DNA from: Clostridia bacterium
Lineage (GTDB): Bacteria; Bacillota; Clostridia; Oscillospirales; Acutalibacteraceae
Direction of reading: 5' to 3'
Length of the DNA stretch: 57,036 nt
NCBI GenBank assembly: GCA_017471765.1
Contig: JAFURT010000040.1
Span: forward strand, 1 to 57,036
The position numbers were made by a program, and so were the translations under genes. Shown here piece by piece: positions 1 to 57,036 of the stretch. Below the pieces are notes generated by a model. It worked only from the letters and a program-made list of their open reading frames with translations, did no database searches and was not told the origin of the DNA. Each line of letters starts with the position of its first letter. The first letter of the stretch is position 1.

Positions 1-89
1 ACACCGTCTTCACGTGGGCGGCGAATACGCAGGTTGAGCAGGTGTACCACATACTCAATATCAAACGGGAAATCCTGCTTATGGCTCAT
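1..89 (-). CDS. CHC2 zinc-finger protein, N-terminal fragment
   Basis: The first 29 codons of a gene that runs off the left edge. It begins MSHKQDFPFDIEYVV at the ATG at 89, with AGGAAGGGGG upstream. From memory, this start matches the CHC2-type zinc-finger (primase-like) proteins common in clostridial conjugative elements, whose next segment carries a CPFCG-type metal site. That part lies outside the window, so the call rests on the N-terminus only. It is the next gene downstream of the Val/Pro-rich protein on the same strand, so it probably belongs to the same element operon. Confidence 0.55.
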   Translation of the reverse strand, partial: MSHKQDFPFDIEYVVHLLNLRIRRPREDG

Positions 90-126
90 AGTTCGACCCC
101 CTTCCTGTTGAGCTTAACTCAAATTA

Positions 127-1140
127 TTAGCTTGCCTGTAATTCGGTACGGGAAGCAATAATCAAGGTCGCTGCAGCACGAAGGATGTTCTCTTCAACCA
201 TATAGCCGGTGAGATAGAAACGCAGACTTGCGGCTCGTCTTTCGGCAACCTGAGAGAGTTTTTGACCCGCACAGGCACCGCTTGTAACCACATAGTTCAG
301 TGCTTCATCCAGCGTCATAACGGCGCAAATATCTTCAACGGACATATCCTTAGTGTAGGCAGGACCGGTTTTCTGCTCCGTCTCTGCCGCCTCGTCTAAA
401 ATTTCTTCAATCACCACTGCGGCAGGGGTAGGTGTAACAACTTTTGCTGCATCGGCAACAGAAGCAATCGGGGTAACCTTTTCTACAGGTTTTACCTCGA
501 CAGCGGGTGCCGTAACAACAGTCTGTACCGTAGCAGGAGTGCTCTCTGTAACAACTTCCTCAACCGTTTCTTTTACCACAGGGGGTGCAGATACGACAGG
601 GGGCGCTACAACGGGTTTTTCCTCTACCTTAACGGTTTCCTTGACTTCGGGCACTTTGACCGCAGGAGGCACCTCTACGGGCGTTACAATCGTCTTTTCG
701 ACAGGTGCGGTCTGTACGGGTGCAGTGTTTGTCTGTGCAGTGGGCTTAACCTCACCGTCAGCAGAAACAAACTGAATACCAAAGCCGGCATCACTGAGAG
801 CCTGACCCGTTGCAAGATCCTGTGCATATTGCACGTACTTGCCATCGGGGATGCTTTTTGCATCACAGGTCGCGGTATAACTCGCTACCGCTTCGGTATC
901 ACGGCGATCAAGGAATACTCTCGCCTCAATCATTGCCAGTTGGTCCGTAATACGCAAATTGGTAATACGAACTCTGCCTTGCGGATATTTAAGACGGAAC
1001 CACAGCTTTTTATATTTCAACGGCAGTTCCATACCGTCGGCAGTTTTCTTCAGATACCTTAACGGATCGAAGCTCGGCACTCGGTTTAATTCGGCCACTA
1101 CAGGAATGTTATACATCATTGCACTTTCAGCAGATTTCAT
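127..1140 (-). CDS. Element protein with Val/Pro/Thr-rich low-complexity middle
   Basis: 337 residues, starting at ATG 1140 behind AAAGGAG with good spacing. Residues 1-125 look globular and hold an 'RITNLRITDQLAMIEARVFLD'-like beta-rich stretch cut by charged residues. Residues 126-255 are a low-complexity linker of repeated VxxPV/TxPV units. Residues 260-337 form a second compact, helix-rich segment. No catalytic motif or signal peptide is visible. It lies between the RecD-like helicase and the CHC2 protein on the same strand, so it is probably an accessory protein of the element's DNA-processing operon. I do not recognise the family; two domains joined by a flexible linker is the most that can be said. 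Confidence 0.7.
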   Translation of the reverse strand: MKSAESAMMYNIPVVAELNRVPSFDPLRYLKKTADGMELPLKYKKLWFRLKYPQGRVRITNLRITDQLAMIEARVFLDRRDTEAVASYTATCDAKSIPDGKYVQYAQDLATGQALSDAGFGIQFVSADGEVKPTAQTNTAPVQTAPVEKTIVTPVEVPPAVKVPEVKETVKVEEKPVVAPPVVSAPPVVKETVEEVVTESTPATVQTVVTAPAVEVKPVEKVTPIASVADAAKVVTPTPAAVVIEEILDEAAETEQKTGPAYTKDMSVEDICAVMTLDEALNYVVTSGACAGQKLSQVAERRAASLRFYLTGYMVEENILRAAATLIIASRTELQAS

Positions 1141-1195
1141 TTGGGTAAACTCCTTTCATATATAAACATACATTTAGTAAGCGAATTTCCTCACA

Positions 1196-3442
1196 TTAAC
1201 TCGCTTTTTTCTCATTTTTGAGTGTATAGGCTTTAAGGTATTTGCCGATACGCTCTCCAAGTAGGGTATTTCTCTTACCGGTCTCATTCTTATGGATAGC
1301 CATAATTACCATACCTTTTTGCCCGACCAGGATAACCTTTTTCTTGGCACGGGTAATCGCCGTGTAGATAAGGTTTCTGTTCAGCATAATGGCATGACTG
1401 CGAATCACGGGAATTACCACTATGTCGTACTCGGAACCCATCGCCTTATGAATGGTGGTGGCATAGGACAGTTCAATATGTCCCATATCCTCCATACCGT
1501 ATTCGACTGTGCGATTATCCGAAAACTCAATAGTAAACTTTAATGCGTCCTTTTCATCACGGTAGATCTTACGAATAAAACCGATGTCGCCGTTAGATGC
1601 ATCTTCATTGTTCTTTGTCTGCATTACCTTGTCGCCAACACGGAAAAATCGGCTGCCGATTTTGTAATCCGGCAAATCATCCTGTACGGGATTTACCATC
1701 TCACGAATTGCCGTATTAAGTTTATCCACGGAGGCTAAACCGTCACTACGGTAAGGCGACAATATCTGCACCTTTTCGACACCGTTTTTCTCAACCTCGC
1801 TACAGAACAACTGACAAATAAGGTCGGCTGCTTCTTCCTGCGTTTGACATTTGACAAACTGAAAATCATCACCGTAAAGAAGGTTCGGATCCGCTTCATT
1901 GATTTTTTTAGCGTTGTGAGCGATTCGGCTATCCTTACTTTGACGGAAGATCTCGTTAAGCACGGTTACGGGTATCAATTCGCATCGTATCAGTTCACGG
2001 AAAACATCTCCTGCGCCGACACTCTGCAACTGATCCACATCGCCAACAAGCACAACCTTTGTTCCCGGGCGAATGCGATAGAAGAACTGTCGGGCAAGCC
2101 ACATATCAATCATAGAGCTTTCGTCCACGATGATAAGGTCTGCATCCAACGGCTCTTGCTTTTTATCGCGGGTAAAACCGTCTTCGCCTAAAAGACCAAG
2201 TAGGCTATGCAAGGTTTTTGCGTCCTTAAACCCTGTGCTTTCAGCCATTCGTCTGCTCGCTTTGCCCGTAGGTGCGGCAAGCATTATTTTTCCGTCCGGC
2301 TTAATGCTTCTGAACACTTCGATAATGGCTCGGAGAACAGTCGTTTTACCGGTACCGGGCGAACCTGTGATAATAGACAGGTTGTTACGGAAGGCAACGT
2401 AGACTGCTTCACTTTGCCTTTGGGAAAGTGATAATCCCAAATTCTTACGGATGTGCTCTAATGCAAAGGTAATATCCGTCTTGTCCGATGGTACGGCTAA
2501 TATCTGTGCGATACGGTTTGCCGTTTCGTCTTCCTGAGAAAAACTGCTCATTTGATAGATATTGCCCTCACTGGAAACGATCTCGCCGTGGAGAATCATA
2601 TCCTCGATAACTGCCTCAACCTCGGCAGCCTTCACGCCGAGCTGGGGTACGGGCTGATTGGCATTCAGCAATTTCACCGCCGTTTGCTTCAATCCCGTTT
2701 CGGTAAGGAATAAATGTCCTTTGTCCGAACGCTGATTATCCAAAGAAGCAAATATGGCACCGTGAATACGCTGGGGAGAATTAAACGCCATACCGTTTTT
2801 AAGAGCAATGGCGTCAACTCGCTTAAAGCCAAAACCTGAAATCTGACACAGCTCAAAGGGATTACTTTGCAGTATTTCCACACTCTTTGCACCAAAGTGT
2901 TCGTAGATCTTGGTCGCTGTAGCAGGTGTAACCTGATACGGAGACAACAAAATCATAAGGTCACGCAAACACCGGCTTTCGTCATACGAGAGTTTGATTT
3001 CATCCAGCTTTGTCGGCGTGATACCTCGTATTTCAAGCAGTCGCTCAGGCTGTTTTTCAAGAACATTCAATGCGTCTGCACCGAAGCGTTCCACAATCTG
3101 TTCTGCAATCTTCGGACCGATACCTTTCAGCAATCGAGAGGAGAGATACCCTTGAACGCCTTCCTTGGTTTGCGGCACAATTTCTTCACAGCGTTCCACC
3201 TGCAACTGATAACCGTGTTTGCCGTCTTTCCATTCACCGTCCAAAAGCATACTTACTTTGTCAGTACGGGGCAGCTCATAACCAACGGCAACAAAGCGAA
3301 TCATATTATCCCGATGCCGATAAGCACTACGGGCTTGCTGAGGGATATTTTGATCCGTGCTTTTCACACTGATAATGCAGTATTTGTTGCTTGGATTGTA
3401 GAATATCGTCCGGTCATAGACCGCCACATAACTCATTACCAA
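1196..3442 (-). CDS. RecD2-like SF1B DNA helicase
   Basis: 748 residues, close to the usual RecD2 length. Residues 1-95 fit the N-terminal OB-like domain. Residues 98-230 carry tandem helix-hairpin-helix units (LKGIGPKIAEQIVERFGADA; ISGFGFKRVDAIA). The motor holds Walker A GSPGTGKTT at 360-368, Walker B DLIIVDESSM near 435-444, and late motifs including SYATTIHKAMGSEYD and YTAITRAKKKV. Such proteins are ATP-dependent 5'-3' helicases acting in DNA repair and in mobile-element replication. The first codon of the frame is TTG at 3442, about 6 nt after AAAGGA. An ATG at 3436 is the alternative, with wider spacing. It follows the YqaJ nuclease by 23 nt, so the two form a recombination module of the element. 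Confidence 0.88.
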   Translation of the reverse strand: MVMSYVAVYDRTIFYNPSNKYCIISVKSTDQNIPQQARSAYRHRDNMIRFVAVGYELPRTDKVSMLLDGEWKDGKHGYQLQVERCEEIVPQTKEGVQGYLSSRLLKGIGPKIAEQIVERFGADALNVLEKQPERLLEIRGITPTKLDEIKLSYDESRCLRDLMILLSPYQVTPATATKIYEHFGAKSVEILQSNPFELCQISGFGFKRVDAIALKNGMAFNSPQRIHGAIFASLDNQRSDKGHLFLTETGLKQTAVKLLNANQPVPQLGVKAAEVEAVIEDMILHGEIVSSEGNIYQMSSFSQEDETANRIAQILAVPSDKTDITFALEHIRKNLGLSLSQRQSEAVYVAFRNNLSIITGSPGTGKTTVLRAIIEVFRSIKPDGKIMLAAPTGKASRRMAESTGFKDAKTLHSLLGLLGEDGFTRDKKQEPLDADLIIVDESSMIDMWLARQFFYRIRPGTKVVLVGDVDQLQSVGAGDVFRELIRCELIPVTVLNEIFRQSKDSRIAHNAKKINEADPNLLYGDDFQFVKCQTQEEAADLICQLFCSEVEKNGVEKVQILSPYRSDGLASVDKLNTAIREMVNPVQDDLPDYKIGSRFFRVGDKVMQTKNNEDASNGDIGFIRKIYRDEKDALKFTIEFSDNRTVEYGMEDMGHIELSYATTIHKAMGSEYDIVVIPVIRSHAIMLNRNLIYTAITRAKKKVILVGQKGMVIMAIHKNETGKRNTLLGERIGKYLKAYTLKNEKKAS

Positions 3443-3465
3443 TCATCATCCTTTCTTCAAAAAAA

Positions 3466-4515
3466 TTAAGCCGCCTCTTCAAGCGACTTTTTGACATAGA
3501 ACCGATGGCTTACCACTGGCGTTACATATTCATTATAAATATCAGGGTGTCGTACCTGTAACCGCAACAAGCCCTCTTTGCTGATAGCAGGGCGTGAGGA
3601 AGGTTTGTAGGTAACGGCAAACTTTTCTGCACCAACGGTACACTCGGCAGAACTGCTTTTACCCATTTCCGCAAGAACCATACCTTGCAGGCGGTCCATC
3701 TCTTTTTTTAGACGGTTTGCCTCTGCATCGGCAGCCTTTTTTTGCGCCTGTAATTCCGTAAATCGCAGAATACAGCTCGCCAAAGGCAGACTCAAGGTTA
3801 CAGTAGGTGCATCGGTATCGACAGCTCCAAAATGTCGCCGGATACTTTCGAGTATCAGTTCGCCATCCTCGGTATAGGGCGGCTCTACTTTTTTCAGCAC
3901 GTTATTAACCCAAAAATCTTCTTCGACCATAATCAATTCGTCTTCGTAATCATAATCGCGTTTCAGACTTCGGATAATGACCTCTTCAAAACTGTTGCCA
4001 TACAGACAACAGTAGAATACCTGGTCTACGTTCATAACGCACATATAGTGCCGGCCTTGCGTTTCATAGTTGACGGGGACGACCTCTTGACCGTCTCGCC
4101 ACCAATGGTCTCTGGCATTGTAGTTTGTGGTTTTAATCTCCAAAATAGCAGTAGTGCCATCGGGGAGCTCCACAAAGTAGTCCACGTCTGCCAGCATAAA
4201 GGTATGCTTGGGATGATGAAACATCTTTTTTACCTGATAGATCTTAAAGCCGGTTTTTTTCGCAAATATTTGAGCGACTAAATCTTCAAGTAAATGTCCT
4301 ACTTGTTTCTGTACCCAGTTTTCGTCGGTCTCTTCACACGGCAAGATACCAACTTTGTCGTAGTAAAGATCACGGGCTGTTGCAAATGGGGATATACCGA
4401 ATATGGCTGCAGCATCACTGCCACCGATACCTTTTCGGCGCCATTCCAACCATTCCGCTTCGGGAAGGTCAGCGGTATCCACCAATACGCATGGGCTATA
4501 CGCTTCTCTCGGCAT
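3466..4515 (-). CDS. YqaJ-family viral recombinase/nuclease
   Basis: About 349 residues. The N-terminus shows the YqaJ/lambda-exonuclease signature: WLEWRRKGIGGSDAAAIFG, then YYDKVG. The PD-(D/E)xK core follows as LADVDYFVEL...AILEIKTTN, in which Asp, Glu and Lys are the metal-binding catalytic residues. Family members resect double-stranded DNA for single-strand annealing recombination. ATG 4515 lies 9 nt after AAGGAG. A GTG at 4521 is in frame but only 3 nt from that site, so ATG is preferred. The gene sits 2 nt after the stop of a 52-codon ORF and directly before the RecD-like helicase, which suggests coupled translation and a joint role in element recombination. Confidence 0.87.
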   Translation of the reverse strand: MPREAYSPCVLVDTADLPEAEWLEWRRKGIGGSDAAAIFGISPFATARDLYYDKVGILPCEETDENWVQKQVGHLLEDLVAQIFAKKTGFKIYQVKKMFHHPKHTFMLADVDYFVELPDGTTAILEIKTTNYNARDHWWRDGQEVVPVNYETQGRHYMCVMNVDQVFYCCLYGNSFEEVIIRSLKRDYDYEDELIMVEEDFWVNNVLKKVEPPYTEDGELILESIRRHFGAVDTDAPTVTLSLPLASCILRFTELQAQKKAADAEANRLKKEMDRLQGMVLAEMGKSSSAECTVGAEKFAVTYKPSSRPAISKEGLLRLQVRHPDIYNEYVTPVVSHRFYVKKSLEEAA

Positions 4516-4517
4516 TG

Positions 4518-4676
4518 TCACGCACTCCTTTTATAGTGAATTTGTGAGTGTCGGTACGTTGCCATACGGACGGGGTATTTTGCACGCTTCTGTGCCTCCT
4601 TTCTTAAAATCTGCTGCTTTCTCACAGCAGGCTTGGGCGTTCGTCTTTTGTAACGAACATAGGTCTTTCGCTTCAT
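4518..4676 (-). CDS. Small very basic ORF upstream of yqaJ
   Basis: 52 codons, beginning MKRKTYVRYKRRTPKP. About 18 of the residues are Lys or Arg and there is no acidic cluster. The start ATG at 4676 has AAAGGCGG about 7 nt upstream. Its TGA (4518-4520) overlaps the in-frame GTG of the nuclease gene and lies 2 nt before the preferred ATG, a layout typical of translational coupling. A nucleic-acid-binding peptide or a pure coupling leader are both possible. No family is recognised. The ORF is supported by position and RBS only. Confidence 0.45.
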   Translation of the reverse strand: MKRKTYVRYKRRTPKPAVRKQQILRKEAQKRAKYPVRMATYRHSQIHYKRSA

Positions 4677-4962
4677 TCTGGTTTTCCGCCTTTCTTTAAT
4701 TTATTCCAAACACCTTGCGGCATTTTGGGCAATAAAAAAAGCGAGAACAACATACCTTCCTGAATATCTCAGGTCTGGCGTCTGCAATCAAGCAAACAAA
4801 TGTCATTCTCGCTATAGGGGGATTTCTCCCATAAAAACAAAAAAGCCAGTAATATACCAGCCAAAAGGCATAGCAATACTACTGACAACTTAAAAAAATA
4901 ACAACGTGTGCAATGTGGTGAAACCACTGTACCCTTGCGGGCGGCGCACAAAAATCAATTAC
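4677..4962 (-). promoter_or_regulatory. Structured 5' leader with internal terminator
   Basis: About 285 nt between the minus-strand promoter and the first small ORF. It contains a long-range stem, AGCGAGAA (about 4806-4813) with TTCTCGCT (about 4739-4746), that encloses a second hairpin CCTGAGATATTCAGG (4759-4773). A run of T follows directly (4732-4738 on the minus strand). This is the form of an intrinsic terminator or attenuator placed before the genes, so the recombination operon is probably controlled by readthrough. The interval also holds a frame of 60 codons with no convincing RBS. Confidence 0.55.
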
Positions 4963-4968
4963 AATGGT

Positions 4969-4997
4969 ATTGTACCACTATATATTGTGTTTGTCAA
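4969..4997 (-). promoter_or_regulatory. Consensus sigma-A promoter of the recombination operon
   Basis: Reading the minus strand, a perfect -35 TTGACA (4992-4997) and a -10 TACAAT (4969-4974) are separated by 17 nt. It fires leftward into the structured leader and then the basic ORF, YqaJ and RecD-like genes. Confidence 0.75.
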
Positions 4998-5044
4998 CGA
5001 AAAGAACTTCAATTTTCAGAATATCAATTTGGAAGCGAAACCGC

Positions 5045-5072
5045 TTTACTATTTGTCGAAATATGATATACT
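5045..5072 (+). promoter_or_regulatory. Probable promoter of the membrane protein/DAC-like pair
   Basis: TTTACT (5045-5050), 16-nt spacer, TATACT (5067-5072), ending 34 nt before the first start codon. It is weaker than the divergent promoter at 4969-4997. It is the only sigma-A-like match seen before the pair. Confidence 0.45.
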
Positions 5073-5106
5073 GAAAACATATGAATCAAGATAAGGAGGA
5101 GATTGA

Positions 5107-5628
5107 ATGGACGTAAGCAATATTTATAGGAAGTATTTATTCAAATATCGTTGGAATAAGCATCGAGCCTTAAAGGCGGCAATGCATGAGATTACTAAGC
5201 ACATTAGCTCTTTAGATATTAATGATAATTTTATGAAAGAGTATTATAAAGCCAAACGACATCTTATGATACTAAATGTGATTTCTCCATCCATACTTTT
5301 AGGCTTGAGTACAGGCCTTTTGGTATCTGTACTTAATGTGCGGGAGATGCCATTTAATTTGGAAGATCTTTCGCTTTCTACCGTTTTTCAAATTGTATTG
5401 TTTTTGTGTGGGGAAAATATTCTTCCTTTAATTATCGGTGTTACCGGTGTGTTTTTTCTAGTTGTGTTTAATTTTGGCACGAGAGTTAAGTGTGTGTTGT
5501 ATCCTCATTTGGTCAAACAGATGGAAGAAAGAATTGAAGAGAGTTATCGTCTTCATAATATAAAAAACACAAATAAAACCGTATTCGAGTCAAAAAGAAA
5601 TACAATGATTCTAAGCGGTGAACAATAG
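5107..5628 (+). CDS. Small membrane protein, partner of the DAC-like protein
   Basis: 173 residues, with ATG 5107 behind AAGGAGGA. A basic N-terminal region of about 50 residues is followed by a hydrophobic helix at about 53-77. A second hydrophobic stretch at about 90-124 can form one long or two short helices. A charged, soluble C-terminal tail of about 48 residues ends the protein. There is no signal peptide or catalytic motif. The gene ends 26 nt before the DAC-like gene and shares its AT-rich composition, so the two are probably co-transcribed. The size and two-helix layout resemble membrane effectors paired with nucleotide-second-messenger enzymes in defence loci. That is an analogy, not a family match. 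Confidence 0.72.
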   Translation: MDVSNIYRKYLFKYRWNKHRALKAAMHEITKHISSLDINDNFMKEYYKAKRHLMILNVISPSILLGLSTGLLVSVLNVREMPFNLEDLSLSTVFQIVLFLCGENILPLIIGVTGVFFLVVFNFGTRVKCVLYPHLVKQMEERIEESYRLHNIKNTNKTVFESKRNTMILSGEQ

Positions 5629-5654
5629 AGACGCAACAAAAAGGAGGGAGCAAA

Positions 5655-7043
5655 ATGGCAAATTCGCTTGCTACTGAAGATAGAAAAAAGGGCGCAATCC
5701 AGGAGTTTAGATATATACTTGAGACTTATATTTTACCTTTACTTAGGACGGAAGGGTCGCTGATATTGAAAGTAGAACCAACCTTTTCCAAAAGACTGGA
5801 GAAGCATATTGGATGCCACAAAAAAAGAGGAGAACATTATTTGTACTTTTTTCCTGCGTTGTCAACCCCTCAATTTCATTATCGAATAAAGACGAATCAT
5901 CCTAAGCAAAAACTAGGTGCGGCCGAACGGATTTTGCGAGAAATATTGTTAGTTAGTCAATTTGATTATCAATCTAAAGATTTCACAAAGGCAAACTATT
6001 ACGATATTAACAATCTATACCGAAATGCAAGATTTGATGTTGCGTTTGAAATAGGATTATGTGGTTGGCTAGGTGGCGAATGCATTTATGGCTTAATAGA
6101 ACGTCTTCGCGATTGGTCCCAGAAAACCTATGAAGGCAATCATATGTCTTTTGGCTTTATTATTGATGCAACAAAGACAACCGTTGGTGAAGTAGATTAT
6201 TTGAGTTTTTTAAAGAGTAATCACAGTGCTGTTTTTACCGATGGCATGTCTTCGGGAATTAAATTGGACTGCAACGGAAGGATAGTTAAGTACTTTTCTG
6301 CTGTACAAGAAAAACCCGAAGGCCGTTTTAAGCACACAACTTGGACGCCATACGAATTTGTGGATTTTGCCAATAAATGCCATTTCCATAATGGCTCTCA
6401 ATGGATCGGCATTATAATGCAAAGCAATGGTGACATGCTGGTTTTCAAATCCAAGCACTTAGTGTTTGTCAAGCGCAATGGGAAATGGATATACTTGGAT
6501 TCGCACAACATAAACTCTATAATACAAACAAAATACAAAGACTACGGGCTTGCAGATGAAAGTGAGAGCAAAAAATTTGCGGATGAAGTGTATCTGTCGA
6601 TATTGGATACATCGTTTGCTCACACAGGTGGATGTATTGCTATTGTTGATTCTAAAAACATTGAAGTCGTTAAGCTGCAGTGCTTTCCAAAGGATTCATT
6701 GGATAATGAAGTGGATAGTACAGAAAAGAAAGCCATAATTAGACGTTTGATTAGCACGGGTTCGGTTGATGGAGAAAAACAATATTTTCAATATTTGGAT
6801 AGAAAACTTCGATTAGAACTCTTGAGTCTTGATGGTGCAACCGTGATCGATTCATCCGGAAGAATTTTGTGTGTAGGTGCAATTGTTAAAGTTGAGGGCG
6901 GCAGTGAGGATGGCGGAAGAACGGCGGCAGCAAAGGAACTTGCGAAATATGGGCTCTCTATGAAGATTTCTGTGGATGGAACTATTAAGTGTTTCATAAC
7001 AGATGATAATCATAAGCTTAAAGAATTGTTCAGAACGCTTTGA
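5655..7043 (+). CDS. Protein with divergent diadenylate-cyclase (DisA_N)-like C-terminal domain
   Basis: 462 residues, ATG 5655 after AAGGAGGG. Residues about 305-455 follow the DAC fold pattern of DisA/CdaA. FAHTGGCIAIVD (321-332) resembles the N-terminal 'GG.iaiv' strand. SLDGATVIDSSGRIL (391-405) carries the DGA motif (393-395). GGRTAAAKELAKYG (420-433) stands where DisA has RHR followed by the TAE helix. ISVDGTIKCF (438-447) is the final strand. Residues 165-285 contain an internal sensor-like region (VFTDGMSSGIKLD...IGIIMQSNGDMLVF), as in proteins with DAC-associated N-terminal domains. The family makes c-di-AMP from ATP. Here RHR has become GGR, so activity or product may differ. It is paired with a membrane protein in an integrated element, which suggests a defence or signalling role (inference). 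Confidence 0.68.
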   Translation: MANSLATEDRKKGAIQEFRYILETYILPLLRTEGSLILKVEPTFSKRLEKHIGCHKKRGEHYLYFFPALSTPQFHYRIKTNHPKQKLGAAERILREILLVSQFDYQSKDFTKANYYDINNLYRNARFDVAFEIGLCGWLGGECIYGLIERLRDWSQKTYEGNHMSFGFIIDATKTTVGEVDYLSFLKSNHSAVFTDGMSSGIKLDCNGRIVKYFSAVQEKPEGRFKHTTWTPYEFVDFANKCHFHNGSQWIGIIMQSNGDMLVFKSKHLVFVKRNGKWIYLDSHNINSIIQTKYKDYGLADESESKKFADEVYLSILDTSFAHTGGCIAIVDSKNIEVVKLQCFPKDSLDNEVDSTEKKAIIRRLISTGSVDGEKQYFQYLDRKLRLELLSLDGATVIDSSGRILCVGAIVKVEGGSEDGGRTAAAKELAKYGLSMKISVDGTIKCFITDDNHKLKELFRTL

Positions 7044-7093
7044 ATTTGCTGAGTGCAATAATAACTTTCGGTAGAAAAACGGAAAATCACATA

Positions 7094-7122
7094 TTGACAT
7101 TGTGGCATTTTTTTGTTATAAT
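7094..7122 (+). promoter_or_regulatory. Perfect sigma-A promoter for a small RNA
   Basis: TTGACA (7094-7099), exactly 17 nt, TATAAT (7117-7122). It lies 50 nt after the DAC-like stop codon, and no ORF with an RBS follows. The expected transcript start is near 7129. Confidence 0.8.
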
Positions 7123-7128
7123 GCATAT

Positions 7129-7250
7129 ACTAAGTTTGGTGGAGATAGAATCTCTTGCCAGTGTTCGTCCTGAGCTAGGATCAAACTCTCAATTCGGGAT
7201 GAGCAGAAACAGGAACGTGTGTGGACCACATTGTTCCTGTTTTCTTTTTT
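7129..7250 (+). ncRNA. Predicted sRNA antisense to the 16S rRNA 5' end
   Basis: A transcript of about 120 nt is defined by the promoter at 7094-7122 and a strong terminator at 7207-7250. It has three parts. A small hairpin GAGAT-AGA-ATCTC spans 7142-7154. A central 36-nt segment (7157-7192) is the reverse complement of the start of bacterial 16S rRNA, the region used for primer 27F. The terminator stem is last. The segment differs from the exact antisense at two places (T7162 and T7176 for C). Both changes keep pairing with the rRNA as U-G wobble. The RNA sits directly after the DAC-like gene in the mobile element. It is no known RNA family to me. Blocking 16S maturation, sensing rRNA, or a decoy role are possible. 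Confidence 0.65.
7207..7250 (+). terminator. Intrinsic terminator of the sRNA
   Basis: A 10-bp perfect stem AAACAGGAAC (7207-7216) with GTTCCTGTTT (7233-7242), followed by CTTTTTT. It probably also ends readthrough from the membrane/DAC-like operon, since no other terminator lies between. Confidence 0.85.
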
Positions 7251-7279
7251 ATTGAGTTTGTAAATTAATGGTGTTATAG

Positions 7280-7316
7280 AGGTCGCCTATGTCATGGACT
7301 GGGCGGCCTTTTATAT
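7280..7316 (+). terminator. Second terminator-like hairpin
   Basis: AGGTCGCC (7280-7287) can pair with GGCGGCCT (7302-7309), with one G-U pair, followed by a T-rich stretch TTTATATTT. It may back up the sRNA terminator. Confidence 0.5.
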
Positions 7317-7704
7317 TTCTTAACCACGGCTAATATGCATTACATAGAATCCTTTTCACTGTATGGTATTCTCAAAAGTAATACCTACTGATGAAATTAT
7401 AATTGAAATAGTTTTTGAATATCAAATGCGATAAAGTTTCTGTTTTTTTGAGGAAAATGAGGTGGTTTCTGTATGTTTATAAGTGAAAGGACAAATATCC
7501 TTGTTTGCACCTTGACAACTGAATAGCCCACCATCGGGAGTTATACAGGTTTTGCGGATAGTGTGCCATAACGCTTGTTGCCGAGCACGCCCACAAATGA
7601 AATGCTGCATAGCACAGCCTGCAAATACACGGTTGAATAAGCGTAGGAAATGGCTCGGTGTGATGGGTGCTTCATCTAATTACGAAACAAACAGGAGGAA
7701 CATC
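7317..7704 (+). other. Gene-free leader upstream of the excisionase
   Basis: About 390 nt with no supported gene. The stretch at 7508-7527 (ACCTTGACAACTGAATAG) resembles sequences in bacterial rRNA spacers and recurs before xis/int genes of clostridial elements, from memory. The stretch 7530-7690 contains short complementary segments (GAGCACGCCC; GGGTGCTTC) that could fold as an RNA leader. A clear promoter was not found. It probably carries cis-regulation of excision. Confidence 0.35.
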
Positions 7705-7914
7705 ATGTATAAGAACATTGATGAACTCCCCATTACATTCGGACCGGTTGAGTTGGCATCAATACTCGGTATATCGCGTAACAAAGCATATGAGTTGGCC
7801 AACCGAGCCGACTTCCCAAAATACAGAGTGGGGAGGAAAATAATTATTAGCAAAAAGCATTTCGTTGCGTGGATGGATACTCATTTTTCTGACACCAACG
7901 AAGGTGTCTTTTAG
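7705..7914 (+). CDS. xis: Excisionase-type DNA-binding protein
   Basis: 69 residues from ATG 7705 behind AGGAGGAA. The frame is open further upstream, but no other start has an RBS. The sequence LASILGISRNKAYELANRADFPKYRVGRKIIISKKHFVAWM is split here for description. Its helix-turn-helix (LASILGISRNKAYEL) and the small winged segment that follows match the excisionase/MerR-like HTH_17 family of Tn916-type elements. Such proteins bend DNA at att sites and bias the integrase toward excision. It is 127 nt upstream of the integrase on the same strand, the standard xis-int order. Confidence 0.85.
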   Translation: MYKNIDELPITFGPVELASILGISRNKAYELANRADFPKYRVGRKIIISKKHFVAWMDTHFSDTNEGVF

Positions 7915-8041
7915 ATAAGGTTTGGTTGAAAAACCTTGCCCTAAGTAGTAAAATAAATATGAGTAAAACCCGACGGTACTTTGACAATTTAATATCACAG
8001 AATACGATGCTTTTTGCTCTAATAACAAGGAGGATTATCTA

Positions 8042-9289
8042 ATGGGCAAAAAGAAAGCAAATGGTGAAGGTTCTATTTCCAAAAGAGCCGACGGCAGATA
8101 TATGGGACGTTATACTGCCAACGGAAAGCGAAAGGCGGTCTACGGCGCAACGCATGAAGAAGTGCGGTTGAAACTAAATGAAATACTGAACGATATCGCC
8201 AAAGGTGTTTACATCGAACCCGGCAAGGAAACCGTAAGCTCGTGGTTACGGGATTGGTTGGTGACTTATGCATTGCCAACAGTCAAGCAATCGACCTATA
8301 TTTCTTATGAGGGCTATGTGCGTAATCATTTGATACCAGAATTAGGCGATACTAAGCTGACTGCATTATCCAAGGAACAGATTCAACGCTTCTTCAATAA
8401 AAAGGGAGCAGGCAGAAAAGGGAAAAAGGGTTTATCTCCCAAAACCTTGAAGAACATTTATAATATGTTCAATTCTGCTTTGGATCAAGCAATTATCAAT
8501 AACAAACTGGCTCGCAGTCCGCTTCTCGGCGTTAAGCTACCGAAAGTCGTAAAAAAAGAAATTCGTGTGCTTGAACCCGCTGAACAGATTTCTTTACAAA
8601 ATGCTGCGGAAAGCTCGCCGGAATTACAGGCGTTTGGTATTATTTTCACTTTAAGTACAGGTGTCCGGTTGGGAGAACTTATCGGTTTTCAACGCGGCGA
8701 TCTCAACCATAAGCGACACTCTATTAAGGTGAGAAGAACGGTAGGACGCTTACAGAAGGTGGACGAGGAAGGAAACCTGATTAAAAAGGCAGACGGTGTT
8801 AAAACCACTGAGATCGTTATCCGTACACCAAAATCCATAACCTCGCAAAGAGAAATTCCTTTATTCGATGAACTGTGGGATGGTCTATTGGCTTACTGTT
8901 CAAAAATGGAAGAAATGATGGATGCACTGGGAATCGAATATGGCAATAACTCGTTTCTGTTTTGTAACGGAATGGGCAACCCTTACGATCCCAGAGTGTA
9001 TGAAGACCTATTCAAGCGAACGCTTAAATCTGCCGGATTGGATAATATCAATTTTCACGCCCTTCGCCATACGTTTGCAACGCGAGCCCTTGAGGCTGGT
9101 ATGGATATAAAAGTATTATCGTCCATCCTCGGTCATGCTCAGGCTTCTACCACGCTAAATCTGTACGGTCACGCATTACCCGATCATAAGAAAAATAGTA
9201 TGGATAAAATGAGCGATTATTATATTGGCTCGGTTGACACCAACGACAAAGATAAATACGACGAAAAAATTATCCAAATCGCAGGTTGA
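8042..9289 (+). CDS. int: Tyrosine-type site-specific integrase
   Basis: 415 residues, ATG 8042 after AAGGAGG. The first 60 residues are a basic arm-binding domain (GEGSISKRADGRYMGRYT). A SAM-like core-binding domain covers about 65-165, and the catalytic domain about 175-400. The full active-site set is present: R209 (TGVRLGEL), H339 and R342 (HALRHTFATR), H365 (LGH) and nucleophile Y375 (LNLYGH). It catalyses integration and excision of the element at the adjacent junction. The 3' end of the gene already contains the first of the 9-bp arm-type repeats (9235-9243), which continue downstream to 9540. It belongs to the Tn916-like integrase group in layout and length. Confidence 0.93.
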   Translation: MGKKKANGEGSISKRADGRYMGRYTANGKRKAVYGATHEEVRLKLNEILNDIAKGVYIEPGKETVSSWLRDWLVTYALPTVKQSTYISYEGYVRNHLIPELGDTKLTALSKEQIQRFFNKKGAGRKGKKGLSPKTLKNIYNMFNSALDQAIINNKLARSPLLGVKLPKVVKKEIRVLEPAEQISLQNAAESSPELQAFGIIFTLSTGVRLGELIGFQRGDLNHKRHSIKVRRTVGRLQKVDEEGNLIKKADGVKTTEIVIRTPKSITSQREIPLFDELWDGLLAYCSKMEEMMDALGIEYGNNSFLFCNGMGNPYDPRVYEDLFKRTLKSAGLDNINFHALRHTFATRALEAGMDIKVLSSILGHAQASTTLNLYGHALPDHKKNSMDKMSDYYIGSVDTNDKDKYDEKIIQIAG

Positions 9290-9540
9290 CACCAACGGAT
9301 TTTAATGTCAACACCAAGATGGGCACAAAAAATTGGTGTCAAACAGAAATCTGTTTTAGGAAAATCCTTTTTTACTAAGACAACACTGGTCTCCAACAAA
9401 ATGGAGTCAAAATTACGGTTGGTGTCAATCGTTGGTGTCAAAACCAAAAGGCTACCTTCAAAATTTAAGTCAAGGGAGGGACAAGAACCGAAGCTTTCTT
9501 CGCAGAAAGCAGAATAACAAATTGGTGTCGGTTGGTGTCA
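9235..9540. repeat. Cluster of 9-bp arm-type integrase repeats
   Basis: Copies of TTGGTGTCA or its complement occur at 9235-9243 (-), 9287-9295 (-), 9309-9317 (-, one change), 9333-9341, 9419-9427, 9432-9440, 9522-9530 (last base G) and 9532-9540. The last two pairs are spaced 10-13 bp apart, about one helical turn. By analogy with the DR2 repeats of Tn916, these are binding sites for the integrase N-terminal domain, which places the element's right att site just beyond. Confidence 0.7.
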
Positions 9541-9576
9541 TCCCGAAATCGAAGAATCATCAAGGGAAAAGAAAAA

Positions 9577-9611
9577 TACCGAAAGCCCTTGAAAACAAAG
9601 GACTTTCGGTA
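9577..9611 (-). terminator. Terminator of tRNA-fMet
   Basis: TACCGAAAG (9577-9585) pairs with CTTTCGGTA (9603-9611), and the stem extends through CCCTT/AAGG. On the minus strand it is followed by TTTTTCTTTT. It begins 7 nt past the tRNA 3' end. Confidence 0.75.
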
Positions 9612-9617
9612 CGTTTT

Positions 9618-9692
<75 letters not shown>

Positions 9693-9746
9693 ATATTTAA
9701 TTTAGGCACACTCAAAGACACAATCGCATTTAACGGAAACTCTCAA

Positions 9747-9785
9747 GGTTATGAGCCCGACGAGCTACCCCTGCTCCACCCCGCG
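9747..9785 (-). pseudogene. Truncated 5' half of a second tRNA-fMet
   Basis: The 5' half of an initiator tRNA, from C1 to just past the anticodon, then unrelated sequence. A 43-bp block (9747-9789) repeats 9654-9696 with one mismatch, at tRNA position 28: C here, T in the intact gene. C28 is the usual base. This copy lies nearest the promoter at 9816-9844, so it is probably the remnant of the original chromosomal gene. Confidence 0.7.
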
Positions 9786-9815
9786 ATATGTGTGCCCTCT
9801 CTCGAGTGCCTATAT

Positions 9816-9844
9816 AGTATACCTCATGTTTTCGGAAAAATCAA
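9816..9844 (-). promoter_or_regulatory. Promoter of the tRNA-fMet region
   Basis: On the minus strand TTGATT (9839-9844), 17 nt, TATACT (9816-9821). Transcription would pass through the truncated tRNA half before reaching the intact tRNA. Confidence 0.65.
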
Positions 9845-9926
9845 GTGTTTTTTTCATTTTCTTTGGATTTTTTCTTATTTGCCGTATGAATCCACTCCCA
9901 TCCCGGCAGAACAGGGGCAGTTTCCC

Positions 9927-9956
9927 TTGACGGATAGAGGCTGGCTGTGCTAAACT
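9927..9956 (+). promoter_or_regulatory. Probable nif3-rqcH promoter
   Basis: TTGACG (9927-9932), 18-nt spacer, TAAACT (9951-9956), 41 nt before the nif3-like start codon. Confidence 0.5.
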
Positions 9957-9997
9957 AGTCTAATAACAGCCTATGCGGAGAAAGCGAGGAACAGACC

Positions 9998-10738
9998 ATG
10001 CGCATACAGGATATTTTAACCTTTTTAGATACTAGGGCACCCTTCGCCACGGCGGAGGAATGGGACAACCCCGGCCTGCTGGTGGGCAGTCCCAGCCAAC
10101 CTGTCAATGGTATACTGGTGGCCTTGGACGCCACCCCCGGCGCCATTGAATCCGCCCTGGCAATAGGAGCAAATCTTATCGTCACCCATCACCCGGTGAT
10201 CTTCGCCCCCCTGCGGCGGCTGGACGGGGACAGTCTTCCCTATCGACTGGCGGCAGCCGGCATCGGGCTGATCGCCGCCCATACCAACCTGGATATTGCC
10301 GCCGGCGGTGTCAACGACACGTTGGCCGCCTGCCTGGGGCTGGAAGATGTGACCGTAGCCCCCGACGGCATGAGCCGCATCGGCCGTCTTCCCACACCTG
10401 AGGAAAGCACTGCCTTCGCCCGGCAGGTAGCCGAGGCACTGGACACCCCGGTGCGGGTGTGCGGCAACCGGGAAATCCGTACCGTGGCGGTGTGCGGCGG
10501 TGGCGGTGGCGAGTTTGCCTCCGCCCTGACCGGGCAGGTAGATGCCTTTGTCACCGGCGAGGTGAAGCACCACCAATGGCTGGAGGCCAACGCCGCTGGT
10601 CTGACACTGATAGAAGCCGGTCACTACGCCACCGAAGTGCCGGTGGTAGATACACTCTGCACCTGGTTGCAAGAGGCCTTCCCCACCCTGCCTGTGACCC
10701 CCTATCGGGACGGCCAGCCCTATATCACTGTGAAATGA
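9998..10738 (+). CDS. Nif3-like dinuclear metal centre protein
   Basis: 246 residues. It starts MRIQDILTFLD, with AEEWDNPGLLVGS, LIVTHHPVIF (metal-binding His pair) and AAHTNLDIAAGGVND, all standard Nif3/YqfO (DUF34) motifs. FVTGEVKHHQWLEA and EAGHYATEVPVV near the C-terminus complete the dimetal site. The long insert domain of some YqfO proteins is absent. Family members form toroidal hexamers. Their substrate is unsettled and the name 'GTP cyclohydrolase 1 type 2' is not well supported. The gene lies 10 nt upstream of rqcH. In many Bacillota nif3 instead follows rpoD and trmK. Confidence 0.9.
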   Translation: MRIQDILTFLDTRAPFATAEEWDNPGLLVGSPSQPVNGILVALDATPGAIESALAIGANLIVTHHPVIFAPLRRLDGDSLPYRLAAAGIGLIAAHTNLDIAAGGVNDTLAACLGLEDVTVAPDGMSRIGRLPTPEESTAFARQVAEALDTPVRVCGNREIRTVAVCGGGGGEFASALTGQVDAFVTGEVKHHQWLEANAAGLTLIEAGHYATEVPVVDTLCTWLQEAFPTLPVTPYRDGQPYITVK

Positions 10739-10748
10739 GGAAAACACC

Positions 10749-12512
10749 ATGGCATTAGACGGTGCCTTTTTAGCCTGCCTGCGGCAGGAACTGGTAGACG
10801 CTCTGCCGGAGGCGCGCATCGACAAAATCCACCAGCCTGCCCGTGAGGAACTGCTGGTTGCCCTACGCTATCGGAGTGGTAACAAAAAACTGTATCTTTC
10901 TGCCGGGGCCACCGCCCCACGCATCCACTTCACCGACACCACCCCGGAAAACCCGGCCCAGCCCCCCATGTTCTGCATGCTACTCCGCAAGCGGCTCACC
11001 GGAGGACGGTTAGCGGCCATCCGGCAGGATGGCTGGGAGCGTGCGCTATACCTGGACTTTGACTGCATCAGCGAGCTGGGCGACCCGGTGCGGCTGACGC
11101 TGGCGGTGGAAATCATGGGCCGCCACAGCAACATTATCCTCATCGGCCCGGACGGCCTCATCATCGACGCTATCAAGCGTGTAGACCCCGCCATGTCCAC
11201 CGTGCGCCCCATCCTGCCCGGCCTACGCTATGAGACTCCCCCGGCGCCCATAGGCCGCATCGACCTATCACGGGACAGCGTGGACAGCCTGCTGGAGGCG
11301 GTACGCACCGGCAAGGATGTGCCGCTATCCCAGGCCATTTTGACGGTGTCGCAGGGGTTATCCCCTCTCTCCTGCCGGGAGATTGCCTACCGGGCTACCG
11401 GCGGCATGGACAGCGTGGTCAGCGCCCTCACCGCCAAGGAATGGGAAAAGCTGGCCGACTGTCTGGAGCGCACCCGGCTGGCTGTCACCGAAGGGGTGCG
11501 CCGCACCCCCTATCTGCTCACCCGCCCCGACGGCACGCCGCTGGAATACAGCTTCCAGCCCATCATCCAGTACGGCCTGGAGGCCACTGGGCAGGAGATG
11601 CCCTCCTTCTCCGCCCTGCTGGACGCCTTCTACGCCCGTCGGGCGGCGGCCGACCGCCTCAAGGTACGCGGCCAAGACCTGCTCCGGGTACTGACCAGCG
11701 CCACCGAGCGTGTGCGTCGAAAACTACACAATCAGCGGCAGGAATTGGCCGCCTCCGCCGATCGGGAAAAATGGCGGCTGTACGGCGACCTCATCACGGC
11801 CCAATTGCACAGTATTCCCACCGGGGCGGCGCAGGCGGAGCTCATCAACTATTATGATGAAAACTGCGCCCCCATCACCGTGCCCCTTGACCCGGCGCTA
11901 TCCCCCATGGCCAATGCGCAACGGTACTACAAAAATTATCGCAAAGCCCAGACCGCTGAGAAAATCCTTACCGAGCGCATCGTCGCCGGTGAGCAGGAGC
12001 TGGCCTATCTGGACTCGGTGTTTGATGCCCTCTCCCGGGCGGCAACCACCCGGGAACTGGAGGAGTTGCGGCTGGAACTGGAGGAGCAGGGCTACCTGCG
12101 TCGGCAGAAGGGCAAGCAGAAGCCGCCGCCCCCGATGAAACCGCTTACATTCCGGTCTGATGACGGCTTTACCATCCTTGTAGGGCGGAACAACCTGGAA
12201 AATGACCGCCTCACCCTGCGCACTGCACGGGGGGGCGACATCTGGTTCCACACCAAGAACATCCCCGGCTCCCACGTCATCCTGCTCACCGAGGGGCAGA
12301 CGCCCCCCGACCGGACGCTGGAGCAGGCCGCCATCCTGGCCGCCACCCACTCCAAGGCGGCGGCATCGGTGCAGGTGCCGGTGGATTACACCGCCGTAAA
12401 ATACGTGAAAAAGCCTTCCGGCGCCAAGCCGGGCATGGTCATCTATACCGATAACCGTACTGCCTACGTCAATCCAGACCCCGCTCTGGCAGAGAAATTA
12501 CGAGAAGAATAA
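10749..12512 (+). CDS. rqcH: NFACT ribosome quality-control factor RqcH
   Basis: 587 residues with the NFACT-N start (MALDGAFLACLRQELVDAL...IDKIHQP), helix-hairpin-helix and coiled-coil centre, and the NFACT-R domain (GRNNLENDRLTLRTARGGDIWFHTKNIPGSH). RqcH binds split 50S subunits carrying stalled peptidyl-tRNA and adds C-terminal alanine tails that mark the peptide for proteolysis. Older annotation calls it fibronectin-binding protein FbpA. The last codons (NPDPALAEKLREE) are repeated in altered form at 13786-13853, so the present 3' end probably came with the cassette that follows. The gene is GC-rich while the sequence after 12515 is not. Confidence 0.93.
   Translation: MALDGAFLACLRQELVDALPEARIDKIHQPAREELLVALRYRSGNKKLYLSAGATAPRIHFTDTTPENPAQPPMFCMLLRKRLTGGRLAAIRQDGWERALYLDFDCISELGDPVRLTLAVEIMGRHSNIILIGPDGLIIDAIKRVDPAMSTVRPILPGLRYETPPAPIGRIDLSRDSVDSLLEAVRTGKDVPLSQAILTVSQGLSPLSCREIAYRATGGMDSVVSALTAKEWEKLADCLERTRLAVTEGVRRTPYLLTRPDGTPLEYSFQPIIQYGLEATGQEMPSFSALLDAFYARRAAADRLKVRGQDLLRVLTSATERVRRKLHNQRQELAASADREKWRLYGDLITAQLHSIPTGAAQAELINYYDENCAPITVPLDPALSPMANAQRYYKNYRKAQTAEKILTERIVAGEQELAYLDSVFDALSRAATTRELEELRLELEEQGYLRRQKGKQKPPPPMKPLTFRSDDGFTILVGRNNLENDRLTLRTARGGDIWFHTKNIPGSHVILLTEGQTPPDRTLEQAAILAATHSKAAASVQVPVDYTAVKYVKKPSGAKPGMVIYTDNRTAYVNPDPALAEKLREE
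12454..12493 (+). repeat. Left copy of 40-bp repeat flanking the rqcH cassette
   Basis: 40 bp inside the 3' end of rqcH, matching 13786-13825 at 39 of 40 positions. The two copies bracket the low-GC segment holding three genes. Confidence 0.85.
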
Positions 12513-12514
12513 AG

Positions 12515-12546
12515 ACGCCGGATGGTTTATACAAACCATCCGGCGT
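12515..12546. terminator. Bidirectional terminator after rqcH
   Basis: A perfect 14-bp stem (12515-12528 with 12533-12546) and ATAC loop, between the convergent rqcH and DUF5067 genes. Confidence 0.85.
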
Positions 12547-12552
12547 TCCTTA

Positions 12553-13056
12553 TTATGCAATACTAAAAGTTTTCTTAACCGCCTTGTCATCCCAACTAAA
12601 CAATTCCGACACCTCGACCTCGATATCGGTGGTTGTGTCATTAAGTACATAAGCGACCTCAACGTCGAGCGTTGCGCCTGTTTTGATTTCTTTGCTTTGA
12701 TTATCTGCAGAATAATCTGCCGAATCAACTAAAAAGTACGCCTCGTTTAGCCCTATACCGTCTTGATACACATTATCTTCAAATGCAAGCATAAAGGAGG
12801 CCGGCTCCTCATCGTTGTTGGTAAATCCATATTTGACAATAACCACCGGCTTGTTGTCATAATCCTTAGATAGACGGCAACTCTTTATTTCAACGGAGTA
12901 CTTGTTAAGTGCTGTATTGTCGGACGTCACCACATCGGCACTACCAGTACCTTGATTGCCATCTCCGTCTCCGCTGTCACTGCCGCTACCCAAGGCAAAC
13001 AGCATGAAAGCTGCCACCATGAATACACACAAAATAACTGTTACTACCTTTTTCAT
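12553..13056 (-). CDS. DUF5067-type secreted or anchored protein
   Basis: 167 residues. An N-terminal hydrophobic segment (about 4-23) is a signal peptide or anchor. A Gly/Ser/Asp-rich linker to about residue 45 follows. The rest is a beta-rich domain with YSVEIKSCRLSKDYDNKPVVIVKYGFTNN, which matches the DUF5067/DUF4352-like immunoglobulin-like fold seen in surface proteins of gut Clostridia. The function of that domain is unknown. Its ATG overlaps the stop of the upstream membrane-protein gene (ATGA), so the two are translationally coupled. The gene lies inside the low-GC cassette at the end of rqcH. Confidence 0.7.
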   Translation of the reverse strand: MKKVVTVILCVFMVAAFMLFALGSGSDSGDGDGNQGTGSADVVTSDNTALNKYSVEIKSCRLSKDYDNKPVVIVKYGFTNNDEEPASFMLAFEDNVYQDGIGLNEAYFLVDSADYSADNQSKEIKTGATLDVEVAYVLNDTTTDIEVEVSELFSWDDKAVKKTFSIA

Positions 13057-13454
13057 TGTTTATCTCCCTTTCTGTTTTGAAAAATACATACAGCCACGCC
13101 GGCTGTGAGATACATAAAACAATCCCACCAATCTGCTGTTCCGGAGACCATGGAATAAAGCTGTGCCCCTTCCCACAAGACACCTGCTACCACCACGACG
13201 ATAGCCACCCACCTCCACTGCTTGCCAACAGGAAGTAAAACAGCTCCCAATCCATAACAAAATGAATATGCCCACAAGCAATCCGGCAGATAGTAGCAAA
13301 GCAAATCTTTCCCCCAAAAAGCACTATGGGCCAAAACGCCTACGATCCCAAGTATTTTATGTAAATATGTGTCCTTGCGGAACAAAACATAACAACAAGC
13401 ACCGATGGCCAATGCCGTCACACTGTGACATAAGAATTTAACACGTTGCTTCAT
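13053..13454 (-). CDS. VanZ-like small membrane protein
   Basis: 133 residues from ATG 13454 (MKQRVKFLCHS). Four hydrophobic segments are visible. LPDCLWAYSF, WEGAQL and GTADWWDCFMYLTAG recall the spaced acidic and aromatic motifs of VanZ-like proteins. The frame is open upstream, but the perfect promoter (-10 at 13462-13467) places the transcript start within 1-2 nt of this ATG, so the mRNA is probably leaderless. The gene is co-transcribed with the DUF5067 gene. Its function is unknown. Similarity to VanZ is at motif level only. Confidence 0.6.
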   Translation of the reverse strand: MKQRVKFLCHSVTALAIGACCYVLFRKDTYLHKILGIVGVLAHSAFWGKDLLCYYLPDCLWAYSFCYGLGAVLLPVGKQWRWVAIVVVVAGVLWEGAQLYSMVSGTADWWDCFMYLTAGVAVCIFQNRKGDKQ

Positions 13455-13461
13455 ACGGACT

Positions 13462-13490
13462 ATTATAGTCATATTTATGACTATTGTCAA
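13462..13490 (-). promoter_or_regulatory. Perfect promoter overlapped by a palindromic operator
   Basis: On the minus strand TTGACA (13485-13490), 17 nt, TATAAT (13462-13467). A perfect inverted repeat, ATAGTCAT and ATGACTAT around ATTT, covers 13465-13484, filling the spacer and part of the -10. A further GACTAT half-site lies at 13458-13463. Binding by a repressor here would block the promoter. The divergent HTH gene is the obvious candidate. Confidence 0.7.
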
Positions 13491-13541
13491 GTATATAACT
13501 ATATTTTATTCTTTATAATATAGTCGAGGGGAGGTGGCGTA

Positions 13542-13745
13542 TTGATTAGCTATGAGCCTTTTTGGCGCACACTTAAAGAAAAAGAAATCAGTACTTATAC
13601 ACTAATTAACAAGTATAATATCAGTAGCGCCACCATCAATCGCATGAAACAAGGCGGCGGCATCAGCACCATGAAAATTGACGATTTCTGCCGCATTCTC
13701 CATTGCCGGGTAGAAGATATCATCTTATATTACGAAGAGCCCTAG
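13542..13745 (+). CDS. Mini HTH regulator (Cro/C1-type)
   Basis: 67 residues, starting at TTG 13542 behind GAGGGGAGGTGG. No ATG with an RBS fits. The whole protein is one HTH_26/XRE-like domain: TLINKYNISSATINRMKQGG forms the helix-turn-helix, and MKIDDFCRILHCRVEDII follows as in YozG-like regulators. It is divergent from the membrane protein/DUF5067 pair, with a palindromic operator between, so local repression is likely. A paralogue with the same layout lies at 44861-45061. Confidence 0.78.
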   Translation: MISYEPFWRTLKEKEISTYTLINKYNISSATINRMKQGGGISTMKIDDFCRILHCRVEDIILYYEEP

Positions 13746-13775
13746 CATCCATGCATGCTTGCACGGATGCTTTTT
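13744..13775 (+). terminator. Terminator of the mini HTH gene
   Basis: AGCATCC (13744-13750) pairs with GGATGCT (13765-13771), followed by TTTT. It overlaps the stop codon region of the HTH gene. Confidence 0.65.
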
Positions 13776-13853
13776 CGGGCATGGCACCGTACTGCCTACG
13801 TCAATCCCGACCCCGCTCTGGCAGAACGGCTACGGGTTGAGCAAAAACCATAA
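13776..13853 (+). pseudogene. Displaced 3' end of rqcH
   Basis: The 40-bp block 13786-13825 repeats 12454-12493 with one mismatch. In frame it reads RTAYVNPDPALAERLRVEQKP and then TAA at 13851-13853. Just before it, CGGGCATGG (13776-13784) also matches rqcH, with about 17 bp missing. It has no start codon. This is best read as the original end of rqcH, separated from the gene by the cassette. Confidence 0.75.
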
Positions 13854-13879
13854 TTTACAATTTGTTTAACAAATTAGAC

Positions 13880-13908
13880 TTGACAAGAATCCCCTTTCTG
13901 CGTATACT
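13880..13908 (+). promoter_or_regulatory. Promoter of the SPFH gene
   Basis: TTGACA (13880-13885), 17 nt, TATACT (13903-13908), then AAAAGGAGG and the start at 13933. Confidence 0.75.
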
Positions 13909-13932
13909 TTTTTCAAAAGGAGGCGTGTTAGT

Positions 13933-14760
13933 ATGAAGAACACCGAAAAGAAATTTAAACTGCCGAAAGGCATCGCAGTGGGCGCTGCGATTGTCATTGT
14001 AGCCCTGATCGTGGTAGCCAATGCGCTGGTCATTGTCCAGCCGGGTCACACCGGTGTTGTGGTCACCCTGGGTAAGGTCAACGACAACGTTATGCAGGAA
14101 GGTATCCACCTGAAAATTCCCTTCGTGCAGGATGTGGTGCAGATCAGCAACCGTATCGTCAAGCTGCAGGTAGACACCGAGGCCTTCTCCTCCGACCTGC
14201 AGACGGTGTCCACCACCCTGGCCATCAACTACCGGGTAGATTCGGCTAAATCCTACAGCATCTACAAGAACATCGGTGCCAGCTACGAGGATGTACTGGT
14301 GGTGCCGGCGGTCAACGAGGTGCTCAAGGCCATCACCGCCAAGTACACGGCAGAGCAGAGCGTCACCAACCGGGCGCTCATCTCCGACGGCCTGGTGGAA
14401 GGACTCAACGAAAAGCTCAACGAGGCTGGGCTGTATGTCACGGATGTAAACATCATCAACTTTGATTTCTCCGAGGCATTCATCACCGCCATTGAGGAAA
14501 AGCAGGTCGCCCAGCAGCAGCTGCTGAAGGCGGAGACCGAAAAGCAGACCGCTATCACCAACGCCGAGGCGGAGGCGGAAGCCATCCGCATCCGTGCCGA
14601 GGCAGAGGCGGCCGCCAACAAGGTGCTGACCGAATCCCTCAGCGAGCTCATCCTGGAGTACAACAAGCTGGAGAAGTGGAACGGCGAACTGCCCATGGTC
14701 ACCGGCGATGCTGACCCCTTCATCTCCCTAGATGGTCTGAAGGACGACAAAACCCCGTAA
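13933..14760 (+). CDS. SPFH/prohibitin-domain membrane protein
   Basis: 275 residues. A basic N-terminus precedes one membrane helix (about 15-36), then the SPFH fold (VIVQPGHTGVVVTLGKV...GIHLKIPFVQDV). A long Ala/Glu/Lys-rich coiled coil follows (about 195-245; EAEAEAIRIRAEAEAAANK). Prohibitin-like proteins form ring-shaped scaffolds on the cytoplasmic membrane and often bind FtsH-type proteases. It is monocistronic, with its own promoter and terminator. No partner gene such as nfeD is adjacent, so the specific role is unknown. Confidence 0.9.
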   Translation: MKNTEKKFKLPKGIAVGAAIVIVALIVVANALVIVQPGHTGVVVTLGKVNDNVMQEGIHLKIPFVQDVVQISNRIVKLQVDTEAFSSDLQTVSTTLAINYRVDSAKSYSIYKNIGASYEDVLVVPAVNEVLKAITAKYTAEQSVTNRALISDGLVEGLNEKLNEAGLYVTDVNIINFDFSEAFITAIEEKQVAQQQLLKAETEKQTAITNAEAEAEAIRIRAEAEAAANKVLTESLSELILEYNKLEKWNGELPMVTGDADPFISLDGLKDDKTP

Positions 14761-14771
14761 TAATGTAAGTA

Positions 14772-14807
14772 AAACAGGCCGTGTGGTGAAAACCACACGG
14801 CCTGTTT
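14772..14807. terminator. Bidirectional terminator, SPFH/flavodoxin genes
   Basis: A 16-bp perfect stem (14772-14787 with 14792-14807), GAAA tetraloop and T-rich flank. It lies between convergent genes and probably serves both. Confidence 0.85.
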
Positions 14808-14820
14808 CTTATAAAGCCTA

Positions 14821-15438
14821 TTACCGAATAAAGTTAGTCATGGTCCAGGGCTCTTTTTCCGGGATGCCATAGGCCTCCTTGCCCAGGGCGATACTCTTAA
14901 TCAGGAAGGACATATTCTCTGCCAGCGTCCGCATGGTCTGCAGACCCTCCTCGTCCTGGGCGGCCTCCCCCGGCTTGCGGCCGTGGACGCTGTTCCAATA
15001 CTGGCTGGGAGCCACCGGCATACCGGCGATAGTGAAATACTTATTCAGCTGGTCGAAGGTGGCGGAGCATCCACCACGGCGAGCCACCGCCACGGCGGCC
15101 CCCACCTTCATGGTCTTATTGAACTTAGTGGAGTAGAACAGCCGATCAAGCAAGGACACCAGCGTGCCGTTGGCGGCGGCGTAATACACCGGACTGCCCA
15201 CCACCAGACCGTCGCAGGCCTCAAATTTGGGTGCCAGCTCATTGACAATGTCGTCCACGGCGCATGTTCCGTTCTTAAAGCAGTATCCGCACCCAAGACA
15301 ACCACGAATCTCCATGCCGCCCACCTGGACGGTTTCGGTTTCGATGCCGTTTTTGGCAAACACCTTCTCCATCTCTGCCAGCGCCACGGACGTGTTGCCG
15401 TTCACCCGGGGACTACCGTTGATTATCAGTACTTTCAT
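14821..15438 (-). CDS. Flavodoxin-family NAD(P)H-dependent reductase
   Basis: 205 residues from ATG 15438, with AAAGGA 9 nt upstream. The longer frame has no better RBS. MKVLIINGSPRVNGNTSVAL is the FMN phosphate-binding loop. GCLGCGYCFKNGTCAVDD is the cysteine motif of the NADPH-dependent FMN reductase/iron-sulfur flavoprotein group, and GSPVYYAAANG is the second FMN loop. Such proteins carry FMN and reduce quinones, azo compounds or unknown partners. It is the last gene of the long operon that begins with cysteine desulfurase, 15 nt after the FAD oxidoreductase. Confidence 0.85.
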   Translation of the reverse strand: MKVLIINGSPRVNGNTSVALAEMEKVFAKNGIETETVQVGGMEIRGCLGCGYCFKNGTCAVDDIVNELAPKFEACDGLVVGSPVYYAAANGTLVSLLDRLFYSTKFNKTMKVGAAVAVARRGGCSATFDQLNKYFTIAGMPVAPSQYWNSVHGRKPGEAAQDEEGLQTMRTLAENMSFLIKSIALGKEAYGIPEKEPWTMTNFIR

Positions 15439-15452
15439 GTCATCCGTTCCTT

Positions 15453-17048
15453 TCATCCTATGCTTTTCAGCACCCATTCCGCACAGCGGATACCGTCCAC
15501 AGCGGCAGACAGGATGCCGCCGGCATAGCCGGCGCCCTCGCCGCAGGGAAACACACCGGCCACGGAAGCCTGGCCACAGTGGTCACGTAGCAACCGCACC
15601 GGGGAGGATGACCGGGATTCCACACCGGTCAGCACCGCATCCGGGCGGTCAAAGCCAGCCAGTTGCCGCCCCAATAGGGGCAGGCCGGCACACAGAGACT
15701 CGCTCACAAAGCCGGGCAGACATCCACGCAGGTCGGTAAGGGTCACCCCCGGCTGATAGGAGGGCTGTACCTCCCCCAAGCGGCTGGATTCCCGCCCGGC
15801 GAGAAAATCCCCCACCAGCTGTGCCGGGGCCTTATACCCACCGCCGCCGAGACAGTAGGCGGCCTGCTCCATCTGTCGCTGAAAATCAAAGCCGGCCAAG
15901 GGATGGGCCGAGCCGAAATCCCCCGGTTCTACCCCCACCAGCAGAGCGCTGTTGGAGTTTTTCGCATTCCGGGCGTGCTCACTCATGCCATTGACCACCA
16001 CGCCCCCTTCTTCGGAGGCGGCAGCCATCACCACCCCGCCGGGGCACATACAAAAGGTGAACACACCACGTCCCCCATCCGGGCGGCAACTCAATTTATA
16101 GTCTGCCGCACCCAGCGCCGGATGGCCGGCCGCCGGGCCGTATTGGCTCCTGTCAATCATCCCACGGGGGTGTTCAATGCGCACACCCACAGCAAAGGGC
16201 TTCTGCTCCATGGCCAGTCCCCGGCGGTGGAGCATCGTGACCGTATCCCGGGCAGAATGGCCAATAGCCAGCACCACCTGCCGACAGGGAAGCTCCTCCT
16301 CCCCCGAGGGGTCGGTAACCGTCAGGGCCGTCAACGCCCCATCCCGGATGACCAGGTCGGTCATCTGCGTGTGGAAGCGCACCTCGCCCCCTAGTCGGAT
16401 AATCTCCTCCCGCAAACCACGCACGGTTTTTTGCAATTCGTCTGTACCGATGTGGGGCTTGGCCTGCCACAAAATCGAGGCCGGTGCTCCGGCGGCCGCA
16501 AAGCACGCCAGCACATACCGGCTACGGATATCCTTGATACCGGAATTCAGCTTGCCGTCAGAGAAGGTGCCAGCGCCCCCTTCGCCAAACTGCACATTGG
16601 TGGCGGTGTCCAACACACCGGTGCGTCGGAAGGTATCCACCGCCGCCCGACGGCTGTCCACATCCCCGCCACGCTCTAATAGCAGTGGTCTGGCACCGGC
16701 TTTTGCCAGTGTCAGGGCGGCAAACAGCCCGGCCGGGCCGCTTCCCACCACCACCGGGCGCACCGCCGGCGGATTAACCGTATCTGGCAGAATATACGTG
16801 CTTTCATCGACTAGATTCACCTGGCGGTTTCCCCGACAGCGGCGGAGAGCGACGGCTTCATCCGCCACTGTCACATCCACCGTTATCTCAAAATGTACCC
16901 GGTCTTTTTTGCGGGCATCCACCGACCGCTTTCGCAGACAGCAAGCCGTCAGCGCCCCCACAGGCACACCAAGAACACCTGCCGCCTTGCGGCGCAGGTC
17001 CTCTTCGGTATAGGAAAGGGGCATGGACAGCCCGGTTATGCGTATCAT
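15453..17048 (-). CDS. FAD-dependent dehydrogenase (COG2509-like)
   Basis: About 531 residues from ATG 17048, with AAGAGGAG 8 nt upstream. Upstream codons lack an RBS. The N-terminal 75 residues form the small RNA-binding-like domain seen before the flavoprotein core in this family. The FAD loop VVGSGPAGLFAALTLAKAG appears near residue 100, GEGGAGTFSDGKL near 145-160, and a C-terminal FPCGEGAGYAGGILSAAVDG. These are uncharacterised NAD(P)/FAD-dependent oxidoreductases. It is followed at once by a flavodoxin-like gene, so the two may exchange electrons (inference). Confidence 0.87.
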   Translation of the reverse strand: MIRITGLSMPLSYTEEDLRRKAAGVLGVPVGALTACCLRKRSVDARKKDRVHFEITVDVTVADEAVALRRCRGNRQVNLVDESTYILPDTVNPPAVRPVVVGSGPAGLFAALTLAKAGARPLLLERGGDVDSRRAAVDTFRRTGVLDTATNVQFGEGGAGTFSDGKLNSGIKDIRSRYVLACFAAAGAPASILWQAKPHIGTDELQKTVRGLREEIIRLGGEVRFHTQMTDLVIRDGALTALTVTDPSGEEELPCRQVVLAIGHSARDTVTMLHRRGLAMEQKPFAVGVRIEHPRGMIDRSQYGPAAGHPALGAADYKLSCRPDGGRGVFTFCMCPGGVVMAAASEEGGVVVNGMSEHARNAKNSNSALLVGVEPGDFGSAHPLAGFDFQRQMEQAAYCLGGGGYKAPAQLVGDFLAGRESSRLGEVQPSYQPGVTLTDLRGCLPGFVSESLCAGLPLLGRQLAGFDRPDAVLTGVESRSSSPVRLLRDHCGQASVAGVFPCGEGAGYAGGILSAAVDGIRCAEWVLKSIG

Positions 17049-17062
17049 ACTCGAAACTCCTC

Positions 17063-18310
17063 TTACCAATTTCCGGCGATACTGCTCGCCGCCATATAAG
17101 CACTGCTCCAGGCAAACTGCAGATTAAACCCACCGCAATCGCCGTCTACATCCAGCACCTCGCCGGCTACATATAGCCCCGGGTGCCGACGCAATGCCAT
17201 GGTAGCGGCCTCCACCTCGTCCCCGGCGATACCGCCGGCGGTGACCTGGGCACCGCCAAAGCCCTGGGTACCGGTCACCGGCAGAGCCCAGTTTTTCACC
17301 ACCATTGCCGCCTGTCGGCACTCCTTGGCAGACAGGCTGTCTGCCGGACGGGTCAGCGGCAGTACTTCCGCTACCCGCAGCACCGTCTGCCCCACACGTT
17401 TATGCAGCAGACCGGTGAACAGATCCTCCAGCGTACGACCGGCCAGGCCGCTGCGCTGGTGCAGGCGAGCCTCCACCTGTTCCTGCGTCCACTCCGGAAG
17501 CAGGTCAAGATGGGCTGTCAATGTGCCTTTTTTCTGCCGTTCCCAATCCGCCGCCGGCCGGGAGATGCCCATCACAGCCGGGCCGGACAGCCCATATTCC
17601 GTAAACAACACCTCTCCCTCTGCCTGGGCCACCGGGCGGCCATCCAGCCGCAGGGTCACCCCGGCATCCACCCGGATGCCCTTCACCGCCCGGACATAGT
17701 CGGTAGCGGTGCGAAGCTGGACAATGGAGGGGAACAGCGGTGCTTTTTTACATCCCAGGTCGGTGAGCAACCGATAGCCGTCAGCGCTCCCCCCCAAAGA
17801 GGGAGCCGCCGCACCGCCCACCGCCACCAGCACCTGCCGGGCGGTCAAGGTCTGTGTGTCCACCGTCACCTGCCAGCCATCCCGGGTGGGACGCAGAGAG
17901 TCCACCTTGTGGTCACAGCGGATGTCTGTGCCCAAGGCTTCCGCTTCCAGCCGCAGGGCATCCAGCACAGCGCCGGCCTGCTCGGAATAGGGGTACACCT
18001 TGCCATCCGGCCGCACCCGACAGTCCACCCCAATCTGTTCAAAAAACGCCATGCTCGCCTGGGGCGTCAACGCCTTGAGCGCTTTCTCCGCCAAGGCAGA
18101 AGCCCCATGATAATGGACACCGGCGGCATGGATATTGGTCAGGTTACAGGTGCCGTTGCCGGTAGCCAGTAGCTTCTTTCCCACCCGAGGCCCTTTCTCC
18201 AATAACAGCACAGACCGCCTGACCCCTTGCCGGACGGCGGCCTGCCCCAGAAAGACAGCGGCCGCCAGCCCGGCGGCGCCGCCTCCGATAATGATGCAAT
18301 CGTATTTCAT
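17063..18310 (-). CDS. BaiN/HI0933-family flavoprotein
   Basis: 415 residues from ATG 18310, spaced 7 nt from AAGGAAG. The ATG at 18316 is too close to that site. It has YDCIIIGGGAAGLAAAVFLG (FAD dinucleotide loop), VGKKLLATGNGTCNLTN, and the C-terminal GEVLDVDGDCGGFNLQFAWSSAYMA, diagnostic of the HI0933/BaiN family. BaiN-like proteins are flavoprotein reductases. One was proposed to act in bile-acid 7-dehydroxylation, but most homologues have no known substrate. No bai genes are present here, so a specific role should not be assumed. It is co-transcribed with ruvA upstream. Confidence 0.88.
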   Translation of the reverse strand: MKYDCIIIGGGAAGLAAAVFLGQAAVRQGVRRSVLLLEKGPRVGKKLLATGNGTCNLTNIHAAGVHYHGASALAEKALKALTPQASMAFFEQIGVDCRVRPDGKVYPYSEQAGAVLDALRLEAEALGTDIRCDHKVDSLRPTRDGWQVTVDTQTLTARQVLVAVGGAAAPSLGGSADGYRLLTDLGCKKAPLFPSIVQLRTATDYVRAVKGIRVDAGVTLRLDGRPVAQAEGEVLFTEYGLSGPAVMGISRPAADWERQKKGTLTAHLDLLPEWTQEQVEARLHQRSGLAGRTLEDLFTGLLHKRVGQTVLRVAEVLPLTRPADSLSAKECRQAAMVVKNWALPVTGTQGFGGAQVTAGGIAGDEVEAATMALRRHPGLYVAGEVLDVDGDCGGFNLQFAWSSAYMAASSIAGNW

Positions 18311-18322
18311 ACCCATACTTCC

Positions 18323-18928
18323 TTATCCCCGGCGGGCCAACATCTTCAAGGCATCCCGCACCAGCACCTCCACCGGCAGGGCACTATCCAGCTTGCCCAC
18401 GGCGGCCGAAGCCTCACCAGCGGTAAAGCCCAATACCGTCAGGGCATCCACCGCCTGAGCGGCGTTACTGCTGGCGGACACCGCCGCCCCGGCCGGAATC
18501 TCCACCGCCCCGGTGGAGGTACTCAGGGCCGTTACCTTATCCTTCATCTCCAGCACAATGCGCTGAGCCAGCTTGGGGCCCACACCCGGGGCTTTGGTCA
18601 GCGCCTTGTGGTCGCCGGCCGCTACCGCCAGCGCCACACGCTCCGGGGACAGCTCCGACAGGATGGAAATGCCCACCTTGGGCCCCACACCGGATATGGC
18701 GGTGAGCTGTTTAAAGCAGGCAAGCTCATTCTGGTCGGCAAAGCCGAAGAGCTCAATAGCATCCTCCCGGACATTCATGATGGTGTACAGCATGGCCTCA
18801 CCGCCGATAGCCGGCATCTGCCGGGCGGTGTTCATGGTAATCTGGCAACGGAAGCCCACCCCGCCACAGCAAATCACCGCCATCCGGGGCTCCAGGTGGA
18901 TGAGTTCTCCTTTTACACTATACAGCAT
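18323..18928 (-). CDS. ruvA: Holliday junction DNA helicase subunit RuvA
   Basis: 201 residues, full length. MLYSVKGELIHLEP opens the OB-fold domain. The paired helix-hairpin-helix motifs are present (LTAISGVGPKVGISILSEL and LTKAPGVGPKLAQRIVLEM). The C-terminal RuvB-binding domain follows (about 150-201). RuvA tetramers hold the four-way junction for RuvB branch migration. It starts 3 nt after the ruvC stop. ruvB is not in this part of the operon or elsewhere in the window, so it must lie elsewhere. Confidence 0.95.
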   Translation of the reverse strand: MLYSVKGELIHLEPRMAVICCGGVGFRCQITMNTARQMPAIGGEAMLYTIMNVREDAIELFGFADQNELACFKQLTAISGVGPKVGISILSELSPERVALAVAAGDHKALTKAPGVGPKLAQRIVLEMKDKVTALSTSTGAVEIPAGAAVSASSNAAQAVDALTVLGFTAGEASAAVGKLDSALPVEVLVRDALKMLARRG

Positions 18929-18931
18929 GGT

Positions 18932-19435
18932 TTATCTCTCCTTCAGCAGGGATTGTTTCAGTGCCGTGCCGCCGTACTGGGCGTGACAAATGGCAATCGC
19001 CAGCGCATCAGCGGTGTCATCCGGCTTAGGCACGGCTTTCAGCCGCAACAGCCGTTTGGTCATCTCCATCACCTGGGGCTTCTGCGCCTGGCCGAAGCCG
19101 GTAACGGCGCTTTTTACCTGCAGGGGGGTGTATTCGAACACCGGCACCCCCTGCTTGTGGATGGCCAGCATGGTGACACCACGTGCCTGCGCTACATCGA
19201 TGGCGGTCTTCTGGTTGTTCTGAAAATACAGCTTCTCCACCGCCACGGCATCCGGCGTGTGCTGCGCCAGCAATGCCGTCAGCTCATCAAAGATGACCTC
19301 CAGCCGCCGATTGAAAGGCATATCCGCCGGGGTGGTGATGGCGCCGAAATCTATCGGCAGATACCGTCCCCGTTCATAGCGGATAACCCCCCAGCCAATG
19401 ATGGCGTAGCCGGGGTCAATCCCCAGTATAATCAT
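18932..19435 (-). CDS. ruvC: Crossover junction endonuclease RuvC
   Basis: 167 residues from ATG 19435 (MIILGIDPGYAIIGWGV). The open frame extends further upstream, but that part lies inside the preceding gene's Thr-rich tail and reads as Arg/Pro-rich shadow. The four acidic catalytic residues are recognisable: D in GIDPG, E in VEKLYFQNN, and the DDTADALAIAICH pair. RuvC cuts Holliday junctions symmetrically. The start overlaps the CinA/sortase fusion by 20 nt, so translation is probably coupled. Confidence 0.94.
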   Translation of the reverse strand: MIILGIDPGYAIIGWGVIRYERGRYLPIDFGAITTPADMPFNRRLEVIFDELTALLAQHTPDAVAVEKLYFQNNQKTAIDVAQARGVTMLAIHKQGVPVFEYTPLQVKSAVTGFGQAQKPQVMEMTKRLLRLKAVPKPDDTADALAIAICHAQYGGTALKQSLLKER

Positions 19436-21386
19436 AGGTTTCCTGCTCCGTTTCTTTCCGTTGTTCCTCTTCTGCCGAGGGCTCCTCCGGCGGCTCGCCG
19501 GTGGTGGTCGTGGTCTCATCAGGCACTGCCGTCGCCGTAGTGGTCGCCATAACCCCCTCTGTGGCAGAGGTTGTCACGCTTGCGGTGGTAGCCGTGGTGG
19601 TCACTGTCGTCGCCGTGGTCGACGTAGCAGTCGCGGTCGTTTCTGTCACAGGTACCGTGGTGCTCGCGGCAGTGCTCCCCGGCGAGGTAGTGGTTACCGT
19701 GGTGGTGCGGGTGGTGACACGGGCAGTTGTCCTGCTGCCACCGGAGAGAACAGCCGGCATTTTCGCCCGGTTATTCACCCGGTACACCGCCTGGCTGTCC
19801 GTATCCGCCGTACGCCGGGCGGCAATAACCAACCGGGCGGCAGAATAGCGGTAGACATCCTCCGCATTCACCGATAACAGAAGCAACTCGTCTGCCGCTG
19901 TCACCTCCAGGTTGCTGTGGAACAGAGAACGCTCCTGCAGCATGGCGATGTGGGCGGAGAACTCTGCCTCATCCGCAAAATCCGTCCGGCTGTAATCGCA
20001 CTCCTCCGGACAGCGTTCATCCACCACCAGCACCGCAAAAATCTCCCACCGGGCGGATTCCACCACCGTGTTCATCTCGATAAGGGGATGCTCCTGCAGG
20101 AAGGCTACCCGCCGGTAACCCAGCAGGTCAGAGAACATCTGCCCATCCCCGGTATTTTTACCGTAAACGGTGATAGCATGATAGTCTGCCTTAGGCCGCA
20201 ACAGGGTATCCTCCGCAAAATACGGCTGACCGTACACGGAGTATTGGTCGTTAAAATTATGATTCTTATAATAGCCGTCGGTGTAAAACATCACCGGATA
20301 ATCCACCGCTGTATCGGAAACCTGAATCCAGCCGGCCACATGGGGGTTTATCTGATACAGTCCCCGGAACTGGGCCATCAGCCAGCTGGGATAGTTTCCC
20401 TCCTCACCAACATCCTCTGTCAGGTCGGTGTTCCAATACAGTTCGCCCAGCTCATTCTGGAGCTGGCGGTTGCTGTTCGGGGCCAGCAAGTAACGGTAGC
20501 CGAGCATGCCGCCCCCCACCAGCAAGGCCAATACTACCAGCCAGGCGATGCATTTAATCAACAGCACACGGAGGCTGTCACCACGCCAGGGCAACAATCT
20601 GGTCCGTAGCCGGGGATGGGCCTCTCCCTGGGTACGAGGGATAGTGCGTTTGGCTTCCCGGTTGGAGATGCCCCCCGCCATGACGGTGGGATAGGCCTCC
20701 AGATACCGGTACAGCAGATACAACACATGGCTGGCCGCCTGCCGGCGGATAGCGTTCCTATCCCCCTGCAGGTGCAGTTCGCACACCCAGGTGCGTCGGG
20801 CATCCGCCAGGGCGATAAACACCGTGCCCACCGGCACCGCCTCTGCCGCCTGGGGACCGGCCTCGCCGGTAACCGCCACACCGATGTGGGCGCCGGCAGA
20901 CTCACGGACACCCTGGGCCATCTGCTGAGCCACGGCGGCGCAGACAGTGCCCTCCAGCTTGAGGGTCTCGGGGGACACGCCCAGCATCCCTTGCTTGCAG
21001 TCAGCCGAATAGCTGACCACCCCGGTACCAAACACCCGGGAGCTCCCCGGCACACCGGTCAGCCGGGAGGAAATCATCCCCCCGGTGCAGGACTCAGCCG
21101 TAGCCACCGTCTTCCCATAGCGGGTGAGCAGGGCCACCACCTGCTGTTCCAGACTCTCGCCGTCGGCGGCGTATACGCACACCCCCAGCCGTTCCCGGAC
21201 GGTGGCCTCGGCGGCCTCCAGCACAGCGGAATCCTCCGCCGTCAGGGTCAACCGCCCCTCCCCTTCACAACAAGAAAGAGCCGCCTGTGGCACAGCACTG
21301 TCCAATATATCCGCCAACTGCCGCCGCAGAACGTCTTCTTCCACGCCAAACAGCATAAGTTCCCGGGTCATGGGCACTGTTGCCAT
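19416..21386 (-). CDS. CinA C-terminal domain fused to a catalytically dead sortase B
   Basis: 656 residues, ATG 21386 after AAAGGAGA. Residues 1-80 match the KH-like middle domain of CinA. Residues 85-235 are the NMN-deamidase (PncC) domain (AESCTGGMISSRLTGVPGSS, GEAGP). The N-terminal MoCF domain of full CinA is absent. A membrane helix follows at about 275-298. Residues 305-525 have a sortase B fold, but the catalytic His is Lys (VYGKNT, K410) and the catalytic Cys is Asn (LLLLSVN, N507). Only the Arg (R518) remains. The tail (about 550-656) is Thr-rich. If PncC is active, it makes nicotinate mononucleotide from NMN. The sortase-like part may bind cell-wall peptides or the neighbouring active sortase (inference). 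Confidence 0.85.
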   Translation of the reverse strand: MATVPMTRELMLFGVEEDVLRRQLADILDSAVPQAALSCCEGEGRLTLTAEDSAVLEAAEATVRERLGVCVYAADGESLEQQVVALLTRYGKTVATAESCTGGMISSRLTGVPGSSRVFGTGVVSYSADCKQGMLGVSPETLKLEGTVCAAVAQQMAQGVRESAGAHIGVAVTGEAGPQAAEAVPVGTVFIALADARRTWVCELHLQGDRNAIRRQAASHVLYLLYRYLEAYPTVMAGGISNREAKRTIPRTQGEAHPRLRTRLLPWRGDSLRVLLIKCIAWLVVLALLVGGGMLGYRYLLAPNSNRQLQNELGELYWNTDLTEDVGEEGNYPSWLMAQFRGLYQINPHVAGWIQVSDTAVDYPVMFYTDGYYKNHNFNDQYSVYGQPYFAEDTLLRPKADYHAITVYGKNTGDGQMFSDLLGYRRVAFLQEHPLIEMNTVVESARWEIFAVLVVDERCPEECDYSRTDFADEAEFSAHIAMLQERSLFHSNLEVTAADELLLLSVNAEDVYRYSAARLVIAARRTADTDSQAVYRVNNRAKMPAVLSGGSRTTARVTTRTTTVTTTSPGSTAASTTVPVTETTATATSTTATTVTTTATTASVTTSATEGVMATTTATAVPDETTTTTGEPPEEPSAEEEQRKETEQETYDYTGD

Positions 21387-21403
21387 AAACAGCTCTCCTT
21401 TCC

Positions 21404-22582
21404 TTAAATTTCGATTGTACGGATACCCTTGAGCGCTTCTGTCACCAAGCCGTCAATATCCAACACTGCCTCTGCCGCCTCTACCAATTTCAGCTTGGGG
21501 CGGGTGTCGGGGTGACGAGGGGTAAACACGGTACAGCAGTCCTCATAGGGCTGGATGGACAGCTCAAAGGTATCGATACGCCGGGCAATAGTAACGATTT
21601 CCTCCTTGTCCATACCAATCAGAGGGCGGAACACCGGCATGTTCGCCAAGGCATCTGTCACCGCCAGCGCCCGGATGGTCTGGCTGGCCACCTGCCCCAG
21701 ACTCTCACCGGTAATCAGCGCCCCGCAATCCGCATCCCGGGCCACCTTCTGGGCCAGACGCATCATGAAGCGACGCATAATGAGGGTGAAATACTCCTCC
21801 GGGCAGTGGTTACGAATTTCCTCTTGAATGTGGGTGAAGGGCACGATGTGCATCTTCATATTTCCGGCATAGCGGCTCACCTTTTCCAAAAGGGAGATTA
21901 CCTTCTGCTCCGCCCGTTCACTGGTATACGGGGGTGAGGCGAAATGCACCGCCGTCAAGCGGATGCCCCGCTTGGCCATCATATAGGCAGCTACCGGTGA
22001 GTCGATACCGCCGGAAATAAGGATGGCCGCCCGACCGCCGGTACCTACCGGCATACCGCCGGCACCGGGTAACTGCTTGGCGTGAATATAAGCGCCAAAA
22101 TCCCGGATTTCCACCATGATAAGCACATCGGGGTCATGGACATCCACCCGCAGATGGGGGAAATGGGACAACACATAGCCGCCCACCTCCCGGCTGATTT
22201 CGGGAGATTTATAGGGGAACTGCTTATCCGACCGCTTTGCCTCCACCTTAAAGGTTTTGGCGCCCCGGAGCTGGTCGCCCAGATACTCCACAGCCGCCTG
22301 CTGGATAGCCGCCAGGTCCTTGGGGGCCATCCGTGCCCGGGAAAAGGCCGCAATGCCAAACACACGGGAAACGGCGTCACAGGCCTCCTCCATATCGGCA
22401 TAGGCGTTTTTCGGCTCGATGTAGATGGTGGACTGGGACTTCCGCAGGGTAAATTCTCCTGCCTTCCGCAGACGGTAGCGCAGATTCTGCATCAGCGCAT
22501 CCTCGAAGGAGTGGCGATTGAGCCCCTTCAGCGCCAGCTCGCCGTTTTTAATCAAAATAATTTCATCGGGTTGATAAGACAT
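21404..22582 (-). CDS. thiI: tRNA 4-thiouridine synthetase ThiI
   Basis: 392 residues. The ferredoxin-like/THUMP N-terminus (IILIKNGELALKGLNRHSFED) is followed by the PP-loop AILISGGIDSPVAAYMMAKRG and GESLGQVASQTIRAL. It adenylates U8 of tRNA and inserts sulfur to make s4U. Typical short Bacillota ThiI proteins of about 390-400 residues lack the rhodanese domain, as here. Sulfur would come from the cysteine desulfurase at the head of this operon, the classical NifZ-ThiI pairing. It sits between the two sortase-like genes with gaps of 11 and 17 nt. Confidence 0.94.
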   Translation of the reverse strand: MSYQPDEIILIKNGELALKGLNRHSFEDALMQNLRYRLRKAGEFTLRKSQSTIYIEPKNAYADMEEACDAVSRVFGIAAFSRARMAPKDLAAIQQAAVEYLGDQLRGAKTFKVEAKRSDKQFPYKSPEISREVGGYVLSHFPHLRVDVHDPDVLIMVEIRDFGAYIHAKQLPGAGGMPVGTGGRAAILISGGIDSPVAAYMMAKRGIRLTAVHFASPPYTSERAEQKVISLLEKVSRYAGNMKMHIVPFTHIQEEIRNHCPEEYFTLIMRRFMMRLAQKVARDADCGALITGESLGQVASQTIRALAVTDALANMPVFRPLIGMDKEEIVTIARRIDTFELSIQPYEDCCTVFTPRHPDTRPKLKLVEAAEAVLDIDGLVTEALKGIRTIEI

Positions 22583-22593
22583 GATACCCTTCC

Positions 22594-24354
22594 TTACTGA
22601 TTCTCTGTGTTTTCTTCGCCACCCTCCACCGGCTCGCCGGTGGGCTCTGTAGCGGGGGCTGTAGTTTCTGTGGGCTCCTGCTGGGCGGCTGTGGTGCTCT
22701 CAGCGGGAGTGGCCGTGGTCTCGGTTTCCGTAGACGCACCGGTGGTAGTGGCCTCTGCCGGAGGCGTGGCCGTCGTGGTCTCCCCTGCATTGCCGGCGGT
22801 AGTCGCAGCCGGTGCATCCGTGCCGCCCGTCTGGCCGGCAGTAGGCGCCGTGGTCGCACCGGCGCTGCCGGTGGTTATGTTGCTACCGGCCGGGGCTTTT
22901 GTGGTCGTTCCATCCGTGGAACTGCCGCCCATTTGGCCGGTAGTGCTTGTACCGGTGGTCTCGGTGCCGGTCATGTCGGTCCCGGTGCCGGTAGTGGTGG
23001 TGGTAGGCCACTGGATGCCGCTACCAATGGTGGTTGTCCCGCCGGAGGGAGCCGTGGTGGTCAAGCCGGCATGGTCGCCACCGTAGTATTCATGAAGCAC
23101 AAGTCCCTGGTTGATGTACCAATACCGGGGCATGATCACATCACCGTTTCGCTGGATAAGGGTGGTGTCCGTCACTGCGTCTCCCGGCTGCATTTTACGG
23201 GCAACAACCACCAGGCGGCCATCTTTAACCTTGGCGGTACTCTTGGCGGTGCAGGTGGACAGCACCAACAGCTCATCGTCTGCCTCTACCTCCACCGGAT
23301 AATCGAACAGCGACCGGGCACGTAGCTTCTCCACGTAGCCGAGGAAATCTTCCTCCCCGGCAAAGCGGGTGCGCCGGGTGTTGAAGTACCACTTATCGAT
23401 CTCGTCCTCGTCGGTGATCAGCACCGCAAAAACCTGGTACGTATTGTTCTCGTAGAGCGTGTTCATGGTCAGGTGTGCCGCCGCCCGGGCGTTGCCCACA
23501 CTGCCAATGAATTTATTAAGCCCGGCAAACATCTGGCCGCTGGCCATATTGTGCCCGTAGATGATGAGGGAGGTGTTCCGGTCATCTGGGGTATCCAGCT
23601 TGTTGTTCATGTCGAAGAACAGCGCTCCGTTTTTGTTCTTCTTTTCATCAAAATCAACAGTCAGATACTTATCGTTATCCCCGGAATACATGACAGGGTA
23701 TTCAATATTCAGAAAATCCTTATTCCCCGTGGCGTGATAGCTGATCCAGCCTCGCACCTCGTCATTGCGGTCATACAGCTCCCGGAAGGAGGCCAGCATC
23801 CCCTCGGGATAGTTGCCCTCGGTGACCACCTGGCTGTTTTCAGGGTGGTACACCTGCTCCAGTTCCCCATACATTTGGGAATTCTGCATCGGTAACACCA
23901 CCACATCCACCAGGATGTACCCCAGTGAAACGATCAGCACCACCAGTGCCAGCAGAAAGGCGCATTTCCGCACTAAGGCTCCGGGCGTATCCCCCCGCTG
24001 AGGCAGATTGGCCCGGAAGCCACGCCACATCACAACAAAGGGGTTCCGCCGGGAGGGGACGGGGGGCAGGTCCTCATCTTCGTCGTCTAACCACTCTACC
24101 GGCCGGTTGCCCCTCCGACGAGAATCGCCCGGATAGTCCTCTTCCTCGGCCACTTCATAGGGATCGATCAGTAGATAGGCCAGGTCATCCACCGCCGCCC
24201 GCTGTTCCCTGTCGTCCTGTGGGGGGGTCGGCTCGCCATCGGCAACCGGCTTTTCCGGCTGGGGAGCAGGCTCCGCCTTCTCCATGCTGTGTAACAGACG
24301 AAGAACCTCCTCCTGATCCTCCTGCCCCTTGGGGGTATTTTTCAGCTCGTCCAT
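22594..24354 (-). CDS. Class B sortase with Thr-rich C-terminal tail
   Basis: 586 residues, ATG 24354 after AAAGGAG. An acidic cytoplasmic N-terminus of about 130 residues leads to a membrane helix (about 131-156). The sortase domain covers about 165-390, with an intact triad: H268 (IYGHNM), C368 (LSTC) and R380 (GRLVVVARK). After about residue 440 comes a Thr/Gly/Ala-rich tail of about 145 residues. Sortase B-type enzymes join LPxTG/NPxTG-like proteins to the cell wall or polymerise pili. No substrate with a sorting signal is visible in the window. The tail is unusual for a sortase and may be glycosylated or span the wall (inference). Confidence 0.92.
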   Translation of the reverse strand: MDELKNTPKGQEDQEEVLRLLHSMEKAEPAPQPEKPVADGEPTPPQDDREQRAAVDDLAYLLIDPYEVAEEEDYPGDSRRRGNRPVEWLDDEDEDLPPVPSRRNPFVVMWRGFRANLPQRGDTPGALVRKCAFLLALVVLIVSLGYILVDVVVLPMQNSQMYGELEQVYHPENSQVVTEGNYPEGMLASFRELYDRNDEVRGWISYHATGNKDFLNIEYPVMYSGDNDKYLTVDFDEKKNKNGALFFDMNNKLDTPDDRNTSLIIYGHNMASGQMFAGLNKFIGSVGNARAAAHLTMNTLYENNTYQVFAVLITDEDEIDKWYFNTRRTRFAGEEDFLGYVEKLRARSLFDYPVEVEADDELLVLSTCTAKSTAKVKDGRLVVVARKMQPGDAVTDTTLIQRNGDVIMPRYWYINQGLVLHEYYGGDHAGLTTTAPSGGTTTIGSGIQWPTTTTTGTGTDMTGTETTGTSTTGQMGGSSTDGTTTKAPAGSNITTGSAGATTAPTAGQTGGTDAPAATTAGNAGETTTATPPAEATTTGASTETETTATPAESTTAAQQEPTETTAPATEPTGEPVEGGEENTENQ

Positions 24355-24374
24355 CGCTTACTCCTTTCCGGCGT

Positions 24375-25508
24375 TTACCGCCTGGCTAACTGGCTCATAG
24401 CCTCTTGTAAAGCATCCGCAAAGCGGTGCATATCTTCCTCTGTGTTGTCCCGACACAGGCTCACCCGCAGGGCGCTGTCGATCTCGTCGGCAGGTAGCCC
24501 CATAGCCGTCAGTACCGGACTTTTGGCTCCCTTGGCACAGGCAGAGCCGCTGGAAACATAGATGTCCTGCTGGGCCAGGAAGTGTAGCATCGTCTCACTA
24601 CGGTAGCCCGGCACCGACAGATGGATAATATAGGGGACGCCTCCCTCGGGGAGATGAAGCCGCACACCGGGGATATTCTCCAGCCGTTCCAACAGCACCT
24701 GCCGCAGAGCATCGTACCGGGCCAACTGCACCGGCACAGGCGGCAACTGCTCCACCGCCGCCCCAAAGGCGGCAATCAGCGGCACCGCTTCTGTGCCGCA
24801 CCGGATGCCTCCCTCTTGTTTGCCCCCCAGGTTCCGGGGAATCACCCGGGCGCCCCGGCGCAGATACAGCACGCCGCACCCCTTAGGGCCGTGGAGCTTG
24901 TGGGCGCTGGCGGAGAGGGAATCGAAGCCCCAACGCTCCACCTGCAATTTCAGTTTGCCAGCCGCCTGCACACCGTCAGCGTGGATATGGGCCTTGGGTG
25001 CCACCTGCCGGATGGCGGGTACTGCCTGCTCCAACAGGAATCGGGCACCTGTCTCGTTATTGACCAGCATCACCGTCACCAGCACGGTGTCCGGCCGGCA
25101 AGCCTCCGCAATCTGGGTCGGCGTAATACAGCCATTTTCGTCCGGTGTGAGCCGGGTAACGGTGTAGCCCTCCTGCTCCAGCCGGTCACAAGCCGCCGCC
25201 ACCGAGGAATGTTCCACTGCCGTGGTGACGATATGCTTCCCCCCGTGAGGATGGGCCGCCACACTGCCCAGGATGGCCAGGTTGTTGGCCTCGGTACCGC
25301 CGGAGGTGAAAATAAGCCCCTCAGGCTGCACCCCCAGCATAGCGGCTACCGCCTTACGGGCGGCGGTCATTTCCTGCTCCGCCCGGAAGCCCATGGCGTG
25401 GAGGGAGCTGGGATTGCCGTAGGTTTCGGTCATGATTTCATACGCCTTGTCCGCCGCCGCCCGGCACACCCGGGTGGTAGCGCTGTTATCCAGATATACA
25501 GCCGCCAC
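24375..25508 (-). CDS. Cysteine desulfurase (NifS/IscS family)
   Basis: 377 residues from GTG 25508, spaced 8 nt from GGGAGGAG. An upstream ATG at 25538 lies before that RBS. VYLDNSATTR opens the protein, the PLP lysine is in SLSASAHKLHGPKG, and the catalytic Cys is in SSGSACAKGAK. It takes sulfur from cysteine as enzyme persulfide. Given thiI in the same operon, it most likely serves tRNA thiolation, like NifZ of Bacillus subtilis, and not general Fe-S assembly. It is the first gene of the operon, behind a good sigma-A promoter. Confidence 0.92.
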   Translation of the reverse strand: MAAVYLDNSATTRVCRAAADKAYEIMTETYGNPSSLHAMGFRAEQEMTAARKAVAAMLGVQPEGLIFTSGGTEANNLAILGSVAAHPHGGKHIVTTAVEHSSVAAACDRLEQEGYTVTRLTPDENGCITPTQIAEACRPDTVLVTVMLVNNETGARFLLEQAVPAIRQVAPKAHIHADGVQAAGKLKLQVERWGFDSLSASAHKLHGPKGCGVLYLRRGARVIPRNLGGKQEGGIRCGTEAVPLIAAFGAAVEQLPPVPVQLARYDALRQVLLERLENIPGVRLHLPEGGVPYIIHLSVPGYRSETMLHFLAQQDIYVSSGSACAKGAKSPVLTAMGLPADEIDSALRVSLCRDNTEEDMHRFADALQEAMSQLARR

Positions 25509-25543
25509 AGGCTCAACTCCTCCCACATAGCTATACAAACTAT

Positions 25544-25572
25544 ATTATACAGCAACACCACCTGTTTTGCAA
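25544..25572 (-). promoter_or_regulatory. Promoter of the long minus-strand operon
   Basis: On the minus strand TTGCAA (25567-25572), 17 nt, TATAAT (25544-25549), 36 nt before the GTG start of the cysteine desulfurase. Confidence 0.7.
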
Positions 25573-25589
25573 CAGTTTTATATATAAAG

Positions 25590-25624
25590 AAAAAGGGGAT
25601 TTCCACTCACGAAATCCCCTTTTT
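25590..25624 (-). terminator. Terminator after ruvX
   Basis: A 14-bp stem (25590-25603 with 25611-25624). The stem ends in A/T runs on both sides, so it can act in either direction. It separates ruvX from the next operon. Confidence 0.8.
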
Positions 25625-25641
25625 CTCCATTTTTCGTTTTT

Positions 25642-26061
25642 TTATCCCCTCAGACGGCGGCTGTCCAGAAAATCCTGTAGAATAATGGTGGCCGCCACGG
25701 TGTCCACCACCTGCTTGCGCTTTTTGCCCCGCACATCCGTCTGGTTGAGGTAGCCGATGGCAGAGACGGTGGTCATCCGTTCATCCCACAGCTCCACCGG
25801 CAGGCCGGTAGCCTGCCCCAGTGCCTCAGCAAACCCTTCGGCCCGGCGGGCGCTCTCCCCCCGGGTGCCGTCCATGTTCCGGGGATGGCCCACCACGATC
25901 AGCTCGGCCCCCTGCTCAGCGGCAATCGCCGCCACCCGGGTGACCAGCCGCTCCAGGTTGTATTCCTCCATCGTACCAACCGGGCTTGCCAGCATCTCCC
26001 GTGGGTCGCTGACCGCAATCCCGGTCCGGGCCAGCCCTAAATCCACTGCTAAAATTTTCAT
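25642..26061 (-). CDS. ruvX: YqgF/RuvX family nuclease
   Basis: 139 residues from ATG 26061 (MKILAVDLGLARTGIAVSDP). The frame continues upstream, but that part is AT-rich and lacks an RBS. The RNase H-like fold shows D in AVDLG, LIVVGHPRNMDG, and ELWDERMTTVSA with the second acidic residue. YqgF proteins resolve junctions or process the 5' end of pre-16S rRNA. The family name is therefore safer than 'Holliday junction resolvase'. It is monocistronic, between a terminator and the divergent gdhA promoter. Confidence 0.92.
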   Translation of the reverse strand: MKILAVDLGLARTGIAVSDPREMLASPVGTMEEYNLERLVTRVAAIAAEQGAELIVVGHPRNMDGTRGESARRAEGFAEALGQATGLPVELWDERMTTVSAIGYLNQTDVRGKKRKQVVDTVAATIILQDFLDSRRLRG

Positions 26062-26217
26062 ACAGCCACCGCCTTTTCGTTTTTTATCATACCACAAATT
26101 GTGCCAAAATGCAACAGCGCAGAGTGCAATTTTCGCCCTTTTGTATGTCAGTTTTGGCAAAAACAGGGGGGCGTTTGGCGAATTTATGAAAAAATATGAA
26201 ATTTTGTCAATTTGTTC

Positions 26218-26245
26218 TTGCAAATAGTCATTTCTGTGCTATAAT
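26218..26245 (+). promoter_or_regulatory. Promoter of gdhA
   Basis: TTGCAA (26218-26223), 16 nt, TATAAT (26240-26245), 55 nt before the start codon. Confidence 0.65.
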
Positions 26246-26300
26246 GATGTCAATGTCGGGAAAACCCGACCAAAGCCTACATAAAAAGGAGTGCTGTATT

Positions 26301-27641
26301 ATGTCTTATGTCGATCGTGTGCTAGACGACCTGAAGGTCCGCTACAAGGACCAGCCGGAGTTCCTGCAGACCGCTGAGGAGGTGCTGGAGAGCCTGCGTC
26401 CCGTCATCGATGCCAATCCCAAGTATGAGGAAGCCAGCCTGCTGGAGCGTCTGGTGGAGCCGGAGCGTGTGGTTATCTTCCGTGTGCCGTGGATTGACGA
26501 CAACGGCAAAATTCAGGTCAACCGTGGCTACCGTGTGCAGTTCAACAGCGCTATCGGCCCCTACAAGGGCGGCCTGCGCTTCCATCCCTCTGTGAACCTA
26601 AGCATCATCAAGTTCCTGGGCTTCGAGCAGACCTTCAAGAACTCCCTGACCAGCCTGCCCATGGGCGGCGGCAAGGGCGGTTCCGACTTCGACCCTCGAG
26701 GCAAGTCGGATAACGAGATTATGCGCTTCTGCCAGAGCTTTATGACCGAGCTGTTCCGCCACATCGGTGCCGACACCGACGTGCCCGCCGGCGACCTGGG
26801 CGTGGGTGCCCGTGAGATCGGCTACATGTTCGGTCAGTACAAGCGTCTGGTCAACCGCTACGAGGGCGTGCTGACCGGTAAGGGCCTCGCCTACGGCGGC
26901 TCCCTCATCCGTCCCGAGGCCACCGGCTTCGGTGCGGTGTACTACACCGACGAGATGCTCAAGTCCTTCGGCGACACCATCAAGGGCAAGACCTTCGCCG
27001 TCTCCGGCTTCGGTAACGTGGCCTGGGGTACCGTCAAGAAGGTCACCGAGCTGGGCGGTAAGGTGGTCACCATCTCCGGTCCCGACGGCTATGTCTATGA
27101 CGAGGATGGCGTCTGCACCGAGGAGAAGATCAACTTTATGCTGGAGATGCGTGCCTCCGGCCACGACAAGGTGAAGGATTACGCCGACAAGTTCGGTGTT
27201 CCCTATTTCGAGGGGCAGAAGCCCTGGGGCACCAAGGCCGACATCATCATGCCCTGCGCCACCCAGAACGAGGTGGGCATGGCCGAGGCGGAGCAGATCG
27301 TCGCCAACGGCGTCAAGTACTATGTTGAGGTATCCAACATGCCCACCACCAACGAGGCGGTGGCCTATCTGAAGAAGAACGGCGTCATCGTGGCCCCCTC
27401 CAAGGCGGTCAACGCCGGCGGCGTGGCCACCTCCGGTCTGGAGATGAGCCAGAACTCCATGCGGTACAGCTGGACCGCCGAGGAGGTCGACGCCAAGCTG
27501 AAGCAGATTATGTACAACATCTACTGGAACTCCTTCAATGCCGCCAAAAAGTACGGCATGGAGGGTGACCTGGTGGCTGGTGCCAACATCGCCGGCTTCG
27601 AGAAGGTCGCCGACGCCATGATGGCTCAGGGCGCGGTGTAA
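26301..27641 (+). CDS. gdhA: NADP-specific glutamate dehydrogenase
   Basis: 446 residues from ATG 26301 with AAAAAGGAG. The open frame upstream covers the promoter. The hexameric GDH family is shown by YKGGLRFHPSVN, LPMGGGKGGSDFDPRGKSD (catalytic Lys), PAGDLGVGAREIGYMFGQY and the Rossmann loop VSGFGNVAWG. The length and the long PRG..D segment fit the NADP-linked anabolic type. It aminates 2-oxoglutarate with ammonium. Codon use is strongly GC-biased and regular, as expected for a highly expressed gene. Long frames on the opposite strand are shadows of this bias. Confidence 0.95.
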   Translation: MSYVDRVLDDLKVRYKDQPEFLQTAEEVLESLRPVIDANPKYEEASLLERLVEPERVVIFRVPWIDDNGKIQVNRGYRVQFNSAIGPYKGGLRFHPSVNLSIIKFLGFEQTFKNSLTSLPMGGGKGGSDFDPRGKSDNEIMRFCQSFMTELFRHIGADTDVPAGDLGVGAREIGYMFGQYKRLVNRYEGVLTGKGLAYGGSLIRPEATGFGAVYYTDEMLKSFGDTIKGKTFAVSGFGNVAWGTVKKVTELGGKVVTISGPDGYVYDEDGVCTEEKINFMLEMRASGHDKVKDYADKFGVPYFEGQKPWGTKADIIMPCATQNEVGMAEAEQIVANGVKYYVEVSNMPTTNEAVAYLKKNGVIVAPSKAVNAGGVATSGLEMSQNSMRYSWTAEEVDAKLKQIMYNIYWNSFNAAKKYGMEGDLVAGANIAGFEKVADAMMAQGAV

Positions 27642-27664
27642 TAAACACAACACAAACTAAAACA

Positions 27665-27706
27665 CCCCGGCTTGGTGGAGCAATCCACCAAGCCGGGGGC
27701 TTTTTT
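27665..27706 (+). terminator. Terminator of gdhA
   Basis: A 15-bp perfect stem (27665-27679 with 27684-27698), followed by GGCTTTTTT. Confidence 0.9.
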
Positions 27707-27741
27707 ATGTTAGGTATCGGTGTGCCTCAGCCGATGCACTG

Positions 27742-28788
27742 TCAATCCATCAGGCTGTACAAGGCTTCAATATTTTCAATCGGAACATCCATCTGCAGTC
27801 CCTGGCTCGGCCCGAAAATATATCCATTATTAGCACCGAAGCAATCGATAAACCGCCGGCATTCCGCCTTGATCTCTTCGGGGGTGCCGCTGGGGAGCAA
27901 CCACTGCGTATCAATACCGCCGCTGAACGCTATCTTTCCGCCGAACTCTGCCATAAGGCTCTCCGGCTCCATACCCTGAACCTTCTGGATGGGATTCAGA
28001 ATATCAACCCCGCACTCAATGAGATCCGGGATAATCGGCCGTACCGCGCCGCAGGAATGTTGCATATAAAAAGCGCCGTACTTATGAGCCAGATCCGCCA
28101 ACCGTCTTGTGTTTTCTTTGAAAAATTCCCGCCACATGGGCACGCTGAACAGCATCGAGGTCTGGGTGCCGTAATCGTCATTGCACAGGAGGTAGTCGAT
28201 TTGTCCGTCCGCCGCCTGGAACTGTCTTTCATAATATTCCAGTTCAAATTCTACATATTTGTTAAATACAGCCTTCGCCAGATCCGGATCCACCGCCATA
28301 TCGGCGTAGATGTTTTCCGCACTACGCATAAACGTAGCATACTGATATGTACCGGGGCCGCCAATGCCGATAGCCCTGTCCTTATAGCTGTCCACTTCCC
28401 GCTTAAACGCCTCATAATCGAAATCATCAGCGTGCAACCAGTCCAGATTTAAAATATCCTCTGCCGACTCTGCAAAATCCCACGGGAAATCCACATTCAT
28501 GGGATACATCTCCAGGCCGGTCACGTGCCACTTCTGCCGGAAGCCGTACATGGTCTCCTCAACGCGGAGGCCGTCTGCGTCGATGTAGTCTTCCAATTTT
28601 CTTTTGTTATACACAGGAAAGGCCATTCGCAAATCGGAGTGAAAACGGTCCCTGACCTGCTCATAGTCAGAAAAACCGTAATGACTACGAATCTTTTCAT
28701 AGGTTTTTCCTGTTGCTGTAAACTCGCAAGGCAATCTATCCACCGGCTTAAACTCCATGGCTTTGCGGAATCGTTCTTTTGAGGTCAT
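27742..28788 (-). CDS. Uroporphyrinogen decarboxylase-fold protein
   Basis: 348 residues, ATG 28788 behind GGAAAGGAAG. The start MTSKERFRKAMEFKPVDRLPCEF and later HSCGAVRPIIPDLIECGVDILNPIQ place it in the URO-D superfamily (MtaA/CmuA-like group). The conserved His-Ser-Cys segment fits the metal-binding position of methyltransferases in that group. The heme-pathway HemE arginine signature is not seen and no heme genes are near. A corrinoid or thiol methyl transfer role is more likely than porphyrin decarboxylation. The gene stands alone, so the substrate cannot be inferred. Confidence 0.8.
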   Translation of the reverse strand: MTSKERFRKAMEFKPVDRLPCEFTATGKTYEKIRSHYGFSDYEQVRDRFHSDLRMAFPVYNKRKLEDYIDADGLRVEETMYGFRQKWHVTGLEMYPMNVDFPWDFAESAEDILNLDWLHADDFDYEAFKREVDSYKDRAIGIGGPGTYQYATFMRSAENIYADMAVDPDLAKAVFNKYVEFELEYYERQFQAADGQIDYLLCNDDYGTQTSMLFSVPMWREFFKENTRRLADLAHKYGAFYMQHSCGAVRPIIPDLIECGVDILNPIQKVQGMEPESLMAEFGGKIAFSGGIDTQWLLPSGTPEEIKAECRRFIDCFGANNGYIFGPSQGLQMDVPIENIEALYSLMD

Positions 28789-29130
28789 GCGAATCTTCCT
28801 TTCCTAATGCATTTCATTGTCTATGGATATTGTTCAGTATACCACACGCAGAGCCTTTTGTAAATATGGCGGCTTTGTATTGACAGGGGGCCACAGAAAC
28901 AAAACCACATAAAATTTATGCAGTAGCGATCGCCGGTTGACCGCCGTCAGTGTGACGCAAGGGGCGAGCGATTCTACCCACAACCTCAAAGTAACCCCTT
29001 CTTCGTCCCGGCGAAGATGTCCGGTTTCCCCCTTGCATTGTTCGGCAATATGTGGTAGAATGAAGAAGTATATATATAATATCCGGTGGGTTGTATCCCG
29101 TCATGTCGGATGAAGCGGAGGACGTTTCCC
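28789..29130. other. Intergenic stretch with one promoter
   Basis: 342 bp between divergent genes. No ORF with an RBS is seen. It contains the promoter at 29033-29061. Sequence around 28950-28965 (GACGCAAGGGGCGAGCG) recalls the palindromic repeat units at 49.3 kb, so the middle may be a degenerate repeat copy. Confidence 0.35.
29033..29061 (+). promoter_or_regulatory. Promoter of the membrane tyrosine phosphatase
   Basis: TTGCAT (29033-29038), 17 nt, TAGAAT (29056-29061). Confidence 0.6.
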
Positions 29131-30507
29131 ATGAAGAATGGATTAATTTACGAAAACGGCGAACTGATCTATTATGAAAGCGACCACCCCAGGCATGCTG
29201 GCGTCATCAAGGTTGATGGAGATATTTATTATATCAGCCGGCACGGACGAGCCGTCAAAGGGCATCACATCGTCCATGGTGAGATGACCAACGGCCTGCT
29301 GAAACGGGGCACCTACACCTTCGGTGAGGATTACAAATTAATCAAAGACTCCTATGTGGCTCCCAAAAATTCGAAGAAGAACAAAAAGGGTGCGAAGAAA
29401 AATAAGCGGTCAGCCTTTATTTTGCCCGCCTGTTTGGCGTTGGCTTTGTTGCTGGTTGCAGGCGCAATCTGGATAAAGGAGAGCCGGTTGCCGAAGCCTT
29501 CGGACACACCGGACACGGACACCAGTACCTCGGACAGAATCGTGCTGCCCACCTTTGATGAGGAGGTCTTGCTCTGCTCCCCCGAGGCAAAGCTGGTGTA
29601 TGATGGGAAACTGAGCGTAGCCAAGGCGTGCGCCTCCGGCAACCCTTACCGAGCCTTTGTGTTCAGTTATGAGCTGAACGGTCAGGACGGCCTTCTGAAG
29701 CTCAGCGAGCACGCCGACCTGTCGAATGCCAAAGAATATATCCTGGCGGGTAAAAGTGTTTCCCTGTCTATCGATAACCTGAAAACCAACACCACCTACT
29801 ATTACCAGGTGACAGTCGCCGGCGAAAACTATACCGGCAACTTCAAAACCGCTCAGTCCACCCGATTCCTTTCTATCCCCGGCCTGTATAACACCCGGGA
29901 TATCGGCGGCGGCTCCACCATGGACGGCAAGACCGTCAAGCAAGGGATGCTTATCCGCGGAACAGAACCGGATGGCTTGGTGGAAACCAATTGTTTCCTG
30001 AGCACGACGGACATTCCGTATGTTCAGCAGACCTTCGGTTTTGTGTGCGACCTGGACCTGCGGGCGGATATCCTGTTCCCCGGCGAATACCAGTCCCGGC
30101 TGGGCGAGGATGTCAAGCACACCTTCTATGAAGCCCCGGCCTTTGGTGCCGTCTTCTCCACCACCTATCGCCCGATGCTGAAAAACCTGTTCCACGAGCT
30201 GGCCGACCCCGCCAACTACCCCATGTATATGCACTGCACCTACGGTGCCGACCGGACAGGTACCCTGATCTATCTGCTCCAGGGCGTGCTGGGTGTTGCC
30301 GAGGAGGATATGGTGCGAGAGTTCCAGACCACCGGCTTTTTCTTCAACAAATATGCCGCTTCGAACAGTCTGGATGTAATCCGTGCAGGCCTGGAAAACT
30401 ACCCGGGCGATACCCTGCAGGAAAAAATCGTCAACTTCCTCACCACCGGTGTAGGCGTTACCCAGGAGGAGATCAACTCCATCCGACGCATTCTGCTGGA
30501 AGAATAA
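29131..30507 (+). CDS. Membrane-anchored tyrosine phosphatase-like protein
   Basis: 458 residues from ATG 29131 with GCGGAGGA 8 nt upstream. The cytoplasmic N-terminus (1-75) holds a repeat-like module ([39 protein letters not shown]) resembling those of clostridial wall-binding proteins. A Lys-rich patch and membrane helix (about 95-115) follow. Residues 140-245 resemble a fibronectin-like domain ([15 protein letters not shown]). Residues 247-458 are a Tyr_phosphatase3 domain with NTRDIGG and the CX5R loop [10 protein letters not shown] (C369, R375). The phosphatase would face outside the cell. Relatives act on phosphotyrosine, phosphoinositides or sugar phosphates, and the substrate here is unknown. 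Confidence 0.83.
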
Positions 30508-30518
30508 ACACATACTAA

Positions 30519-30553
30519 ACAGCCCCCTTTGCCTGTCAGGCAAAGGGGGCTGT
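30519..30553 (+). terminator. Terminator after the phosphatase gene
   Basis: A 17-bp stem (30519-30535 with 30537-30553) with a minimal loop. The T-run is weak. Confidence 0.6.
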
Positions 30554-30608
30554 TGTCACGTCTGCTCCATACCGGCATATACTGGTCATAGAAAGGAGCT
30601 GACCGCCC

Positions 30609-30872
30609 ATGGACTCCCTTATCCCTTTACATGCCCTCAAGCCCGGTCAGCGGGCAGTAATCCGAAGGCTGGACACGCCCGAGCCGTTGCGGCGACGGTT
30701 GCTGGAGCTGGGGCTTCTGCCCGGCGAGGCCATCGGCTGTATCGGCCGTAGTCCGGGCGGCGATCCCTCCGCCTACGAACTCTGCCATGCCGTGGTGGCC
30801 ATCCGTCGGCAGGATGCGGCAAAAATATGGATTTTCACCGGGGAGGGGAATACCAGTGGGACTGACGAGTAA
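30609..30872 (+). CDS. feoA: FeoA-type SH3-like protein
   Basis: 87 residues, ATG 30609 behind AGAAAGGAG. SLIPLHALKPGQRAVIRRLDTPEPLRRRLLELGLLPGE is typical of FeoA (kept here as a description of residues 3-40). The first strand, the Arg-rich helix and the GLLPG turn are all recognisable. FeoA is a small cytosolic protein that supports FeoB-mediated ferrous iron uptake. The last 17 nt overlap the GTG start of feoB. No FeoC or Fur gene is adjacent. Confidence 0.88.
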   Translation: MDSLIPLHALKPGQRAVIRRLDTPEPLRRRLLELGLLPGEAIGCIGRSPGGDPSAYELCHAVVAIRRQDAAKIWIFTGEGNTSGTDE

Positions 30873-32949
30873 AGCCATGGGGAGAGGGGCACTGGATGCC
30901 AATCTTACCCCAAAAACAGCCGCTAGCGAAGCGGTTATTGCACTGGCCGGCAACCCCAACGTGGGAAAAAGCACCTTGTTCAACGCCCTCACCGGCCTGC
31001 ATCAACACACCGGCAACTGGCCGGGAAAAACCGTGGTCAGCACCCAAGGGCTTTGGCATAGTGGAAAGCATCTGTGGCGGCTGGTAGATATTCCCGGTAC
31101 ATATTCTCTGGTTGCCGATTCCGCTGAAGAGGCCGTCGCTCGGGATTTCCTGTGCTCCGGCGACCCTGCCGACAGGCCGGATGCTGTGGTGGTGGTGTGT
31201 GATGCTACCTGCCTGGAGCGCAACCTGTATCTGGTCCTGCAAATCCTGGAAACCGGCCTGCCCACCGTGGTGTGCGTCAACCTGATGGACGAGGCAAAAC
31301 GGAAAGGCATCGTCCTCGACCTGCCCCTTCTGGAACAGCGGCTGGGCGTACCGGTAGTGGCTACCGTTGCCCGAAAAAAGGCCACCTTGGAGGGTCTGGC
31401 CTCTGCCATAGAAGGGACGCTGGCAACACATCGCCCCCTCCCGGCTCCAGTCACCTACCCTTCCGCAATGGAACGAGCCATCTCCCGGCTACACCCCCTG
31501 CTCCACGCAGCCGGAGCCGGGACAAACAGCCGCTGGCTGGCTCTGCATCTGCTGGACGGCACCGTTCCACCGCCGGAAACCGAGCCGCTGGCCACCGCCA
31601 TCACCGAGCAACAAGCCCGGCTGGCCGAAGAAGGGCTACCACAAGACGCTGTTGCCACCGCCATCAAGGACACTGCCCATCGTCTGTGCCGGGGTGTCAT
31701 ACGCTATACGGCCGCAAAAGAGCCTGCTGACCGCCGCATTGACCGGGTAGTGACCAGCCGCCTATGGGGCTATCCCCTGATGCTTCTGCTCCTGGCGGGT
31801 ATTCTCTGGCTGACGGTGGTGGGGGCCAACACCCCCTCCCAGTGGCTGGCCACCGGGCTGTTTTGGGTACAGGAACAGCTCACCGCCCTGTTCCGGGCGC
31901 TCCACGCCCCGGAGTGGCTACATGGGGCACTGGTGCTGGGGGTATACCGGACACTGGCCTGGGTGGTCTCGGTGATGCTCCCTCCTATGGCCATCTTCTT
32001 TCCTCTGTTCACGCTACTGGAGGATGTAGGCTATCTGCCCCGCATCGCCTATAACCTGGACCGCCCCTTCGCCCGGTGCCACGCCTGCGGCAAGCAGGCA
32101 CTGACCATGTGCATGGGCTTCGGCTGTAATGCCGCCGGGGTGGTGGGCTGTCGCATCATTCGCTCCCCCCGGGAACGGTTGCTGGCTATTATCACCAACA
32201 GCTTTGTCCCCTGTAACGGACGCTTCCCCACCCTTATTACGCTCATTACCCTATTTTTTGTGGGTGTCGGCAGTGGCGCCACCCTGCCGGCCGCCCTGTT
32301 GCTCACCGGCCTTATTCTTTTGGGCATTCTCGCCACCCTGCTGATGACAAGGCTGTTAGCCGTCACCCTGCTAAAAGGCGAGCCCTCCGCCTTTGTGCTG
32401 GAGCTGCCCCCCTATCGGCCACCGCAAGTAGGACGGGTGATCCTGCGGTCGGTACTGGATCGCACCTTGTTTGTGCTGGGACGGGCGGCGGCGGTGGCCG
32501 CCCCGGCCGGGCTGGTCATCTGGCTGCTGGCGAATATCCCCGTGGGGGATGCCAGCCTGCTGACCTGCGCCGCCGGTGTGCTGGATCCCTTCGCCCGGCT
32601 GATGGGGCTGGACGGCGCCATACTGCTGGCCTTTATCCTGGGCTTTCCGGCCAATGAGATTGTCCTGCCGCTGGTGCTGATGACCTATTTATCCGGCGGC
32701 ACGCTGACGGATGCCACCGATTTATCACAACTGTATCAGATTTTAACCGCCAACGGGTGGACCTGGCACACCGCCGCCTGTACCATGGTGTTTTCACTCT
32801 TTCACTGGCCCTGTTCCACCACCCTGCTCACCATCCGTAAGGAAACCGGCTCCTGGCGGTGGACGGCGCTATCCGCCCTGCTCCCCACCCTACTGGGGAT
32901 GGCGGTGTGCATGCTGATTACCGCCGTCGCTGGGGTGCTGGGAGTATGA
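30856..32949 (+). CDS. feoB: Ferrous iron transporter FeoB
   Basis: 697 residues from GTG 30856, spaced about 6 nt from GGGGAGGGG. An earlier ATG at 30787 would overlap most of feoA and has no RBS. The G domain shows G1 GNPNVGKSTLFNALTG, G3 DIPGTYSL and G4 NLMDEAKRKG. A helical insert leads to the membrane part with the Gate motifs (CMGFGCNAAGVVGCRII, FVPCNGRFPTLI) and a second gate with the conserved Cys (FHWPCSTTLLTIRKE). It imports Fe2+ across the cytoplasmic membrane with GTP hydrolysis. It is co-translated with feoA. Confidence 0.95.
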   Translation: MGLTSKAMGRGALDANLTPKTAASEAVIALAGNPNVGKSTLFNALTGLHQHTGNWPGKTVVSTQGLWHSGKHLWRLVDIPGTYSLVADSAEEAVARDFLCSGDPADRPDAVVVVCDATCLERNLYLVLQILETGLPTVVCVNLMDEAKRKGIVLDLPLLEQRLGVPVVATVARKKATLEGLASAIEGTLATHRPLPAPVTYPSAMERAISRLHPLLHAAGAGTNSRWLALHLLDGTVPPPETEPLATAITEQQARLAEEGLPQDAVATAIKDTAHRLCRGVIRYTAAKEPADRRIDRVVTSRLWGYPLMLLLLAGILWLTVVGANTPSQWLATGLFWVQEQLTALFRALHAPEWLHGALVLGVYRTLAWVVSVMLPPMAIFFPLFTLLEDVGYLPRIAYNLDRPFARCHACGKQALTMCMGFGCNAAGVVGCRIIRSPRERLLAIITNSFVPCNGRFPTLITLITLFFVGVGSGATLPAALLLTGLILLGILATLLMTRLLAVTLLKGEPSAFVLELPPYRPPQVGRVILRSVLDRTLFVLGRAAAVAAPAGLVIWLLANIPVGDASLLTCAAGVLDPFARLMGLDGAILLAFILGFPANEIVLPLVLMTYLSGGTLTDATDLSQLYQILTANGWTWHTAACTMVFSLFHWPCSTTLLTIRKETGSWRWTALSALLPTLLGMAVCMLITAVAGVLGV

Positions 32950-32950
32950 A

Positions 32951-32983
32951 AGAAGCCTCTTTGTCATAGACAAAGAGGCTTCT
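32951..32983. terminator. Bidirectional terminator after feoB
   Basis: A 15-bp perfect stem (32951-32965 with 32969-32983) between convergent genes. Confidence 0.85.
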
Positions 32984-33016
32984 TTCTATATGAGAACAAG
33001 ACTGTCAGGGAATCTA

Positions 33017-34954
33017 TCAATCAAACACAAACTCAAACACCCGATAGTCGCCGGGCCACAGGCAGGTCGATACTTTGTTCCCGCTTTGGGTAACCTTTTC
33101 GCCGTAGAACAGCTCCTTTACCTGCTTGATCTTCAGCTTACCGGTATAGGTGATATCCAGGTTCATCGCCTTGCTTTGGTCAAAGGTGGGTTGCTCATTC
33201 CACTTCTTCTCTACGCCGTCGTTATTAATCACAGTAACGATCAGGCTACCATCCTTTACATTGACCAAATACTGTACCTCTTTAGAGAAGGTGAAGGGGA
33301 TGTACTTGGCCACCAGCTTCTGCAGGATGCTACCCAGGTTTGCGACGCTGTAATCGGGGCCGTACACGATCACCGTGCCCTTGCCGTCTTTGATTTCCTG
33401 CCGGGTACCGCCCTTGTAGGCGGATTTGTAGGCATCAAAATACTTGAGGTACGCCGTGTTGCAAAGGAGGGTGCCTCCCTGCTTCACATAGGCAACATAC
33501 CGCCCGACTTCTTCAGTTGACAAGCGTACATCACCGGAGAGCAACAGCACCGGATAACTGTTCAGCACCTCCTGGGAGGCGTTCTGCAACAGGAAGTCAC
33601 AGGTATCCCCATAGGCGTTATTTTGCTGATAATAGCTTTCGATCTCGGGGGAGCCATACGCATTGGTGTGGCCACGGGAGAAAAAGCCGTCGGGGAAGAA
33701 TTCCTGAATTACATCAATGTTCATTCTGGTGCCTTCATCCATAGAAAAGACACCATAGCTGCCATCCACTGCACCGGCGGCACGTGTAGGCGCTACATTC
33801 ATTAGGCCGTGGTAATAATCCAGCACCACACCAATGGGGGTGTAGTTGTAGCCAATATCCCGGTGCTTGTCCGAGAAGGCCACCATCTTCTGCATCATTT
33901 CTCCGTAAGGAGTCAGCGCATAATAGCCGTTCTGGTCCTTTTCGCTGGCATCCTTGAAAGCAAGGACATTGCCTGCCTCAAAGGTGAAGAAGCCGGCGCC
34001 GCCCATGTAAGACATCAGATACGTACGCTCGATGAGATTCATGGAGTGGCCGTAATCTTTTCCGCCATACTGTCCCCAAATGGACTTATCGTCCTGATAC
34101 GTGCCGATAAAGCTATTGAACCAGTTGGAGAAATACATCACCGCTACCTTATTATACTGCCGGGCGGCACCACGGGTAAAGGCCATGTGGGTCTGATGAG
34201 ACGCAACCGATTCGCCTACCTCAGCGCCAACGTAGTCAAAGCCAAATTCGGCCCCATAGTGCTCCCAGAAGGTGTGACCGTTAATGGCGGCCATGCCCTT
34301 CATGCCAGGCTTGATTCCATAAGGGTAATCGACATAGTGGGAAAACACGTGTTTCCGGACATAGGCCAACGCATCCTTTTTGGTGGTGGGCTTATAGGTC
34401 TTCCAGGCGTCGTGCAGAAAAAAGTTCATTCCCCATTCGCCGACCATCTGGGGCAGGCCGTCCACCGGCTCCATGTAATTCACGCCCAAGCCTAAGTCAG
34501 TCATGGATTTTTTCCACAGGTCAATGTCGAAGCCCCTGGTGGTGTAAACGCCCCGGATGATAAACTCTTCCTGCCGACCAAAGTCATTATAAGCTTCAAA
34601 ACCCACCTTGCTATCCCGATACCGGGTAGCAAACACCGCCTGGTTGCGGATAAAATCCGCTGCCTTCAGGTTGTATTGTTTTTCGTTTTTGGCAGTCGTG
34701 GTTGCTTTCTGGGTGGTCGTTACTTTATCTTTTCCGGTGGTGTGGCGACTACCTGTAGTGGTTTCTGTCGCTATCCCGGTGGTAGCGTCTGCCCCAGCCG
34801 TAGTGGCCGTAGTGGCGTCAGCGGTGGTGGTAGTATCGCTTGCCTCGTTGGACACAGGAGAGGAACTCTCTTCTGTGTTTCCGTTGCCGCAGGCGGCCAT
34901 ACAGCCGACCAATACCAACACAGCGAACAATATGGATAAAATTCGTCTGGTCAT
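33017..34954 (-). CDS. Lipoprotein with glycoside-hydrolase-like body
   Basis: 645 residues, ATG 34954 after AGGAGGAAA. The signal peptide ends in lipobox LVGC (C18). Residues 25-92 are a Thr/Ala/Ser linker that spans the wall. The body (about 95-645) begins with residues resembling a TIM-barrel (WGMNFFLHDAW, PYGIKPGMKGMAAINGHTFWEHYGAEFGFDYVGAE, split for description). Later it shows a GATase-like segment common in multi-domain glycosidases (SYPVLLLSGDVRLSTEEVGRYVAYVKQGGTLL) and a C-terminal beta-sandwich. This layout recalls GH42-like enzymes, but catalytic acids cannot be fixed by eye. It is probably a surface enzyme or binding protein for polysaccharide. The specific family is unknown. Confidence 0.6.
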   Translation of the reverse strand: MTRRILSILFAVLVLVGCMAACGNGNTEESSSPVSNEASDTTTTADATTATTAGADATTGIATETTTGSRHTTGKDKVTTTQKATTTAKNEKQYNLKAADFIRNQAVFATRYRDSKVGFEAYNDFGRQEEFIIRGVYTTRGFDIDLWKKSMTDLGLGVNYMEPVDGLPQMVGEWGMNFFLHDAWKTYKPTTKKDALAYVRKHVFSHYVDYPYGIKPGMKGMAAINGHTFWEHYGAEFGFDYVGAEVGESVASHQTHMAFTRGAARQYNKVAVMYFSNWFNSFIGTYQDDKSIWGQYGGKDYGHSMNLIERTYLMSYMGGAGFFTFEAGNVLAFKDASEKDQNGYYALTPYGEMMQKMVAFSDKHRDIGYNYTPIGVVLDYYHGLMNVAPTRAAGAVDGSYGVFSMDEGTRMNIDVIQEFFPDGFFSRGHTNAYGSPEIESYYQQNNAYGDTCDFLLQNASQEVLNSYPVLLLSGDVRLSTEEVGRYVAYVKQGGTLLCNTAYLKYFDAYKSAYKGGTRQEIKDGKGTVIVYGPDYSVANLGSILQKLVAKYIPFTFSKEVQYLVNVKDGSLIVTVINNDGVEKKWNEQPTFDQSKAMNLDITYTGKLKIKQVKELFYGEKVTQSGNKVSTCLWPGDYRVFEFVFD

Positions 34955-35095
34955 TTCTGCTTTCCTCCTAATAGCACGTGGATTGTTTGTATGCTACCAT
35001 AAATCCGCACAAAAAACCATGGACAAACGTATTTCTTTTTTGCGTTTTTGACTTATTGGTGAGTCGCTGGCAGAGCCGGGGATCTCTCTTACAAA

Positions 35096-35129
35096 AGAAC
35101 GGTTTGCTATCTACATAGCAAACCGTTCT
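35096..35129 (-). terminator. Terminator of the GH43-like gene
   Basis: A 15-bp perfect stem (35096-35110 with 35115-35129), with TTTTG following on the minus strand. Confidence 0.8.
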
Positions 35130-35132
35130 CTC

Positions 35133-35984
35133 TTATTTCCAATTCAGCGGTGCGATGGACACACACCCGGGGTTGGGATTGGGAAATCCGTTCCAGCCAC
35201 AGGTGGTGATATAATCCTGCCCGTCCACCGACAGCACCTCCGGTGCGTGGGCCTGCAACCGGGCCACCGGCTGCACTCCCTCGCCAGCGCCGTTATATTC
35301 ACCGAAAGAGGTGGGGTCATCTGAAGCGAACACCAGGGTGTCATTGTAGTTCTCCGGCTCACAATCGGTATACGTAATGAACAGATAATACCGCCCATCT
35401 CGCTTTACCACGTAGGGCGACTCCATCGCCCCCCAGCCGGGATGCAGCGGTGCCTCCTCGCCGGAGGTCAAAGCAAAGCCGGCAAACTGCCAGGTAAGCA
35501 GGTCAGACGACCGGAACAAGGATACCGCCCCACGCTTTTGGTGCACCCCCACCACATACAGCAGGTAGTCTGCCTCCCCCACCTTGAGCACAAAGTGGTC
35601 CCGATGGGCCGCCATGAGCGGCTCACCCTCCAGCCGGACGGGATACCCAAACCACTCATACATATCAAACGACACCGCCAGTTGGGTGGGAGATGGGCCG
35701 TAGAACATATAGTAGTTCTCCCCTTCTCCGATCACACAGGGGGCCCACGCCAGCGTGCCACGGTCGATGGAGCGCCCCTCCTCCTGCATCGGGGACAGCA
35801 AAGACGCACCCCGTGCGTGGACAAAATACCGTTCCGTATACGAGCCACCGCCAAAGCCGGTAATGCCGTACAGGTGATACGCTCCGTCGGAGCCTTTCAC
35901 GATGGTGTGGTCATTGACATAATTTCCATTCTCCGTGGGGCGGAATAAAACCTGCCACTCTCCGGCAATATACGGTACTTTCAT
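35133..35984 (-). CDS. GH43/GH32-like five-bladed propeller glycosidase
   Basis: 283 residues, cytoplasmic (no signal peptide). Repeated blade motifs are present: NDHTIVKGSDGAYHLYG, LAWAPCVIGEGENYYMFYG, HRDHFVLKVGEADYLLYV and ESPYVVKRDGRYYLF. The Asp in NDHT and the Glu in MESPYV stand where GH43/GH32 enzymes keep the catalytic base and acid. Such enzymes cleave arabinosides, xylosides or fructosides. The protein is short for GH32 (no C-terminal sandwich). It follows a hairpin-ended candidate RNA on the same strand and lies next to the lipoprotein above, so both may serve carbohydrate use. Confidence 0.72.
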   Translation of the reverse strand: MKVPYIAGEWQVLFRPTENGNYVNDHTIVKGSDGAYHLYGITGFGGGSYTERYFVHARGASLLSPMQEEGRSIDRGTLAWAPCVIGEGENYYMFYGPSPTQLAVSFDMYEWFGYPVRLEGEPLMAAHRDHFVLKVGEADYLLYVVGVHQKRGAVSLFRSSDLLTWQFAGFALTSGEEAPLHPGWGAMESPYVVKRDGRYYLFITYTDCEPENYNDTLVFASDDPTSFGEYNGAGEGVQPVARLQAHAPEVLSVDGQDYITTCGWNGFPNPNPGCVSIAPLNWK

Positions 35985-36018
35985 CCGATTCCCTCCTGCT
36001 GTTTGTCTGCCAAAAGAA

Positions 36019-36411
36019 GCCCACCGGGCTGTACTCTCCCGGTGGGCGAATTTATTGGTTTTCTCGTCGGTTTTTGCCGACGCTTTTATTAACTAGTACA
36101 TTGGTCCTCACCGAATTGGTCAGGGTTTATAGGCGTACCTTACCGGCTATGCCGGTGAAATCTACTTAGTACATTGGTCTTCACCGATATTCTTTCTTCA
36201 AATTTTGTCTAACAGAGACTATCTGTGCATCGGAAACACCTTTCGCAGTAGATTTTGGTCGAGGTTACTTACTGACTAAATCTTTGGACTCATTCCTTTC
36301 TGCATCGATTTTCATTTGCGAAACGGGCGGAGTGTCGTTATTCGCCATTGGAATCAGTCCCCTTTCTTAGCCAACTTCATCTTGGTTATTGGTGTTCTTT
36401 GTCTTTCTCTG
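36019..36411 (-). ncRNA. Candidate structured RNA of about 390 nt
   Basis: The transcript is bounded by the promoter at 36417-36445 and a strong hairpin (36019-36028 with 36038-36047) followed by TTCTTTT. Inside are two direct 21-bp repeats (36094-36114 and 36167-36187, one mismatch), a hairpin ACCGGC-ATA-GCCGGT between them (36142-36156), and a hairpin CGTCGGC/GCCGACG near 36066-36082. A 27-codon ORF (36265-36348, MANNDTPPVSQMKI...) with a GGGGA-type RBS lies in the 5' part. It could be an independent RNA or a long leader of the GH43-like gene. I do not recognise the family. Confidence 0.5.
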
Positions 36412-36416
36412 GCTTT

Positions 36417-36445
36417 AGTATAGCTGAAAAAAACGTTCCTGTCTA
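36417..36445 (-). promoter_or_regulatory. Promoter of the candidate RNA
   Basis: On the minus strand TAGACA (36440-36445), 17 nt, TATACT (36417-36422). Confidence 0.65.
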
Positions 36446-36569
36446 TTCGCAAAATACACAAGGAATTTATGAATTTTTCTACTACCACTCTGGGGCGAAT
36501 GTGTGGTATAATGGATGTGTTGGGGCGTGAAATGTTGGTTTCACGCCCCTTTGTTTTGCTCATAAAAGG

Positions 36570-36594
36570 AAGCCGCAGACGTTGTCTGCGGCTT
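36570..36594 (-). terminator. Terminator of the phosphohexomutase gene
   Basis: An 11-bp stem (36570-36580 with 36584-36594), followed on the minus strand by CCTTTT. Confidence 0.75.
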
Positions 36595-36612
36595 TCTGTC
36601 TTATTTGGTTTG

Positions 36613-38331
36613 TCAGCCCTTCAGCAATGCCTCGGCCTGCGCCAGCAGAGCCTTCTCCTGCTCCGCCGCCTCCTGGGCGGTAGCCCCGATAGCGGTGACA
36701 TAACCCTTGATCTTCGGCTCGGTGCCGGAGGGGCGGATAATCAGTCCGGCGTTCCCTTCCAGCGTATAGGACAGCACATTCGACCGGGGCAGGGTCAGCG
36801 GCAGCCGGTCACCGGTGACGAAATCGGTATACACCCGCTCCCGGTAGTCGGCACAGGCCAGCACCCGGCATCCGGCCAGCTCCGTGGGAGGATCTGCCCG
36901 CAGGTCGCTCATCAGCTTATCCATCGCCAACATCCCCTGCTCGCCCTCAAAGGCCACATTCACCAGGGCGTTGCGGTAATAGCCGTGCTCCTCATACAGC
37001 TGCTCCAGCCGCTGTAGCAGGGTAATCCCCTGCTGGCGGTAGTAGGAGGCCATCTCCACAATGAGCATGGAGGCTACCACGGCATCCTTATCCCGGACAT
37101 AGCTGCCGGCCAGATAGCCATAGCTTTCCTCAAAACCGAATACGTACCGTTCCGGGTGACCCTCCTGCTCCAGCAGACCGATCTGCTCACCGATATACTT
37201 AAAGCCGGTAAGCAGGTCACGCAGCTCACAGCCGTATTTGGCGGCAATCGCCTTCACCAGATTGGTGGTCACGATGGTCTTGACCACCACCGGGTTTTCC
37301 GGCAGTGTGCCTGCCGCTGTGCGGCAGGACAGGATGTAATCCAGCAACAGACATCCTACCTGGTTGCCGGACATCAGCGTATAATCCTGACCGTCCCACA
37401 CGGCGATGCCCACCCGGTCGCAGTCCGGGTCGGTAGCCAGCAACAAGTCAGCCGGATTTCCCTCTGCCAGTGTCAGTGCACAGGCGAAGGCCTGGCGAAT
37501 CTCCGGATTGGGATAGGGGGCGGTGGGGAAGTTGCCGTCCGGCAGTTCTTGCTCCGGCACCACCGTTACCTGCTGTACACCCACCCGGCGCAGGATCTCC
37601 CGCACCGGCACATTGCCGGTACCGTTGAGGGGGGTATAGATTACCGACAGGCCGGCCTCGGCACTGACGGTGGGGTTGATTTGCTGAGCCAGCACCTGCC
37701 GGTAATAGCTGTCCAGCAGGTCATTACCGATAAGACGGATGCGTCCCTCGGCTACCGCCTCGTCATAGGCCACCACCTGCACATCCTCGAAGATGTCCAG
37801 CGCCCGGATATAGTCGGTCACCTCGCCGGCCGCACCGTCTGTCATCTGACAGCCGTCCTCACCGTAGCACTTGTAGCCGTTATACTTAGCCGGGTTATGG
37901 CTGGCCGTCACCATGATGCCCGCCTGACAGCCATAATACCGTACCGCATAGCTGAGCACCGGGGTGGGCTCCAGCTGGGGGAAAATGTACACCGTCACGC
38001 CGTTAGCCGCCAGCACCCGGGCCGCCTCTCTGGCAAACAGGTCGGACTTGATGCGGGAGTCATAGGCAACAGCCACCGCCGCCTCGGTATAATGAGCACG
38101 CAGGTAGTTGGCCAGCCCCTGGGTGGCCTTACGGACGGTGTAGATATTCATCCGGTTCTCGCCGGCGCCGATTACACCACGCAGGCCGCCGGTACCAAAG
38201 GCCAGCTCCTGATAGAACCGGTCCCGGATAGCTTCCTCCTGGCCGACAATGGCCGCCAGCTCGGTGCCGAGCTCGGCATCCTCCGTGGCGCAGGCGCACC
38301 AACGGTCGTACTTCTGCATGATTGCTGTCAT
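36613..38331 (-). CDS. pgcA: Phosphoglucomutase/phosphomannomutase
   Basis: 572 residues from ATG 38331, with CTAGGAGG 7 nt upstream. The alpha-D-phosphohexomutase signatures are complete: FGTGGLRG, the phosphoserine loop VTASHNPAKYNGYK, the metal loop ATDPDCDRVG, the sugar loop GFEESYGY and the phosphate-binding RPSGTEPKIK. The length fits the PgcA-type bacterial phosphoglucomutases. It converts glucose-6-phosphate and glucose-1-phosphate, feeding UDP-glucose and surface polysaccharide synthesis. This suits its place next to the capsule operon. It has its own promoter and terminator. Confidence 0.92.
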   Translation of the reverse strand: MTAIMQKYDRWCACATEDAELGTELAAIVGQEEAIRDRFYQELAFGTGGLRGVIGAGENRMNIYTVRKATQGLANYLRAHYTEAAVAVAYDSRIKSDLFAREAARVLAANGVTVYIFPQLEPTPVLSYAVRYYGCQAGIMVTASHNPAKYNGYKCYGEDGCQMTDGAAGEVTDYIRALDIFEDVQVVAYDEAVAEGRIRLIGNDLLDSYYRQVLAQQINPTVSAEAGLSVIYTPLNGTGNVPVREILRRVGVQQVTVVPEQELPDGNFPTAPYPNPEIRQAFACALTLAEGNPADLLLATDPDCDRVGIAVWDGQDYTLMSGNQVGCLLLDYILSCRTAAGTLPENPVVVKTIVTTNLVKAIAAKYGCELRDLLTGFKYIGEQIGLLEQEGHPERYVFGFEESYGYLAGSYVRDKDAVVASMLIVEMASYYRQQGITLLQRLEQLYEEHGYYRNALVNVAFEGEQGMLAMDKLMSDLRADPPTELAGCRVLACADYRERVYTDFVTGDRLPLTLPRSNVLSYTLEGNAGLIIRPSGTEPKIKGYVTAIGATAQEAAEQEKALLAQAEALLKG

Positions 38332-38414
38332 AGAAAAACCTCCTAGGTACATTGAAACAAATTTCGCCATACTGGGCAAACTACCCGGCAGGCTTGCCTC
38401 TTTTCACGGATATA

Positions 38415-38443
38415 AGTGTACCATAAATCTATGCCTTTGTAAA
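38415..38443 (-). promoter_or_regulatory. Promoter of the phosphohexomutase gene
   Basis: On the minus strand TTTACA (38438-38443), 17 nt, TACACT (38415-38420). Confidence 0.6.
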
Positions 38444-38472
38444 TAGACCGATACCAAAATACCGAACAAAAA

Positions 38473-38505
38473 AAGCCTGACCGAACAGAATATTCGGTCA
38501 AGCTT
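38473..38505 (-). terminator. Terminator of the capsule operon
   Basis: A 13-bp stem with one G-T wobble (38473-38485 with 38493-38505), followed by TTTTT on the minus strand, just after the nucleotide-sugar dehydratase. Confidence 0.82.
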
Positions 38506-38510
38506 TTGTG

Positions 38511-40448
38511 TTATCCTACCGTTACCGGACTTTCGGCATCGGGTACCCGATGCTGGGCCACCGCCTGGCGGTTGACCTCCTCCGGGGTCTTGAAGGTGGG
38601 CACAATGCGGCGCATGGTGGCCACCATCTGCTCCACGTCCTCGGTTTCAATCACCTGTCGCAACAGTTCCAGGTCAGCCTCCATTTCCTCATGGGGGATG
38701 GCTTCCTGCTGCTCGATGAATATCTTGTTGTTCTTAGTTGCCGTCAGAGTGTCGCTGTCCATCAGCAGTTCCTCATACAGCTTTTCGCCGGGGCGCAGGC
38801 CGGTCTCGATGATATCCACATCCACATAGGGGGTCAGCCCTGCCATCCGCACCAGGTTTTCTGCCAAATCCAGAATCTTGACCGGCTCGCCCATATCCAG
38901 CACAAACACCTGGGCGCTTTTGGCCATGGCGCCGGCCTGCATCACCAGCTGGGCGGCCTCCGGGATGGTCATGAAATACCGGATGATGCGCCGGTCGGTG
39001 ATGGTCAGCGGGCCACCGCCGGCCAACTGGCGCTTGAACAGCGGGATAACCGAGCCGTTGGAGCCCAACACATTGCCAAAGCGCACCGCCACAAAGACGG
39101 TATCGCTGACATTCTGCATGCTCTGCACCACCATCTCGCACAACCGCTTGCTGGCACCCATAACGTTGGTGGGGTTCACCGCCTTGTCGGTGGAAATCAG
39201 CACAAATTTCTCGGCCTGGTACCGGGCGGCCGCATGAGCCACATTGTAAGTGCCGAATACGTTATTCTTGATAGCTTCCTCGGGGCAGGGCTCCATCAGC
39301 GGCACATGCTTGTGGGCGGCGGCGTGGAAAACAATCTGGGGATGATAGCGGCGGAACAGGATATCTATCTTCTTCTCATCACGCACGGAAGCAATCTCCA
39401 CACGCAGATCCAGCCCATCGCCATACTGATGCCGCAATTCCTGCTGAATGTCATAGGCGTTGTTCTCGTAGATGTCTACAATAACTAACCGCAACGGATG
39501 CTGGGCGGCAATCTGCCGGCACAGCTCGGAGCCGATCGAACCACCGCCACCGGTGACCATAACCACCTTGCCGGAAAGAAACTCGTACACGTCGGTATTC
39601 TGGAAGTTGACCATTTCCCGTCCCAACAGGTCGTTCGGCTGTACATCCCGCATATGCCCCAGCAAAGACCCGCCTTCGCCGGACAACTGCTGGTCGATAT
39701 TCGGCATCATCCGTACACGGCAACCAGTCTGGCTGCAAATCTTCAGTATCTCCTGCTTGCGCTCATTTTCCAGCGAGGGGATGGCAACAACCAGTTCTTT
39801 AATTTCCGTATTCCGTACGTGCTCCACCACCGTACTGACCGGGCCCCGCACCGGGATGCCCCGGACGTGTGCCCGTTGCTTTATGGGGTCATCGTCAAAG
39901 AAACACACCACATCGTACGTACAGGCTGTGTCACGGCGAATCTCGTCCACCATCGCCACGCCTACATCCCCGGCACCAATAATCGCTATCTTGGTGGTGG
40001 CTCGCTTGCTGTGCTGCCACGACAACCGGAGCTGGCGCTGATAGCGACAGACAAAGCGGAACATCCACATCGTCACCAGGGTCAGCAGCATAGCGAACAG
40101 TTGCAGACGCAAGGGGCATTTAAGCTCCGGTGCGATCAGAAAACGATTGCCCAAAGCAAACAATACATTGCCACAGGTCAATGCCAAAAATTGCAACAAA
40201 TATTCCTTCGGGCTGGCATACCGCCAAAGGCTGTCATAACAGCCAAAGGCCAGAAGGAACAGGCTGTTACAGCCCAGCAGTAGCAACCAATGCCACCACC
40301 AAGTACCTTCCGGCAACGGCAGGTTGTGGATAAGCACCACCCATGCGACAAAAAACATCACCGAGATACTGAAAAGGTCCGCCAGGAACAGAAAATACCG
40401 ACGAAACCGGCGGATATCCGATGTCCTCTTTCCGTTCTTCCCATTCAA
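38511..40448 (-). CDS. Membrane nucleotide-sugar 4,6-dehydratase (CapD/PglF type)
   Basis: 645 residues, starting at TTG 40448 after AGGGGA. No in-frame ATG lies before the first membrane helix. Four membrane helices fill about residues 15-130. A first Rossmann domain follows (IAIIGAGDVGVAMVDEI). The extended SDR domain begins at VMVTGGGGSIGSELCRQI, with FHAAAHKHVPLME in place of the usual YxxxK. Such enzymes convert UDP-GlcNAc to the 4-keto-6-deoxy sugar, the first step toward bacillosamine-type or FucNAc sugars. It ends the operon with the BY-kinase module and so links regulation to sugar-precursor synthesis. Confidence 0.92.
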   Translation of the reverse strand: MNGKNGKRTSDIRRFRRYFLFLADLFSISVMFFVAWVVLIHNLPLPEGTWWWHWLLLLGCNSLFLLAFGCYDSLWRYASPKEYLLQFLALTCGNVLFALGNRFLIAPELKCPLRLQLFAMLLTLVTMWMFRFVCRYQRQLRLSWQHSKRATTKIAIIGAGDVGVAMVDEIRRDTACTYDVVCFFDDDPIKQRAHVRGIPVRGPVSTVVEHVRNTEIKELVVAIPSLENERKQEILKICSQTGCRVRMMPNIDQQLSGEGGSLLGHMRDVQPNDLLGREMVNFQNTDVYEFLSGKVVMVTGGGGSIGSELCRQIAAQHPLRLVIVDIYENNAYDIQQELRHQYGDGLDLRVEIASVRDEKKIDILFRRYHPQIVFHAAAHKHVPLMEPCPEEAIKNNVFGTYNVAHAAARYQAEKFVLISTDKAVNPTNVMGASKRLCEMVVQSMQNVSDTVFVAVRFGNVLGSNGSVIPLFKRQLAGGGPLTITDRRIIRYFMTIPEAAQLVMQAGAMAKSAQVFVLDMGEPVKILDLAENLVRMAGLTPYVDVDIIETGLRPGEKLYEELLMDSDTLTATKNNKIFIEQQEAIPHEEMEADLELLRQVIETEDVEQMVATMRRIVPTFKTPEEVNRQAVAQHRVPDAESPVTVG

Positions 40449-40466
40449 GACAATTCCCCTGCCTTT

Positions 40467-41168
40467 CTAGTTGCATTCCTCCATAATTTCTCTGGCTGTG
40501 TACCTGATTTGTTGCAGCCACATCCGCCCGACCCGATTGCGGGCAAGCAAAGCCATCGCCTGCGCCAGTTGAGGGGCGCGTTCGCCCATATCGTGCATAT
40601 CGGAGCCCACTACCAGCCGCAACGAAGGAGGGAGCCACTTCAACAATTGCCGAAGCTCCCGCTTATCCGCTAATGTTTCTGCATTGAGCTGGACGATGAC
40701 CCCCGGCAACTCCGTCAAGGCGGCGATGTCATTGCTTTTATACCAGGTCATATACCGGTCCAGGTGGGCAAACATGACCGTCAGCCGCTGGCCGAGGACG
40801 ATGTTTTCCACCTCCTCCAGCAACCAATGCGGTGCCCGCATAAAGGGCAGTTCCAACAGCAAAATATCCGTCCCTTGCAAGCACAGAGGACGCAGGTCCA
40901 TCCGGGACAGCCCTTCTGAAAGGCGCACCTCTGCTCCTAAAAGTACAGATGGGCAGTCAGCCGTCAGGAGAGGCCGCAACTGGTCGTAGCAACGCTGCCG
41001 TCTCTCCAAAAAACTGTTGATCGAATCATATTCCCAGTAGAAATGGGGGGTCGCCACCACAACCTCGGCGCCTTGCTTTGCCGCCGCACGCAACATCGCC
41101 AAAGAAATCTCCGGTGTTTTTGCCCCATCGTCCATATCCGGCAGGACATGGCTGTGAAAATCAATCAT
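40467..41168 (-). CDS. CpsB/YwqE-type PHP tyrosine phosphatase
   Basis: 233 residues from ATG 41168. The longer frame upstream reads through the kinase tail and is not coding. The PHP metal sites are clear: DFHSHVLPDMDDGA, VVATPHFYWEYDS, LLGAEVRLSEG, FAHLDRY and GSDMHDMGER. The enzyme dephosphorylates the tyrosine cluster of its BY-kinase partner and so sets polymer length. The start overlaps the kinase stop by 8 nt (ATGATTGA), so the pair is translated together. Confidence 0.92.
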   Translation of the reverse strand: MIDFHSHVLPDMDDGAKTPEISLAMLRAAAKQGAEVVVATPHFYWEYDSINSFLERRQRCYDQLRPLLTADCPSVLLGAEVRLSEGLSRMDLRPLCLQGTDILLLELPFMRAPHWLLEEVENIVLGQRLTVMFAHLDRYMTWYKSNDIAALTELPGVIVQLNAETLADKRELRQLLKWLPPSLRLVVGSDMHDMGERAPQLAQAMALLARNRVGRMWLQQIRYTAREIMEECN

Positions 41169-41958
41169 TACTCTTACCACTCTCCGTATACGAGTAATCG
41201 TATGCACGGTAATAGCGGCCATACCGGCCATAACGACCATAGCGGCCGTAGCGGCCATACCGGCCATAACCGCCGTAGCGGCCATAGCCAATGGGGTCCT
41301 GAGTCACGCAGGTCAGCACCACGCCCAGCAGGTTGGCGCTGGACAGCTTGACACTCTCCACCGCATCATTGAGTTCCTCGTAACTGGTCTGCTTATGCCG
41401 GCTGACCAGTACCACGCCGGCTACCATCGGCGCTACCACAAGGGCATCTGCCACCACACACAGGGGCGGCATATCGATGAAAACATAGTCGTACTTCTCC
41501 TGCAGTTCCGCCAACAGCTCCTTCATCCGGGCAGAGCCCAACAGCTCGGAGGGGTTAGGCGGAATGGTGCCGGAGGGAATAATGTCCAGATTTGGCTTCA
41601 CGTCCCGGCAGATACACTCCTCCAGCGGTTCCTGGCCGCTGAGAATCTTGGACAGGCCCTTGGTGCGGGGGAGCTTGAAGTTCCGATGCTGGGAGGGTTT
41701 ACGCATATCGGCATCCACCAGCACCACACGAGAACCGGTCTGGGCCATCACGATGGCCAGATTGCCGCTGAGGGTAGACTTGCCGGCGCCCGGCTCAGCG
41801 CTGGAGAAGATGATCGTGCGGCTATCCGTAGTGGAAAGGGCAAACAGCAGATTCGTACGAATCATTTTGTAGGCTTCTGAAACCTGGAAATTGGCTTTTC
41901 GGGAAGTGCCCTCTGGCTTTCCCGCTGTGTCTTTCTTCGTATCCGGTTTATTAAGCAT
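41161..41958 (-). CDS. BY-kinase (CpsD/CapB type) with 13-tyrosine tail
   Basis: 265 residues from ATG 41958. It carries Walker A EPGAGKST (55-62), Walker A' VVLVDADMRKP (78-88) and Walker B YVFIDMPPL (158-166). The C-terminal tail (225-257) is a run of GRY units with 13 tyrosines, more than usual for such kinases. BY-kinases autophosphorylate this cluster after contact with the membrane partner, here the upstream Wzz-like protein, and control capsule chain length. The DNA under the tail is a tandem array of 9-bp units (about 41190-41285), so repeat number can change by slippage. Start and stop overlap both neighbours by 8 nt. Confidence 0.94.
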   Translation of the reverse strand: MLNKPDTKKDTAGKPEGTSRKANFQVSEAYKMIRTNLLFALSTTDSRTIIFSSAEPGAGKSTLSGNLAIVMAQTGSRVVLVDADMRKPSQHRNFKLPRTKGLSKILSGQEPLEECICRDVKPNLDIIPSGTIPPNPSELLGSARMKELLAELQEKYDYVFIDMPPLCVVADALVVAPMVAGVVLVSRHKQTSYEELNDAVESVKLSSANLLGVVLTCVTQDPIGYGRYGGYGRYGRYGRYGRYGRYGRYYRAYDYSYTESGKSND

Positions 41959-42685
41959 AGTAGTATTTGCCTCCCTTCTTGTTGCCGGCAGAATGCAGGT
42001 CAGGCACGGCGCCCAGCACCGTGACATCCAGCCGATTCTTTAGATCCTGCTCACTCTTGACCGTGTTGTCCATTAGATACAGCAGCAGGAAGAACGCATA
42101 GGCCAGCACGGCGCCAATCACACCACCCATAGCCGCATACCGCAGTGCACCGGAACTGACACGGCTACCCTGATCAGCATAGTCCACCGGGGTAATCGTA
42201 CCCAGATCCAGCATCACCCGCTTAATTTTTTCCGGGGCGGTATCCATCAAGGCATCGCAGATGGCCTTGGATTTTATCGGATCATTGGTGGTGGACCGGA
42301 TCTCCAGCAGAGAGGTGCCATTCTTGGAGGTCATAGTCAGGGTGCTACGGATCTCCCGGTTGGACATTTCGTATCCCTGCTGACGCAGTTGGCTGGCCAC
42401 ATCATCAATCACCATATCCGCCTTCAAAAGCGAAATATACTCGTTGACCATCTGCTGGGAGGCCGACAAACCGCTGGCACTGATACCGGTGTTGGAGCTG
42501 GCCTGTCCATTATCCAGGCTGGTCAGGTTCATCACATACATGGAACAGGTGGAAGCGTAGCTGGCCTCCACAAACAGCGCCACATATCCGCCCATGACCA
42601 TTGCTATAACAACAGCTGCCACAATAATCCACTTCAGCTTCTGTATCAAAACGCCCAACAGTACCCGTAAATTTAATTCCTGCAT
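41951..42685 (-). CDS. Wzz/CpsC-type chain-length protein
   Basis: 244 residues. The first membrane helix is at about 16-38 and the second at about 187-207. An extracellular, helix-rich domain lies between. It ends with a short cytoplasmic tail (LKNRLDVTVLGAVPDL) that contacts the kinase. It is the membrane activator of the BY-kinase and a co-polymerase for capsule or exopolysaccharide. First gene of a four-gene operon with 8-nt overlaps, driven by a perfect promoter. No glycosyltransferases are present here, so the rest of the polysaccharide cluster must lie elsewhere. Confidence 0.9.
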   Translation of the reverse strand: MQELNLRVLLGVLIQKLKWIIVAAVVIAMVMGGYVALFVEASYASTCSMYVMNLTSLDNGQASSNTGISASGLSASQQMVNEYISLLKADMVIDDVASQLRQQGYEMSNREIRSTLTMTSKNGTSLLEIRSTTNDPIKSKAICDALMDTAPEKIKRVMLDLGTITPVDYADQGSRVSSGALRYAAMGGVIGAVLAYAFFLLLYLMDNTVKSEQDLKNRLDVTVLGAVPDLHSAGNKKGGKYYYA

Positions 42686-42740
42686 ATTGATCCTTCTCCT
42701 TATTGGTTTTACTGCAAACGGACAGGGAAACTCTTATATC

Positions 42741-42769
42741 ATTATACCTTGTATTTGGGTATGTGTCAA
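42741..42769 (-). promoter_or_regulatory. Perfect promoter of the capsule regulatory operon
   Basis: On the minus strand TTGACA (42764-42769), 17 nt, TATAAT (42741-42746), 56 nt before the start codon of the Wzz-like gene. Confidence 0.8.
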
Positions 42770-42883
42770 TGCCATTTTCCTTTCATAAGAAAAAGAAAAT
42801 GGTAAATACCCCTTTTATACTGCAAATCTTTGTGGTACAATAGAGACGATGTATCTCTTATCCCGAAGAAAGGAGGCGACGCC

Positions 42884-43666
42884 ATGGCGCAAATGCCCAG
42901 CCGCACCAAGCGACTCATCCACAGCCTGATGGCCTTTGACCGCCCATACAGTACCCTGCAGACAGAGCCGGTGGTGATCCCCTGTGCCGGTCTGCCGGAT
43001 GCCTTTCACCTGGCGCGTATCGCCGTGGTGGCAGACCTGCACCTGCCGGACGCCCTGCTCTCCCTCCCCCGTCTGCTCCGGTGCGTTGCCATGCAGAAGC
43101 CGGATGCCATCTTCTTGCCCGGCGACCTAACCAACAGCTACGCCGCCTTTGACGAGGCCGGCTTGCGCCGACTGGCAAAAGGACTGGCCGCCATCGCCCC
43201 CTGCTTTGCCATTCCCGGCAATCACGAATTGCGCCTTGACCGGGAGCCGCTGTACCGGGAGATCCTCACCGCCTGCGGTGTCCACTACATGAGCGATAGC
43301 TATGCCGACTGGCATAAGGACGGAGCCACCCTGCGGCTGTACGGTATGGCTCGCCATCGCCCGGCGCCTCTGGCCGTGTCCGGCCAGCCGGCTATCGCCC
43401 TGGCACATAAGCCGGAGCATTTCCCCTATTACCGCCACGCCCGCTGGAATGTAGTGGTGTGCGGTCACGCCCACGGCGGGCAGGTACGCATGGCCGGACG
43501 CTCCCTGTATGCCCCCGGGCAGGGCTTTCTGCCCAAATATACCGCCGGTATCTATACCGAAGGGACCACCACCATGATAGTCAGCCGGGGACTCGGCAAC
43601 AGCTCCCTCCCCTGGCGGATGGGGAACCAGCCCCACCTGCCGGTGATTGTATTGGTGAGGAAGTAA
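42884..43666 (+). CDS. Calcineurin-like metallophosphoesterase (YkuE-like)
   Basis: 260 residues from ATG 42884, with AAGGAGG 7 nt upstream. The metallophosphoesterase motifs are ordered: VVADLHLPD, FLPGDLTNS, AIPGNHELR and VVCGHAHGGQVR. The last motif and length match the YkuE/YaeI group, some of which are membrane-linked phosphodiesterases. No signal peptide or membrane helix is seen here. A TACAAT (42836-42841) upstream may be the -10. Monocistronic; substrate unknown. Confidence 0.88.
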   Translation: MAQMPSRTKRLIHSLMAFDRPYSTLQTEPVVIPCAGLPDAFHLARIAVVADLHLPDALLSLPRLLRCVAMQKPDAIFLPGDLTNSYAAFDEAGLRRLAKGLAAIAPCFAIPGNHELRLDREPLYREILTACGVHYMSDSYADWHKDGATLRLYGMARHRPAPLAVSGQPAIALAHKPEHFPYYRHARWNVVVCGHAHGGQVRMAGRSLYAPGQGFLPKYTAGIYTEGTTTMIVSRGLGNSSLPWRMGNQPHLPVIVLVRK

Positions 43667-43687
43667 ACGGATATTAGCGAACAGGAA

Positions 43688-43724
43688 CGGCGGCAAGGAG
43701 AGAACTCTCCTTGCCGCCGCTTTT
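43688..43724. terminator. Terminator after the phosphoesterase gene
   Basis: A 14-bp perfect stem (43688-43701 with 43706-43719), then CTTTT. It lies between convergent genes and marks the left border of the SLOG island. Confidence 0.85.
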
Positions 43725-43726
43725 CT

Positions 43727-44041
43727 TTATCGATCATTTAATCGTTCCGCTGTGCTGATCAAAATATGCAGATCCGCTTCGGACATATTGCGTGTCAGCT
43801 CATAAAGTCGTTGCACAAGCTGGGGATTCTTCATATCTTCATCAAAAAATTCTTTGGGAGTAACACCAAGGTATTCGCAAATATAGAGAAACTCTCCTAA
43901 TGATGGCATGGATCTACCGGAAGAAATACTTTGCATATAACTTTTGCTGTGTCCCAAATCTGTACTCATTCTGTATTCGGAAACATTCTTTTTTATTCTG
44001 AGAACAGAAATGCGCTCCCTAATATATTGAAGATCCACCAT
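43727..44041 (-). CDS. XRE-family repressor
   Basis: 104 residues from ATG 44041, just after GAGGTGTTG. The N-terminal helix-turn-helix (YRMSTDLGHSKSYMQSISSGRSMPSLGEFLYICEYLGV) is given as a whole only by position: residues 22-60. The tail of about 40 residues is helical. It is divergent from the SLOG gene, with mirrored GCGGTAAT/ATTACCG sites in the gap, so it probably represses that gene and itself. Low-GC codon use differs from the neighbouring housekeeping genes. Confidence 0.85.
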   Translation of the reverse strand: MVDLQYIRERISVLRIKKNVSEYRMSTDLGHSKSYMQSISSGRSMPSLGEFLYICEYLGVTPKEFFDEDMKNPQLVQRLYELTRNMSEADLHILISTAERLNDR

Positions 44042-44077
44042 CAACACCTCGCTTGAAATTATTGTATAATAATTTAA

Positions 44078-44130
44078 GCGGTAATATTCACGATAAAATT
44101 ACTGATTATAGTTGATAATTACCGTTTGTA
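44078..44130. promoter_or_regulatory. Inverted operator-like sites between XRE and SLOG genes
   Basis: AGCGGTAAT at about 44079-44087 faces ATTACCGTTT at about 44121-44130, with a further GCGGTA at about 44135. These are likely binding sites of the XRE repressor. Confidence 0.5.
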
Positions 44131-44191
44131 GCGGTATAATAACTTACAAATTCAAATTTTAATCAGTAATCAAGGTGGGAGATGTGCGGCG

Positions 44192-44683
44192 ATGTTAGAT
44201 CTTTATACGGTTTCCTTTTTTGGCCATAGATACATAGACAACATTCTTAAAATAGAAGAATTGCTGGTGGAACAAATCCGTATGCTAATTGCTGAAAAAG
44301 ACTATGTAGAGTTTTTAGTGGGACGTCACGGCGATTTTGACCAATGCGTATCTTCGGCCGTTCTGCGTGCACAAAAAGCCTATCACGATGCAAATAGCTC
44401 ACTCGTCTTGGTGCTACCATACCTAACTGCAGAGTGCCGGAACAATCAAAAACAATTTGAGGACTACTATAGTCATATTGAAATTGCGCACGCGGCGGCA
44501 AATAGCCATCCCAAAGCGGCAATCCGGCTACGCAACCGGGAAATGGTGGACAGGTCTGACCTTGTGATTTGTTATATAGAGAAAAAACATGGCGGTGCTT
44601 GGCAGGCCGTAAAATATGCAATAGAGAACAATAAAAAGATTATAAATCTTGCTGAAGGCGAAAATCTGAATAACAGAAAATAG
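44192..44683 (+). CDS. SLOG-fold protein (DUF1273/YpsA-like)
   Basis: 163 residues, ATG 44192 with GTGGGAGA upstream at a longer distance. FFGHRYI at the start, FLVGRHGDFDQ in the middle and VDRSDLVICYIEKKHGGAWQAVKYA near the end are the SLOG nucleotide-binding motifs, a Rossmann-like fold that binds NAD-type or cyclic nucleotides. Simple SLOG proteins of this length are mostly uncharacterised. Larger relatives act as sensors in defence systems. It is paired with a divergent repressor in a low-GC island, so a stress or phage-linked role is plausible but unproved. Confidence 0.78.
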   Translation: MLDLYTVSFFGHRYIDNILKIEELLVEQIRMLIAEKDYVEFLVGRHGDFDQCVSSAVLRAQKAYHDANSSLVLVLPYLTAECRNNQKQFEDYYSHIEIAHAAANSHPKAAIRLRNREMVDRSDLVICYIEKKHGGAWQAVKYAIENNKKIINLAEGENLNNRK

Positions 44684-44860
44684 CCTGTGGCGATACCATT
44701 TCCAAAGCGAGGAGCAAAAGGAATATTCTCGTTATCGCCATGGAGGTGTCTGCCAAAAGTGCCGATATCCATCTTGTATTTCTCCATATATGGGGATTAT
44801 ATCCCCTTAATATTTGAGATTATAACCCCCATAATACTGTTTGTCAAGGGGGCGAATTGT

Positions 44861-45061
44861 ATGATTGTATTTGACCGGCTATGGGCAACCATGAAAGAAA
44901 AAGGATTTTCGACCTATACTTTGCGGGAACGGTGCGGCATTGACAGTAAAACCGTCCGTCGCCTGAAAGCCAATGAAAATATCGAAACCAAAACACTGGA
45001 TAAACTTTGCTCTGCACTCGGCTGTAATCTGGAAGATATCGCCGAGTTTATACAAGACTAA
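44861..45061 (+). CDS. Mini HTH regulator, paralogue of the one at 13.5 kb
   Basis: 66 residues from ATG 44861, spaced 9 nt from AAGGGGG. The frame is open upstream, but the earlier start lacks a good RBS. The single HTH domain (STYTLRERCGIDSKTVRRL, then LDKLCSALGCNLEDIAEF) has the same length and motif order as the protein at 13542-13745. Upstream are two copies of GATTATA(A/T)CCCC (about 44804 and 44819) that may be its own operator. Its target is unknown. Confidence 0.75.
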   Translation: MIVFDRLWATMKEKGFSTYTLRERCGIDSKTVRRLKANENIETKTLDKLCSALGCNLEDIAEFIQD

Positions 45062-45065
45062 AAAG

Positions 45066-45101
45066 CCAGCGGCCATCCCATCAAAATGGAATGGCCGCTG
45101 G
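45066..45101. terminator. Bidirectional terminator, mini HTH/rpoD
   Basis: An 11-bp perfect stem (45066-45076 with 45091-45101) between the convergent genes. Confidence 0.75.
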
Positions 45102-45109
45102 TTTCTATC

Positions 45110-46321
45110 TTAATCCAGAAAATCCTTCAGCTTCTTGCTACGGCTGGGATGACGCAGTTTGCGCAGGGCCTTGGCCTCAATCTGACGGATACGCTCACGG
45201 GTGACATCAAACTCCTTGCCCACTTCCTCCAGCGTACGGGGACGGCCATCCTCCAGGCCGAAACGGAGCCGCAGTACCTTCGCCTCTCTATCGGTCAAGG
45301 AGCTGAGCACCTCTTCCAGCTGTTCCTTCAACAGGGTATGGGAAGCAGCATCGGCCGGCGCCGGGGCATCATCGTCGGGGATGAAATCGCCCAGATGGCT
45401 GTCCTCCTCCTCACCGATGGGGGTCTCCAGCGATACCGGCTCCTGGGCCACACGCATAATCTCCCGCACCTTATCTACCGGCATGCCCAGTTCATCGGCA
45501 ATCTCCTCAGCGGTGGGCTCATGGCCATTCTTGTGCAACAGCTGGCTGGAAATCTTCTTCACCTTATTGATGGTCTCCACCATGTGAACCGGGATACGGA
45601 TGGTACGAGCCTGGTCGGCAATGGCCCGGGTGATGGCCTGCCGAATCCACCAGGTAGCGTAGGTAGAGAACTTAAAGCCCTTGGTATAGTCGAATTTCTC
45701 CACAGCTTTGATCAGTCCCAGGTTGCCCTCCTGAATGAGATCCAGGAACTGCATGCCACGGCCCACATACCGCTTGGCAATACTGACCACCAGACGGAGG
45801 TTAGCCTCGGACAGCCGCTTTTTGGCCGACTCGTCCCCCTCGATGATGCGCATGGCCAGCGCCGTCTCCTCCTCGGGGGTGAGCAGCGGCACACGACCAA
45901 TCTCCTTGAGATACACCTTCACCGGGTCATCTATGGCCACCTGCTCGGAGGGAGCCGGCTCCTGGGTCTCCTCGGCTTCGGGAGAATCCATAGAGAAATC
46001 CAGGTCGTCCAAGGACACATTGGCAAAATCGTCCACCACCGGGATATTGTTGGCCTCCAACTGCTCATACAGCTTGTCCATCTGCTCCGGATCGAAGTCG
46101 ATGTGCTCCATGGCATCCATAATTTCCTGGTCTGTCAGCTTGCCCTTTTGGCGGCCAAGCTCCACCAGGTCTGCGATGACGGTGCTCTTATCCCGCTTGA
46201 CAGCCGGTTGGGGTTCATCGTCAAAAAACCCATCCTCTGCCATGGTCTCCTCTGCCGGGGCAGTGCTTTCCTCCAGAACCTCCTCCGGCTCCTGGGCGGG
46301 TGCGGTCTTCTTTTTGCTCAT
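45110..46321 (-). CDS. rpoD: Primary RNA polymerase sigma factor SigA
   Basis: 403 residues. An acidic, variable N-terminus and a region 1.1-like segment ([21 protein letters not shown]) come first. Region 1.2 follows ([17 protein letters not shown]). Region 2 has [36 protein letters not shown] in 2.1-2.4 (by position about 225-262), and region 4 ends [20 protein letters not shown]-like. It directs RNA polymerase to the TTGACA/TATAAT promoters found throughout this window. It lies downstream of dnaG on the same strand, the conserved macromolecular synthesis cluster. Confidence 0.96.
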
Positions 46322-46356
46322 AATGGGCGTCCATCCTTTCTTTTAGGGTCTGTCCC

Positions 46357-48117
46357 TTATTTTTTCTTGCGGGCACGCAGGGCATCCAGCATGCCTTGTA
46401 TATCCTCATCGGAGGCTCCCTCCGGGTTGGTCATATAGCGCAGGGCATATTCCTCCCGGATGATGGCTGCATAGGCCGCCACATCCTCGGCAGAAACCGC
46501 TCGTTCCCGGGCATCCCGCACCATGCGGGAGATATAGGCCATGCCGTCCTCGTCATAGTCGGCAGCCAGAAAAGCCAGTTCCACCAACAAACCTTGCCGC
46601 TGTCGTTCCAGCAACCGCTTGTACAAATTACGGTTAAATTCCGTAACTATCTCATCCGCTGGCAACAGCATAGCTATCTGCCGGATATAGTCGGGGTGCA
46701 GGATGAGGGTACCCAGCAGGCTCTCCTCGGCGCTGGCGGCACGGGGATAGGTCAGCGCATCCGGGTTGACCTGCCGCATCTCCTTACTTTCCTGCCGCAT
46801 CAGATTGGGGAGCTGATATTTCATCTCCTGCCGGTTCTTTTTCTTGCGACGGCTCTCGATCTCACGCAGGATGGAGTCCTTTGAGATGGACAGCATCTCA
46901 CTGAGCCGCCCGGCATAGACGTCCCGTTCCACCGGGCTTTCCAGCTCGGCCAGTACCGTGGCCGCCTCCCGGAAATAGGCCAGCTTGCCGTCGGGGGTGA
47001 GGATGGAGTGGCTCTTGCTAATCTCCAACAGCCGGTATTCCACTGCATTGGCAGAGCGCTCCAGCAACAGCTTGAAAGCGGCCGCCCCATTCTTGCGGAT
47101 ATACTCATCCGGGTCTTTGCCGTCAGGGATGGTGACCACCTTCACGTCCAGGCCGGTCTTGCGCAGGTTATCTATCGCTCGTTTGGTGGCCTTCTGTCCG
47201 GCCCCATCGGCGTCGAAAATCAGGTTTATTTTGTCGGCATACCGGGCAATGAGCTGCATCTGCTCCTCCGGAAAGGCGGTGCCCAGGGCGGCCACCGTGT
47301 TGGTGAAGCCCGCCTGATGCATGGCAATCACGTCCATGTAGCCCTCGCACAGATTCAGTTCCCGGCCGGCATTTTTGGCGAAATTGAGGGCAAACAGATT
47401 GCGGCTCTTGCTGAATGCCAGCGTTCCCTCGGTGTTGATGTATTTCGGCTTGCTGTCGTCCAGCACACGGCCGCCGAAGCCCACCACATTCCCCCGGATG
47501 TCGATGATGGGAATCATCGCCCGGTTGCGGAAAATATCGTAGGCGCCGCCGTTGCGGCCTCGGGCGGCCAGAAATGCCGCCACCAGTTCCTCGTCCTTGA
47601 AGCCTTTGGTGCGCAACGCCTTGAGCAGATAGTCCCACCCCGGCGGGGCAAAACCCAGCCCAAAGTGCTTGATGGTAGCATCGGTATAGCCCCGGCTGTG
47701 GTAATAGTCCAGCGCCACCTTGCCCTCCGGGCGATACAGCGCCGCATGGTACAGCCTGGCCGCCTCCCGGTTGGCCTCCAATATCCGCAGACGCAGGCGG
47801 GAGGTCTGGTCGTTCTCCTGCCGGTTCTCCGGCATCCGCATCCCGGCCCGGTCGGCCAGGAAGCGGATGGCGTCCATATAATCCAGATTTTCGATGCGCT
47901 TAATAAAGGTAATCACATCGCCCCCCGCCCCACAGCCGAAGCAGTAGAAGGAGGAGGTCTCCGGGTAGAGGTTAAAGGAGGCGGTCTTTTCTCCATGGAA
48001 GGGGCAAAGCCCCACCAGGTTGCGGCCTCGCCGCTTCATGGCCACATAGGAGGACACCACGCTTTCGATGTCGTTCTTAGCCAATAATTCCTGTAAAAAA
48101 CTATCCGGCAGAGCCAT
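46357..48117 (-). CDS. dnaG: DNA primase
   Basis: 586 residues from ATG 48117, behind AAAGGAGG. The zinc domain (CPFHGEKTASFNLYPET...YCFGCGAGG) is followed by the TOPRIM core (LCEGYMDVIAMHQAGF; NLIFDADGAGQKATKRAI) and the C-terminal DnaB-binding region. It makes RNA primers for replication. The order dgt-dnaG-rpoD on the minus strand is conserved in Bacillota. It is 35 nt upstream of rpoD. Confidence 0.96.
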   Translation of the reverse strand: MALPDSFLQELLAKNDIESVVSSYVAMKRRGRNLVGLCPFHGEKTASFNLYPETSSFYCFGCGAGGDVITFIKRIENLDYMDAIRFLADRAGMRMPENRQENDQTSRLRLRILEANREAARLYHAALYRPEGKVALDYYHSRGYTDATIKHFGLGFAPPGWDYLLKALRTKGFKDEELVAAFLAARGRNGGAYDIFRNRAMIPIIDIRGNVVGFGGRVLDDSKPKYINTEGTLAFSKSRNLFALNFAKNAGRELNLCEGYMDVIAMHQAGFTNTVAALGTAFPEEQMQLIARYADKINLIFDADGAGQKATKRAIDNLRKTGLDVKVVTIPDGKDPDEYIRKNGAAAFKLLLERSANAVEYRLLEISKSHSILTPDGKLAYFREAATVLAELESPVERDVYAGRLSEMLSISKDSILREIESRRKKKNRQEMKYQLPNLMRQESKEMRQVNPDALTYPRAASAEESLLGTLILHPDYIRQIAMLLPADEIVTEFNRNLYKRLLERQRQGLLVELAFLAADYDEDGMAYISRMVRDARERAVSAEDVAAYAAIIREEYALRYMTNPEGASDEDIQGMLDALRARKKK

Positions 48118-48152
48118 TTCCCCGCCTCCTTTCTCATCGCTTGTATGTTCTG

Positions 48153-49163
48153 TCAGCGCAACACCACAGACCAACCACGGGGGATATACAGCTCGTGGTA
48201 CATCTCCAGTGCAAAATTGTCCGTCATGCCGGCTACGTAATCGCCCACCGCTCGCTGGGCGCCATCCCGCTCCCGGATGAGGGCATATTCTTCCGGAAGT
48301 TTATCCGGATTTTTGACATAATACTCAAACAATGCCGATAGCATGCCAGCCACCTTGCTCTCTTCGCTCTTGGCCTTGGGGTTGCGATAGAGATAGTCGT
48401 ACATGAAGGCGTGCATATCCCAAAAATACGGCTCCACTGCCGGGTCCATGGCAATATCCTCGCCGCTGGCCCGAATCATGGCCGACACCATCGTATCGAT
48501 GCGGGCGGTGGTGCTATCCCCCAGGTGCAGGTGCAGTTCCAGCGGGATATCCTCCTCACGCAGAACGCCCGCCCGGATCGCGTCGTCCATATCGTGGTTG
48601 ACATAGGCAATCTTATCCGCCCAGCGGACAATGCGTCCCTCCAGGGTGGCGGCTTCCTCCCCCTTAGTATGGTGCAGGATACCGTCCCGCACCTCCCAGG
48701 TCAGGTTTAAACCCCGGCCGGTATTCTCCAGCCGTTCCACCACGCGGACGCTCTGCTCATAGTGGCGGAAGCCACCATCCAGGCAGGCATCCAGGCACCG
48801 CTCGCCCGCATGACCAAAGGGGGTATGCCCCAGGTCGTGCGCCAGGGCGATTGCTTCCGTCAGGTCCTCATTCAGCCGCAATGCCCGGGCGATGGTGCGG
48901 GCAATCTGCGCCACCTCCAGGGTGTGGGTCAGACGGGTGCGGTAGTGGTCTCCCTCGGGGGCCAGAAACACCTGTGTCTTATGCTTCAGGCGGCGAAAAG
49001 ATTTGCAGTGCAGTACCCGGTCCCGGTCACGCTGATAGGCGGTACGGTAGGGACTGGGCTGTTCCGGCGTTTCTCGTCCCCGGCTGTTGTCGGAAAAGGC
49101 GGCAGACGGCGATAAAATCGCATGTTCGGTCTGTTCCCAAGGAACAACGGCGGTCAAATCCAT
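48153..49163 (-). CDS. dGTPase-like HD-domain triphosphohydrolase
   Basis: 336 residues, ATG 49163 after AGGAGG. SPYRTAYQRDRDRVLHCKSFRRLKHKTQVF is the family N-terminus (residues 37-66). The HD site is split between RTRLTHTLEV, ALAHDLGHTPFGHAGE and VNHDMDDAI. It hydrolyses dNTPs, classically dGTP, to the nucleoside and triphosphate. This short form lacks the extra E. coli Dgt segments and fits the type 2 family often placed before dnaG in Clostridia. Related HD enzymes also limit phage by lowering dNTPs. Here the housekeeping context is the safer reading. Confidence 0.92.
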   Translation of the reverse strand: MDLTAVVPWEQTEHAILSPSAAFSDNSRGRETPEQPSPYRTAYQRDRDRVLHCKSFRRLKHKTQVFLAPEGDHYRTRLTHTLEVAQIARTIARALRLNEDLTEAIALAHDLGHTPFGHAGERCLDACLDGGFRHYEQSVRVVERLENTGRGLNLTWEVRDGILHHTKGEEAATLEGRIVRWADKIAYVNHDMDDAIRAGVLREEDIPLELHLHLGDSTTARIDTMVSAMIRASGEDIAMDPAVEPYFWDMHAFMYDYLYRNPKAKSEESKVAGMLSALFEYYVKNPDKLPEEYALIRERDGAQRAVGDYVAGMTDNFALEMYHELYIPRGWSVVLR

Positions 49164-49299
49164 CTATAGGCCTCCTTTTTTGGTCGTTCATGTAAGTTAT
49201 ACGCAAAAAAACAAAAAAATCCTGCCTGCTTGCGAAAAAAGTTTGTTTTTGGCAGATTTTTTTTGATGCAACCACAAAATTTCGTGTTTGCGGTGTTGC

Positions 49300-49608
49300 G
49301 AGAGGGTGATTTGCGGGACGCAAGGGTGCCATCCTCTACGATGTGGTTGCGGTTTTAATCGTAGGGTGGGACCTTGTCTGTGCCAATCTATGCGGAAGGC
49401 ATAAATGCCTTCCCTACGGCATCACACCGGGCCGGATAGAATCTGTAGGGAATGGATTTATCCATTCCGCCAGGTTTCGGGATGGGACATCCCTCCCCTA
49501 TGATGTTGTTTTTTGGGTTATACAGACCCTTGCGGGACGCAAGGGCGTCGTCCCCTACGATGTGGTTGCAGTTCATCCGCAGGGTGAGGGCCCGTCCTAT
49601 GTTGTTGC
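49300..49608. repeat. Array of intergenic palindromic repeat units
   Basis: Several short palindromes are each followed by CCCTAC or CCCCTA-type sequence: GCGGGACGCAAGGG (about 49313-49326 and 49532-49545), GGAAGGCATAAATGCCTTCC (49393-49412), GGAATGGATTTATCCATTCC (49450-49469) and GGGATGGGACATCCCTCCCC (49479-49498). TACGATGTGGTTGC occurs twice (49337-49350 and 49556-49569). This is a dispersed intergenic repeat of a type common in gut Clostridia. No gene is seen in it. Confidence 0.65.
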
Positions 49609-50241
49609 TCACACCTTACAGGGCAACCACATCTCTCCGGCAAAGGTAGCGGTCAGGCGGCCGGCACTGCGGTCGGTGAGCACCGCTTCCAGGTGGCCAC
49701 GCCCCTCAACCGGCAAGGAAAAGTTCACGGTGACCTCCTCGCCGAACTCCGTATCGGTGACCGTTGCCCCCTCCTCCGCCAGCAAGCCGGGAATAAAACC
49801 GTACTGGGCATAGTCGCAGGTGATTGCTCCGGTGAGGCACAGACGCATCTCCACCACACCGGCGGCATCCACCGCCAGCTTGGCCGCATGGGAATAGGCC
49901 CGCACCAGGCCGCCGCCACCCAGCAAAATGCCGCCGAAATACCGGGTCACCACCACCACACAGTCAGTGAGCCCTTCCTTGCGCAGAACATCCAGCACCG
50001 GAATGCCGGCAGTGCCCTGGGGCTCGCCGTCATCCGAAAAGCGGCAGAGGTTGCCCCCATCCAGCACATAGGCGTGAACGTTATGCTTGGCATCCCAATA
50101 GGTCTTGCACCGCTCACGGATGAATGTCTGGGCTTCCTCCTCGGTGGTCACCGGACGAATGGCCCCAATAAACCGGGAGCGCTTTTCGGTAAATTCATCC
50201 TCTGCCTCCACGGCGACAGTGAGATAGCTGTTAGCAGACAT
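49609..50241 (-). CDS. YigZ/IMPACT family protein
   Basis: 210 residues from ATG 50241 after AGGAGGTG. EKRSRFIGAIRPV, THN-like KHNVHAYVLDGG, FSDDGEPQGTAGIPVLDVL and VVVTRYFGGILLGGGGLVRAY are the UPF0029/IMPACT signature. A C-terminal ferredoxin-like DUF1949 domain follows. The eukaryotic relative regulates GCN2 translation control, and the bacterial role is not settled. It follows the repeat array and precedes rpmE on the same strand. Confidence 0.92.
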   Translation of the reverse strand: MSANSYLTVAVEAEDEFTEKRSRFIGAIRPVTTEEEAQTFIRERCKTYWDAKHNVHAYVLDGGNLCRFSDDGEPQGTAGIPVLDVLRKEGLTDCVVVVTRYFGGILLGGGGLVRAYSHAAKLAVDAAGVVEMRLCLTGAITCDYAQYGFIPGLLAEEGATVTDTEFGEEVTVNFSLPVEGRGHLEAVLTDRSAGRLTATFAGEMWLPCKV

Positions 50242-50353
50242 AGATACACCTCCTGTGGGAGTCCTCCGTTTTGCACCGATAACGCACAAAACCGGGCCGT
50301 TTAAAAAACGAGAAAAGGCAGTGCAAAATGCACTGCCGTCAGATACGCATACC

Positions 50354-50563
50354 TTATTTCTCGGTGGTCAGACCAAAACGCTTGTTGAAACGGTCCACAC
50401 GGCCGCCGGCATCGTTCAGCTTCTGCTTGCCGGTGAAGAAGGGATGGCACTTGGAACAAATTTCCACACGGATATCCTTCTTGGTAGAGCCGGTCGCAAT
50501 CACGTTGCCGCAGGCACAGGTGATGGTAGTCTGCTCGTATACGGGATGGATGCTCTCTTTCAT
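50354..50563 (-). CDS. rpmE: 50S ribosomal protein L31
   Basis: 69 residues from ATG 50563, with AGAGGTGA upstream. The long frame before it has no [12 protein letters not shown], the zinc cysteines CAC and CSKC, then [20 protein letters not shown], are diagnostic. The CxC...CxxC set is complete, so this is the zinc-binding (C+) form that can also store zinc. Confidence 0.95.
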
Positions 50564-50699
50564 GCTTGTCACCTCTTTCGGAAACCATAGATTAACGGAT
50601 AGACTATACCACATCCGTCGCAAAAAAGCAAGGGGAATTTTTATTTTTTTTGATTTTTCCCCGTTTTCCCTTACTTTTTCTGCCAATAACGGGGAAAAT

Positions 50700-50727
50700 G
50701 ACCGCCGACGGCACACCGTCGGCGGTC
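50700..50727 (-). terminator. Terminator of secDF
   Basis: A 12-bp perfect stem (50700-50711 with 50716-50727), followed on the minus strand by ATTTTCCCC. Confidence 0.75.
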
Positions 50728-50749
50728 GCAACAATCACATCAGAGGCGA

Positions 50750-51658
50750 TTACTTCTTCGCCTTTGCCTCCCGGCGATTCATCCACCGTACCCAGATGGG
50801 GCCGCTGAGGAAGAGGGAGGAATAGCTACCGGAGATCGCACCGAACAGCATGGGCAGAGCGAAGCTGATGATGGAATCCACATGCATCACCAACGCCACC
50901 ACCAACACCGCCGCAATTGCCAAGCCGGTGGTGACCGTGGTCACGATGGTGCGGCGCAGCACCTCATGCAGAGAGGTGTTGACCACATCCGCCAACGGTG
51001 CGTCGCTACGCTTACGCAGGGTACGGATCCGGTCGAAGATAACGATGGTGTCATTCAGGGAGTAACCCAGAATGGTCAGCATAACCGCCACGAAGTTGTT
51101 GTTCAGCTCCAGGCGGAAGATGACAAAGGTGAAATACACGATAATCAGGTCGTGCAGCAGAGCAATCAGCGCCGAGATAGCCGCCGGGAAACCGCCAATC
51201 TTGCGGAACCGGAAAGCCACATAGGCCACCAGCAGAACAGCCGCCAGGCCCAACGCAACCAGGCAACGCAGGAAGAACTTGGCACCCATGGCCGCCGGCA
51301 ACGTGTTAGACTGGAAGGAAGCCATCTTGTTGTCGGCGAAGTCCTTTTTGATGGCCTCCGCCAGAGCCTGCTGCTGCTCGGTGGTCACCGTGCCGGTCAG
51401 CGTGATGCTGACCACCTTGGTGCTGTTGATCTCATCCAGGGAGACCTGGGGATCTCCGCCCAGCTTATCCTTCGCCGTAGCGGTCAGAGCCGAAATGTCA
51501 GGAGCCGTCTCATAGCTGTAACGAATGAGGGTACCGCCCTTAAAGGACAGATCCATCTTGGTGCCAAACACCACGTTCATAACCACACCCACCAGGATGA
51601 TGGCCAGGGAAATGATGAGAGCGCGCTTGAGGTTGGCTACGAAATCATACTTTTTCAT
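50750..51658 (-). CDS. secF: Protein translocase subunit SecF
   Basis: 302 residues with six expected membrane helices. FKGGTLIRYSYE follows helix 1 and the P1-like domain. GYSLNDTIVIFDRIRT in helix 4/loop is the SecF signature, and TSLHEVLRRTIVTTVTT follows. With SecD it uses the proton gradient to pull exported proteins through SecYEG. The start overlaps the secD stop by 4 nt (ATGA). The pair is separate, not fused as in Bacillus. Confidence 0.95.
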   Translation of the reverse strand: MKKYDFVANLKRALIISLAIILVGVVMNVVFGTKMDLSFKGGTLIRYSYETAPDISALTATAKDKLGGDPQVSLDEINSTKVVSITLTGTVTTEQQQALAEAIKKDFADNKMASFQSNTLPAAMGAKFFLRCLVALGLAAVLLVAYVAFRFRKIGGFPAAISALIALLHDLIIVYFTFVIFRLELNNNFVAVMLTILGYSLNDTIVIFDRIRTLRKRSDAPLADVVNTSLHEVLRRTIVTTVTTGLAIAAVLVVALVMHVDSIISFALPMLFGAISGSYSSLFLSGPIWVRWMNRREAKAKK

Positions 51659-53034
51659 GCACGCTCACCTCCATAGAACCAAGGATTGCGGAAAATCTTA
51701 AGACGGGAGACGGAGCGCAGCATCAGCCGGGACAGCCACATACCCATCACAAAGTTGGTAATCACACCGACAAGCAGAGTGTAACCGAAGGAATACACCG
51801 AACCGGTGGTGGAAACCGGCAGCCAGCTGAACAGCCAGCCAAAAATGCTGTCGGAGGAACCGAACACACCCATCAGCACAGCGGCCACGATCAACACCGT
51901 GACATTACCGTCCAAAATGGCACCGAAGGAGTTCTTGGAGCCGGAACGGATGGCGCTGTCGATGGTCTTACCGGCACGCAGCTCGTCACGGACACTCTCG
52001 GCGGTGATAACGTTACAGTCCACACCGATACCGATAGACAGAATCAGACCGGCCACACCGGGCAGGGTCATGGTGAAGCTGTCGAAATTGCCGAAATAGC
52101 CGGAGATAGAGGCGATGGTCAGTGCCATCTGGCCACACAGGGCGATAGCCGCCACAAAGCCGGGCAGACGGTAGATGACAATCATCATCACGCACACCAG
52201 CACCATAGCGATGGCGGCGGCAATACCCATAGCGTTGAGCGCATTAGTACCCATGGTGGGGGAGATGGAGCCCAAGCTCTTGGCCTCTACCTTGAAGGGC
52301 AGGGCACCGGAGTTGATCAGATCGGCAACAGACTTGGCATCGGCCGCCGTAGCGTAACCGGTGATGATGGCCTGACCGGTGGTGATGTGATCGTTAACAT
52401 CGGGATCCTGCAGCATCTTATCATCCAGCCAGATGGAAATCTTGCCTTTGCCCTTCAGCTCCTTGGTGGCATCGGCAAAAGCCTGCTTGCCGCTTTCCTT
52501 CAGCTCCAAAGAAACAACATGGCCGTAGTTGCCTTTATCGTCGATGACGGTATACAGCGCCTTGGCAGACGCCACATCGTCACCATCCAGCACCAAAGCA
52601 CCGGTAGGCTTGCCTTTATCGTCAGTCTCACTACCCTTGTGGAACTCCAGCATAGCCGTCTGACCGATCTCGGCTACCGCCTGCTCGGGAGTTTCGGTAG
52701 TGCTGGCCCAGGGGAACCGCACCAGCACCTGGTTGGCGGCGGCGTCCACATAGGCCTCATAGTCGGTTATGTTCTTGCTGACCAAACGCTGTTCAATAAT
52801 GCTCTTAACGGCATCCAGCTGGTCGTCGGTGGGGTCGACATTCTCATCGGTGGGACCAAAGGTGACGTCCACACCGCCGCGGATATCGATACCCCAACGG
52901 ATGTCGCCGACACCCCGGATGACCGTATCCGTGCGATCACCGTAGCTCGTGTACACGCCGCACAGGGCCGTGTAAGAGAAGACTACGATGAGGATCGCCA
53001 CGATGAAGAATGCCGCTTTAGGCGTACGCTTCAT
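51655..53034 (-). CDS. secD: Protein translocase subunit SecD
   Basis: 459 residues, ATG 53034 after AGGAGG. Helix 1 is followed by DIRWGIDIRGGVDVTFGP, the extracellular P1 domain, then LPGVAGLILSIGIGVDCNVITAESVRDELRAG, the SecD helix-4 signature at about residues 325-357. It is shorter than the E. coli protein, as usual in Clostridia. Export partner of SecF, the next gene. Confidence 0.95.
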   Translation of the reverse strand: MKRTPKAAFFIVAILIVVFSYTALCGVYTSYGDRTDTVIRGVGDIRWGIDIRGGVDVTFGPTDENVDPTDDQLDAVKSIIEQRLVSKNITDYEAYVDAAANQVLVRFPWASTTETPEQAVAEIGQTAMLEFHKGSETDDKGKPTGALVLDGDDVASAKALYTVIDDKGNYGHVVSLELKESGKQAFADATKELKGKGKISIWLDDKMLQDPDVNDHITTGQAIITGYATAADAKSVADLINSGALPFKVEAKSLGSISPTMGTNALNAMGIAAAIAMVLVCVMMIVIYRLPGFVAAIALCGQMALTIASISGYFGNFDSFTMTLPGVAGLILSIGIGVDCNVITAESVRDELRAGKTIDSAIRSGSKNSFGAILDGNVTVLIVAAVLMGVFGSSDSIFGWLFSWLPVSTTGSVYSFGYTLLVGVITNFVMGMWLSRLMLRSVSRLKIFRNPWFYGGERA

Positions 53035-53084
53035 GTGATTGACCTCCTGTTTGCTTTTACGGCTTATAGCCGATTTACCAATCC

Positions 53085-53113
53085 ATTATACTAGCATCAA
53101 ATGAAAAAGTCAA
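53085..53113 (-). promoter_or_regulatory. Promoter of secDF
   Basis: On the minus strand TTGACT (53108-53113), 17 nt, TATAAT (53085-53090), followed by a small hairpin GGCTATAAGCC in the leader (53061-53071). Confidence 0.7.
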
Positions 53114-53159
53114 TGAAAAGTATGCAAGTTATAAAAAAAGATACCGATATAAAGTTGTG

Positions 53160-53188
53160 TTGACAATCCCACCGCCTTTTGTTAGACT
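53160..53188 (+). promoter_or_regulatory. Promoter of the GH42 gene
   Basis: TTGACA (53160-53165), 17 nt, TAGACT (53183-53188), 45 nt before the start codon. Confidence 0.7.
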
Positions 53189-53232
53189 ATAGTTGCGCAA
53201 AGCCCCGATTCACCGAAAGAGGAGGATGTTCT

Positions 53233-55212
53233 ATGACACAACAATCCGCTCCCTATTTTGGCGCCGCCTATTATCCCGAAGGCTTGTCGGAGGAACGCAT
53301 CGACTACGATATCCGTCAAATGAAAGAAACCGGCATTAACACCGTACGGCTGGCCGAGTTTGCCTGGAGTCGGATGGAGCCGGAGGAAGGCCGTTTTGAT
53401 CTGCAGTGGCTACACACCGTAATCCGGAAGCTGGGTGCAAACGGTATCAATGCCATTCTGTGTACCCCCGGCGCCACACCCCCGAAATGGCTGACTGACC
53501 GGTATCCGGAATCCCTATCCGTCCGGTTCACCGGCACGCCCTCCTCCCACGGTGCACGCACCCATTTCTGCCCCAGCAGCCCCACCTACCGGCGTCTGCT
53601 CAGCAGAATCAACCGCCGGATGGCCGAAGAATTCTCCGGCTACGATACGGTGATCGGCTGGCAGATCGACAACGAGGTGTACATTCCCTTCGGAGAGGGC
53701 TGCTTCTGCGATCACTGCGTACAGGGGTTCCGCCGTTTCCTACAGGAGCGGTTTGACACCGTGGAAAACCTGAATACCGCCTGGCAGCTGACCCTGTGGA
53801 GTCAGGAATATGCCTCCTTTGACGCTGTGGTAGCCCCTAAGCCGGACACCGCCCACCACCCCTCCCTGAAGCAAGCGTGGTTAGAGTATCAGGCGGATCA
53901 GGTCCGGGATTATGTCCGGGAACAGGTGCACGAACTGAAGGCCTTCACCGACAAACCCATCGGCACCGATATGATGCCCCTGCCACTGATAGACCATGCG
54001 GCACTGGCGGCGGACAGCGACGTGGCTATGTTCAACCACTACTGCAACGAAAACAGCCTGCCTAACAGTTTTTTCTGGATGGACTTTATGAAAACCCTCA
54101 AGGCCACCCCGTGGTGGAGTACGGAAACCGACCCCAACGTAAACGGCGGCACCTTTGCTACGCCCTACCGTCCGGCCGGTATGTGCCGGGTCAACTCCTG
54201 GCTTCCCTTCCTGTTTGGCGGCGAGGCCAATCTGTACTGGCACTGGCGTGGTCATCGCTCCGGGCATGAGCTGATGCACGGCTCGGTCATCGACGCCTAC
54301 GGCCGGCCCACCTATACCCATACCGAAATTTGCCGTATAGCAAAGGAACTGAACGTGGCGCAGGAATTCCTGACCGCTACCAAGCCGGTGCAAGCACAGG
54401 TGGCGTTGCATTACGCTACCTCGGCCGAAAGGCTGTTCGCCTGTCAAAGCATTTGTCCCCACCCCGCCTACCAGCCGGTGCTGTATGAGTATTTCTACCG
54501 CCCACTGACAGAGAACGGCATCCGGGTGGATGTAATAGCACCCCGGCACGAATTGGACGACTACCGGGTAATCTTCTCTCCCCTGTTACCCTGTCTGGAA
54601 GAACACGCATTAGCAGAGCGGTTAGAGGCATGGGTGCGTGAAGGCGGCACATGGATTGTCGGACCGCTGTCAGACATACGGGACGTGCATGGGTCTATGA
54701 CCGAAAAGCCCTTTGCCCATCTGGAAAATTGGACGGACATATACCGGCAGTTTGCCGCCGTCCCCAACCCCGACTATCCCTTCCGCTACCATCTGGACGG
54801 TCAGACCTTCGAGGCCTTATATTGGGCAGATGCCTTCCGTGCCGGAACAGACGGCGTGGTGGCCGCCTATACCGATTCCTACGAGCTTTCCTCGCTGCCG
54901 GTGATTACCGAGCACACACTGGGTAAGGGCAAGATCATCTTGTTAGGAACGGTGCCCACCCGGGAGGCTATGGACCGACTGCTGCAGCGGTACGTGCCAA
55001 CAGCCTGTGCGCTCTCCCCGCTGGCCTGCGATCACGTGCTGGCCGTGCCCCGGCAAGGAAACGGCCTGTCCGGTCTGGTATTGGTGGAATACCGCAATCA
55101 ACCCGGCTGGATCGACCTGCCCGGCCCGGCAGTAGACCTGCTCTCTGGTACCAGCCTGGAGGGACGGGTGGAGGTGCCCCCCTATGAGGTAATGGTGCTC
55201 CGCTACATATAG
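53233..55212 (+). CDS. GH42 beta-galactosidase
   Basis: 659 residues from ATG 53233, behind AAGAGGAGGA. There is no signal peptide, so it is cytoplasmic. The TIM barrel holds the acid/base E148 (WQIDNEVY) and nucleophile E298 (WWSTETDP). Cysteines C113, C157, C159 and C162 form the zinc site seen in many GH42 enzymes. The trimerisation domain (about 400-600) and a small C-terminal beta domain follow. It cleaves terminal beta-galactose from oligosaccharides after uptake. It is monocistronic; no sugar transporter is adjacent. Confidence 0.93.
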   Translation: MTQQSAPYFGAAYYPEGLSEERIDYDIRQMKETGINTVRLAEFAWSRMEPEEGRFDLQWLHTVIRKLGANGINAILCTPGATPPKWLTDRYPESLSVRFTGTPSSHGARTHFCPSSPTYRRLLSRINRRMAEEFSGYDTVIGWQIDNEVYIPFGEGCFCDHCVQGFRRFLQERFDTVENLNTAWQLTLWSQEYASFDAVVAPKPDTAHHPSLKQAWLEYQADQVRDYVREQVHELKAFTDKPIGTDMMPLPLIDHAALAADSDVAMFNHYCNENSLPNSFFWMDFMKTLKATPWWSTETDPNVNGGTFATPYRPAGMCRVNSWLPFLFGGEANLYWHWRGHRSGHELMHGSVIDAYGRPTYTHTEICRIAKELNVAQEFLTATKPVQAQVALHYATSAERLFACQSICPHPAYQPVLYEYFYRPLTENGIRVDVIAPRHELDDYRVIFSPLLPCLEEHALAERLEAWVREGGTWIVGPLSDIRDVHGSMTEKPFAHLENWTDIYRQFAAVPNPDYPFRYHLDGQTFEALYWADAFRAGTDGVVAAYTDSYELSSLPVITEHTLGKGKIILLGTVPTREAMDRLLQRYVPTACALSPLACDHVLAVPRQGNGLSGLVLVEYRNQPGWIDLPGPAVDLLSGTSLEGRVEVPPYEVMVLRYI

Positions 55213-55230
55213 CCACAGAGAAGGAACGCA

Positions 55231-55260
55231 AAAACGGACGGCTGAACAGCCGTCCGTTTT
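55231..55260. terminator. Bidirectional terminator after the GH42 gene
   Basis: A 14-bp perfect stem (55231-55244 with 55247-55260) with T-rich flanks on both sides. Confidence 0.85.
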
Positions 55261-55266
55261 CCTTTT

Positions 55267-56589
55267 TTAGTATTCCGCCAGTAATTTCTCCACACACGCC
55301 AGCTCCACGCACAGGCAGAACATCTCCATCGCCTGTGCCAGCTCCTCCACCGTGGGGAAGGAGGGGGCGATACGGATGTTGCGGTCACGGGGGTCATTGC
55401 CGTAGGGGAAGGTGGCTCCGGCAGGTGTCATCACCACACCCGCCTCGCGGAGCAGCTCCACCGTCCGCTTGGCACAGCCGTCCATCACGTTGACACTGAC
55501 AAAATAGCCGCCCCGGGGATGGTGCCAATGAGCCACGCCCAGGTTGGCCAGCTCTGCTTCCAGCGTATCCAGCACCACCCGGAACCGGGGGCGCAGAATG
55601 GCGGCGTGCAGCTTCATGTGCCGCTTGATGCCCTCCACATCCTTAAAGAACCGGACGTGGCGCAGCATATTCAGCTTATCATGGCCAATGGTCTGCACCG
55701 TCATGCGCCGCTTCACATCCGCCACATTGGCCGGGCTGGCGGCCAGAGCCGCTACGCCGGAGCCGGGGAAGCTGATCTTGGAGGTGGAGGTAAACTCGAC
55801 AACCATATCCTCGTGGCCGTGCTTTTCCAGCTCGGGGTAGATATTCAGCAGGGTATCGCCCTCGTCATCCAGATGGTGGAGGCAGTAGGCGTTATCCCAC
55901 ATCAGCCGGAAATCCGGGGCCGCCGGTTGCATCGCCGCCAGACGGCGGACGGTATCATCGGAATACGTGATGCCATCGGGATTGGAATACATGGGCACGC
56001 ACCACATACCCTTCACCTGAGGGTCGGCAATCAGCGCCTCCACCTGGTCCATATCCGGGCCGTAGGGGGTCATCTTCACAGGAATCATCTTGATGCCGAA
56101 ATACTGGGTGATGGCAAAGTGCCGGTCGTAGCCGGGGGCCGGGCAGAGGAAGATGACCTCGCCCTGCTGGCACCAAGGGGTATGACCGCACACACCGCGG
56201 CTGTACGCAGTAGAAATGTAGTCGAACATCATATTCAGGCTGGAATTGCCCCCCACGATGACCTGCTCCGGGGACACGCCCATAATCTCGGCGAACAGCG
56301 CCTTGACCTCCGGCAGGCCGTCCAGCAGACCGTAGTTCCGGGTGTCCATCCCATTCTGCGCACGGAACCCGTCACGGGCGTTGACACAGTCCAGCATATC
56401 CAGCGTCAAGTCCAGCTGCTGGGCGCCCGGCTTGCCCCGGGACATATCCAACTGCAGGCCCTGGGCCTTGTAGGCGGCATACTGCTGCTGCAGGCGACTC
56501 TCCCGCTGCTGCAACTGCTCTTTACTCATATCTTTCAGTCTGCTCACATCGGCACGACCTTTCCATTCTGATATTACATTAGATTGCAT
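55267..56589 (-). CDS. PLP-dependent aminotransferase (aspartate aminotransferase subgroup Ic)
   Basis: 440 residues from ATG 56589, with GGGAGGAA upstream. The fold-type I residues are visible: LDMSRGKPGAQQLDL near the N-terminus, NYGLLDGLPEVKALFAE, MWDNAYCLHHLDD with the PLP aspartate, and the Schiff-base lysine K271 in STSKISFPGSG. The DMSRGKP motif and length match the Asp_aminotransf (PF12897) group rather than classical AspC. It probably transaminates aspartate or a related amino acid. Monocistronic. Confidence 0.88.
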   Translation of the reverse strand: MQSNVISEWKGRADVSRLKDMSKEQLQQRESRLQQQYAAYKAQGLQLDMSRGKPGAQQLDLTLDMLDCVNARDGFRAQNGMDTRNYGLLDGLPEVKALFAEIMGVSPEQVIVGGNSSLNMMFDYISTAYSRGVCGHTPWCQQGEVIFLCPAPGYDRHFAITQYFGIKMIPVKMTPYGPDMDQVEALIADPQVKGMWCVPMYSNPDGITYSDDTVRRLAAMQPAAPDFRLMWDNAYCLHHLDDEGDTLLNIYPELEKHGHEDMVVEFTSTSKISFPGSGVAALAASPANVADVKRRMTVQTIGHDKLNMLRHVRFFKDVEGIKRHMKLHAAILRPRFRVVLDTLEAELANLGVAHWHHPRGGYFVSVNVMDGCAKRTVELLREAGVVMTPAGATFPYGNDPRDRNIRIAPSFPTVEELAQAMEMFCLCVELACVEKLLAEY

Positions 56590-56778
56590 TATACTATATT
56601 CCTCCCGATTTTGCAAGTCTATTTTTCGATTCTTGCAAGGTTTTTGCATTTTTAGAGGTTTTGCCCTATTTTTTGCATTTTCCGGCCAGCCAAAACAGCA
56701 AAATGGTGTCCTCTACCGTAGTTTTCCCCACGTTTTAGCCGGTCGTGCATATTCCCCAAACTTTTTTGAGATTTTCTC

Positions 56779-56807
56779 TTGACAAGACGTGCTTTTTGGG
56801 GTATAAT
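56779..56807 (+). promoter_or_regulatory. Perfect promoter of tRNA-Val
   Basis: TTGACA (56779-56784), 17 nt, TATAAT (56802-56807), 20 nt before the tRNA. Confidence 0.85.
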
Positions 56808-56827
56808 CCCATTTGCAATTGTGATAT

Positions 56828-56903
56828 GGACAATTAGCTCAGCTGGTAGAGCATCCGCTTGACGTGCGGAGGGTCAGCGGTTCGAGTCCGTTATTGTCCA
56901 CCA
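56828..56903 (+). tRNA. tRNA-Val (GAC)
   Basis: 76 nt with encoded CCA. The acceptor stem GGACAAT pairs with ATTGTCC. The anticodon loop is CTTGACGTG-like with anticodon GAC, reading GUC and GUU. D and T arms (GCTC/GAGC; TTCGAGT) are standard. Confidence 0.95.
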
Positions 56904-56906
56904 AAA

Positions 56907-56941
56907 AAGAAGTAACTTTTGTCTACCAAAAGTTACTTCTT
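56907..56941 (+). terminator. Terminator of tRNA-Val
   Basis: A 15-bp perfect stem (56907-56921 with 56927-56941), followed by TTTTT. Confidence 0.9.
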
Positions 56942-56949
56942 TTTTTATC

Positions 56950-57036
56950 CAAGCCGCAGGCTTGGCATATCATCACGACGCAGTCGTGTATATCATCAGC
57001 CCCTTTGGGGCTGTATCTCATCACGCGTCAGCGTGC
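56950..57036. repeat. Array of short palindromes joined by ATCATC
   Basis: Four palindromic units, AAGCCGCAGGCTT, ACGACGCAGTCGT, AGCCCCTTTGGGGCT and CACGCGTCAGCGTG, are joined by (TAT)ATCATC or (TCT)CATC linkers. The array continues past the right edge. The arms differ in sequence while the linkers are conserved, a pattern seen in intergenic repeats of gut Clostridia. Confidence 0.65.

Follow-up and report, generated by a model that had tools for sequence, protein, structure and literature searches.

A small RNA gene with complementarity to the 5' end of 16S rRNA behind a protein gene on mobile elements of Clostridia

RESULTS

Layout of the locus

We analyzed a stretch of 57,036 nucleotides from a Clostridia bacterium (here called the window), in which a small RNA (sRNA) gene lies directly behind the gene for a 462-aa protein and is followed by genes typical of a mobile element (Table 1). 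The tRNA-Met gene beyond the integrase gene is likely the attachment site of this element. The 173-aa protein encoded upstream of the 462-aa protein is without sequence likeness to the upstream membrane-like open reading frame (ORF) of L047, one of three further loci described below (L046, L047, and L108). The initial annotation had placed the sRNA on a mobile element, and this was borne out by the integrase in the window, by the recombinase and phage-like genes (named by eye) near the copy at L046, and by conjugation genes on the plasmid that carries L108. An Abi-like gene, also recognized by eye, was seen near the L046 cassette and within the same phage-like region (L046:9432-10388).

Table 1. 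Features of the sRNA locus, with positions counted from the first letter of the window
Feature	Position	Strand	Basis or remark
173-aa putative membrane protein, possible effector	5107..5628	+	ORF; membrane nature judged by eye
462-aa protein, putative partner gene of the sRNA; very weakly DAC/DisA_N-like C terminus with LDGATV motif	5655..7043	+	ORF
sRNA promoter, TTGACA-17-TATAAT	7094..7122	+	12/12 consensus bases, TG ahead of the -10 box
Small RNA, ~120 nt, three predicted hairpins	7129..~7250	+	Inferred ends (start, -10 box; end, terminator)
Hairpin I	7136..7161	+	AUAGAAU kept in three close copies; 4/11 pairs changed on both sides
Segment antisense to the 16S rRNA 5' end	7155..7190	+	36 unbroken pairs, 4 of them G-U
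Hairpin II	7162..7205	+	5' arm 7162-7174, loop 7175-7192, 3' arm 7193-7205
Hairpin III/terminator	7206..7243	+	Loop GUGUNGACCAC kept in three close copies
HTH/AlpA-like excisionase-type protein of the element	7705..7914	+	Pfam HTH_17, E 2e-11
Tyrosine integrase of the element	8042..9289	+	Pfam Phage_integrase, E 2.5e-22
tRNA-Met	9618..9692	-	Putative attachment site of the element

Promoter, ends, and predicted fold of the sRNA

Perfect matches to the promoter pattern occur 5 times in the whole window, compared with 0.01 expected from shuffled sequences. The terminator, as read from the sequence and the fold, consists of hairpin III followed by a T run; the hairpin was absent from the output of a simple terminator scan. 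The fold of the whole RNA was estimated at -46.8 kcal/mol (z = -4.6), and the four copies of the RNA that we compared were 122, 118, 124, and 124 nt long. The earlier description of an RNA of about 120 nt, defined by a perfect promoter and a strong terminator, thus held up, and transcription from this promoter is what the sequence predicts. That description had also denied the RNA any coding potential. We likewise take it to be noncoding; two frames do exist, namely, a 71-aa frame (7040-7255) that begins upstream of the promoter and a short TTG frame within the RNA that is present in the window and L047 and absent in L046 and L108. The genome of the window (G000) holds one copy of the sRNA. 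Searching 7050-7300 against Rfam 15 gave no family above the gathering score and a single sub-threshold match, to small-subunit rRNA on the minus strand, and the interval 7040-7300 was free of tandem repeats.

Of the three hairpins, hairpin II carries the 16S-like sequence: its 5' arm and most of its loop are complementary to 16S rRNA, and its 3' arm closes the stem. In the fold prediction, positions 7163-7173 of the 5' arm had an unpaired probability of <0.1, and the loop was clearly open only at 7175-7177, 7181-7186, and 7190, the remainder lying in a predicted small inner helix. The antisense part of the RNA had been thought to be an exposed middle, which the prediction does not bear out in that form: half of the 16S-antisense segment is buried in the stem of hairpin II.

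Complementarity to the 5' end of 16S rRNA

Next, we looked at how well the sRNA could pair with 16S rRNA. Against the first ~200 nt of the 16S rRNA of a member of the host family, the segment at 7155-7190 scored 68, compared with 28 or less in 60 dinucleotide shuffles, and the next best site for the sRNA on one full-length 16S rRNA of the family scored 27. On one full-length 16S rRNA, the 5' end was also the best site for all four RNAs. Unbroken pairing with the 16S 5' end ran over 36 to 37 pairs in the window and L047. An antisense stretch of 36 nt had originally been placed at 7157-7192; its length stands, but its best position is two bases further upstream, with A7191 left unpaired by those 16S leaders of the host family that were read. 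T7162 and T7176 form G-U wobbles with the common 16S sequence, as had been claimed, and the 16S rRNA of one family member (L002) would pair with T7162 exactly.

Net pairing energies, which are rough estimates made with a 48-nt piece of the 16S 5' end and with the cost of opening both RNAs included, were -31.5 kcal/mol for the window, -24.0 for L046, -32.5 for L047, and -14.2 for L108. A 16S gene was absent from G000 and from the genomes of L046 and L047; it was likewise absent from 6 other genomes of the window's genus and 15 of the genus of L047. Judged by sequence, the gene has what marks a trans-acting antisense sRNA: its own promoter, a terminator, and a long stretch complementary to an RNA whose gene lies elsewhere.

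Recurrence of the RNA behind the protein gene at four loci

A search with the 462-aa protein found relatives in two Clostridia MAGs (L046 and L047; 58% and 65% identity, respectively) and on plasmid pMM35_02 of Vescimonas fastidiosa (L108; 34% identity). The RNA was present behind the gene in all 4 loci with at least 34% protein identity, the window included, and absent behind it in all 9 loci with 33% identity or less (L109 to L117), a dividing line that was set after the result was seen. Scores against the 16S 5' end separated the two groups in the same way, with values of 35 to 70 at the RNA-bearing loci and no segment above 31 at the others. Four of the seven chromosomal homologs that come without the RNA (L111, L112, L115, and L117) still align across most of the protein. 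A further homolog, 31% identical over residues 90 to 458, was found in phage record MT837587.1, which ends about 30 bases past the gene.

The RNAs of L046 and L047 share with that of the window the perfect promoter, ATATACT near the start, a hairpin I with AUAGAAU, a 16S-antisense hairpin II, and the terminator loop GUGUNGACCAC, and the DNA similarity of these close copies extends from the -10 box through the terminator. At L047 a frameshift interrupts the DAC-like gene (L047:3750-3840), and the sRNA behind this gene is intact.

The copy at L108 is more distant. Its perfect promoter, read by eye, lies upstream of the conserved RNA at a distance about 55 nt greater than in the other copies. The RNA contains CATATACT, then a hairpin and the segment CGTTCTTCTTGAGCCAGGATC, with terminator hairpins following. 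Of the 16S-antisense segment, 21 nt are kept with one mismatch (score of 35 versus 25 or less in 60 shuffles). The RNA model scored this copy at 18.9 bits, below two unrelated matches in the same search (23.2 and 22.4 bits), and the shorter of its two folds is without hairpin II as formed in the other copies. We regard L108 as a probable diverged copy, a case that rests on its place, its promoter, and the 21-nt segment. We had also looked for homologs in which the 16S-like part is lost or decays, and found the part kept in 4 of 4 copies, in the shortened and mismatched form just described at L108.

The recurrence of the RNA behind the same gene at four loci supports the association with the neighboring gene that had been suggested for the window. 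It also argues that the sRNA is not a stray piece of rRNA, a view suggested in the initial annotation as well and one with which the covariation of hairpins in the close copies agrees.

Conservation of the hairpins and of the 16S-antisense arm

To describe how the RNA has changed, we compared the three close copies pair by pair. Both sides had changed in 9 of 38 pairs, compared with 3.3 in shuffles, and these changes fell mostly in hairpins I and III (4 each, versus 1 in hairpin II). Pairing was kept in 99% of the paired cells, compared with 38 to 51% when the partners were slid. The number of further pair types, one of five covariation measures, was equaled by 35 of 500 shuffles. Pairs that never vary made up 3 of 11 in hairpin I, 8 of 12 in hairpin II, and 9 of 15 in hairpin III, so that among the modeled pairs the invariance of hairpin III comes close to that of hairpin II.

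The two arms of hairpin II have not been conserved alike. Over the four copies, with the parts cut by hand and the figures given without a significance test, identity was 86% in the 5' arm (67/78), 64% in the 3' arm, 51% in hairpin I, and 55% in hairpin III; the loop of hairpin II as a whole was 63% identical, its 3' part lying beyond the 16S match. If only the stem mattered, both arms should drift alike, and the asymmetry therefore argues for something beyond the stem. A 5' arm that stays fixed while the 3' arm adjusts to keep the pairing points to a partner outside the RNA. Constraint on the 16S-antisense segment, which had been proposed on other grounds, is thus supported.

One difference among the copies may reflect the 16S rRNA of the host. 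L046 reads GAATC where the other copies read GGATC or GGATT, and its A faces a C of ordinary Clostridia 16S rRNA, which makes a mismatch. In the genus of L046, the 16S rRNA reads GATTCTGG in place of GATCCTGG in both of the genomes with a 16S gene (2/2, of 27 searched), so that the A would pair with a U there. This was the one instance of pairing-preserving covariation with the host 16S that our search for such changes returned, and the probability of 3 to 5 departures striking that place with the right base is about 3 to 14%, depending on the model, for what is a single event. Two further bases of L046, at the junction of hairpins I and II, are still mismatched with the 16S rRNA of its own genus. 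GATCCTGG was found in all 29 of the 16S ends read from the host family, a biased control, since these ends were fetched by their likeness to the window sRNA with a pattern demanding GATC; they therefore do not show how rare GATTCTGG is.

Wobble pairs proved less telling. When three copies were compared within a 34-nt frame, pairing with 16S survived in 8 of the 11 departures (P value = 1e-4 under uniform substitution, 0.21 with transitions only), and the departures are not independent, because two changes are common to L046 and L047. The view that the wobbles by themselves show selection on pairing is therefore not supported.

Searches for further copies

Among 300 genomes of the host family, DNA matches to the sRNA other than the window's own were confined to query positions 64 to 101, the rRNA part, with two exceptions, weak terminator-like matches in G046 and G020. 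The RNA model, run on 398 family genomes, scored the window at 131 bits and seven other places at 24 to 28 bits; we rejected these seven as copies, two being rRNA and five being without the exact core motifs. In phage and plasmid collections, no record among the matches listed (8 of 8, the best 20 of 416, the best 10 of 429, and 10 of 10) covers more than 31% of the query, and most of these matches fall on the rRNA part of the query, a few weak ones lying outside it. The RNA of L108 itself is not among them, which indicates that this search misses distant copies.

In viral contigs, neither the joined anti-16S patterns nor the promoter combined with an anti-16S pattern gave a match, and the promoter combined with ATATACT gave 60 matches, none with the exact anti-16S motifs. 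Three matches to the 16S antisense core were all rRNA, as judged by eye, and none of 13 matches to a CTTGAG variant was recognized by the RNA model. A short piece of the 5' end of 16S rRNA, apparently outside a whole rRNA gene, was also seen on one viral contig (L130:9476-9497). Relatives of the protein were found in none of the viral contigs, in the window alone among the 398 family genomes, and, among 247 relatives of the genome of L047 and 201 relatives of that of L046, in those two genomes themselves.

The neighboring protein

The 462-aa protein matched no family above the cutoff in Pfam or NCBIfam, its profile matched none of the solved structures, and its matches in PHROGs were weak only. 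A Pfam AEP1 match fell below the cutoff and was taken as spurious. PADLOC, run on the two proteins encoded at 5107-7043, gave no match for the 462-aa protein and one weak DrmE match for the 173-aa protein (E 0.03).

Diadenylate cyclases (DACs) have the active-site motifs DGA and RHR. The C terminus of the 462-aa protein carries an LDGATV motif like that of these enzymes, and DGA is present in 7 of 7 aligned homologs. RHR was not seen among them; 6 of the 7 have GGR-T/L-AA in its place, and the seventh ends before that site. The cutoff of the Pfam family (PF02457) was not reached, the window protein giving no match and its best homolog giving 19.5 bits versus the 27 needed; the match of the Agrobacterium homolog to Pfam DAC had an E value of 7.6e-4, below the cutoff. 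Two homologs matched the NCBIfam model DS2_3_antiphage weakly. When the protein was aligned by hhalign with the host's own DAC, only the DGA motif aligned, at a probability of <1%; the only PF02457 match in G000 is a gene on another contig (C25). The protein may thus be DAC-like or nucleotide-cyclase-like, a very weak likeness that we treat as a lead.

The Agrobacterium homolog lies on a plasmid of Agrobacterium vitis, beside genes for JAB, ThiF, DncV-like cyclase, and patatin proteins, that is, a CBASS (L109:4617-10417).

DISCUSSION

Comparison with known systems

Three kinds of known system resemble this locus in part. In type III TA systems (ToxIN, AvcID, and kin), a small structured RNA gene likewise lies by a protein gene on mobile or defense DNA; their RNA gene is made of tandem repeats and precedes the toxin gene, with which it is cotranscribed across an intervening terminator, and the RNA of AvcID is reportedly lost on transcription shutoff. 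Here, in contrast, the RNA lies downstream of the protein gene with its own promoter at four loci, tandem repeats are absent (7040-7300), the RNA is complementary to 16S rRNA, and the protein gave no match to known toxin families in the libraries used. The locus resembles trans-acting antisense sRNAs in having a loop and stem complementary to a target RNA, its own promoter, and an intrinsic terminator but differs in that the apparent target is the 16S rRNA 5' end instead of an mRNA and in that no Rfam family was found above threshold. We know of no bacterial small RNA that has the 16S rRNA 5' end as its conserved target.

The third system is DS-2 (DefensePredictor), a CBASS-like system with an extra DAC protein, in which mutation of the DAC abolished defense (PMC13092281). 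Common to both is a DAC-like protein in a conflict setting, the Agrobacterium homolog being found beside CBASS genes. In contrast to DS-2, the window has neither a CD-NTase nor a phospholipase among the seven of its proteins scanned with Pfam, an antisense RNA is present, and in sequence the protein is tied only very weakly to the DS-2 DAC. In those parts of the open-licence literature that were consulted, we found neither an sRNA antisense to 16S rRNA nor a DAC with a noncoding RNA.

Proposed function and alternatives

We tentatively propose, as the likeliest of the readings considered here but one that is possible rather than probable, that the two genes form an RNA-protein cassette on gut-Clostridia mobile elements in which the sRNA reads the state of 16S rRNA, or intercepts it, and so controls its DAC-like partner in defense or stress. 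One part would be the protein with its weakly DAC-like, nucleotide-cyclase-like C terminus, and the other would be the sRNA with its three hairpins, transcribed from a strong promoter that belongs to it alone. The loop of hairpin II would present the antisense of the first 16S bases, pairing would start there, and the 5' arm would then invade, completing about 36 base pairs. In the finished 30S subunit, the 5' stretch of 16S rRNA is buried in helices 1 to 3 and the central pseudoknot, so that only nascent, misassembled, decaying, or freed 16S rRNA could pair. The opening of hairpin II, or the long duplex that results, might change the activity of the partner protein, and the cassette would in this way monitor rRNA synthesis or decay and bring about growth arrest or abortive infection.

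In a more specific and somewhat unlikely form of this proposal, the cassette would be an immune or stress module in which free or nascent 16S rRNA pairs with hairpin II and switches the DAC-like protein on or off, phage takeover of rRNA synthesis or rRNA decay would be what is detected, and the sRNA would coevolve with the host 16S. The conflict setting, which we count in favor of the cassette (CBASS by the Agrobacterium homolog, the DS-2 DAC, and the integrase, phage-like, and conjugation neighbors), perhaps points to defense.

The sRNA could also act on the ribosome directly, as a weapon. Once accumulated or freed, it would pair with nascent pre-16S rRNA and either block helices 1 to 3 and the central pseudoknot or make a long RNase III substrate, so stopping 30S assembly, and the protein would restrain or release it. 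The 36 to 37 unbroken pairs in the window and L047, a net pairing that is favorable after opening, the choice of the 16S 5' end by all four RNAs on one full-length 16S, and the strong promoter would all suit an RNA of this kind. A constitutive-looking strong promoter on a toxic RNA would, however, need tight control, of which none is visible, a stem keeps half of the segment closed, and the match at L108 is shorter and mismatched; we consider this account unlikely. Complementarity could, on the other hand, be beside the point. The RNA would then be a scaffold or RNA antitoxin of the neighboring protein, type III-like in effect; its hairpin II would derive from a captured antisense fragment of rRNA and be retained because it binds the protein rather than because it pairs with 16S. 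AvcID, an RNA antitoxin system with a role in defense, offers a precedent (PMC10511110). In favor of this account, the RNA adjoins the protein gene at four loci, the motifs AUAGAAU and GUGUNGACCAC of hairpins I and III are kept although they lie beyond the 16S match, and the invariance of hairpin III falls little short of that of hairpin II. It is harder to see on these terms why the 16S-like arm should be better conserved than the arm with which it pairs, why the change in L046 follows the 16S rRNA of the host's genus, and why such an RNA should be free of tandem repeats and be served by a separate promoter downstream of the gene. A scaffold or antitoxin thus seems to us rather doubtful.

It is highly improbable that the segment is a functionless relic, some 16S antisense fragment that a mobile element picked up by accident. 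Viral contigs do carry pieces of rRNA, and many plasmid and phage records contain rRNA-like matches, but a relic is contradicted by the conserved promoter, by three covarying hairpins, by 16S complementarity in diverged copies, and by DNA similarity that runs from the -10 box to the terminator among them.

Were the sRNA to pair with 16S rRNA in the cell, as our tentative reading of the cassette supposes, mobile DNA would touch or read ribosome assembly through base pairs formed with the cell's most conserved RNA, which, if true, would be either a new kind of sensor for defense systems or a new way of stopping 30S assembly. Since the 16S 5' end is nearly universal, the question can be tested in ordinary laboratory strains.

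Chromosomal homologs and RNase P RNA

The chromosomal homologs of the 462-aa protein belong to the genus g147, in 7 matching genomes of the 391 genomes of the class (L111 to L117; genomes G304, G597, G399, G469, G343, G566, and G580). In all seven, the RNase P RNA gene (rnpB, recognized by eye) lies directly downstream of the homolog. G304, which is 100% complete, has no Pfam DAC match, and the homolog might, going by sequence, stand in there for the missing diadenylate cyclase. GACCACATA occurs both in the terminator loop of the L046 sRNA (L046:7632-7650) and toward the 3' end of RNase P RNA in several of these genomes (L111 to L116), probably by chance.
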